A program made the position numbers and the translations under genes. A DNA stretch of 35,417 nucleotides, from positions 1 to 35,417 of the forward strand of contig PVWI01000027.1 of NCBI GenBank assembly GCA_003003725.1, in the 5' to 3' direction. Positions 1 to 35,417 of this stretch are shown piece after piece. The stretch is from a filamentous cyanobacterium Phorm 6. GTDB lineage: Bacteria; Cyanobacteriota; Cyanobacteriia; Cyanobacteriales; Microcoleaceae. The notes under the pieces were generated by a model, which worked only from the letters and a program-made list of their open reading frames with translations, did no database searches and was not told the origin of the DNA. Numbering within the stretch: position 1 is the stretch's first letter; each line of letters begins with the position of its first letter.

Positions 1-533
1 TTGTAAGTTTGTGCTAAAAGTGCGCTGACAGCCCAGGAAATACCCAAAGATAGAGGTAAAATTATGGCGATAAATGTGCTGCGAGTGCGATCGAAATCCG
101 ATCGCGATTTCAGCACCTGCAAGCCGCCAAAAAATAGCAAACAAAACACCGCAATTCCCGTTACCAGCAGCCAACTAACGCTGCGGACAAACTGCTGTAA
201 AATTAAACTTACGCCCCACGTCGCCAGCAAAGTTTCTAGAGGCCGCCCGTAGAGATAGCGAATCACTCCGCGTTCGAGAATTAATCCTACCAGTGCCGCT
301 ACTAAAAAAGCTAGGGGAATGGCAAATAAAATATACATTTCAAAGGCAAATCCTCCGATACCTTTGAAGACATTCTGCACTACAAAAGTTGTATAAGCTC
401 CCAGCATCATCAATTCGCCGTGAGCCATATTAATCACGCCCATCAACCCGAAAATAATCGCTAATCCCAGGGCTGCAATTAACAAAACAGCGCCGATACT
501 AATGCCGTTAAATAAACCGTCCAATATCGCCAC
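1..533 (-). CDS. urtB: Urea ABC transporter permease UrtB (N-terminal part, cut by window edge)
   Basis: Membrane permease of the branched-chain-amino-acid-type ABC family; with UrtA, C, D and E it imports urea. The reverse strand reads from a GTG at 533, preceded by GGAGG about 6 bases upstream, giving 177 codons before the edge. The start matches LivH/UrtB permeases: GISIGAVLLIAALGLAIIFG, then GVINMAHGELMMLGAY, then RPLETLLATWGVSLILQQ. After that comes an extra hydrophobic stretch (WLLVTGIAVFCFLFFGG, then a charged SRSDFDRTRS loop and another membrane segment); from memory, cyanobacterial UrtB proteins are variable at this point, and the rest lies outside the window. It follows urtA on the same strand, but with a 358-base repeat-filled gap, so co-transcription must cross hairpins. 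Identity as UrtB rests on adjacency to UrtA and on the motif; a general amino-acid LivH is the alternative. Confidence 0.85.
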   Translation of the reverse strand, partial: MAILDGLFNGISIGAVLLIAALGLAIIFGLMGVINMAHGELMMLGAYTTFVVQNVFKGIGGFAFEMYILFAIPLAFLVAALVGLILERGVIRYLYGRPLETLLATWGVSLILQQFVRSVSWLLVTGIAVFCLLFFGGLQVLKSRSDFDRTRSTFIAIILPLSLGISWAVSALLAQTY

Positions 534-639
534 TTTTTTCCTCCTATTTTTTTACCTACAATATTTTGGTAGAGAGGCGGGTTTTGTCTCGTTGGTGTCA
601 ACTTAGAACTAAAACCCTCTGTATATTTCGCTTGTAGCC

Positions 640-830
640 TAGTCTAGATCCCCCTAAATCCCCCTTAAGAAGGGGGACTTTGAAGACTCCAGTTCCCCCG
701 TCTTAAGGGGAGTAGGGGTTGACGCAAGGAGACTCCAGTTCTCCCTTATTAAGGGAGTAGGGATTGACGAAAGAATGCTCTTACTCCCCCCTTATTAAGG
801 GGGGTCGGGGGGGATCTCCGGGTTTGAAGA
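640..830. repeat. C/G-run palindromic repeats in the urtA-urtB gap
   Basis: The gap 534-891 holds three related units: CCCCCTAAATCCCCCTT near 650, CCCCCGTCTTAAGGGG near 705, and CCCCCCTTATTAAGGGGGG near 787-805 followed by a G run. Each can fold as a hairpin of a C run against a G run with a TTAA-like centre. The same family appears inside leuS at 18421-18465. They could attenuate urtB relative to urtA; that role is inferred. Nothing else is recognisable in this gap apart from the urtB ribosome-binding site. Confidence 0.75.
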
Positions 831-891
831 CACGCCCTAGGGGGAGCGAAGATACGTTGCCAACGTTAATAAAATTGGTATTACCTACCGA

Positions 892-2220
892 TCAAACTTT
901 GAATTTGCCGCCTTTTGCCGGATCTGACCAATCACAAGAAAACCCTTTTGTTTCGGGGACAAACTGATTCCAAGGCACCGGCTTCACTGCTTCTGGAGTA
1001 GCAAAAACAATCTCAAACAAACCGTCTTCTCTTACTTGGCCCAATCGCACAAATTTAGCAAGGTGGTGGTTGTTTTCTAGCGTCACTTTGCCCTCCGGCG
1101 CCTCAAAAGTTTGACCCAAAGCTGCCGCCCGCACTTTGTCCAAATCGTCGGGTGTTCCTGCTTTTTCGACGGCTTGCTTCCACAGGTAAACCATGATGTA
1201 AGCTGCTTCCATCGGATCGTTGGTCACTCTGTCTTTACCATATTTTGCTTTGAAAGCTTCCACAAATTTTTTGTTTGCTGGAGATTCCACCGTCATGAAG
1301 TAATTCCAGGCGGCGTAATGGCCTTTGAGATATTCTACGCCGATCGCCTTTACTTCTTCTTCTGCAATACTGACAGACATTGACGGATATTTATCCGGCC
1401 CCAAACCTGCACCCTGCAACTGTTTGAAAAATGCGACGTTGCTGTCGCCGTTGAGGGAATTGAAGATGACGCCACCGTCGGGCAAAGCTGCCTTGATTTT
1501 AGTAATAATTGGTGTGACTTCTGTACCGCCCAAAGGTATGTAATCTTCCCCAACCAATTCGCCGCCTTTGGCTGCTAGCTGTGCTTTGATGATGGTATTT
1601 GCTGTGCGGGGAAAAACGTAGTCAGACCCCACTAAGAAGAATTTTTTGCCTTTATTTTCTAGCAGCCAGTCTACTGCGGGTTCGATTTGTTGATTTGGCG
1701 CTGCCCCGGTATAAAAGATGTTTTTTGAACACTCTTGACCCTCGTATTGTACGGGATACCAGAGCATATGATTTTTTTCTTCAAATACTGGCAATACTGC
1801 TTTGCGGCTGGCTGATGTCCAGCAGCCGAAGACGGTGACAACTTTGTCTTGATCGATCAATTTTTTGGCTTTTTCGGCAAAAGTCGGCCAGTCTGAATTG
1901 CCATCTTCTACTATTGCTTCGATTTGTTTTCCGAGGACGCCGCCAGCTTTGTTGATTTCTTCGATCGCTAATTGTTCGGCATCGACAACGCTTTTTTCGC
2001 TGATGGACATTGTGCCGCTTAAGGAATGCAAAATTCCTACTTTTATCGTGTTTCCACCGCCGACTGCGGCAGGTGCTGCTGGTGTAGTTCCTGTTGCTGT
2101 TGGAGAAGCGGCTGGGGTTGCTGTTGGAGTCGGAGTTCTACAAGCTTTTAGAAATAAACTTGATGTTATGGTAGCAGAACTGTATAAAAGAAATTTCCGT
2201 CGATCGAATCGCTTTGTCAT
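892..2220 (-). CDS. urtA: Urea ABC transporter substrate-binding lipoprotein UrtA
   Basis: Periplasmic ligand-binding component of the urea importer, 442 aa, the usual length. The N-terminus has a twin-arginine-like motif (FDRRKFLLY, residues 6-13) followed by a hydrophobic stretch and a lipobox LKAC with the lipidated Cys at 27, so it is probably a Tat-exported lipoprotein. A Pro/Ala/Thr-rich linker (about 28-58) leads into a Peripla_BP_5/Leu-binding-like fold: [34 protein letters not shown], and [20 protein letters not shown], the last being characteristic of UrtA/FmdD-type urea and amide receptors. The gene is preceded by a near-ideal NtcA promoter (2285-2326) and followed by urtB. The family assignment is firm; urea specificity follows from the UrtA-type motif and the neighbour. 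Confidence 0.95.
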
Positions 2221-2284
2221 TCTCTGTTTTTAACTCCTGAATAGATGAGTCGGATCTCTGAGAATAATAACATATGGCGACTTG

Positions 2285-2326
2285 ATATTAAGACTCCCTT
2301 AAGGAGAGTGTTGTATGCTTGGATAC
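2285..2326 (-). promoter_or_regulatory. NtcA-activated (class II type) promoter of urtA
   Basis: The palindrome GTATGCTTGGATAC (2313-2326) fits the NtcA consensus GTA-N8-TAC exactly. Reading toward urtA on the minus strand, 22 bases separate it from TAATAT (2290-2285), which fits the -10 form TAN3T. The 22-23 base spacing is the one known for NtcA-activated promoters, placing transcription start near 2278 and leaving a leader of roughly 58 bases before the urtA ATG. NtcA control of urt genes is established in other cyanobacteria; here it is read from sequence only. Confidence 0.85.
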
Positions 2327-2386
2327 AAAACTTATTTAATAAAACAAGTTTCGATCGCACTTTGCTGTCTGACTTTGCTGTCAGTA

Positions 2387-2414
2387 CGATCCTCTTCGAG
2401 GGCTTCGCTAACGA
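2387..2414 (-). repeat. Short (21-bp) form of the HIP1-associated small repeat
   Basis: Twenty-one bases (2392-2412) sit between CGATC and GA, so removing them would leave CGATCGA. On the minus strand they read GTTAGCGAAGCCC, T, then CGAAGAG: the first 13 and last 7 bases of the 42-bp element found at 7122-7163 and 15501-15542. It looks like an internally deleted copy in the opposite orientation. It lies between the urtA promoter and the tRNA gene. Confidence 0.7.
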
Positions 2415-2438
2415 ACTTTGGTAAATGATTTTGACCTA

Positions 2439-2511
2439 TGGAGAATAGCGGACTCGAACCGCTGGCCTCTGCGGTGCGATCGCAGCGCTCTACCAACTGA
2501 GCTAATTCCCC
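2439..2511 (-). tRNA. tRNA-Ala (anticodon CGC)
   Basis: The minus strand folds as a complete 73-base cloverleaf: acceptor GGGGAAT pairing with ATTCTCC (one G-T), D-arm GCTC/GAGC, anticodon stem CTGCG/CGCAG with loop ATCGCAC giving anticodon CGC, five-base variable loop, T-stem AGCGG/CCGCT with loop TTCGAGT, discriminator A. The 3' CCA is not encoded. Anticodon CGC reads the alanine codon GCG. The anticodon arm contains the octamer GCGATCGC, identical to HIP1. Confidence 0.95.
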
Positions 2512-2644
2512 TGATTGACTTTGAATTTAGCCTTTTTTTAGATACGGATTTCAGATATAGATTGCCGAATCTAAAAGGCTTACAACTTACGTATGCTTTT
2601 TTTTGCAGACCGCCAACAACACTAGCACGTAACTCCTAAAAATG

Positions 2645-3367
2645 TCAAGTGTTTGGTGCGGTCGATTTTGGGGCGATCGAGCAAAGTTCCGACACTCTGT
2701 CCAACTCTAAATCAGCAAAATAGTCCACCGTCCAATTAGCTTGACGCTGGATCATGTGAAACGGGTAAGTGTGAGTCACTCCCGCTACTTGCATCCCCGC
2801 TTTTTTCGCCGCTTCAATCCCCGCAAAAGTGTCTTCTAATGCCAAACACTCGATCGCCCGCAAGTTAAAACCGGGATATTTCTGGTTGAGAAGTTCCACC
2901 GCCAACAGATAGCAGTCGGGTTCTGGTTTACTCGCCGCCAAGTCATCGCCTGAGACAATTAACTCAAAATTTGCAGCCAAACCCGATCGATCTAACACTA
3001 ATTCTATATCCGATCGCATGGCCCCGCTGACTACCGCCATTTTTAGCCCAGAAACCCGAATTTTGTCAATAAATTCTGCCAAACCATCATAAACTGGCAA
3101 TGTTTCCAAACTATCTATTTTTTCCTGATAAGCTTGAGTCTTGCCTAGTAGCAAGCGATCGAGATATGTTTCTGTGAGATATCGTCCCCGGCGCTTCAGG
3201 AGTTCGGTAATGTAAGTGCGATCGCTCCTTCCCAAACAAATTTCGCGAAACTCCCCGCGTTTGAGCTGGAGATTTTCATCGAGCATTAGTCGATCGATTA
3301 TGTTCTCGTGAATCGCCTCGTCATTAATAATAACACCATTAAAATCAAATAAAACTGCTTTTAACAT
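2645..3367 (-). CDS. HAD-superfamily hydrolase, beta-phosphoglucomutase-like, with altered DxD motif
   Basis: A 240-aa protein with the full C1-capped HAD layout: motif I FDFNGV (nucleophile Asp8), a helical cap (about residues 18-90), motif II AVVSGAMRS (near 110-118), a Lys in the SKPEP motif, and motif IV ALEDTFAGIEAAKKAG. Family members act as sugar-phosphate phosphatases or beta-phosphoglucomutases. The second Asp of the usual DxD, the general acid/base, is Asn10 here, so ordinary phosphatase chemistry may be weak or changed; phosphonatases, which lack it too, show that the position can vary. Substrate is unknown. The ATG at 3367 follows directly on a seven-base tandem array with no clear ribosome-binding site. 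Confidence 0.8.
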   Translation of the reverse strand: MLKAVLFDFNGVIINDEAIHENIIDRLMLDENLQLKRGEFREICLGRSDRTYITELLKRRGRYLTETYLDRLLLGKTQAYQEKIDSLETLPVYDGLAEFIDKIRVSGLKMAVVSGAMRSDIELVLDRSGLAANFELIVSGDDLAASKPEPDCYLLAVELLNQKYPGFNLRAIECLALEDTFAGIEAAKKAGMQVAGVTHTYPFHMIQRQANWTVDYFADLELDRVSELCSIAPKSTAPNT

Positions 3368-3474
3368 TAGTCATTAGTCATTAGTTATTAGTCATTAGTC
3401 TGTTAACTGTTAACTGTTAACTGTTAACTGTTAACTGTTAACTGTTAACTGTTAACTGTTAACTGTTAACTGTT
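3366..3474. repeat. Two adjoining heptanucleotide tandem arrays
   Basis: About five copies of TTAGTCA (3366-3400, one imperfect) are followed by ten exact copies of TGTTAAC (3401-3470) plus TGTT. They fill essentially the whole 113-base space between the HAD start codon and the methyltransferase stop codon. These are the short tandemly repeated repetitive (STRR) sequences known from filamentous cyanobacteria. No spacer structure is present, so this is not a CRISPR. Confidence 0.95.
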
Positions 3475-3480
3475 CGTACA

Positions 3481-4380
3481 TCAAGCAGGTGCTGGAATCC
3501 CCGGTAAATCGCCCTCAAAATCAGGAGTTCGATCGCCCAAATTCCACACATTCTCCTGACGCACAGGTTCCAACTCTTCTCCAGGTAGAGGTTTCACGCC
3601 CTGCGTCACCTGATGTACCCACCAGTGTTCCTGAGTTTGCACCCTTGCAAAGCCAGCCGCCCCCATCCAAGCATCGACGCTACCAGTCGCATAAGACTTA
3701 ATATAAGGTTCTTCAAAGATATCAGTCAGCCACTCTGTCTGCCGCAAAGTTTTTTGATTTCCGTCCAAAATTGCCACTTGTCCCCCAACTCTCAGCAGTC
3801 GGAAACTTTCTCGCAAAATTGCCCGCGATACAGCAGGCGGCGTTTCGTGAAACAACAAAGAAGCTGCGACTAAATCGCAGCTAGCATCTGGAAAACCAAC
3901 ACTTTCGGCATTTCCGTGCAACCACTCGATATTTAAGCCGGCTTTTTGCGCTTTCATTTCGGCGACTATCAGCATATGAGGCGACAAGTCCAGCCCAATC
4001 ACTTCCGCATCGGGGAAGGCTTGCTTGAGCATCAGCGTGGTCGAACCGGTGCCGCATCCCAAATCGATAATTCGGCGCGGTTTAACCCGCACAGCGTCAA
4101 TTAACCCTTGCCTGACGATTGTTTCGTTGGGAGGCAAAACGTATTGGGTGATTGGATCGTAGGAAACCGCTGCGCTGGGGTTTAGGTAGCCGTTTTTGAT
4201 GCCGTGAAAGTTTTGGCTGCTGTAATATTCGGGATAAACTAGGTTTGGTTGTCGGTAGCGATCGCCCGCTGTTTCCCAGTCAATACCTTCGTAGAGTCGT
4301 TTCATTGCTTCTTCGTCGATCGCCAGTCGAATCAGGGGCGACAAAAAGCGCTCGAAAATTGTATCCTTGCCAACAGCCAT
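3481..4380 (-). CDS. Class I SAM-dependent methyltransferase (Methyltransf_11/UbiE-like)
   Basis: A 299-aa protein. Motif I is IIDLGCGTGS (residues 104-113), the acidic end of strand 2 is VIGLDLSPHM (128-136), followed by GNAESVGFPDASCDLVAASL (157-175) and a post-motif RLLRVGGQVAILD (194-206). About 100 residues precede the Rossmann core and contain NFHGIKNGYLNPSAAVSYD, which probably forms the substrate side. The acceptor cannot be named from sequence. The start is well supported by GAAAGGAG 4-11 bases upstream of ATG. Its stop faces the heptamer array at 3401-3474. Confidence 0.85.
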   Translation of the reverse strand: MAVGKDTIFERFLSPLIRLAIDEEAMKRLYEGIDWETAGDRYRQPNLVYPEYYSSQNFHGIKNGYLNPSAAVSYDPITQYVLPPNETIVRQGLIDAVRVKPRRIIDLGCGTGSTTLMLKQAFPDAEVIGLDLSPHMLIVAEMKAQKAGLNIEWLHGNAESVGFPDASCDLVAASLLFHETPPAVSRAILRESFRLLRVGGQVAILDGNQKTLRQTEWLTDIFEEPYIKSYATGSVDAWMGAAGFARVQTQEHWWVHQVTQGVKPLPGEELEPVRQENVWNLGDRTPDFEGDLPGIPAPA

Positions 4381-4424
4381 AAAACTCCTTTCATAAAAAC
4401 TCTTTTAATTTTACTAGCTCTTGC

Positions 4425-4449
4425 AGGGACACGGCAGTGCCGTGTCCCT
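4425..4449. repeat. Palindrome AGGGACACGGCA/TGCCGTGTCCCT
   Basis: A perfect 12-bp inverted repeat with one central base, lying between the histidine kinase stop and the methyltransferase start. Its right half plus the flank (GGCAGTGCCGTGTCCCTAC) recurs exactly in the long hairpin core at 32491-32509. It may also act as a terminator-like hairpin for nothing obvious, since it is upstream of the methyltransferase gene. Confidence 0.85.
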
Positions 4450-4496
4450 ACTTTTGGGAATTAATATAACCCTCGAACCTCTATCCGTTACCTCCG

Positions 4497-7004
4497 TTAC
4501 AAAATTTGTTGGCTTAATTCCCTCTTCCTGCTTGTTTCTTGCCGCTCATTACTAATAGGAATTTTGACCAAAAACTCCGTCCCGCCGCCCGGAGGTTTAG
4601 AAATTTCGATGCTGCCACCGTGTCCGTCCACTACAATTTTGTAACTAATTGCTAACCCCAAGCCAGTGCCTTGACCCACGGGTTTTGTAGTAAAAAATGG
4701 GTTAAATATTTGGTCTTTAATGCTGTCGGGAATTCCGGGGCCGTTATCGGCGATCGCGATTTTCAGAAATTTACCGCCATTTTCGCGAACTACTCCCGTG
4801 GACAGGGTAATGATTTTATCCAGGCGATCGATCTCGTTCAAGGCATCGATCGCATTACTCAGCAAGTTCATAAATACCTGATTTAGCTGAGACGGATAGC
4901 ACTCGACTGAAGGCACTTTTCCGTATCTCTTGACTATATAAATTCCATTTTTGATGCGGTTGGAGAGCAGCAGCAAGGTATTTTCCATACCTTCGTGAAT
5001 ATCTGCCTGCTTTTTGTCAGATTCATCAAGGCGAGAAAAGTTACGCAAGGAAAGAACTATGCTGCGAATGCGTTCGGTTCCTATTTTCATGGAATTCAAT
5101 ATATGCGGCAAATCTTCCTCGATAAATTCCAGCTCGATTTCTTCGGCAAACTCTGCGATTTCCGGGGGAACCTCTGGGAATGTTTGTTTGTACAAACTCA
5201 CCAATTCTAATAAATCTTTAGTATATTTTGTGGTGTGAGGCAAATTAGCCGAAATGAAGTTAACCGGGTTGTTGATTTCGTGCGCTATCCCCGCCACCAT
5301 TTGACCGAGGGATGACATTTTTTCGCTCTGCACTAAATGAGTTTGAGTTTTTTTGAGTTCAGTTAAGGCACTATTCAGCAGTTTTACTTGGTCTTGGGTT
5401 TGACTGTAAAGGTGAGCTTGAGTAATTGCGATCGCCAGTTGGTCTGCGGAGGCTTTTAACAGTTTGATTTCCTCCCCGCTCCAAAACCACTGAGTAGCAT
5501 GGCTGCAAATTAAATAACCCTGCGGCGGGTTTTGAGTCTGGACAGGCACGGCTAAATAGCTATTAGCTTTAAGTGGGAGCGCTTGACTTGCATCTTCTGC
5601 CCAAGTGTCGCTAGAAAAAATAAATGGCTCGCATTGACCGCTTTGTAATGACAAATTTCCGACAAAGTAAGGCTCAAACTTTATGACTTCTGTCGGACAA
5701 TCAGATTGGCAACATTCCCACAGGATTTGTAACATTTTGTTTTGCGGTTCGTACCAACCAAAAGCCGCTCGTTCTAGATGCAGCAAATTTACTATTTCTT
5801 CGACTGTAGTTTGCACGATTTGGTCTAAATCTAGAGAAGCCCGAATGCGTCCGGCAATCCGGTTGAGCATGGCTTCTCGCTCCGCTTGGGCGCGATTGTT
5901 TTCAGAGGAGTAAATTAGCCAAATTGCTGCTATCATTGCCGGGACGAGCAGTCCGGCGACGACGGATGTCAGCAAATTTAATGCTTGCAGTTGGGATTCA
6001 ATATTTTCGCGGGGAATTACTAAGGCCATCGACCAGTTAACTTCCTTGAGGGGAGCGTAGGCTACATACACCCATTTGTGATCTATTTTTACCAGTTCGA
6101 TGTTCGTCTTGCGATCGATCATCTGCCGCGCAATTGTGGAGAGTACGGTGTCTTGTGACTGTAAAAAGCTTGGGGCCTGCCGATCGCTATTTCCGATTAA
6201 GTTAGTGTTGGGATGAACAATTGGCACTCCTTCGGAATTTAGCGCAAAAGCATAACTTTCGGAACCGTACTGCAAGCTGTTAGCAACATTTGCTACTCGG
6301 TCTAATTTAATGCCGCCCGAGAGGACTCCAATTACTTGATTGGAAGCCTGTGGCAATGCCAAAATAGGAGCTGAAACGACGATCGTCGAAACTTCTGTAG
6401 TGCGGCCGATCAGCGGGTCGGAAACGTTTAGCTGCCCCGCCATTGCTTTTTTAAAGTGTTGGCGGTCTTTGATGTTCGTGCGGTTGCCTAGAGTGCTCGT
6501 TAGTGAGCCGTCGGGTTGAATTAATGACAGGATGAAATACTCTTTTAACCTGTATATTTCTCCTTGCAACCGGGGCTCGACTAATTTCCAATTGAGAGTG
6601 CGAACCGTAGGATCGTAAGCAATGGTTTCTATTTCTGCTTTGCGGCTGCTGAGCCAGCGGTCGATTTCGTCAGTACCTTTTTCTAGTTTTAATAGTGCTA
6701 TTTCTTTTAAATTGTCGAGGATTAGTCCGCGCACAAAAAAATAGCTGATGCAAGCAGTTGTGCTAATACTTAAAGCCGTGCAGCCCAGAATTAGCAGGGT
6801 GAGCAAATGGCGGCGCTGCCGTCTGTGCTGCCAAAGACTGTGCGCTTGTTGCCACCCTGATTGAGCAGAAGTGCTGATGTTTTGCCAAAAGTGGCGCAGC
6901 TTTTTTGTTTGGTGGGACGGCTGCGTAGACACATCTCTGGCTGGATTTGCTGGGTTTTGCATCATCAAATGTTCTCGTCGAGAGTCAAATTGATCAAACG
7001 GCAT
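4497..7004 (-). CDS. Membrane sensor histidine kinase (Cache-GAF-HisKA-HATPase)
   Basis: An 835-aa hybrid-free sensor kinase. A basic N-terminal tail precedes the first membrane segment (about 66-92); an extracytoplasmic region (about 93-343) resembles a double Cache/PAS sensor (FILSLIQPDGSLTSTLGNRTNIKDRQHF split across 157-184, and YAFALNSEGVPIVHPN at 251-266). The second membrane segment is about 344-366. A GAF-like domain follows (about 390-535), then a coiled coil and HisKA with H575 in GIAHEINNPVNFISAN, then an HATPase domain with N box NQVFMNLLSNAIDAL, G1 DNGPGIPD and G2 GQGTGLGLAIS. The H box form is the one common in cyanobacterial phosphate-relay kinases. No response regulator is adjacent, so its partner is elsewhere. 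The start is uncertain: ATGs at residues 14 and 15 are alternatives. Ligand is unknown. Confidence 0.9.
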   Translation of the reverse strand: MPFDQFDSRREHLMMQNPANPARDVSTQPSHQTKKLRHFWQNISTSAQSGWQQAHSLWQHRRQRRHLLTLLILGCTALSISTTACISYFFVRGLILDNLKEIALLKLEKGTDEIDRWLSSRKAEIETIAYDPTVRTLNWKLVEPRLQGEIYRLKEYFILSLIQPDGSLTSTLGNRTNIKDRQHFKKAMAGQLNVSDPLIGRTTEVSTIVVSAPILALPQASNQVIGVLSGGIKLDRVANVANSLQYGSESYAFALNSEGVPIVHPNTNLIGNSDRQAPSFLQSQDTVLSTIARQMIDRKTNIELVKIDHKWVYVAYAPLKEVNWSMALVIPRENIESQLQALNLLTSVVAGLLVPAMIAAIWLIYSSENNRAQAEREAMLNRIAGRIRASLDLDQIVQTTVEEIVNLLHLERAAFGWYEPQNKMLQILWECCQSDCPTEVIKFEPYFVGNLSLQSGQCEPFIFSSDTWAEDASQALPLKANSYLAVPVQTQNPPQGYLICSHATQWFWSGEEIKLLKASADQLAIAITQAHLYSQTQDQVKLLNSALTELKKTQTHLVQSEKMSSLGQMVAGIAHEINNPVNFISANLPHTTKYTKDLLELVSLYKQTFPEVPPEIAEFAEEIELEFIEEDLPHILNSMKIGTERIRSIVLSLRNFSRLDESDKKQADIHEGMENTLLLLSNRIKNGIYIVKRYGKVPSVECYPSQLNQVFMNLLSNAIDALNEIDRLDKIITLSTGVVRENGGKFLKIAIADNGPGIPDSIKDQIFNPFFTTKPVGQGTGLGLAISYKIVVDGHGGSIEISKPPGGGTEFLVKIPISNERQETSRKRELSQQIL

Positions 7005-7056
7005 TTATTATGGGTCATCCGGCAGAATTAATCAACCAAATAATCAGGGTTTGAGT

Positions 7057-7079
7057 CCTGATTGGTTGAACCAATCAGG
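7057..7079. repeat. Perfect 11-bp inverted repeat upstream of the histidine kinase
   Basis: CCTGATTGGTT and AACCAATCAGG are separated by one base. It lies 53 bases upstream of the kinase start, inside the 370-base gap 7005-7374. The same words occur nearby in looser form (ATCAACCAAATAATCAGG, AGTCCTGACTCC). It could be an operator or a mobile hairpin. The rest of the gap, apart from the element at 7120-7169, is AT-rich and shows no gene. Confidence 0.7.
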
Positions 7080-7119
7080 AGTTACAGTCCTGACTCCATA
7101 TAACTTTTAGGCCGATCGC

Positions 7120-7169
7120 GCGTTAGCGAAGCCCGCCCCTACGGGGGCTGCGCCAACGAAGAGGATCGC
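7120..7169. mobile_element. Small repeat in a HIP1 site: GC + 42 bp + GATCGC
   Basis: The 50 bases are identical to 15499-15548. Taking out the inner 42 (7122-7163: GTTAGCGAAGCCC...CGAAGAG) leaves GCGATCGC, an intact HIP1 octamer. The interior is partly self-complementary around GCCCGCCCCTACGGGGGC. This copy is intergenic; the other lies inside a gene. No coding capacity of its own, so any movement must depend on an outside enzyme. Confidence 0.8.
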
Positions 7170-7374
7170 ATTTTTTTTTGGCATCACTTTTATATTTCGA
7201 CCTTGGGTTTACCTACTTCAGGTTAGTACTTTACGATATCTTTAATATCTATCTCGTTTGTATAACAAAATTCTTGTAAATAACACAGAGGAAATACGGA
7301 GTTTTTTGAATTTAGAATGTATTATAATTTATCGGAAATCTCGGTTGACAAATTTACTAATTTGCGCTTTAGGT

Positions 7375-8103
7375 TCAAGGAGAAATTTTTTCGTCTAAAG
7401 CTTTTTTAGCCAAGCGGGTTGCATAGACTGTGAGGGCGATCGTGGCTAGCAAACCAATGCCGTACAAAGCCCACTCAGCAGTAGTGCGCGATCGCCCTTG
7501 TGCTCCAATTGCAGCCAAACTCCCCGCCAGGGAACCAATATAAACATACATCACAGTACCAGGAATCATCCCAATCCAAGATGCGAAAAAATAGTCTCTG
7601 AGAGATACCTGCGTGACTCCAAAAGCATAGTTAAGCAAATTAAATGGAAAAATTGGCGAAAGCCGCGTCAACAAGACAATTTTCCATCCTTCCAAGGCAA
7701 CTGCTGCATCTATCGCCTTAAATTTTTGATTGTTTTCTATCTGTTTAGAAACCCAGTCGCGAGTTAAATATCGCCCTACCAAAAAAGCGCAAGTTGCGCC
7801 CAAAACCGAGCCGATGGAAACGCAAACCGTACCGCCAACGACTCCGAACAAAACCCCAGAACCAAGAGTCAGCAAAGAACCGGGAATAAATAAAACCGTT
7901 GCGACAATGTAAATTAGAATAAAAGCTGCGGGGCCCCAAGGGCCGAGATTGGCGATCGACTCCAGCGCACTTTTCAGAATTCCTTGAAAGTTAAAAAACT
8001 TTCCCGCCACAATCAAAGCCACAACCAAACCAATCCCTAAAATCAGCTTCCACCTGTTGGATGGCGGCGGATTTTCTTCATCGGGCGATCGCAAATCCTT
8101 CAT
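7375..8103 (-). CDS. TVP38/TMEM64 (SNARE-associated/DedA-like) membrane protein
   Basis: A 242-aa integral membrane protein. A short charged N-terminus is followed by a membrane segment (about 19-38), then the SNARE-associated core: FIPGSLLTLGSGVLFGVVGG, a GATCAFLVGRYLTRDWV loop, LTRLSPIFPFNLLNYAFGVT, and SLRDYFFASWIGMIPGTVMY, ending with a last membrane segment near 210-230. Relatives are thought to be lipid scramblases or ion-linked transporters; the exact substrate is not known. It lies just downstream of arsS on the same strand across a repeat-filled 168-base gap. Genes of this family are often found near arsS in other cyanobacteria as I recall, which suggests but does not prove a role in arsenic handling. 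Confidence 0.88.
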   Translation of the reverse strand: MKDLRSPDEENPPPSNRWKLILGIGLVVALIVAGKFFNFQGILKSALESIANLGPWGPAAFILIYIVATVLFIPGSLLTLGSGVLFGVVGGTVCVSIGSVLGATCAFLVGRYLTRDWVSKQIENNQKFKAIDAAVALEGWKIVLLTRLSPIFPFNLLNYAFGVTQVSLRDYFFASWIGMIPGTVMYVYIGSLAGSLAAIGAQGRSRTTAEWALYGIGLLATIALTVYATRLAKKALDEKISP

Positions 8104-8160
8104 TGCTTAAATTCTCCACTCTCAATAATATGGGCATGGGGCATTGGGCCCAAAAGCATG

Positions 8161-8271
8161 GGGAATCGGGAATCGGGAATCGGGCCCAAGAGCATAGTTT
8201 CTTCCTTCTTCCTTCTTCCTTCTTCCTTCTTCCTTCTTCCTTCTTCCTTCTTCCTTCTTCCTTCTTCCTTC
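8161..8271. repeat. Heptamer arrays GGGAATC and CTTCCTT
   Basis: Three to four GGGAATC units (8161-8184) are followed by about ten copies of CTTCCTT (8200-8271). The second array stops exactly at the arsS stop codon (8272-8274). Read in other frames it encodes long low-complexity peptides in both directions, which are not genes. Upstream, 8129-8160 contains GGGCATGGGGCATTGGGCCC of the same style. Confidence 0.92.
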
Positions 8272-9258
8272 TCAAGTCAAAGTACCGCCGCAACTAGAAC
8301 CGCTACCCGCCGTACAGCCGTAACAATAAGCAGCAGTTTGCACCTCTTGAATTACATCTAAACTACCAGATTCCAGCAACTTAGCAACAGTTATCCTTTC
8401 CCCGCTGCCAGTTTTCGTCGGCAGATTTTCCATCTGGTTAAAATCGCAGTCATAGACATTGCCCAAATAGTCGATCGACAATTCATTGCGACACATTAAA
8501 TGTTCCAGAGTACCGGGATTAAAATTATCCTCCAAAAACCCCAGATAAGGCTTGTGCAGCTTTTTGTGTTCCAAATGAAACTTAGTCCGTCCCACCGGTA
8601 AATTAGTAATCGCGAACAATTGATTAAAACAAATCCCAAAATGTTCAGCTAAATAAACCTTGTAATCTTGCTGTAACTTGCCCTGTTCCGCTGTCAGAGA
8701 AAACTTTTCTGTGGTTGGTATTGGCGGATTGTACACCAAATCCAGAATTAAATTTGGGTTTTTTCCGTATCCCAACTGATTCAGCTTTTGCAGCGCCCGA
8801 ATCGAACTGTCAAACACACCGCTGCCGCGCATTTTGTCCACATTATCAGCTTGGTAGCAGGGAAGCGACGCCACAATTCTGAGTTCGTGCTGCGCGCAAT
8901 ATTCGGGAATATCTTCAAAACCTTTTTCAAAATAAATCGTCAAATTAGAACGAACAATTACCTCTTTACCAGTCGCCCGGGCCGCTTCCGCCAGCCGTTT
9001 AAAACCGTAAAGCATCTCGGGAGCACCGCCCGTGAGATCAACAGTTTGAATTTGAGGAAAACGGCGAATAATTTCAATTAATTGGTCGCAAATCTCCGGC
9101 GAAAGTTCCTCTGTTCGTGTCGGGCTAGCTTCTACGTGACAGTGAGTGCAAGCGAGGTTGCAGCGTTTTCCCAGATTAATCTGTAAAACCGTAATCTGCT
9201 TTTTAGTTAAAGCTGAGTTGAGTTTATTTTTGAAAGGCGTGAGTACGGTTTGAATCAT
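8272..9258 (-). CDS. arsS: Radical SAM protein ArsS (arsenosugar biosynthesis, DUF3641 C-terminus)
   Basis: A 328-aa radical SAM enzyme. The [4Fe-4S] motif is CNLACTHC (C33, C37, C40), followed by VDLTGGAPEM, the SAM-binding GGxP-like strand, and SNLTIYFEKGFEDIPEY. The second half (about 165-328) is the DUF3641 domain with LVYNPPIP, FNQLFAITNLPVGR, LMCRNELSIDYLGNVYDCDFNQM, and a Cys-rich end CYGCTAGSGSSCGG. This layout is specific for ArsS, which converts arsenical-SAM-derived intermediates to arsenosugars after ArsM methylation. No arsM neighbour is visible in the window; the methyltransferase at 3481 lacks obvious ArsM cysteine features. ATG at 9258 is the first good start. Confidence 0.9.
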   Translation of the reverse strand: MIQTVLTPFKNKLNSALTKKQITVLQINLGKRCNLACTHCHVEASPTRTEELSPEICDQLIEIIRRFPQIQTVDLTGGAPEMLYGFKRLAEAARATGKEVIVRSNLTIYFEKGFEDIPEYCAQHELRIVASLPCYQADNVDKMRGSGVFDSSIRALQKLNQLGYGKNPNLILDLVYNPPIPTTEKFSLTAEQGKLQQDYKVYLAEHFGICFNQLFAITNLPVGRTKFHLEHKKLHKPYLGFLEDNFNPGTLEHLMCRNELSIDYLGNVYDCDFNQMENLPTKTGSGERITVAKLLESGSLDVIQEVQTAAYCYGCTAGSGSSCGGTLT

Positions 9259-9382
9259 GTGCTAAAATTTTTAATCTGTGCCCGCAACGAATTTAAAGGC
9301 GTTCTGGTGGAACACCTCTGATAATTTAGCACTAATTCTGGGGATGCGACAGCGACAGATTTGAATTATGCGGTACAGATTA

Positions 9383-9412
9383 ACAGTTGACAGTTGACAG
9401 TTGACAGTTGAC
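9383..9412. repeat. Heptamer array ACAGTTG (about four copies)
   Basis: Four copies of ACAGTTG plus AC lie in the 605-base gap between arsS and the SPASM protein. The gap as a whole (9259-9863) has no credible gene; it contains this array, the inverted repeat at 9435-9495, the composite element at 9543-9681 and the terminator at 9795-9827. Confidence 0.85.
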
Positions 9413-9434
9413 TTCGGAGTGCGAAGTTTTTAGG

Positions 9435-9495
9435 CAGGGGATTTAAGCCCCAGCCTAAAAACAATCCACCTAAAGGTGGGGGCTTAAATCCCCTG
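9435..9495. repeat. 17-bp perfect inverted repeat with an inner hairpin
   Basis: CAGGGGATTTAAGCCCC (9435-9451) is complementary to GGGGCTTAAATCCCCTG (9479-9495). Within the 27-base loop CCACC TAAA GGTGG forms a second hairpin. It has the look of a dispersed cyanobacterial repeat; no second copy is in the window. Confidence 0.8.
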
Positions 9496-9542
9496 TGATG
9501 CAGGTTAATTCAAACTCACCGAAGAGCACAATTGTCAGTAAT

Positions 9543-9681
9543 ATCAATTCCGGTTGTATCGGAATTAATATTACCCGAAATCAGGACACTCAAGATGCCG
9601 TTTCTGGCGCGCCCGATTAATTGCGCCAGAAACGGTATCTTGAGTGTCCTCGCTGATCATTCCGGCACAGCCGGAATTGAT
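9543..9681. mobile_element. Composite palindromic (MITE-like) element 1
   Basis: Three hairpins in a row. The left end ATCAATTCCGGTTGTATCGG and the right end, read on the minus strand as ATCAATTCCGGCTGTGCCGG, are imperfect terminal inverted repeats about 24 bp long, and each is itself a small hairpin (AATTCCG/CGGAATT; ATTCCGG/CCGGAAT). Between them, 28 bases at 9583-9610 pair with 9623-9650, all but one G-T, around a 12-base loop. Element 2 at 32449-32574 has the same ends and a different core. No open reading frame of a known protein is present. Confidence 0.75.
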
Positions 9682-9794
9682 CTAACAGGCTTGGAAAGTC
9701 TGTTCCACAAAACTTAATTTTCTTGTGGGGGTGGGGTTCCCAGGGGAATATTGTGGCGGTAAAGTGCTTAGGGCGCACCCTACTTTCAATAAAT

Positions 9795-9827
9795 AAAAAA
9801 ACCGGGCTTCTTTGAAGAAACCCAGTT
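9795..9827 (-). terminator. Probable intrinsic terminator of the SPASM gene
   Basis: On the minus strand AACTGGGTTTCTTC can pair with GAAGCCCGGTT across AAA, and is followed by TTTTTTTATTT. It lies 37 bases after the stop of the radical SAM/SPASM gene. The GGGTTTCTTC/AACCGGG words belong to the dispersed AAACCGGGTTT family also at 20682 and 27599. Confidence 0.6.
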
Positions 9828-9863
9828 CACATGAATACAAGCAGTATTAACAACAACCAAACC

Positions 9864-10937
9864 TCAATTTTTTAACAGTTTCATACCCATTTTTACCTTG
9901 TCCAAAATCGTCTTTTGCGACACGCAAGTAATCAGACAAAGCTTACCGCAATTCAAAGTATCGCGACGGACTTGCTGAGCTTTTTCGCCGTACCAAATTT
10001 CGCGAGCGTTTTGCTCTTTCACATTCCCAATCACCGGATATTCATCGCACAATTTCACATCGCCACGGGTGTCAATCCAGTAGTTGCGGAGTCCTACCCG
10101 ACAAGGCCGGACTGCATCGGGAGCCTTTTCGTCACGGAAGTGAGGTAACATTAGCCGCAATACTTCGTCGCTGTTCATAATTGGCGCACCGTTGTTCTTC
10201 ATTTCAATTAGGCGCTCAATTACCTGTGCAAATTCCTCGTAATCCTCTTCTTCTACCCACAATTCCTCGTAGGTTTCTGGTGTCCAGCGATTGACTGGTT
10301 GGAAGTTCACTGTCGTCGCCCCAATTTCTTTGGCCCAGGTGACAATTTCCTCAAGATGGCGGAAATTGAGTCGGTTCATCGTCGGTTTGACGTTGATCGG
10401 AAACAGGACGTTCTGTTTTTCTTGTTCTTCGCGCAGATACACGATTCCTTTAGAAAGTCTGTCAAACAAACCGGGTTGACCGCGTAAATAATCGTGCAGT
10501 TCTGCATTGTGTCCGTCAACTGACATATTAACGTTAAAAGGACGAGCAGCAACAGTTTTGGCTGCATTTTCCCTGGTCATACAATAGCCGTTTGTGGTGA
10601 CGCCTGCGTGGATGCCGTTTTTGTTGGCAAAAGTCAGTAAGTCTAGAAAACCTTTTTTAATATAAGGTTCGCCACCGCTAAAGTTGATTGAAAATTCGCC
10701 GACAAATGCTTTGACGCTTAACAAGGCATTTTGCCAATCTTCGATCGTCATTTCGTCTTTATATTCTTTGAGTCGCCAATACTCGCACTGACGACATTTA
10801 ACGTTACAGCGCTCGTTGACGATTCCGTAAAAAGTGACTGGGCTGGTAATGTCGTATCCTGTATTGATTCGGAGCGATTCGGCTACTGCACTCTTGGTGT
10901 GCTTGACTCCCAGTCTGGATAATGTTAAAGCATCCAT
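9864..10937 (-). CDS. Radical SAM/SPASM-type protein of unknown substrate
   Basis: A 357-aa radical SAM enzyme. The cluster-binding motif is CNVKCRQC (C44, C48, C51), with NFSGGEPYIKKGFLDLL near 88-104 and VTTNGYCMT near 113-121 as the other core strands. A C-terminal Cys-bearing region, with CRVGLRNYWIDTRGDVKLC and then CGKLCLITC, fits a SPASM or twitch domain that holds auxiliary iron-sulfur clusters. SPASM proteins modify peptides, build cofactors or activate other enzymes; nothing here tells which. I looked for a small precursor-peptide gene on either side and saw none. The ATG follows AGGGGAAAG about 7-15 bases upstream. It is transcribed away from an ABC-2 permease across a 449-base control region. 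Confidence 0.85.
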   Translation of the reverse strand: MDALTLSRLGVKHTKSAVAESLRINTGYDITSPVTFYGIVNERCNVKCRQCEYWRLKEYKDEMTIEDWQNALLSVKAFVGEFSINFSGGEPYIKKGFLDLLTFANKNGIHAGVTTNGYCMTRENAAKTVAARPFNVNMSVDGHNAELHDYLRGQPGLFDRLSKGIVYLREEQEKQNVLFPINVKPTMNRLNFRHLEEIVTWAKEIGATTVNFQPVNRWTPETYEELWVEEEDYEEFAQVIERLIEMKNNGAPIMNSDEVLRLMLPHFRDEKAPDAVRPCRVGLRNYWIDTRGDVKLCDEYPVIGNVKEQNAREIWYGEKAQQVRRDTLNCGKLCLITCVSQKTILDKVKMGMKLLKN

Positions 10938-10990
10938 GTCTTCTTTCCCCTACGTGTGGTTAGTTAAGCTAATTTATCGAACGGATTTTA

Positions 10991-11041
10991 TACGTAATAA
11001 TACGTATTGCTGGTTACGTATTCCTAACGATTACGTACGTA
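10991..11041. promoter_or_regulatory. Cluster of TACGTA palindromes upstream of the SPASM gene
   Basis: TACGTA occurs at 10991, 11001, 11015, 11032 and 11036 (the last two overlapping). The first lies 54 bases upstream of the SPASM start codon. Repeated short palindromes at a promoter suggest cooperative binding of a regulator. No regulator gene is nearby. The function is inferred only from the arrangement. Confidence 0.55.
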
Positions 11042-11244
11042 CCATCCTAAGCTGTGCTTTTGGGTATGGCTAGATGTTTGTCAAATATTTATTATGTTAA
11101 GTCTTGTAACATATTAGTATTTATAATCATTCGAGATTTTTTTGCATTGAAACATAAATCATGCTCGATCGATGTCACATAATATCAGCGCGAGATCGAC
11201 GTTAAATCAACAAATTGTACTTTTCGTTTAATTTTTGTTAAATA

Positions 11245-11370
11245 ACTTAATACTTGAGCTTAATAAAAATACTTACTTAAGCTGTCTCAATAACTTAAAA
11301 TTATAGTTAAGTGAGCGAGCTATACAGCAGTTAAGTTCACACAAGCTTTACAATTTGAATAAATTTAAGT
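11245..11370. promoter_or_regulatory. Symmetrical cluster of ACTTAA / TTAAGT words upstream of the ABC-2 permease
   Basis: ACTTAA occurs at 11245, 11275 and 11293, then its complement TTAAGT at 11307, 11331 and 11365: three in one direction and three in the other, centred near 11303. The inner pair forms ACTTAA-N8-TTAAGT. The stretch is AT-rich and ends 16 bases before the permease ATG. It may be an operator or simply AT-rich DNA with repeated words. The rest of 11042-11244 shows nothing recognisable. Confidence 0.45.
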
Positions 11371-11386
11371 ATTTCAGCGGTGAAAA

Positions 11387-12181
11387 ATGGGTGTAAACAT
11401 GGGACGATATTTGCACGTACTGAAATTGTTCTGGGGTGCGGCGATTGAAGCAGAACTGGAATACCGAATCAATTTTCTATTGGCAGCCCTCAGCAGCCTC
11501 GGAAACCTTGCTGGTAGCTTGTTCGGGCTGTTTTTGTTCTATCGTACGGGTTACACGTTTGCTGGCTGGAAATGGGAAGAAGCCTTGGTTGTACTGGGTG
11601 TTTTCACGATTTTGCAGGGCTTTTCGTCAACGTTTTTAGCACCTAATCTCAGCCGGATTGTCGATCGAGTCCAGCAAGGAACCCTCGATTTTGTCCTTCT
11701 GAAACCAATCAGTTCGCAATTCTGGCTGTCTGCAAACACAGTTTCTCCTTGGGGAATACCCGATATCATCTTCGGTGTGATATTATTGCTGTACTCGGGT
11801 AACAAACTCGGATTAAAAATCGGCAATTATTTCCTAACAGCAATACCGCTGTTATTTGGCATGGTGAGTCTCTACAGCATCTGGTTTATGTTAGGTGCGA
11901 TGAGTATTTGGTTTGTCAAAATTTACAACGTTACTGAAGTTCTCCGAGGATTGTTAGAAGCTGGTAGATTTCCAATGGCTGCTTATCCCGCAGCTTACCG
12001 ATTTTTCTTTACGTTTGTAGTCCCCGTTGCCTTCTTCACCACAGTACCGGCAGAAGCAATGCTAGGTAAAGGTGATCTAGTTTGGATCGGAGGGGCTGGA
12101 ATATTGGCGATCGCCCTTTTGTTATCTTCCCGCTACTTCTGGCAATTTGCACTCCGATTTTACACCAGCGCTTCTAGTTAG
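11387..12181 (+). CDS. ABC-2 type transporter permease (DUF990-like)
   Basis: A 264-aa integral membrane protein with about six hydrophobic segments. The N-terminal FWGAAIEAELEYRINFLLAA, then the conserved FLAPNLSRIVDRVQQGTLDF followed by VLLKPISSQFWLS, is the mark of the ABC-2 permease family once called DUF990. Such proteins work as a pair of permeases with a separate ATPase, usually in export. Neither partner is in the window, so the complex is completed from elsewhere. Start is either the ATG at 11387 or the one at 11399 (MGRYLHVLK); no strong ribosome-binding site separates them. Divergent from the SPASM protein, which could mean shared control. Confidence 0.85.
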   Translation: MGVNMGRYLHVLKLFWGAAIEAELEYRINFLLAALSSLGNLAGSLFGLFLFYRTGYTFAGWKWEEALVVLGVFTILQGFSSTFLAPNLSRIVDRVQQGTLDFVLLKPISSQFWLSANTVSPWGIPDIIFGVILLLYSGNKLGLKIGNYFLTAIPLLFGMVSLYSIWFMLGAMSIWFVKIYNVTEVLRGLLEAGRFPMAAYPAAYRFFFTFVVPVAFFTTVPAEAMLGKGDLVWIGGAGILAIALLLSSRYFWQFALRFYTSASS

Positions 12182-12201
12182 TTATATAATTTAATTTATC
12201 G

Positions 12202-12227
12202 ACAGTTGACTATTGACGGTCAACTGT
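12202..12227 (+). terminator. Hairpin after the ABC-2 permease
   Basis: ACAGTTGAC pairs with GTCAACTGT across eight bases, 20 bases after the permease stop. It is built from the heptamer word ACAGTTG also arrayed at 9383. There is only a weak T-rich tail, so termination is possible, not certain. Confidence 0.4.
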
Positions 12228-12304
12228 TATATTATGATGGAAGATATTTTTAAATAATCATAGCAATCTAAACTACAGATTACCAAGGAGAATCGGGCAA
12301 ATCA

Positions 12305-13168
12305 ATGAAAAACAAGCAATTGGGAAACACTAATTTTAATATCAGCGCAATTGGTCTGGGAGGAATGCCACTTTCCTTAAGTGGGCGGCCTGCTGAATCC
12401 CAAGCAATAGCAGTAATTCACCGCGCCCTCGATTTGGGTGTGACACTAATTGACAGCGCAGATTCTTACTCCGAAGATGAATCTGACAAACACCATAACG
12501 AACAACTGATTGCTAAAGCTTTAGAACAGTATACGGGAGATATTAGATCTGTTACCGTTGCTACAAAAGGCGGCTTAATGCGGCCTCAAGGTACTTGGAC
12601 GCGCAACGGGAATCCGCACCATTTACGCAAAACAATTCAGGAAAGTTTTGAAGCATTGGGCGGCAAAAAGCCGATCGACCTTTGGCAATATCACTCGCCC
12701 GATCCCAGTTATACCATTGAGGCAGCCCTAGCACCCGCAAAAGAAGCTGTAGAAGCAGGAATAATTCGATTTGTGGGAGTTTCCAATTTTTCGGTTGAGC
12801 AAATCAAACGCGCCCGCGATGTAGTAGAAATTGCCTCAGTTCAAAATCAGTACAATCCGTGGCACAGACAGCCAGAATCAGATGGTGTACTGGAATATTG
12901 CGAAGCCGAAAAACTGACATTTTTCCCTTGGAGTCCTCTCGGAGGAAGTCGTCGCGCTAAAAGCTTGCAAGATATGCCTGCGATCGTGAAATTAGCAGCC
13001 GAAAAAAACGTCTCAGTTTACTGTATAGTATTGGCTTGGTTGATGGCAAAATCGCCCTGCATCGTGCCAATTCCGGCGGCGACAAAGTTATCGAGTATTG
13101 AAGACTCCGTGCGGGCGATGGATGTTAAATTGACTGAGGCAGAATTGGCACAAATTTCAGTAAGTTAA
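12305..13168 (+). CDS. Aldo/keto reductase
   Basis: A 287-aa NAD(P)H-dependent oxidoreductase of the AKR fold. The protein opens with NTNFNISAIGLGGMPLSL; the catalytic set is visible as Asp and Tyr in LIDSADSYSED, Lys in VATKGGLM, and His in LWQYHSPD. Later markers are VGVSNFSVEQIKRA, ASVQNQYNPWHR, and the cofactor-binding end PIPAATKLSSIEDSVRAMD. AAGGAG lies about 15 bases before the ATG. The physiological carbonyl substrate cannot be told from sequence. It stands alone between hairpins. Confidence 0.92.
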   Translation: MKNKQLGNTNFNISAIGLGGMPLSLSGRPAESQAIAVIHRALDLGVTLIDSADSYSEDESDKHHNEQLIAKALEQYTGDIRSVTVATKGGLMRPQGTWTRNGNPHHLRKTIQESFEALGGKKPIDLWQYHSPDPSYTIEAALAPAKEAVEAGIIRFVGVSNFSVEQIKRARDVVEIASVQNQYNPWHRQPESDGVLEYCEAEKLTFFPWSPLGGSRRAKSLQDMPAIVKLAAEKNVSVYCIVLAWLMAKSPCIVPIPAATKLSSIEDSVRAMDVKLTEAELAQISVS

Positions 13169-13206
13169 GTAGGTAAGGGCAACAAAATAATAAAACAGAT
13201 CAGATA

Positions 13207-13241
13207 CCCATCCACAAAAAAATGATTTTTTTGTGGGTGGG
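13207..13241 (+). terminator. Long hairpin downstream of the aldo/keto reductase
   Basis: CCCATCCACAAAAAAA (13207-13222) pairs with TTTTTTTGTGGGTGGG (13226-13241) with one G-T, loop TGA. The A/T-rich upper stem and position 39 bases after the stop fit a terminator. It may also be a copy of a dispersed repeat. Confidence 0.6.
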
Positions 13242-13284
13242 CATCCTGCCCAGAAGAGTGATATTTTTGGAGAAATGAGATTTA

Positions 13285-13962
13285 ATGGAAGCTAATCAAG
13301 TGAATGCCGATCGAGATTTAGCGATAGAACATCAAAACGTACCAGTCGCCCATGAAGGACTGCACAACTTTTTATATAGTTCCGAGGAAGAACATGGCGC
13401 AGTCGCAGCAATTCCGGCATTAGAAAATGACGGAACGCAAATAATGCCGATCGCAGTATGGCGCGATTTAGCAACTAACGCCAAAGTCGCCGGCGTTTAT
13501 GCCGTAATCGACACTTCGCATCAAACCCAGTATATCGGTTATTCGCGAAATATCCTGCTTTCTCTCAACGGTCACATCGCCCAAAATGGCAGCGAAAATT
13601 GTGCATTCCTGCGCGTCCAAACTTTCAAATTCCCCAAGCGGGAAGAAATGGAAAGTTTGCGCGATTTTTGGATAGCAGAAATCGGGATCATTCCTCCTGG
13701 AAACGGCACAGATAGCGAAATGTGGGCGAGTACGGTAGGTGAAGCCGCGCGCGCTGCTATGTCTGCCCAGGAACAAAAAGCCTATGAAGAAAAGAAGCTG
13801 AAACTGCGCAAAGCAATGGCAGATTCGACTCTGAGTAGAGAGTTAGAAACAGCAGCAAAAAGTGATAGCGAACGTAGTAAGGATTTGGAAGCTGCGGTTG
13901 ATAATGATGACTGGAGTGCCGTAATTCAATCACAAACCCAGGAAACAAAATCCGCTGAATAA
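13285..13962 (+). CDS. GIY-YIG nuclease-domain protein
   Basis: A 225-aa protein. The GIY-YIG core spans about residues 66-135: GVY (70-72), YIG (83-85), the catalytic Arg in GYSRNI (R88), and a Glu-rich helix in KREEMESLRDFW. The first 65 residues are acidic and unrelated to a known domain; the last 90 residues are highly charged and probably helical (EEKKLKLRKAMADS, then ETAAKSDSERSKD). GIY-YIG domains cleave DNA, but this stand-alone cyanobacterial form has no studied role known to me. GGAGAA lies 10-15 bases before the ATG. Its stop is followed at once by the 51-bp tandem repeat. Confidence 0.8.
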   Translation: MEANQVNADRDLAIEHQNVPVAHEGLHNFLYSSEEEHGAVAAIPALENDGTQIMPIAVWRDLATNAKVAGVYAVIDTSHQTQYIGYSRNILLSLNGHIAQNGSENCAFLRVQTFKFPKREEMESLRDFWIAEIGIIPPGNGTDSEMWASTVGEAARAAMSAQEQKAYEEKKLKLRKAMADSTLSRELETAAKSDSERSKDLEAAVDNDDWSAVIQSQTQETKSAE

Positions 13963-13964
13963 AC

Positions 13965-14219
13965 AGGTTTGTAGTAAGGACTTTAGTCCTTCTTAGAGAG
14001 GACTTCAGTCCTTACAGGTTTGTAGTAAGGACTTTAGTCCTTCTTAGAGAGGACTTCAGTCCTTACAGGTTGGTAGTAAGGACTTTAGTCCTTCTTAGAG
14101 AGGACTTCAGTCCTTACAGGTTTGTAGTAAGGACTTTAGTCCTTCTTAGAGAGGACTTCAGTCCTTACAGGTTGGTAGTAAGGACTTTAGTCCTTCTTAG
14201 AGAGGACTTCAGTCCTTAC
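13965..14219. repeat. Five tandem copies of a 51-bp hairpin unit
   Basis: Five head-to-tail 51-bp units start at 13965, 14016, 14067, 14118 and 14169. They are identical except that copies 1, 2 and 4 read AGGTTTGTAG and copies 3 and 5 read AGGTTGGTAG. Each unit contains GTAAGGACT...AGTCCTTAC-type complementarity, so each can fold by itself or with neighbours. The array fills the space between two converging genes. There are no variable spacers, so it is not a CRISPR. Confidence 0.95.
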
Positions 14220-14237
14220 TACAAACTTTTTTGATAA

Positions 14238-15092
14238 CTAACAACTAATTTTCCGTTCTTTAATTAAAGTCAAACTTATCCATTCACCTTTGTCATTATA
14301 ACTGCGGATCATCCGAAATCGCAAATCTGGTTCAACTAACCAGCCAGCCTCGAAAAAAACAGGTTTTCTGAGTTCAACTTTAACAGGGATTGTGCAAGAA
14401 CTGCCATCGGGAAGCAATAAGACTTGCATCGGTGTAGCACCTTGGTTAAAATTAATCACCGAACCGTCAATGATGCCTCCAGAAGTGATAATCTCAGGAT
14501 CAGTATTAGTGCCAAAGGTAATTTTCTGAATTAGGCGATCGGCATTTTCTAAATGTAATTGTAATTTGGTAGCATAACAGTCAGGATTTCGCCAATCTGG
14601 ATACATTGTAACTGCTTCCCCATGCCATTCTCCCAGTAAATCGTCAATAGTTAAAGGCGGACGTTCGGGGATATTTTTATCTGGTTGCTTTTCCCGAATT
14701 AAGGTAAGTGTTGATAAATCGCCATTGGTATTGTACAACTGAACGAACCGCAATCGGCGATAATTATAGATGAAACAAAACTCGGCCCCAGACTCAGCAA
14801 ACGGCGCTATTTGAATAGTACCTTGACAAAAAGATCCGTTCTCGAAAAATAGAATATCCCGTCCCACATTCTGATATTCTCTAACTATTTCGCGAACTTC
14901 TGGTGCACCGACACCGCTGGGATTTGGGTAAAACCGCTGGAGTTTTAAACGTACAGTTTTGTTGTCATTCAGACCTTCGAGGGCAATAATACTAGGAGTA
15001 TCTTGAACTACTTCTCCCCGTGGCGATAACTGAGTAAAGGAACCGTGCCATTCTCCCAGATTTTGTAGAAAATTTTCCCATTGCGATCCCAT
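14238..15092 (-). CDS. DUF3598 (lipocalin-like) protein with internal duplication
   Basis: A 284-aa cyanobacterial protein. Two halves resemble each other: LGEWHGSFTQLSPRGE (12-27) against LGEWHGEAVTMYPDW (about 152-166), and LYNTNGDLSTLTLIREKQ (about 120-137) against SYNDKGEWISLTLIKERK (near the end). This fits a pair of lipocalin/calycin-like barrels as in DUF3598. No signal peptide or membrane segment, so cytosolic. Such barrels bind small hydrophobic ligands or chromophores, but no ligand is known to me. The start ATG at 15092 is supported by the first GEWHG unit lying directly after it. Confidence 0.8.
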   Translation of the reverse strand: MGSQWENFLQNLGEWHGSFTQLSPRGEVVQDTPSIIALEGLNDNKTVRLKLQRFYPNPSGVGAPEVREIVREYQNVGRDILFFENGSFCQGTIQIAPFAESGAEFCFIYNYRRLRFVQLYNTNGDLSTLTLIREKQPDKNIPERPPLTIDDLLGEWHGEAVTMYPDWRNPDCYATKLQLHLENADRLIQKITFGTNTDPEIITSGGIIDGSVINFNQGATPMQVLLLPDGSSCTIPVKVELRKPVFFEAGWLVEPDLRFRMIRSYNDKGEWISLTLIKERKISC

Positions 15093-15126
15093 ATTTTTAC
15101 CTCTGAATATATACTAAACTTCTGCT

Positions 15127-15172
15127 TACCAATTCCCTATTACCAATTCCCTATTCCCTATTCCCTATTACC
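15127..15172. repeat. Heptamer array ATTCCCT/ATTACCA reaching the start codon
   Basis: Six to seven units of ATTCCCT and ATTACCA end two bases before the ATG at 15175. The array therefore occupies the place where a ribosome-binding site would be expected. Confidence 0.85.
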
Positions 15173-15174
15173 GA

Positions 15175-16026
15175 ATGTCTAAAAATAGAATTATAACTCT
15201 ACTGACGGATTTTGGATTAAGCGATGTTTATGTGGGAGTGATGAAAGGTACGATCGCCCAAATTAACCCACAACTCAAAGTCATTGACATTACCCACGAT
15301 ATACCTGCTCAAAATATAGCAGCGGGGAGGTTTTGTTTGATGAATGCTTTTGCTTATTTTCCCACAGAAACGGTACACATTGCTGTCGTCGATCCGGGTG
15401 TGGGAAGTAGCAGAAGGGCGATCGCCATTCAATGTGCTAATTTCTACCTTGTGGGGCCCGATAACGGGTTGTTTAGCGGGGTGTTGAGTCGGGAAAGTGC
15501 GTTAGCGAAGCCCGCCCCTACGGGGGCTGCGCCAACGAAGAGGATCGCCTCTGTCGAACTCACCAACCCCCAATATTGGCGTACACCTCAACCCAGCAGC
15601 ACTTTTCACGGTCGAGATATTTTCGCTGCTGTGGGCGCTCATTTGGCGACTGGGGTGCGGTTGGAAGAGTTGGGAAGGGCGATCGACGTTGCAAGTTTAG
15701 TCCAGTTACAGATACCAAATTGTGTCGTTACAGCCACCGGTATCGAAGGCTGTATCCAATATTGCGATCGGTTTGGCAACCTAATTACTAATATCCCAGA
15801 ACATTGCATTAAAAGCAACAATTGGTCAGTAAAAATTAGTAATAGTTCTGATCCAATTACCATACCCAGCGGCAAAACCTACAGCGACAGTAAACCGGGA
15901 GATTTAGTTGCCATAATAGGTTCTGAGGGCTGCGTAGAGATTTCTGTCAACGGCGGTAGCGCTCAATCTGTACTAAAATTGGAGTTTGGTGCGATCGTGC
16001 AATTGCTTTTTGACTTCAATAATTAA
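15175..16026 (+). CDS. SAM hydrolase / SAM hydroxide adenosyltransferase family protein (DUF62) with a repeat-encoded insert
   Basis: A 283-aa member of the fluorinase-like DUF62 family, whose bacterial members split SAM with water into adenosine and methionine. Markers: LLTDFGLSDVYVGVMKG (9-25), VVDPGVGSSRRA, LVGPDNGLFSGV, TFHGRDIFAAVGAHLATG, and CDRFGNLITNI in the C-terminal barrel. Between SA and IASVEL a run of 14 residues, LAKPAPTGAAPTKR, is encoded by the 42-bp small repeat (15501-15542). Without it the DNA reads GAAAGTGCGATCGCCTCT, giving ESAIAS through a HIP1 site. The insert is in frame and lies in a likely loop after GLFSGVLSRE, so activity may persist. No clear ribosome-binding site; the heptamer array touches the start. 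Confidence 0.88.
   Translation: MSKNRIITLLTDFGLSDVYVGVMKGTIAQINPQLKVIDITHDIPAQNIAAGRFCLMNAFAYFPTETVHIAVVDPGVGSSRRAIAIQCANFYLVGPDNGLFSGVLSRESALAKPAPTGAAPTKRIASVELTNPQYWRTPQPSSTFHGRDIFAAVGAHLATGVRLEELGRAIDVASLVQLQIPNCVVTATGIEGCIQYCDRFGNLITNIPEHCIKSNNWSVKISNSSDPITIPSGKTYSDSKPGDLVAIIGSEGCVEISVNGGSAQSVLKLEFGAIVQLLFDFNN
15499..15548. mobile_element. HIP1-site small repeat inserted in frame in a coding region
   Basis: All 50 bases equal 7120-7169, with flanks differing immediately outside. The inner 42 bases split GC from GATCGC of a HIP1 octamer. Because 42 is a multiple of three and the frame used has no stop, the host gene stays open. Confidence 0.85.
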
Positions 16027-16039
16027 AATCATTGTTTTC

Positions 16040-16089
16040 AGTCCGCGCAGGCGGACTTCGTTTGTGTAAAAGCGATTTCAATCGCCGTT
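16040..16089. repeat. Single arm of the AGTCCGC...GCGGACT repeat family
   Basis: AGTCCGC and GCGGACT (16040-16057) form a hairpin with loop GCAG, followed by TTCGTTTGTGTAAAAGCGAT and TTCAATCGCC. The same order of words occurs in the right arm of the large inverted repeat at 21807-21871. It lies between two converging genes and may stop transcription. Confidence 0.75.
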
Positions 16090-16123
16090 TATATCCGAAT
16101 AAAAATTATACTCCTTAGCAAAA

Positions 16124-17128
16124 TTAAAAACAATAATTATTTACCTCAAAAAGTAGCCTAGTTTGAGGTAAAATCAATCCAGATGCTTCCTCAGTTAACA
16201 GTTGGTTATATATTTCATTAGCTTGCCCAAAAGACTCTTGAGGTAAAAATCTAAAAATTGATGCAGCAACATATTGTTTTTCTTGTTCAAAACTTATCCA
16301 TTTTCGTGATAATTCTTCTGCTGCATGACCAGTAGTATTAGAACCAGAAAAAATATCTACTACCAAGTCTCCCGGTTCAGTCAGAAAATTTATAAAAAAT
16401 GACGGTAATCTTTGAGGAAAACGTGCTGGATGCACCTTAACATTAAAATTTTTGCACCAACGCAAGTATTGAGAATTACTTTCCGAATTAGCAATTTCCA
16501 GCAAATTAGATGGAATAGCACCTCCATTATCTTTGGCAAATTTATCGCTAATATTATGACCGGAAGGGCGTTCTTTGGGCGTATAAAATTCCTCAGCATT
16601 TTTCAAAAGTTTTTTCATCCTCTCAGAATACTCTACTTTGACTTTAGTAATATTAGCTTGAGGCTGATTCGTTTTGGAAAGCCACCAAACAGTATTCACA
16701 GAATCTTTAGCCCGGATTTTCTGTTTATTCACCCACTCTATAGGAGATGGAAGTTTTGAAGGATTAAACCAGAAAAACTCTTGAGCAAGTTTAAATTCAT
16801 ATTCATCGCATAACCTAATAAGTACACGGTAATTGTACAACGAACGTACAGGTATTCCTTTTTGATAAGCACCTCCAAGGTCTACAACAAAACTTCCAGT
16901 ATTCTTGAGAACTCTTTTAATTTCAGGAGCAAAGCCCAGCAGCCAATCAACATATAAATCTTGATCTTCATTTCCATAACTCTTTTTCCGTTGCAATGCA
17001 AAAGGAGGGGATGTCATCACCAAATCTACAGAATTGCTAGCAAGACTATTCAGGAGATGAAGAGAATCTCCCAAATAAGATTGGCCGTATTTGGTGGTGT
17101 AAATTGGGGCAGGTAAAATGTTACTCAT
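16124..17128 (-). CDS. PvuII-like DNA (cytosine-N4) methyltransferase, CAGCTG-type
   Basis: A 334-aa modification enzyme of the beta class: catalytic motif IV TSPPFALQRKKSYGN (39-53) precedes the SAM-binding motif I LVVDIFSGSNTTGHAAEE (255-272). It closely matches my recollection of M.PvuII over its whole length: YLGDSLHLL, SVDLVMTSPPFAL, LAQEFFWFNPSKLPSPIEWV, KDSVNTVWWLSKT, RPSGHNISDKFAKDNGGAIP, and HPARFP. The TSPPF form indicates N4-cytosine methylation, and its partner at 17157 is a PvuII-like nuclease, so the site is probably CAGCTG. Its start codon is only 28 bases from the partner's, so its promoter must lie within the partner's coding region. No HIP1 octamer occurs in either gene, unlike the surroundings, which suggests acquisition. 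Confidence 0.92.
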   Translation of the reverse strand: MSNILPAPIYTTKYGQSYLGDSLHLLNSLASNSVDLVMTSPPFALQRKKSYGNEDQDLYVDWLLGFAPEIKRVLKNTGSFVVDLGGAYQKGIPVRSLYNYRVLIRLCDEYEFKLAQEFFWFNPSKLPSPIEWVNKQKIRAKDSVNTVWWLSKTNQPQANITKVKVEYSERMKKLLKNAEEFYTPKERPSGHNISDKFAKDNGGAIPSNLLEIANSESNSQYLRWCKNFNVKVHPARFPQRLPSFFINFLTEPGDLVVDIFSGSNTTGHAAEELSRKWISFEQEKQYVAASIFRFLPQESFGQANEIYNQLLTEEASGLILPQTRLLFEVNNYCF

Positions 17129-17156
17129 GTGTAATTTAGATTAGCTTATCAGCTTA

Positions 17157-17840
17157 TTGGAACGCGGCGAAAGATCGCCATCATTTGAACTTATTTTTGC
17201 TTTAGCTGAAGCCCTTGATGTACCTGCTACTTATTTAATCAGTTTTAGTCAAAGCGGCGAGAATAAAGCTCTGGTTAACACCCTCATAGCTGAACCAGTT
17301 TCCCCCTCCGTTGTGGAGCCTGTTGAAGAGGCTGTTACCACGAAAGAAGAACGTATTTCAGATGCTAAACGACTAGAAAATGCGATGAAAAGCATCCAAG
17401 AATTGCAAAATCTGGCTATTGAATATGGCATTACCGATATTTTTCAAGATAATGGAGGAAAAACTTTACAGTTATTAATCCTTTTAGGACTGCGTATATC
17501 GCCCGGTAGAGAAGGAAATGATGCTATTGATGGTGAAGGAAAAGAATACGAACTTAAAACAATCAATATTTCACTTAATCGCAGTGGTGGTGTGACGACT
17601 CACCATCATTTGAATCAGATTATACTTGAAAAATATCGCAAAGTTGGAGCTTGGTATATTGGATTATACGAAGGGATAACTCTCAAACAAATTTATAAAC
17701 TCACACCTGAACTTCTAGAACCGAAATTTAAAGAATGGGAAGAAAAGCTGAAACTCAGAAATGACGCACTTAATAATCCTAAAATTCCCTTGAAGTTAGT
17801 TAGACGGGGGCAACTTGTCTACTCAGATAGTCAACAATAG
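17157..17840 (+). CDS. PvuII-like restriction endonuclease carrying a truncated controller-type HTH at its N-terminus
   Basis: A 227-aa frame from TTG. Residues 77-227 match PvuII endonuclease: LAIEYGITDIFQDNGGK, then SPGREGNDAIDGEGKEYELK with the catalytic set Asp122, Glu132, Lys134, then TTHHHLNQIILEKYRKV, and NNPKIPLKLV. The nuclease would cut CAGCTG. Residues 1-28 (ERGERSPSFELIFALAEALD then VPATYLI) are the second half of an XRE helix-turn-helix as in C (controller) proteins; ISLL can be read just upstream, but TAG at 17142-17144 closes the frame, so the first half of the HTH is missing. A linker of about 48 residues joins the parts. ATG at 17385 (MKSIQELQ) would give a PvuII-sized 151-aa protein and is a possible true start. 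Confidence 0.88.
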   Translation: MERGERSPSFELIFALAEALDVPATYLISFSQSGENKALVNTLIAEPVSPSVVEPVEEAVTTKEERISDAKRLENAMKSIQELQNLAIEYGITDIFQDNGGKTLQLLILLGLRISPGREGNDAIDGEGKEYELKTINISLNRSGGVTTHHHLNQIILEKYRKVGAWYIGLYEGITLKQIYKLTPELLEPKFKEWEEKLKLRNDALNNPKIPLKLVRRGQLVYSDSQQ

Positions 17841-17919
17841 CCCTCCGCCAAGAATTTTGATTTTGAGAATTAGCTTACGTATAGAGCGTATAAGTGCAGA
17901 TACCTATCAGCAGTTACAC

Positions 17920-18465
17920 TCAAGCTACCACAAAATTCACCAACTTTCCAGGAACCACAATCACCTTTTTAATCTCCTTACCCTCAATGTGACGCTTAGC
18001 CAAATCCGACTCACGGGCAAACTTTTCCAAAGCAGCTTTATCAGCCCCAGAAGGCACTTGAATTGTACCGCGAGTCTTACCCATAACCTGAATTACCAGC
18101 GTAATTTCATCCGTAACTAATGCTGAAACATCCACACTAGGCCAAGTTTGCGTATGTACAGATTCACTGTTACCAATTAAATGCCACAACTCATCAGCAA
18201 TATGTGGCGAAAAAGGCGCTAACAGCAAAATCAAAGTGCTAATTCCTTCTGCATAAATTGGCGAATCTTTACATTTAGCATCAGTCAAAGCATTGTTCAA
18301 CTTCATCATTTCCGAAACAGCAGTATTGAACTGATAATCACCCTCCAAATCTTCGCTAACTTCTTTAATTGCAATGTGAATCGCCCGCCGCAAATCCTGC
18401 TCAGGTTTACTTAAATTCTCCTTCTCCCCCCCTTGGAAAGGGGGGGCTGGGGGGGGGTGAAACAA
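17920..18465 (-). CDS. leuS: Leucyl-tRNA synthetase, C-terminal part (out of frame with the main part)
   Basis: This 181-codon frame carries the anticodon-binding and C-terminal domains of Leu[66 protein letters not shown] and [13 protein letters not shown], ending with [14 protein letters not shown] as in intact LeuRS. Its first residues ([15 protein letters not shown]) are encoded by the inserted C/G-run repeat, so it has no natural start; the nominal TTG is only the frame edge. It overlaps the N-terminal part by 59 bases in another frame. The whole locus 17920-20476 is 2557 bases, one more than a multiple of three: removing one base from a C run would give a continuous 851-aa LeuRS. Confidence 0.88.
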
Positions 18466-20476
18466 ATTCTGTTACCAGTCGCCAAACCCGATTTAAAAAG
18501 CGAAATTGCCCTTCTACATCAGCGTCATCCCACTCCAAATCTTTCTCAGGCGGCGCTTTGAATAAAATAAACATCCGCGCCGTATCTACCCCGTATTTTT
18601 CCATCACTTGTAAGGGGTCAACACCGTTGTATTTTGATTTAGACATCTTCTCATAGAAGACTTCTAAAGCTTCCCCAGTTTCAGGATCTTTGGGATTTGT
18701 CGCATCTACTTCTGCGGAAGGAATGTATTTGCCAGTAACGGCATTTTTGTAGGTTAATCCCTGCACCATGCCTTGAGTTAATAGGCGCTTAAATGGTTCG
18801 TCGCAATCGATCAAACCCCGATCGCGCAAAACCTTCGTAAAGAACCGAGAATACAGCAAATGTAGGATTGCGTGCTCGATTCCGCCGACATATTGGTCTA
18901 TCGGCATCCAGTCGTTAGTCTTCGCACTGTCAAAGACTTGATCCTGATTACTCGCATCGGGATAGCGCAAGAAATACCACGAAGAATCCATAAAAGTATC
19001 CATCGTATCCGTTTCTCGCTTCGCCGGAGTACCACAACTCGGACAAGGAACATTTACCCAATCTTCCATCTTGGCTAACGGCGAACCTTTGCCCGTAAAT
19101 TCCACATTTTCCGGCAACAATACGGGCAAATCCGATTGGGGAACGGGGACAGTTCCACAGTTTGGACAGTGAATTACTGGAATCGGAGCGCCCCAATAAC
19201 GCTGTCTAGAAATCAGCCAATCTCTCAAACGATATTGGACTCGCGCTTTGCCATAACCGGAATTTTCGGCATGGTGAATAATCGCTGCTTTGCCTTTTAT
19301 TGAATCCATACCATTGAAGCTTTCAGAATTAATCATAATTCCTGGTTCTGTGTAAGCTTCGGTCAACGGCCACTCATCATCATCTACAATTACTACTTTA
19401 ATTGGCAGTTCATATTCAGTGGCAAATTGGAAATCTCGTTTGTCGTGGGCTGGTACTCCCATGACTGCACCAGTGCCATATTCATACAGCACATAATCTG
19501 CTATCCAAATCGGGATTTCTTCGCCACTGAAAGGATTGATGACTTTGCCGCCTGTGGGAACGCCGCGCTTGGGTTTATCCTCTGCTGTGCGATCCATTTC
19601 GCTTTGTAATGCTACTTCTTTCACAAAGGTTTCGACTGCCGCTTTTCTGTCTGGTGTAGTCACACGATTAGTTAAGGGATGTTCGGGGGACAAAACAACA
19701 TAACTAACGCCATAAACTGTGTCTGGACGAGTCGTGAAAACAGCGATATTTTCATCTATCCCGACAATCGGAAATTCCAAGTAAGCGCCGACAGATTTGC
19801 CGATCCAATTTGCTTGCATTAACTTGACTCTTTCGGGCCAATTTGGCAATTTATCTAAGTCATTTAATAACTGTTCGGCATAATCGGTAATTTTGAGAAA
19901 CCATTGCCGCAATAATTTGCGTTCGACTAGGGCACCAGAACGCCAGGAACGGCCTTCGTTATCGACTTGTTCGTTTGCTAAGACTGTTTGGTCGATGGGG
20001 TCCCAATTAACTGCGGCTTCTTTTTGATATGCTAATCCTGCGTCTAAAAATTGCAAGAAAATCCATTGAGTCCAGCGATAATAATCGGGAGAACAAGTTG
20101 TAACTTCTTTTGTCCAATCAAAGGAAATGCCGAGGCGCTGAAATAAGCCTTTCATTTGGGCAATATTTTGATACGTCCATTGTGCGGGCGGAATTCCTCG
20201 TTCGATGGCGGCATTTTCTGCGGGTAAACCAAAAGCATCCCATCCCATCGGATTCAATACGCGATAACCTTGCATCCGCTTGAGTCTGGCAATTACATCG
20301 ATAATTGTGTAGTTGCGGACGTGGCCCATGTGCAGGTTTCCCGACGGATAGGGGAACATGGATAAGGCATAAAATTTAGGCTTTTCGCTATTTTCTGGCA
20401 TTTGGTCTAAGTTTTGCTCAGCCCATGTCTGTTGCCATTTTTCTTCTATGGATTGGGGATTGTATTTGGACTCCAT
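18407..20476 (-). CDS. leuS: Leucyl-tRNA synthetase, N-terminal and catalytic part (ends early at a repeat)
   Basis: LeuRS charges tRNA-Leu with leucine and proofreads it. This 689-codon frame contains the HIGH motif [14 protein letters not shown] (H49-H52), the CP1 editing region ([20 protein letters not shown] and the [15 protein letters not shown] motif), a zinc-ribbon-like pair CPNCG and CPSCG, and KMSKS at 610-614. It follows the normal sequence to RLVTEFV (near 672), then runs into [17 protein letters not shown] from the inserted repeat and stops. The rest of the enzyme continues one frame over (17920-18465). LeuRS is essential, so either the base count of a homopolymer is wrong, or the ribosome/polymerase slips, or another leuS exists. 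The ATG at 20476 is the usual start ([15 protein letters not shown]). Confidence 0.92.
18421..18468. repeat. C/G-run palindromic repeat inserted in leuS
   Basis: The plus strand has a C7 run, TTGGAAA, a G7 run, CT, and a G9 run. It belongs to the same family as 787-815 (C run, TTATTAA, G runs). On the coding strand it supplies Pro/Gly-rich codons between the catalytic and anticodon-binding domains. The three long homopolymers are where the one-base frame difference must lie. Confidence 0.85.
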
Positions 20477-20612
20477 AACAATTTCTCCGTGCAGGATTTA
20501 GTAATGTTTGCTTGAATATTTTTGCACATTCAAGGGGCCGCGATTCAGATTTTTTTGAGCTCTCAGGATTTTGGCTCAAATATCTGTATTATATATTGTA
20601 GTATATCGGATT

Positions 20613-20640
20613 GGAGTGAAGGGCGATCGCCCTTCACTCC
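20613..20640. promoter_or_regulatory. 28-bp perfect palindrome centred on a HIP1-like core, upstream of leuS
   Basis: GGAGTGAAGGGCGA is followed directly by its own complement TCGCCCTTCACTCC, with the HIP1 octamer GCGATCGC at the centre. It lies 137 bases upstream of the leuS start, in the 287-base gap 20477-20763. It could be an operator, a hairpin, or a HIP1 site flanked by a repeat. The gap also holds the inverted repeat at 20682-20747 and a TATAAT-like AT-rich stretch near 20590. Confidence 0.6.
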
Positions 20641-20681
20641 TGATTCGCCCTGAAAACAATCAGACTTACGGATGGGTGGTC

Positions 20682-20747
20682 AGAAACCGGGTTTTTACGA
20701 GAATGCTTAGTTACAGTCGGTAAAACACCGCAAAAAACCCGGTTTCT
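20682..20747. repeat. AGAAACCGGGTTTTT inverted repeat
   Basis: AGAAACCGGGTTTTT (20682-20696) pairs exactly with AAAAACCCGGTTTCT (20733-20747) across 36 bases. The same words occur at 27599-27662 and, shortened, at 9795-9827. It sits just beyond the stop of the Uma2 gene and could terminate it on the minus strand. Confidence 0.85.
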
Positions 20748-20763
20748 TAACATTTATTCCGGC

Positions 20764-21570
20764 TTAAATGCTATCTGGATCGATGTTCAATTCGCGTAGT
20801 CTCATAGCTAAACGTTGAGCAATTTGATCTGCTTGTTTGGCTTTTTTCTCTGCTTGTTCAGCCCTTTGAGATTCTTGCTTGACTTTTTGCTCTGCTTGTT
20901 CAGCTCTTTGATCTGCTTGCTTGACTTTTTGCTCTGCTTGTTCGGCCCTTTGAGATTCTTGTTCAGCCCTTTGAGATTCTTGTTGTAGGCGCTGGCGGTT
21001 TAATGCCCTATCTGCTTCTAATTCCGCATAAGAAAGAAACTTTTCGCCATCAGGTCGATAAATTTCTAACCCATCTTCTCCTAACTCAAATTGCACACCC
21101 AATCTCGGACTAATCCATCCCTCCATCGGCTCAATAACTTCTAAATCTCCCTCAATTCTTTGCCAACCTTGCAACTCATTTCTTTCTGGATCGTAAAGGT
21201 AATATTCCTCAACTCCATGACGCTGGTAAAATGAAAGTTTCTTATTCATTTTAGTTTGGCGGTCGTTGTGGGAGCGAATCTCAAAAACGACTTGAGGAGT
21301 AATATTATCCTCTCGATGTTGTATGTAGGAAAGTCGATCGCCCTTTGGTCTCCCAAACACCACCATCGTATCAGGTGCTTGAGAAATATCGATTCTCCCC
21401 TCAACGGGATACCAGAGTAAATCGGCGGCCACAAAAACGTTTGGGTCATTCTTAAACAGCGCTTCGCAACCTTCTTTGACTTTGACAATTAATTCGTATT
21501 GAATTGTACTTTCTGCCATCGGTTGACCGTCGCTGGAAGGATAAATGATTTCTGCGGTTGTGACTTGCAT
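20764..21570 (-). CDS. Uma2-family (DUF820, PD-(D/E)xK-like) protein with repeat-built coiled-coil tail
   Basis: A 268-aa protein. The Uma2 fold occupies about residues 8-170 with the metal-site pattern APD (Asp67) and VVFEIRS (Glu97), followed by KLSFYQRHGVEEYYLYDPE. The usual Lys of an ExK motif is not at the expected place (EIR), so catalysis is unproven. From about 185 on the protein is a coiled coil of near-identical heptads (RAEQAEQKVKQ and variants), and the DNA there is itself repetitive in 21-base steps. A paralogue lies at 24454. Families of such genes are numerous in filamentous cyanobacteria; their biological role is not established. Confidence 0.85.
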   Translation of the reverse strand: MQVTTAEIIYPSSDGQPMAESTIQYELIVKVKEGCEALFKNDPNVFVAADLLWYPVEGRIDISQAPDTMVVFGRPKGDRLSYIQHREDNITPQVVFEIRSHNDRQTKMNKKLSFYQRHGVEEYYLYDPERNELQGWQRIEGDLEVIEPMEGWISPRLGVQFELGEDGLEIYRPDGEKFLSYAELEADRALNRQRLQQESQRAEQESQRAEQAEQKVKQADQRAEQAEQKVKQESQRAEQAEKKAKQADQIAQRLAMRLRELNIDPDSI

Positions 21571-21668
21571 AGTGGTTGTCTCCGAGAATTATCTCAGTTT
21601 AATTATACTATTTATTAGGGTGGTTTTCTGCTGTATTTTAGAATATTATAGAAAGCTTTATAAATCCC

Positions 21669-21871
21669 GGCGGTTGAAACCGCGGAGTTTACGGGCACAC
21701 AAACGATGTCCGCCTCCGCGGACTAAGAGATGATATTATGTCAGATAGTGTAGGTTAGGTTTCGCTGACGCTCTACCCAACCTAACGAATCTAAATCCTT
21801 CTTATTCTTAGTCCGCGGAGGCGGACTTTGTTCGTGTAGCCGCGATTTCAATCGCCGGGGTTTCAACCGCC
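21669..21871. mobile_element. Large imperfect inverted repeat (composite, about 200 bp)
   Basis: The left arm 21669-21729 starts GGCGGTTGAAACC and contains GTCCGCCTCCGCGGACTAAG; the right arm 21807-21871 is its imperfect complement, ending GGTTTCAACCGCC. The 77-base centre has its own hairpin: GGTTAGGTTTCGC near 21753 against CTACCCAACCTAAC near 21774. The right-arm words recur alone at 16040-16089. There is no coding capacity, so this is MITE-like or a structured repeat. It fills most of the 327-base gap 21571-21897. Confidence 0.75.
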
Positions 21872-21897
21872 GAGTAATAAAGCGGGTAATCAGCCTG

Positions 21898-22503
21898 TTA
21901 AAACAACGAACATTTACGCTTTAAAGCTGCTTGCAAAAGAGCATTATATTGTTTATCCTTAACAGTATAAGCTCCGAATCTTTCCAGGTGAGGATTGTTC
22001 ATTTGAGCATCGAATAGTAGATAAGATCGATCGCGCAATCTCTCCACCAACTTCACCATCGCCACCTTAGAACCCTCTGGAATTCGGAAAAACATCGACT
22101 CGCCAATAAACGCGCCACCAATCGACAATCCCAGAATTCCCCCCGCAAGTTCATCCCCACACCAAGTCTCGAAGCTGTAAGCCCAACCGGCCTCATACAA
22201 ACCCCAGTAAATTTGTTTGAGCTCGTGAGAAATCCAAGTGGTATCGCGATCGGCACAACCCTCAACCACCGCCCCAAAATCGCGGTTTACAGCCACCGAG
22301 AACCGATTTTGATTAATTTGACGGCGCAGGGACTTGGGATAAGTGAATCGCTCATCCAGGGGAATCAGCGCCCGCTGACGGCTGGAATACCACCCCAAAC
22401 TATCCTCGCCGTCATTTGCCATCAAAAAGAAGCCTTGCGCATATCCTTGTATAATTGTCGGTATATCATATTGCATAAATTTATCAGTTGTTTGTCCGTT
22501 CAC
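21898..22503 (-). CDS. aat: Leucyl/phenylalanyl-tRNA--protein transferase
   Basis: A 201-aa enzyme that adds Leu or Phe to N-terminal Arg/Lys of proteins, marking them for ClpS/ClpAP-type degradation. Family markers are GYAQGFFLMAND with LGWYSSRQRALIPLDE, then SFETWCGDELAGGILGLSIG, GGAFIGESMFFR, SKVAMVKLVERL, and LLFDAQMNNPHLERFGA. The length fits the short cyanobacterial form. A second ATG at residue 10 (MQYDIPTII) is an alternative start. It is divergent from the small gene at 22545 with 41 bases between. Confidence 0.93.
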   Translation of the reverse strand: MNGQTTDKFMQYDIPTIIQGYAQGFFLMANDGEDSLGWYSSRQRALIPLDERFTYPKSLRRQINQNRFSVAVNRDFGAVVEGCADRDTTWISHELKQIYWGLYEAGWAYSFETWCGDELAGGILGLSIGGAFIGESMFFRIPEGSKVAMVKLVERLRDRSYLLFDAQMNNPHLERFGAYTVKDKQYNALLQAALKRKCSLF

Positions 22504-22544
22504 CGTTAACAGCCAACATTAGCAATTAGGAATTAGGAATAATC

Positions 22545-22874
22545 ATGTCAGAACAAATCGAAGCTATCACCTTACCGCCAGCCAAAAACCCTGAACAGGA
22601 GGGCGAATGGCTCCAACAAACACTACTCGCATGGCTTGACTCTGAGTTTATCCCAGAAGCCGCTAATCAGCAAATAGCCAAAAGAGCTACCCAAATCTAC
22701 GTTCGCCAGCGCATGGAAGGCGAAAATGATGTGGGTAGCCTCGTAATTGCGATCGTCACTGAAATGCAAGCCTATGATTTTTCTAAAAGTTTCTACGGCG
22801 AATTTGCGATCGCCAATGCCGTCAGCGACTTATTACTAGAAAGTCTCGGCATCGATAAATGCTGTGGTCAGTGA
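22545..22874 (+). CDS. Conserved-looking small protein of unknown function
   Basis: A 109-aa acidic protein, no signal or membrane segment, predicted mostly helical. Visible patterns are EGEWLQQTLLAWLDSEFIPE, QQIAKRATQIYVRQRMEGEN and LVIAIVTEMQAYDF, then a DLLLESLG end with CC near the C-terminus. AGGA lies 7-10 bases before the ATG, and codon use with GCGATC words matches the host, which supports a real gene. I do not recognise the family. It is followed by a heptamer array and converges with rpsN. Confidence 0.75.
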   Translation: MSEQIEAITLPPAKNPEQEGEWLQQTLLAWLDSEFIPEAANQQIAKRATQIYVRQRMEGENDVGSLVIAIVTEMQAYDFSKSFYGEFAIANAVSDLLLESLGIDKCCGQ

Positions 22875-22989
22875 AGCAAGAAGGAGGAAAATAGAACTAA
22901 GAATTACCAAACAAGAATCAACCCAAAACATAATCTTACCGATTAATTACAAGTTTTTTTCTTTGTTCTTCCTTCTTCCTTCTGACTAA

Positions 22990-23034
22990 TGACAACTAAC
23001 AACTGTCAACTGTCAACTGTCAACTGTCAACTGA
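22990..23034. repeat. Heptamer array AACTGTC
   Basis: About five copies of AACTGTC follow GACAACTAACAACTGTC and end three bases before the rpsN stop codon. Confidence 0.88.
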
Positions 23035-23037
23035 CTT

Positions 23038-23340
23038 CTACCAGCTAGACTTCACAACACCGGGCAAAAGGCCTTCGTGAGCCATTTCTCGCATCACGTT
23101 GCGAGACAGTCCGAAGTCGCGATAGTAACCTCTGGGACGACCAGTGGCCCAGCAGCGGTTCCGCAAGCGAGTCCGCGAACTGCTGCGGGGTAGCTGTTGC
23201 AGTTCGCGGTGAATCGCCATTTTGTCCATCTGATTGGCAGCTTGGTCGAACTGGTCTTTCAGGTCAGCGCGCTTGTCAGCGTACTTGTCTACGAGTGCTT
23301 GGCGCTTTTTTTCGCGCTGGATCATGCTCTTTTTCGCCAT
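23038..23340 (-). CDS. rpsN: 30S ribosomal protein S14
   Basis: A 100-aa S14 of the long, zinc-free type: [13 protein letters not shown] at the start, [16 protein letters not shown] in the middle, and the signature [20 protein letters not shown] followed by [11 protein letters not shown]. It binds 16S rRNA in the head of the small subunit. It is alone here, not in the main ribosomal operon, which is usual in cyanobacteria. AT-rich sequence upstream (23341-23400) probably holds the promoter. Confidence 0.97.
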
Positions 23341-23468
23341 ATTCTGTTGATATCCTTAGATAAATCACAATCTAGTATTTTACTATATTTTGGTCATTTT
23401 GGATGACTTTAGTTGGAAATATTTTTATTTGTACACAGCAACTGCTCTAGTTTTTAGGGTTTGTTAGG

Positions 23469-23702
23469 TCATTTTGTGCGCTGTGATTTAGCAAATTCAT
23501 CAAAAGAACGGAATCGTCCTAACTCAAAATCATTTAATCCCTGCTGAATACCCTCAATAGCTTCTTCAGAGTCCCGCGCTTCCCATTCTAATATCCGAGT
23601 TAGTAATTGGGCCGCCACAAGGCTAATGTCTTCTCCTTGGCGATCGGCTTTTTCACGCAGTAGTGCTTCTATTTCTGGACTGAGGGAAATCGCAATACTC
23701 AT
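23469..23702 (-). CDS. Small antitoxin-like protein without a visible toxin partner
   Basis: A 77-aa protein: MSIAISLSPEIEALLREKAD followed by a helix-rich stretch with LLTRILEWEARDSEEAIEGI and a tail GRFRSFDEFAKSQRTK. The opening strand plus two helices look like a ribbon-helix-helix DNA-binding part, and the tail resembles toxin-binding tails of cyanobacterial antitoxins. In such pairs a RelE/ParE toxin normally follows; here the next 128 bases hold no gene before rpsN. So it is either an orphan antitoxin or a stand-alone regulator. No experimentally known relative comes to mind. Confidence 0.7.
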   Translation of the reverse strand: MSIAISLSPEIEALLREKADRQGEDISLVAAQLLTRILEWEARDSEEAIEGIQQGLNDFELGRFRSFDEFAKSQRTK

Positions 23703-23778
23703 AAATTTGCTTCCTTAGCATTAAGCTGTTGACAATAATTATAGCAAACTGAAAAAGCGATCGCCTAAAAAAGTTTAT

Positions 23779-24432
23779 TCATAAACTCTTCGTCTCAACA
23801 GAAGGGCACAAATCTGCAAGTTCGCAAACTTCACAAGTCGGATTTCTGGCATTACAAACCGCCCGACCATGATAGACTAACCGAATTGACCAATTTTCCC
23901 AATCATGCTGCGGCAACAATAGCATTAAATCTCGCTCAATCCGAATTGGATCTGGATTTTTGGTCAATCCCAACCGTTGACTCAATCGTTTGACATGAGT
24001 ATCGACTGTCACGCCCATATGAATTCCAAAAGCGTGGGCGAGAACTACATTAGCCGTTTTGCGGGCAACTCCGGGCAATTCTAGTAGTAGTTCCATTGTC
24101 TGCGGAACTTGATTATTGAATTTATTGGCGATCGCCCAACAAGCACCTTTAATATTTTTAGACTTATTCCGATAGAAACCAGTCGATCGCACTAAACTCT
24201 CCAATTCATCTAAATCCGCATTTCCCAAAGCCACCGCATCGGGGAAACGATCGAACAAAGCCGGCGTTACCAGATTAACTCGCGCGTCTGTGCATTGAGC
24301 CGAGAGAATTGTCGCCACCAGCAACTGCACCGGAGTTTCGTAATCGAGAGTACAAGGAGCTTCTGGATACAGGCGTTTGAGGCGAATCAAGATTTCGTGC
24401 GATCGCTTTTTTAAGCTTAACTTTTTAGTCAT
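23779..24432 (-). CDS. nth: Endonuclease III (DNA glycosylase/AP lyase)
   Basis: A 217-aa base-excision repair enzyme that removes oxidised pyrimidines. The helix-hairpin-helix LPGVARKTANVVLAHAFG holds the catalytic Lys125; catalytic Asp144 is in VTVDTHVKRLSQRLGL; the [4Fe-4S] cysteines are C193, C200, C203 and C209 with 6-2-5 spacing. Everything needed for activity is present. It lies 21 bases after the Uma2 gene on the same strand, so the two may share a transcript. Confidence 0.96.
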   Translation of the reverse strand: MTKKLSLKKRSHEILIRLKRLYPEAPCTLDYETPVQLLVATILSAQCTDARVNLVTPALFDRFPDAVALGNADLDELESLVRSTGFYRNKSKNIKGACWAIANKFNNQVPQTMELLLELPGVARKTANVVLAHAFGIHMGVTVDTHVKRLSQRLGLTKNPDPIRIERDLMLLLPQHDWENWSIRLVYHGRAVCNARNPTCEVCELADLCPSVETKSL

Positions 24433-24453
24433 CAGTCAATAGTCATTAGTCAT

Positions 24454-25212
24454 TTACAAAATATTGGGGTCAACTCCCATGTCTCGGAGCCGAGCTTCTA
24501 AAGCTTGCGAGCGCGATCGTTCTTGTTCCAGTAAAGTTTCCGCCTGCTCGGCCCTTTGCCGTTCTTGGTCGGCCCTTTGCCGTTCTTGTTCGGCCCTTTG
24601 CTGTTCTTGTTCGGCTCTTAATTCTGCTTGTTCTCGAAGTTGAGCGAGTTCCACAAAACTCACAAACGGTGTTCCATCAGGCCTGAATATTTGCAGTTCA
24701 GTTTCTGATAGTTGAAACCGCACTCCCATTCTTGGACTTACCCAGCCGTCAACTTGTTCGATTGGTTCTAATCCTCGATCTCGGCGCTCCCATATAGTTA
24801 AATCCACATTTGCTGGATTGTACAGATAATATTCTTCTACGCCGTACTGTTCGTAAAATCTCAGTTTTTGGAGCATCGGAGTCAGCCGATTTCCCGGCGA
24901 CCAAATTTCAAACGCCACTTGCGGCACAATGTTCTCTTCATTCCACTGCTGGTAGGAGCCTCGATAACCTTTCGGTCTTCCAAAAACTACCATCGCATCT
25001 GGCGCTTGAGAAATCTTGTTATTTCCTTCTACTGGATACCACAGTAAGTTTCCCGCTACAAAAACATCAGCCATGCTGGCAAATAACAGTTCTAAATTTT
25101 CTTTAATCCAGACGATCAATCGAAACTGTTCGGTATTATCTGACATGGGTTCTCCGTTGTCATCTGGGTAGACTATCTGTGATTTTTTGGGAGATTGCAG
25201 TTGTGTAATCAT
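24454..25212 (-). CDS. Uma2-family (DUF820) protein, second copy, with coiled-coil tail
   Basis: A 252-aa paralogue of the protein at 20764. Shared landmarks: IVYPDDNGEPM, LLWYPVEG, ISQAPDAMVVFGRPKG, VPQVAFEIWSPGNR, RFYEQYGVEEYYLYNP, DGWVSPRMGVRF. Putative metal residues are Asp in APD and Glu in AFEIWS. The tail (from about 183) is again a charged coiled coil, but built from RAEQERQRADQERQ units rather than RAEQAEQKVKQ, and ends LRDMGVDPNIL against LRELNIDPDSI in the other copy. The ends are thus conserved while the heptads between vary. Confidence 0.85.
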   Translation of the reverse strand: MITQLQSPKKSQIVYPDDNGEPMSDNTEQFRLIVWIKENLELLFASMADVFVAGNLLWYPVEGNNKISQAPDAMVVFGRPKGYRGSYQQWNEENIVPQVAFEIWSPGNRLTPMLQKLRFYEQYGVEEYYLYNPANVDLTIWERRDRGLEPIEQVDGWVSPRMGVRFQLSETELQIFRPDGTPFVSFVELAQLREQAELRAEQEQQRAEQERQRADQERQRAEQAETLLEQERSRSQALEARLRDMGVDPNIL

Positions 25213-25268
25213 TGCTTTTTTCCCCTATTTTTACGATTAAATAAGCTGTTCGGCATTTAAAAGACGAT

Positions 25269-25334
25269 TGTAGGGTGCGTCAGTTTTAAGGTATTTCCCA
25301 TGTGTAGTAAGTGTTTTAGCTGACGCACCCTACA
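25269..25334. repeat. 15-bp inverted repeat TGTAGGGTGCGTCAG
   Basis: TGTAGGGTGCGTCAG (25269-25283) pairs exactly with CTGACGCACCCTACA (25320-25334). The opening word GTAGGGTGC recurs in the palindrome at 27719-27743. Located upstream of the Uma2 gene. Confidence 0.85.
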
Positions 25335-25371
25335 GGCCTTAACTTTTTAGTCATTAATCATCGGCCAAAGA

Positions 25372-25467
25372 GGGCATCGGGCATCGGGCATTGGGCATTA
25401 GCTATTAGTTAGTTGCCATCAATAACGAATAACCAATAACCAATAACCAATAACCAATAACCAATAA
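25372..25467. repeat. Heptamer arrays GGGCATC/GGGCATT and AACCAAT
   Basis: Four units of GGGCATC/T (25372-25400) and five or more units of AACCAAT (25430-25466) fill the space up to the rseP stop codon. Confidence 0.88.
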
Positions 25468-26565
25468 CTATTGCTGCATGAGACTTCGGAAATCGAACCC
25501 AGCCAAATTAGCTGTATCCCTAACAATCAAGAAAATTCCCAAACCCAGCAATAGCACCAAACCAGTCTGCATCACATTTTCCTGAATCTTGTTAGGCAAC
25601 GGTTTACCCCGCAGTCCTTCTATTAACAAAAAAGCTAGCTGACCGCCGTCCAAAGCAGGTAAAGGCAAGATATTAATCACAGCCAAATTGATGCTAATTA
25701 GCACAGCATACTGAAACAAACTCGCTGCATCCGATCGCGCAATCCCTGCACCAATAGCCACAATCGCCACCGGCCCGGACAACTTTTCGGCAGTCTGACT
25801 GAAATTGCTAGCTAACTGCCCGAAACCTTGAAACGTCAGCACTACAATCCGCTCAAATTCGGTCGCCGCTTTCGTAAACGCCTCTACAATTCCGGCGCGC
25901 TGCCGCACGACAGTACCATTAGAACTTAGCTGAACGCCAATCCGACCTTTGCCGTCTGGTGCCAATTCGGGAGTGACTGTCACCACAAATTTTTGTTCTT
26001 GGCGCTGAATTTCTAGCCCTAGGGGTTTGTTGGGATTATTTTGGATTGCTGCGACTAGAGATTTGATTGCTTCAGCCGAAGCGCCCAATTCTTTGCCGTC
26101 AACAGACAGAACAATGTCGCCCGATTGAATTCCCGCTAGTTTCGCCGCCGAACTGACTTGGGCCGCCACTTCCGGGACTTTAACTCCCGGTAGGTAGTTC
26201 AGGGATGCCGCACCGACAGTGGTCAATTGCACCACCAGCAGGAAATAAGCAAAAATTAAGTTAGCAATAACTCCTGCACTAATGACGATCGCCCGATCGA
26301 GCACAGGCCGATTTTTGAGCAAATTCGGGTCATTTGGAGGGATACTGCTTTCGGGATCGTCATCGGGAAAACCCACGAAACCTCCCAGGGGAAAGGCGCG
26401 GAGGGCGTATTCAGTTTCCGGGCCTTGGTACTTCCAGAGGACGGGGCCGAAGCCAATCGAAAAGCGGTTGACGTGGATGTGTTGAAGTCTCGCCGCCAGG
26501 AAGTGGCCGAGTTCGTGAACGACAATGAGGATACCTAAAACTGCGATCGCTGCCAAAACTGACAT
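25468..26565 (-). CDS. rseP: RIP metalloprotease RseP (site-2 protease)
   Basis: An intramembrane zinc protease of 365 aa from the ATG at 26565 (MSVLAAIAVLGILIVV). The metal motif HELGH (residues 17-21) is in the first membrane segment; a PDZ domain follows (about 120-200, IQSGDIVLSVDGKEL); the second metal motif is NILPLPALDGGQLAFLL in a later segment. It cleaves membrane-bound anti-sigma or regulatory proteins. An upstream TTG at 26577 would add MESF; the ATG fits the family start and has GGAA 9-12 bases upstream. Nothing in the surroundings names its substrate. Confidence 0.95.
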   Translation of the reverse strand: MSVLAAIAVLGILIVVHELGHFLAARLQHIHVNRFSIGFGPVLWKYQGPETEYALRAFPLGGFVGFPDDDPESSIPPNDPNLLKNRPVLDRAIVISAGVIANLIFAYFLLVVQLTTVGAASLNYLPGVKVPEVAAQVSSAAKLAGIQSGDIVLSVDGKELGASAEAIKSLVAAIQNNPNKPLGLEIQRQEQKFVVTVTPELAPDGKGRIGVQLSSNGTVVRQRAGIVEAFTKAATEFERIVVLTFQGFGQLASNFSQTAEKLSGPVAIVAIGAGIARSDAASLFQYAVLISINLAVINILPLPALDGGQLAFLLIEGLRGKPLPNKIQENVMQTGLVLLLGLGIFLIVRDTANLAGFDFRSLMQQ

Positions 26566-26786
26566 GAAGGATTCCAATTATACTTTTAGTTGACTTTGAC
26601 TTATTTTAATATCTTTTTAATCGAGTCGGCTTCCGATCGACAATTTTCGGTCAAACTGGAAGATGGCATTTTCAGCTAAAGTGCGGGCCCGTGCGATCGG
26701 GCTTGTGTAGATTTTCGCCAAAAGTGCGATCGACCTACCAAACTAAAGATGAGTCAGTAGTCACCTGCTAGTTGTTGGTATAATCA

Positions 26787-26825
26787 CAAATAACCAATAA
26801 CAAATAACCAATAACTAATAACAAT
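26787..26825. repeat. Heptamer array AATAACC/AATAACA
   Basis: Five units, the last imperfect, end about four bases before the ATG at 26829. The remaining part of the gap 26578-26786 shows no gene. Confidence 0.85.
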
Positions 26826-26828
26826 TTT

Positions 26829-27506
26829 ATGAAAGACACTTCTTTGAATATTATCGCTATTTCTATCTTCGCCATCACCGTTTCAATCTTGTTGGGGCCT
26901 TTATTCAATATACCAGAGGCCGTACCTGCGATCGCCACTTTTTGCCTATTAGGGCTAGCCACCCTCGACACTTTCCAGTGGCAAGGCCAAGGCGGCACAA
27001 TTTTAGTAGATTGGCTGGGGGGAAGTTCCAAACAAAAGCGCGATCGCATCCTGCACCACGAAGCCGGACACTTCCTAGTCGCACATTTATTAGGAATTCC
27101 CGTAACCAGCTACGCCCTCACGGCTCTTGAAGCCTTCAAACAAGGTCAAACAGCCCAAGGCGGCGTCCGATTTGAAGACCAAAAATTAGCAACTCAACTC
27201 CAAAGCGGCACTCTTTCATCCCAAATTTTAGACCAATATTGTACAGTGTGGATGGCTGGAATAGTAGCCGAAAAAATTGTTTATGGCAGCGCCCAAGGAG
27301 GAGCCGAAGACCGCACAAAAATCAGCGCAATCCTAACACAACTGCGCCGTCCCAGTTCCGAAATTCAACTCAAACAAAACTGGGGTTCGCTGCAAGCAAA
27401 AAACCTCATAGAAACCAATAAACTAGCTTACGAATCTCTCGTATCAGCAATGGCAGAAAGAGCAACTGTAGATGAATGTTGTGACATTATTCAGCAAAAT
27501 TTGTAG
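26829..27506 (+). CDS. Membrane-anchored FtsH-like M41 metalloprotease domain without AAA module
   Basis: A 225-aa protein. Two membrane segments (about 7-25 and 33-48) are followed by a soluble part with the zinc motif HHEAGHFLVAHLLGIPV (HEAGH at 77-81) and GGAEDRTKISAI (Asp161), which corresponds to the third zinc ligand of FtsH. The order matches the M41 peptidase domain, yet no Walker A/B or AAA+ region precedes it. Relatives of this kind exist in cyanobacteria and chloroplasts; whether they digest proteins without ATP or act with FtsH is not known to me. The start codon abuts a heptamer array and lacks an obvious ribosome-binding site. Confidence 0.82.
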   Translation: MKDTSLNIIAISIFAITVSILLGPLFNIPEAVPAIATFCLLGLATLDTFQWQGQGGTILVDWLGGSSKQKRDRILHHEAGHFLVAHLLGIPVTSYALTALEAFKQGQTAQGGVRFEDQKLATQLQSGTLSSQILDQYCTVWMAGIVAEKIVYGSAQGGAEDRTKISAILTQLRRPSSEIQLKQNWGSLQAKNLIETNKLAYESLVSAMAERATVDECCDIIQQNL

Positions 27507-27598
27507 TCTAACCATCTTCTGAAAATTCAAAAATTATGCTATGACACAACTTTTTTGAAAAGACATTGCCCTAACCCAAATCAATAAAAATTGCTTGA

Positions 27599-27662
27599 GA
27601 AACCGGGTTCTTTCACCAGTATTAAAGTCTCAAATCCAGTATTTTGATAAAAACCCGGTTTC
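27599..27662. repeat. GAAACCGGGTT / AACCCGGTTTC inverted repeat
   Basis: Eleven bases at 27599-27609 pair with 27652-27662. Same family as 20682-20747. It lies 92 bases after the M41-like gene and may stop its transcription. Confidence 0.8.
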
Positions 27663-27718
27663 TACATTAATTTATTGCACTACCAATAAATATTCATAAC
27701 TCACTTGAACCTAATTAT

Positions 27719-27743
27719 GTAGGGTGCACATTGTGCACCTTAC
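27719..27743. repeat. Palindrome GTAGGGTGCAC-ATT-GTGCACCTTAC
   Basis: An 11-bp inverted repeat with one mismatch around ATT, upstream of the transporter gene. A reading frame from a TTG inside it (27731) to the ATG at 27866 is open but does not look like protein and includes unlikely residues for this family. The 359-base gap 27507-27865 holds this and the repeat at 27599. Confidence 0.7.
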
Positions 27744-27865
27744 AGCTTACGAAATCTTTGCTGATTATCCCGATCGCCAAAAAAAACTTAGTATTACGGC
27801 GTAGCGTGAGTTATACTCCATACTGCAAAGACTGCGACTGCCCAAAAATCCCGAAACAAAAGTTT

Positions 27866-29293
27866 ATGAGCAACACTTCCCCGCCTGAAGCAGCAGCCAA
27901 CAACCCCGAATCAAAAAAACTTAGTTTCTCGACAAAATTAGCCTACGGCGCGGGAGACCTCGGCCCAGCAATCACTGCGAATGTTCTAGTATTTTTCCTG
28001 CTGTTTTTCTTTACCAACGTCGCTGGTTTGGCTGCGGGTACTGCTAGCAATATTTTGTTAATCGGCAAGGTTTGGGATGCCATAAATGACCCGATTGTGG
28101 GGGTTTTGAGCGATCGCACATCTCATCGCTGGGGCCGCCGCTATCCTTGGATGGTTTACGGCGCAATTCCTTTCGGCATCTTCTTCTTTTTGCAGTGGAT
28201 TGTTCCCAGCAAAGATCCCACGATATTGTTTTGGTACTATGTGGCGATCGGCATTTTGTTTAACACTGCCTACACCGCCGTCAACCTGCCTTACACCGCC
28301 CTCACCCCAGAATTAACCCAAGACTACAACGAACGCACTAGCCTTAACAGTTTCCGGTTTTCTTTCTCCATCGGCGGCAGCATTGTTTCACTAATTATAG
28401 CGCAAATTATCTTTGCCGTAGTTAAAGACGACACCCAAAAATACTTAATATTAGGCGCACTCTGTGCAGTGATTTCAGTATTACCTTTGTACTGGTGTTT
28501 TTTCGGAACCCGCAAACACGTCTTCGCTCAATTGCAAGCAAATCCAGTAGACGATAGTTCAACTTCCTTGCCACTCAAAGAACAGTTGCAGATTGCATTT
28601 AACAATCGTCCTTTTTTATATGTAATTGGCATTTACCTCTGTTCTTGGCTGGGTGTGCAATTAACAGCTTCTATTTTACCCTACTTTGTAATCGACTGGA
28701 TGAAACTGCCGCCAGCAACTTTTACCCAAACTGCGATCGCCGTTCAAGGTACTGCACTCGCCATGTTATTTGTTTGGAGTAAAGTTAGCGAGCAATATGG
28801 CAAAAAAGCCGTATATTTTATGGGCATGAGTTTGTGGATTATCGCCCAAGCCGGACTGTTTTTCCTGCAACCCGGACAAGTAGTCCAGATGTACCTGTTA
28901 GCAGTGATGGCTGGTATCGGAGTTTCTACTGCTTATCTCATACCTTGGTCGATGATACCGGATGTGATTGAACTCGACGAACTGCAAACGGGAGAAAGAC
29001 GCGAAGGTGTATTCTATTCGTTTATGGTGTTGCTGCAAAAATTTGGTTTGGCGCTGGGTTTGTGGTTTGTAGGACAGGCTTTAGAAAAAGCTGGATTCCT
29101 CGCCACAGTTCAGGGACAGGCTGCTCCTGTACAGCCGGATTCTGCGCTGTTTGCGATTCGAGTTGCGATCGGGCCTCTGCCGACAATTGCTTTAATTTGT
29201 GGCATGATTCTCACATATTTTTATCCGATTACCCGCGAAGTTCATGCAGAGATTTTGCTGAAACTTCGAGAAAAGAAAGCACAGAATCAGTAA
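27866..29293 (+). CDS. MFS transporter of the GPH (glycoside-pentoside-hexuronide):cation symporter type
   Basis: A 475-aa, 12-segment membrane protein. After a short polar N-terminus comes KLAYGAGDLGPAITANVLVF, then KVWDAINDPIVGVLSDRTSH followed by RWGRRYPWMVYG, the conserved loop of MelB-like symporters, and later ADCGLLS-equivalent DVIELDELQTGERREGVFYS, which is typical of the GPH family. The likely job is sodium- or proton-coupled uptake (or export) of a sugar; the sugar is unknown. I chose the ATG at 27866 because the family similarity starts there; the open frame extends 45 codons upstream without family character. Confidence 0.88.
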   Translation: MSNTSPPEAAANNPESKKLSFSTKLAYGAGDLGPAITANVLVFFLLFFFTNVAGLAAGTASNILLIGKVWDAINDPIVGVLSDRTSHRWGRRYPWMVYGAIPFGIFFFLQWIVPSKDPTILFWYYVAIGILFNTAYTAVNLPYTALTPELTQDYNERTSLNSFRFSFSIGGSIVSLIIAQIIFAVVKDDTQKYLILGALCAVISVLPLYWCFFGTRKHVFAQLQANPVDDSSTSLPLKEQLQIAFNNRPFLYVIGIYLCSWLGVQLTASILPYFVIDWMKLPPATFTQTAIAVQGTALAMLFVWSKVSEQYGKKAVYFMGMSLWIIAQAGLFFLQPGQVVQMYLLAVMAGIGVSTAYLIPWSMIPDVIELDELQTGERREGVFYSFMVLLQKFGLALGLWFVGQALEKAGFLATVQGQAAPVQPDSALFAIRVAIGPLPTIALICGMILTYFYPITREVHAEILLKLREKKAQNQ

Positions 29294-30087
29294 GCTGTAA
29301 TCAGTAATTGGTAAAAATCACAACTAAAAACAGCTAATCCTGACGATATAGCGAGAGTCGATCGACTTTGAGACCGCAAATTATTAAGTTTTATTTTTAT
29401 ACCGCACTATTGAGAGTATTTGTGATATAATTTCCAGACTTAGTAATCAAATAAACTCAAGCAATTAACCAGCTCATCAAAAACTTGATGATTAAAACAA
29501 GAGAAAAATTTTTCTCGGAAATTGATTCGATTAGTTACCGTTCTCAAAATCTGCTGAATGTTGCTAGTTATATCTACATGGAAAATGCAAAACTTTTTAG
29601 CCAGTCAGTTCGCGGGAAAGTTAACAGATGCTGCTGCTATTGACGGTGAACCAAAAAATGCCATAATAGACGCTCGGGCAATAACAGTGCGATCGGCGAC
29701 TGAGGTTTTATGGTAAATTGTAAAGTTTTGGTAAAGTTACGATGTGACCTGCGGTGAAGCTCAGCAATCCAAAAAAGTTGTATATATCATGCAGCAACCC
29801 TAAATACAAGCACAACGCTGTATTAAAACAGTACACAGAAATGCAGTCGAATACAACTCTCTCTTCAGGTAGTAAAAAACTTTAGCAGCAGGCACAACAT
29901 CAGAACTTAGTTATTTTTGTATACGTTATTTTTGTACACTATGCGAAAGTAGTGAGAATTATTAGAATGAAGGGGCAGCGACTAACCAAGAATTTCCTGT
30001 GATATCCTTAAGTCAACGGTGAAAGTATCAACCAGAAGGCTCGCAGAACAAAGCTGATTTTACCAAAAAAATATCAAAGAGGTCAAC
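29294..30087. other. 794-base gene-poor region upstream of the Wzc-like gene
   Basis: No gene of known type is seen on either strand. Points noted: a tandem 15-base repeat GTTATTTTTGTATAC/GTTATTTTTGTACAC at 29910-29939, AT-rich promoter-like sequence around 29780 (TTGTATATATCAT), and an isolated 43-codon frame at 29585-29716 (MQNFLASQFAGKLTDAAAID at its start) without a ribosome-binding site. A long leader or regulatory region for the polysaccharide gene is the simplest reading. Confidence 0.5.
29910..29939 (+). promoter_or_regulatory. 15-base direct repeat GTTATTTTTGTA
   Basis: Two head-to-tail copies differing by one base (TATAC against TACAC), 149 bases upstream of the Wzc-like start. GTA...TAC words make them possible binding sites for a regulator; this is inference only. 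Confidence 0.4.
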
Positions 30088-32445
30088 ATGGAAACAGAAC
30101 AGGACGCTCATCTCGTATCAATTAGCAACCAGAGCAGACAGGTGCAGCAATTTTCCGTTGACGAGGGAGAAGAGTCAGGCGGAGCTCCTCCGAAAGGATT
30201 GAATCTAAAGCCGTTATTTAGGACTTTGGCGCGCAAATCCCTACTCATTATTGGGATTATCGCCCTAGCAGGCGGCGCAGTTTATTTTCAGATCAAGCAG
30301 GGCAAGAAAACATATCAAGGCGATTTTCGGATGCTAGTCGAACCCGTGACAACGGAGGCAAGAATTGCCGATCCGGCTGCCCTCGCCAATCGCGGCGAGG
30401 GGGGGGCAGTACCTAGTCGAGAATTTTTTAGTTTGGACTACGCAACTCAACTTCAAATTCTCCAGAGTCCTCAAATGCTATCGGCTATTGCCAAACAAGT
30501 CCAAAAAAAATATCCAGAAGTTACTGAGGAAATTCTGAGAAAAGGATTACTCATTTTGCGCGTCGGAGAAAATGAGTTGACGCTCACTAAAATTTTGGAA
30601 GTTAAGTTCATGGGGCAGAATCCTCAATTAATTCAGTTTGTTTTAGAAGAAACTAAAAAGAAATATTTAAAGTACAGCCTTGACGAACGCAAGACTCGGA
30701 TTGGTGAAGGTGTTAAGTTTATTGAAGACCAGCTTCCAGGACTTAGCAAGCGCGTAAATGACCTGAAGTCGGAGTTACAGGTAATACAGCAGCAGCAAAA
30801 GATTACTGATCCTAAAGAACAAGGCGCGCAATTGATCGTGCAAATTCGCACCATAGAAACTTTAGAGTTAGAAACTCAAAGGCTGCTACAGGAACAGAAA
30901 ACTTTGTACGCTAATTTGCAAAAACAACTAGATTTTACACCAAATGAAGCTATTGCCGCTTCAGCTTTAAGCGAAGAACCTCAATATAAAGAGTTGCTGA
31001 CCAAGGTTAAGGAAGTAGAAGGTCAGATTGCTGTAGAAACAGCTCGTTTTAAATCTGCTAACCCTATAGTGGAAGCTCTAGAGCGCAAACGGGAAAATTT
31101 AGTAGCTTTGCTCAACAAGCAAACCGAGCGAATTTTGGGGCAAAATTTAGTAGGCGCTCAAGCCAATTCTAAAGTTCAGAATTTTCAAAATTCGATTCGC
31201 ATAGGCTTGATTAAACAATTGGTTGATACTGCTAACCAAGTTCAAGTTTTAGAAGCTCGCAGTCAGGCGATCGCCCAAGCTAAAAACGATTTGAACCGAC
31301 AAGCAAGAGAGTTCCCCAGCATAGCCCGCCGTTACAATGAACTGCAACAGCAATTAGAAATAGCAGCCCGCACCCGCGATCAACTTCTAAGTCAGCGGGA
31401 AACTCTGCGCATCCAAGCAGCTCAAAGCCAAGTACCTTGGGAAATGATTTCCGAGCCCCAGATACCGCGAGATATTAAAGGAAATTTGATTCCAGTTGCC
31501 ACGAAAAATACAAACAAATTCGTGATGGGAATTTTTGGGGGTTTAGTGTTGGGTTTGGCATTGGCTATCCTCATAGAAAAAATTCGCAATATTTTCTACT
31601 CTGTTGATGACGTTAAAGATGCCGTTGACGCGCCTTTATTGGGAGCAATTCCTCTTTACAAAAATGCTAAAAAAATTCCGCCTTCTATTGCTAATGCCTA
31701 TGCTCACCTTGAAGAAAAAGACGGTAGTAATAAAAATGCTTCGGAATTTATAGAAGCTTTTGACTCTCTTTATACTAATATCCGCTTTCTTTCTTCAAAT
31801 CGAACGATTAGCTCTTTGGCAGTTGGTTCGGCTACAGTTGGCGAAGGCAAATCTACCGTTGCTTTAAACTTAGCTTATGTGGCAGCGCTGGCGGGTCAGC
31901 GAGTGCTGTTAGTAGACGCGAATTTGCATTCGCCCAGTCTGCATTTGCTATTGGGAGTACCTAATGTCAAGGGATTGAGCAACTTGCTCGACAATAAACA
32001 CGAACCAAATGAAATTATCCAGCGATCGCCCGACGTAGATAATCTTTTTGTATTAACTGCCGGTCTTCCTGTTCCCGGTACTGCCAGACGGCTTGCCTCA
32101 TCTGGGATGCAGTATTTAATGGAAGAACTTCAGGCAACATTTGACTTAGTTATCTACGATACTCCTGCGCTGGTTGATAGTAAAGATGCCAATTTCTTAG
32201 CTGCACGCACAGATGGAATACTGATGGTTGTAGCAATTCGTCAGGTCAAGTTTTCTGTAGTCAAAAAAGTTTTCAGTCAATTAGAAAACTTTGGTATCCC
32301 CTGCTTGGGTACAGTTGCTAATCACGCCACCAAAGGCAAGAAGTATCAAGCATCTAAATCATCAGTTGTTGAAGAGAAAAATGAATATTTGAATCTTTCA
32401 CCAGTACCCTCTGGCATCCGCAAATTAGCTCCTAAAAAAGAGTGA
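30088..32445 (+). CDS. Wzc-like polysaccharide co-polymerase / BY-kinase-type ATPase
   Basis: A 785-aa inner-membrane protein of the Wzz/Wzc family that governs chain length and export of exopolysaccharide. First membrane segment about 51-68; a large periplasmic coiled-coil part (about 70-475); second membrane segment about 478-497; then a CpsD-like ATPase: Walker A TVGEGKST (583-590), Walker A' VLLVDANLHSP (606-616), Walker B LVIYDTPALVDSKDA. Two departures: A' reads DAN rather than DxD with no Arg-Arg-Pro, and the C-terminus has only two separated tyrosines (KKYQASK and NEYLNL) instead of the Tyr cluster of bacterial tyrosine kinases. So ATPase function is plausible while autokinase activity is doubtful. 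AGAGG lies 8-12 bases before the ATG. No other polysaccharide genes are within view. Confidence 0.87.
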   Translation: METEQDAHLVSISNQSRQVQQFSVDEGEESGGAPPKGLNLKPLFRTLARKSLLIIGIIALAGGAVYFQIKQGKKTYQGDFRMLVEPVTTEARIADPAALANRGEGGAVPSREFFSLDYATQLQILQSPQMLSAIAKQVQKKYPEVTEEILRKGLLILRVGENELTLTKILEVKFMGQNPQLIQFVLEETKKKYLKYSLDERKTRIGEGVKFIEDQLPGLSKRVNDLKSELQVIQQQQKITDPKEQGAQLIVQIRTIETLELETQRLLQEQKTLYANLQKQLDFTPNEAIAASALSEEPQYKELLTKVKEVEGQIAVETARFKSANPIVEALERKRENLVALLNKQTERILGQNLVGAQANSKVQNFQNSIRIGLIKQLVDTANQVQVLEARSQAIAQAKNDLNRQAREFPSIARRYNELQQQLEIAARTRDQLLSQRETLRIQAAQSQVPWEMISEPQIPRDIKGNLIPVATKNTNKFVMGIFGGLVLGLALAILIEKIRNIFYSVDDVKDAVDAPLLGAIPLYKNAKKIPPSIANAYAHLEEKDGSNKNASEFIEAFDSLYTNIRFLSSNRTISSLAVGSATVGEGKSTVALNLAYVAALAGQRVLLVDANLHSPSLHLLLGVPNVKGLSNLLDNKHEPNEIIQRSPDVDNLFVLTAGLPVPGTARRLASSGMQYLMEELQATFDLVIYDTPALVDSKDANFLAARTDGILMVVAIRQVKFSVVKKVFSQLENFGIPCLGTVANHATKGKKYQASKSSVVEEKNEYLNLSPVPSGIRKLAPKKE

Positions 32446-32448
32446 GAT

Positions 32449-32574
32449 AAATTCTGGTTGTATCGGAATTATTAGCCAAAATGAGGAGACGGCAGTGCCG
32501 TGTCCCTACCGACAAATATTGTAGGGACACGGCACTGCCGTCTCCTCTACATTCCGGTGTAACCGGAATTGATA
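32449..32574. mobile_element. Composite palindromic (MITE-like) element 2
   Basis: The ends, ATTCTGGTTGTATCGGAATT (32451-32470) and ATTCCGGTGTAACCGGAATT then GAT (32551-32573), match those of element 1 at 9543-9681. The core is unrelated: 27 bases at 32483-32509 pair perfectly with 32521-32547 across 11 bases. The core includes the word set of the 4425 palindrome. It begins three bases after the Wzc-like stop and ends 34 bases before the stop of the kinase coming from the other side, so it may serve as a two-way terminator. Confidence 0.78.
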
Positions 32575-32607
32575 TAAATCTAAAATCTAAAATCGACTGA
32601 CAGCGGA

Positions 32608-35067
32608 CTAATTTCGATCCGGTTTGGTAGGAAATGTGACAGTAAAATTAGTCCAACCATCCCTGCTTTCAACCTCAATTTTTCCCTGCAACTGTTCGAC
32701 AAGTTTTTGAACCAAAGCTAAACCCAAACCTGTACCTCCTTGTTTCCAGGGGTCGGCGTTCGGAACTCGATAAAACTTCTCAAAAATTCGAGGCAATTCC
32801 TCTATGGAAATGGACGATTGATTGCTGAGTTTAAATTGGATTTTGGCAGCGAGAGCAGTTGCTTGTCGCGAGTTTTTCGCTTGTCCTCCATCTTCTGTAT
32901 CTCCCTTTTTGTACTCAACCTTGAGACAAATTTCGCCGTCATTGGCAGTATATTTGCAGGCATTGTTGAGGAGTTCTGCTAAAATTCGTGCTAAACTAGC
33001 GCGGTTGGAACTGATGGTGGGGAGGTGGCGATCGCACTTTACTCGCAAATGCTGGTGGCGGTTGTGGGCGCGGGTGTAAAACGGGTCGATAATAGTAGGT
33101 AGCCAGACTTCTAAGTTTACTGGTTCGAGCTCGATCGGACAAGTTGCTGCTTCGAGGCGCTGCAAATCGAGTAAAGCATTAATCAAATCGGTTTCTCTAG
33201 TACATTCTGTTTCTAAAATTTCTAAATAAATCTGGCGTCGGTCTGGTGTAGGAGAAATTTTTAGCATATGAATAGCCATTTTCATATTAGCTAAAGGCGT
33301 CCGCAGTTCGTGAGAAACTGTGCTGAGAAATTCATCTTTGAGGACGTTTAAATGCTGGAGTTCCTGCACTTTTTGTTGCAATTCGGCGGTGCGTTCTTGG
33401 ACTTGGCGTTCGAGGTCGGTGTTGAGATTTTGGACTTGCTGGTAGAGTTGGGCTTGCTGAATGGCGATCGCGATTTGAGTTGCCAGTTGCAGCAGCAAAT
33501 CGACTTCCGAAGGCTGCCACTGCCTGGATTTGGAACACTGATGGACGCACATCATCCCCCACAAATGACCGTCTTGCAAAATTGGTACAATCAAATAAGC
33601 TTTGATTTGGGCTTGGTGGAAGCGCGCATATTTTTCGGCACTCAAATTAGCTTTGTCGATGTCAGGGACGGCATAAATTTCTTGTTCGATCGCAAATGCA
33701 GATTCTTGCCAAATATGATCTGGCAAGATTTCTCCCAAGATAGAAGACCACTTGGGGGCAACAGATTCTGCCACAAAAATGCCCAAATTGCTCGACTCCA
33801 AACGCACGATCGCTACTCTGTCGGCGTGCAGAACTTGCCGGACTTCAGCGACGCTGGCGTTCAGAATTTCTTTGAGATTTAAGGATTGGTGAATCCGCAA
33901 GGAAATTTGAGTTAACAGCCGATCGCGCTGCACCTGTTCGTGGAGTTTGGCAGTCCGTTCGCGCACCTGCTGTTCCAATTTGGCATTGCGGCTTTGCAAC
34001 AGTTCCAATTTTTCGGCTTGCAGTTGATAAACCGACTGCTGCAACTGTTTGACAACTCGGTACATTTCTGTGGGATCGAGGACTCGGAGCAAGCTGGTTT
34101 GGGTGATAATTCCCAACAGTTCGCCGCGCCCGCCGCACACGACTAACCGCTGCACTTGTTGCTGCTGCATTTGCTTGTGCGCCGTCCACAGCGAATCGGC
34201 AGGTTGCAGAAATTGCAGGGGAGTTCTCATCACTTTTTGTGCTAGAGTTTGCTCGAAATTTAGTTCGAGAAACTGTGCTTGCACGATGTCGTATTCGGTA
34301 ATAATTCCGAGGGGTTGATGAAAGGAATACTGAAAAATGGAGGTATAGTCATCTTTTGGCTTCTCCATTGTTAATTCTTTGTTTTTTGTAATGACTACGC
34401 AACTGACTTGATGCTCTGACATCAGCTCGGTTATGCTCAATAGCGAGCTGTTGTGGGGCGCTGTAATTGGCGTAGTCATCAATTCTGCTACCCGCCGCAA
34501 TTTAAGAATGTTTGAAGGCTGCAATACTTGGCGAATTCTTTCCCGCGTCAGCACTCCTACCAAGTGGCTTAATTGATTGACGATCGGCAAATAGCGAATT
34601 TTGTGCTGGCGAAATAAGGATAAAGCGCCGAACACGTCTTGGTCATCGGATTCTGTGAGGGAAACCGACACGGGGGACATGACTTCGGAAATTGGTATTT
34701 TGTGCAGGGCTAATTTTTGCTGAGTGTCTATTTTGCCAGAAGCGATCAGCCTTACTAGGTCGGCTGGTGTTAATATGCCGATGAGTAGCCCACGGCTGGG
34801 ATTTTCGGATAAGTTGCCTGTGATAATAGTTTGCTGGTTCTGCACGACGAGGACGCAGCGAGCTCGTACCTTGTCGGGCGGGGACGTTTCGCCCATCGCC
34901 CCACGGTCTGAGGGTAAAGGTGTTTTGACTCTTGGACAACTGTTTTGCAACTGACTCATCAGGGCGATCGCCACTGCTAAGGAAGTTTCTGGCCCGGCAG
35001 TTAGGGGGTAGCGGTCGATCGCCTGTTCTAAGGCTGATGAGTAAAAGGGCGGGTGGTAAAAGGGCAT
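32608..35067 (-). CDS. Cytosolic histidine kinase with four CBS motifs and a GAF domain
   Basis: An 819-aa protein without membrane segments. Two CBS pairs cover about 15-335 (motifs such as GILTPADLVRLIASG, ISEVMSPVSVSLTESD, LVGVLTRERIRQVL, PLGIITEYDIVQAQ, LLGIITQTSLLRVL). A coiled coil leads to a GAF domain (about 382-540) that resembles the cyanobacteriochrome/phytochrome-like type (ILQDGHLWGMMCVHQC, LATQIAIAIQQAQLY) but has Glu-Lys where the bilin Cys-His would be expected. A second coiled coil precedes HisKA (H586 in FLSTVSHELRTPLANM) and HATPase (ELLNNACKYT, GGTGLGLALVQKL). CBS pairs usually bind adenine nucleotides, so energy state may be the input. No regulator gene is adjacent. Residues 43-70 look like an insertion in the first CBS motif. 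Confidence 0.9.
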   Translation of the reverse strand: MPFYHPPFYSSALEQAIDRYPLTAGPETSLAVAIALMSQLQNSCPRVKTPLPSDRGAMGETSPPDKVRARCVLVVQNQQTIITGNLSENPSRGLLIGILTPADLVRLIASGKIDTQQKLALHKIPISEVMSPVSVSLTESDDQDVFGALSLFRQHKIRYLPIVNQLSHLVGVLTRERIRQVLQPSNILKLRRVAELMTTPITAPHNSSLLSITELMSEHQVSCVVITKNKELTMEKPKDDYTSIFQYSFHQPLGIITEYDIVQAQFLELNFEQTLAQKVMRTPLQFLQPADSLWTAHKQMQQQQVQRLVVCGGRGELLGIITQTSLLRVLDPTEMYRVVKQLQQSVYQLQAEKLELLQSRNAKLEQQVRERTAKLHEQVQRDRLLTQISLRIHQSLNLKEILNASVAEVRQVLHADRVAIVRLESSNLGIFVAESVAPKWSSILGEILPDHIWQESAFAIEQEIYAVPDIDKANLSAEKYARFHQAQIKAYLIVPILQDGHLWGMMCVHQCSKSRQWQPSEVDLLLQLATQIAIAIQQAQLYQQVQNLNTDLERQVQERTAELQQKVQELQHLNVLKDEFLSTVSHELRTPLANMKMAIHMLKISPTPDRRQIYLEILETECTRETDLINALLDLQRLEAATCPIELEPVNLEVWLPTIIDPFYTRAHNRHQHLRVKCDRHLPTISSNRASLARILAELLNNACKYTANDGEICLKVEYKKGDTEDGGQAKNSRQATALAAKIQFKLSNQSSISIEELPRIFEKFYRVPNADPWKQGGTGLGLALVQKLVEQLQGKIEVESRDGWTNFTVTFPTKPDRN

Positions 35068-35187
35068 AGTTGATTGCAGGTTGTCAGAGTCAGAGCTAAC
35101 GCGATCGGGCCTGTGATTTGGGGAATTTGAGAAATACCTCGCCTGTGCTTCGGGTTCACATAATAGACTTTCTAATTTATTATTTCC

Positions 35188-35210
35188 ATTAATCTGAGCT
35201 TCAGATTAAT
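35188..35210. promoter_or_regulatory. 10-bp inverted repeat ATTAATCTGA/TCAGATTAAT
   Basis: Perfect arms around GCT in the 270-base space between two divergent genes (35068-35337), 120 bases upstream of the kinase start and 128 before the gene at 35338. CCATTAAT/ATTAATGG words extend the symmetry loosely. Possible operator. Confidence 0.5.
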
Positions 35211-35337
35211 CGTCTCATTAATGGGCAATCTCATCGATCGCAAATCCTTGGACGGTTTTTACTGCTTAGTTTTATACTCAGACTGATTTATAATCAAAAT
35301 AACCAGAATGTAAAGTTTTACTAAAAATTCACCCATA

Positions 35338-35417
35338 ATGACAATTTTAAGCTTAGAGCAAATTGCAGCCAAGTTAGAAAGCGAAAATTCAGCCGATCGC
35401 ATGGTGGCTTTGGCTAA
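35338..35417 (+). CDS. Start of an unidentified gene (cut by window edge)
   Basis: An open frame of 26 codons from ATG: MTILSLEQIAAKLESENSAD then RMVALA. The amphipathic helices (LEQIAAKLES, DRMVALA) resemble the first unit of a HEAT-repeat/PBS-lyase-like protein as found in cyanobacteria, but the piece is too short to be sure. Codon use and the GATCGC word agree with the host. No strong ribosome-binding site precedes it. Confidence 0.55.
   Translation, partial: MTILSLEQIAAKLESENSADRMVALA

Follow-up and report, generated by a model that had tools for sequence, protein, structure and literature searches.

An SDR5-like 21-bp dispersed repeat at CGATCG sites of the filamentous cyanobacterium Phorm 6 and its relatives

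How does one 42-bp sequence come to lie at two places of a cyanobacterial contig, once in frame inside the gene of a conserved enzyme and once between genes, each time within a HIP1 octamer? The window analyzed here, a stretch of 35,417 nucleotides from the filamentous cyanobacterium Phorm 6 (contig PVWI01000027.1), holds both of these copies and a third, of 21 bp, on the opposite strand. An earlier note, made from the sequence alone, had proposed a family of tiny elements that target HIP1/GATCG sites and are selected, or built, to keep reading frames open. The features concerned are as follows, with a slash marking the point of insertion.

15175..16026, + strand: host gene, encoding a SAM hydroxide adenosyltransferase (Pfam domains SAM_HAT_N and SAM_HAT_C; the protein has relatives in the PDB)
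15499..15500, + strand: GC, left part of the target of the 15501 copy (empty allele GC/GATCGC in 11 of 13 empty relatives; junction ambiguous by one G)
15501..15542, + strand: 42-bp element, a 21-bp unit expanded by a hairpin; in frame, adding LAKPAPTGAAPTKR
15543..15548, + strand: GATCGC, right part of the target of the 15501 copy
7120..7121, + strand: GC, left part of the target of the 7122 copy
7122..7163, + strand: intergenic 42-bp copy, identical over 50 bases including flanks to 15499-15548
7164..7169, + strand: GATCGC, right part of the target of the 7122 copy
2392..2412, - strand: intergenic 21-bp unit copy in TTC/GATCGT, empty in the related genome G024
2387..2391, - strand: GATCG, one half of the target into which the 2392 copy inserted

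Comparison of the window sequence upheld the identity that the earlier note had reported between the 50-base stretches at 7120-7169 and 15499-15548. Deletion of 15501-15542 does restore GCGATCGC, and the residues added are indeed LAKPAPTGAAPTKR, the frame across the insert reading RES-A-LAKPAPTGAAPTKR-IASVEL. Elsewhere in the window, a tRNA-Ala gene (anticodon cgc) occupies 2439-2511 and contains a HIP1 octamer at 2476-2483; about six tandem 51-bp units, each with an internal inverted repeat, lie at 13912-14270; and arrays of heptamer and 14-base repeats (e.g., CTGTTAA) occur at 3386-3476, 25400-25486, and 22982-23044.

Unit, target, and reading frames

The 13-mer GTTAGCGAAGCCC occurs 43 times in the 6.64-Mb genome of Phorm 6, as compared with no occurrence of a reversed control, and its dispersal is therefore not due to chance. 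Of these copies, 33 are 21 bp long and 10 are 42 bp long. Across loci of the genus, a search pattern admitting lengths from 21 to about 50 bp recovered 242 copies with distinct flanks at 159 sites, comprising 198 of 21 bp, 42 of 42 bp, one of 39 bp, and one of 40 bp. The unit is thus 21 bp, with the sequence GTTAGCGAAGCCCTCGAAGAG or, when read one base later, TTAGCGAAGC-CCTC-GAA-GAGG, and the 42-bp form is an expansion of it. The 2392 copy had been described as internally shortened; this is wrong, since most copies in the genome (33 of 43) have 21 bp and the 42-bp form is the expanded one. Origin of the 21-bp form by plain deletion from the 42-bp form was considered and rejected, the shorter form being commoner and having a T that is absent from the longer. 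Nor does simple insertion into the 21-bp form explain the 42-bp form, in which one T is also replaced. Two Phorm 6 copies (L017 and L041) are composites in which a 21-mer is joined via GATTTA to the 3′ half of the 42-bp form; in L041 the frame is still open.

The base preceding the element is C in all 43 copies of the genome, and the five bases following it are GATCG in 38, GAGCG in three, and GATTT in two; the second base leftward of the element varies (G in 15, C in 14, T in 13, A in one). The full HIP1 octamer GC/GATCGC accordingly surrounds 11 copies, and C/GATCG surrounds 38. The target is a CGATCG core with oriented flanks, and not strictly HIP1. Insertion that is precise and directed to HIP1-type sites, as the earlier note had proposed, thus stands, while a strict octamer (11 of 43) does not. 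That note had counted genome copies mostly lacking GC/GATCGC flanks as evidence against its proposal; taken literally, most copies do lack them, yet C/GATCG is kept in 38 of 43.

A comparison of 207 distinct occupied contexts, some of them orthologous to one another, with 6606 background CGATCG contexts yielded the flank preference AAAGYBC/GATCGCMC: A at positions −7 to −5, G at −4, a pyrimidine at −3, any base except A at −2, C at +6, C or A at +7, and C at +8. The motif AAG[CT][GCT]C precedes the element at 28.5% of occupied sites, as against 4.0% of background sites. A palindromic core is unable to set the orientation of an insertion; flanks of this kind could do so.

Within the Phorm 6 genome, 22 of the 43 copies lie in ORFs of at least 150 aa. 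A Pfam scan of 20 of these 22 host ORFs gave matches that include LysR, PsbP, histidine kinases, cation efflux, ThiF, WD40, and SAM hydroxide adenosyltransferase; three of the 20 had no Pfam match. Copies of 21 and 42 bp are divided alike inside such ORFs (17 and 5) and elsewhere (16 and 5), so that a length in multiples of three is an intrinsic property of the element itself. The earlier note's observation of such lengths was borne out almost without exception. The 21-mer is open in four of its six frames and the 42-mer in three of six. Among 103 copies whose empty-site ORF would span at least 200 aa, five interrupt the ORF, all of them 21 bp long. Simulated placement at CGATCG sites of ORFs of at least 200 aa, in both orientations, produced interruptions in 800 of 3116 cases for the 21-mer and 1050 of 3116 for the 42-mer; the effect size is rough, as the copies are partly orthologous and their targets possibly phase-biased. 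Stop-bearing frames are depleted, and the frames show selection. The alternatives "selected" and "built" thus both apply, the length being intrinsic and interruptions falling from the simulated 800 of 3116 to 5 of 103.

Empty and filled alleles

The site orthologous to 15499 was sought by its flanks in 29 genomes of the genus, matched in 27, and resolved in 24. It is empty in 13 of these, reading exactly GC/GATCGC in 11 and carrying core substitutions in two. Among the 11 occupied alleles, seven hold a 21-mer and two hold the 42-bp hairpin form (one of them that of the window), these two differing from each other by two bases. One further allele holds a different 42-bp form, a 21-mer with a second 21-mer, TTAGCGAAGCGATCCGAAGGA, inside it between GCG and A; the last holds 63 bp combining both 42-bp forms.

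At 7120, the junction was read in five of 29 rows (Phorm 6, G010, G024, G028, and G022): the site is empty with GC/GATCGC in G010 and G022, empty with GC/GAGCGC in G024, and filled with a 21-mer in G028. A sixth row (L226) reads empty, CAA/TATCGC, after a long extrapolation and is doubtful; the other rows were left unused, most alignments ending short of the junction. The surroundings of the 2392 site are too variable for a wide survey across genomes, and the empty allele there comes from G024, with the sequence TTCGATCGTA. In this allele the CGATCG core is present and the outer HIP1 bases are absent.

The comparison with sister strains that the earlier note had suggested therefore found empty alleles at all three window sites (15499, 7120, and 2392). 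Apart from the insert itself, the filled alleles have neither gained nor lost bases relative to the empty ones; a one-base (G) ambiguity of the junction makes C^GATCG and CG^ATCG indistinguishable. Precise insertion is shown directly, as each of the three window sites and one further site have empty alleles. At the site orthologous to another copy, L001, genome G012 carries a different insertion (L277) of about 129 bp with inverted sequence, just before GATCGCC.

Nearly invariant flanks might also mean that C and GATCG are the two ends of an element exceeding 21 bp that inserts at no particular site; flanks of filled copies are in themselves unable to separate element from target. The empty alleles refute this explanation and leave it highly improbable, since they themselves hold CGATCG (11 of 13 at 15499; G010 and G022 at 7120; G024 at 2392); C and GATCG were accordingly rejected as parts of the element. 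An ordinary lineage-specific protein indel, conserved for function, would be consistent with an insert lying in frame in a conserved enzyme. This explanation is scarcely tenable: the same DNA is intergenic at 7120, related copies sit in unrelated genes and in four frames, which refutes it, and the insert is missing from 13 of the 24 resolved genomes of the genus.

Alleles of this kind, empty and filled at defined codons of orthologous genes in close relatives, allow direct tests of movement, target choice, and turnover, and link all three to the question of the roles of HIP1 and of its GATC and CGATCG methyltransferases. Enzymes of this type recognize the inner GATC and CGATCG of HIP1, according to a published account (PMC4390886).

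Turnover and probable re-use of sites

On a genus tree of 29 genomes (3556 columns, element excluded), presence at 15499 requires at least five changes among 24 genomes, and eight changes if all states are considered. Presence at the L001 site requires at least six among 28 genomes, seven of them occupied; here the G012 row, with its different insertion, was excluded, and several of the 21 "empty" rows were extrapolated by up to 35 bases. Gain and loss are not distinguishable in these counts. Trees built from the local flanks also require five changes at 15499 and six at the L001 site.

Sharing of sites between genomes is nearly flat with distance. Phorm 6 (42 copies by a two-part pattern) has 8 and 6 sites in common with two relatives at distances of 3.8 and 5.2%, as compared with 9 and 6 for two at 11.7 and 11.3%. 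Five genomes compared in all ten combinations gave 8, 6, 5, and 12 common sites for the four close pairs and 9, 6, 8, 6, 5, and 6 for the six distant ones. The close pair G008/G001 is the exception, with 12 sites in common (of 32 and 20 copies). These counts are lower bounds, as the assemblies of the relatives are drafts and only exact seeds were used; they also vary with the search, in that counts of 8, 6, and 5 obtained with the two-part pattern, 200-base flanks, and E 1e-5 become 5, 7, and 7 with the 13-mer as seed, 150-base flanks, and E 1e-8. Length differs in 20 of 71 shared pairs, and mixed lengths occur at 14 of 46 multi-copy sites.

Copies at a shared site are also closely alike. The seven 21-bp copies at 15499 show no substitutions as compared with 9.3 expected (P 9e-5; the four longer copies excluded), and the seven 21-bp copies at the L001 site show two as compared with 11.5 expected (P 8e-4), where the test presumes a single insertion in the ancestor and a substitution rate averaged over mostly coding columns. 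The presence changes (at least five and at least six), the near-flat sharing with distance, and the excess of likeness among shared copies together suggest repeated insertion at preferred sites. A more specific version of this reading, which we advance tentatively and at somewhat less than even odds, is that in separate lineages the 21-nt sequence homes repeatedly to the same favored C^GATCG sites, which cycle between empty, 21, 42, and 63 bp, and that it is guided there by recognizing, in an oriented manner, about 16 bases that surround the HIP1 core.

Patchy presence could alternatively reflect old insertions, dating from the ancestor of the genus, that were lost many times by precise excision. 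None of the 46 multi-copy sites is occupied in opposite orientations in different genomes, as common descent with precise loss predicts and as strict setting of orientation by the flanks would predict too; the single opposite-orientation pair is a head-to-head pair inside L032. Five of nine Phorm 6 sites common to G008 or G001 also occur in G010 or G024, and the 12 common sites of the close pair G008/G001 likewise fit ancestral insertion. The 21-bp copies are, however, too alike for such an age (0 and 2 substitutions against 9.3 and 11.5 expected), length is unequal in the same 20 of 71 shared pairs, and the octamer is intact in 11 of 13 empty 15499 alleles although only one base of microhomology would be available to guide a deletion. 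Ancestral insertion followed by loss is thus an unlikely explanation.

Exchange of short tracts between lineages, by homologous recombination or gene conversion, could instead have spread filled, empty, 21-, and 42-bp alleles. Such exchange would account for the near-flat sharing with distance, for near-identical elements in diverged genes, and for the mixed lengths at 14 of 46 multi-copy sites. However, at the two sites tested, the trees of the local flanks still need five and six changes, and in G026 the L001-site copy has flanks similar to those of the sister genome G006 (L269 as compared with L271), so that any exchanged tract must be tiny. We regard this explanation as a live rival, though an improbable one, if a little less so than ancestral insertion. 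For repeated insertion at preferred sites, both in its homing version and as part of the SDR5-like explanation set out below, our confidence is slightly lowered by the G008/G001 pair, by the single covarying column pair of the wider family, and by the lack of the wider form in the Phorm 6 genome.

Wider family, known repeats, and a possible mechanism

The two-part pattern was found in 29 of 59 genomes: Phorm 6, all 28 others of the same genus, and none of 30 others of the family and order. Among the matches listed (80 of at least 113 stretches), named records with the 21-mer belong to Microcoleus, Tychonema, and Lyngbya sp. CCAP 1446/10, and further carriers are assemblies with loose names (cyanobacterial or Oscillatoriales). 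The gapped pattern also matched in Lonsdalea and Niabella, which was rejected as chance; their rows fall within the 144 "others" of the context tally and were excluded by their flanks from the occupied sets used for flank preference, length, and ORF interruption. A plasmid search with a 30-mer returned, among 40 of 44 matches listed, Oscillatoria nigro-viridis PCC 7112 as the sole cyanobacterium (two records, 89 and 92% identity). No account of the present family in Microcoleus was found in the literature searched, in which subscription papers were mostly not covered.

Beyond the genus, the arm CGTTAGCGAAGC occurs in 103 of 386 genomes of the phylum and is frequent in a second family of the order as well as in scattered genera. 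Several of the occurrences inspected proved to be other repeats or plain sequence. A stricter wider form, TTAGCGAAGCNNNCCGNAGGN before ATCG (a 21-mer TTAGCGAAGC-NNNCC-GNA-GGN, then ATCG), was found in 36 of 386 genomes, as compared with none for a reversed control. The strict form has no copy in the Phorm 6 genome and a single copy in one of the seven same-genus genomes searched, Phorm 6 included. Copies of this wider family have GCG as left flank in 30 of 34 cases, which lay outside the search pattern, and C after ATCG in 33 of 34, the right-hand ATCG itself having been part of the pattern.

In 33 of 34 wider-family copies, the bases immediately before CC and immediately after GG are complementary (A-T, G-C, T-A, or C-G). 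Covariation score, share of paired cells, and double changes over 20 distinct rows were reached by none of 500 shuffles; two of the five measures were no higher than in shuffles, and one column pair carries the signal. Fold energies of the element of Phorm 6 and its genus are not better than those of shuffles (z −0.88 for the 21-mer with flanks, −1.20 for the 42-mer with flanks, and +0.48 for the bare 21-mer), and the hairpin proposed for the genus accordingly draws on the covariation of the wider family.

Several known repeats resemble the element in part. Rickettsia palindromic elements are short palindromic repeats kept in frame inside genes, about 100-150 bp long and without a fixed target octamer; on this description they share in-frame short repeats with the present family, and their larger size and lack of a fixed octamer set them apart. 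Closer is SDR5, reportedly described by Elhai et al. in 2008 as a small dispersed repeat of 21-27 nt in Nostoc and relatives, said to lie exclusively within HIP1 (GCGATCGC), to form a hairpin with compensatory changes, and to have been inferred to be mobile, perhaps by an RNA-mediated route. The unit here is equally tiny, 198 of 242 copies having a length (21 bp) within the range reported for SDR5, whereas the 42 copies of 42 bp and the single copies of 39 and 40 bp fall outside it. In their flanks the 21-mers of other genera come closer to HIP1, with GCG on the left in 30 of 34 and C after ATCG in 33 of 34. As to compensatory changes, one stem position of this wider family pairs in 33 of 34 copies with four pair types, which amounts to a single covarying column pair. 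The family of Phorm 6 differs from SDR5 in that the full octamer surrounds only 11 of 43 copies, whereas SDR5 is reportedly confined to HIP1; in its stem, CCTC-GAA-GAGG; and in its 42- and 63-bp forms and orthologous empty sites.

A published account places SDR5 insertions precisely between nucleotides 3 and 4 of HIP1 (PMC4390886), and the alleles observed here match this position within their one-base ambiguity. HIP1 as an insertion target, which the earlier note had singled out as the point to test, is therefore not new; because precise insertion into HIP1 is already in print for SDR5, the family described here is an SDR5-like variant. New are the empty alleles observed directly in close relatives, the series of 0, 21, 42, and 63 bp at a single codon, and the evidence of site re-use.

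These data are best explained, with a probability that we put at roughly two in three, by a non-autonomous SDR5-like small dispersed repeat with a 21-nt unit, inserted precisely and in an oriented manner at C^GATCG, and repeatedly at preferred sites, via a hairpin intermediate. The 21-nt unit together with the right half of the target could fold as a hairpin. Insertion is precise, at C^GATCG or equivalently CG^ATCG, with one orientation favored by the target flanks and with no duplication or loss of target bases. The 42- and 63-nt forms exceed the unit in steps of 21, and one such step is itself a 21-mer of a type known from other cyanobacteria, inserted at GCG^A within the first. Copying may proceed via a single-stranded hairpin (RNA or ssDNA), which an enzyme acting in trans would join to the target at a nick beside GATC; we infer this from the absence of target duplication, the oriented target, the hairpin potential, and the fit with a size of 21 nt. 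Insertions in genes are often tolerated, since the unit is 21 nt long and four of six frames are open, and selection would remove those that bring a stop.

To our knowledge, no enzyme is known for the smallest proposed mobile elements, and 21 nt is far below the size of any element for which we can name a transposition enzyme. Neither an enzyme nor a source RNA was found in the Phorm 6 genome, where none of the eight RVT_1 and two Y1_Tnp loci lies beside a copy. The RVT_1 contigs hold none of the 43 copies, and one Y1_Tnp contig carries a copy about 34 kb from the Y1_Tnp locus; a reverse transcriptase or Y1 transposase adjoining the copies was thus rejected for this genome.

REPINs are likewise small, hairpin-forming, non-autonomous, and dispersed, and are described as inverted doublets associated with a RAYT gene (PMC3116915). 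The present family differs in consisting of single 21-mers, 22 of 43 of them in ORFs of at least 150 aa, with neither Y1_Tnp locus beside a copy. In Phorm 6, 41 of 43 copies are not head-to-head; the two in L032 are. Pairs also occur in other genomes (L186, L187, and L300). In G024 (contig C34), L300 and L302 are head-to-head copies about 90 bp apart, and in one of them the hairpin loop is TTC and not GAA, which looks like an inversion of the loop between the members of the pair. L186 in G001 and L187 in G008 mark inverted copies about 138 bp apart in both genomes, enclosing a segment that has copies of the element as its inverted ends.
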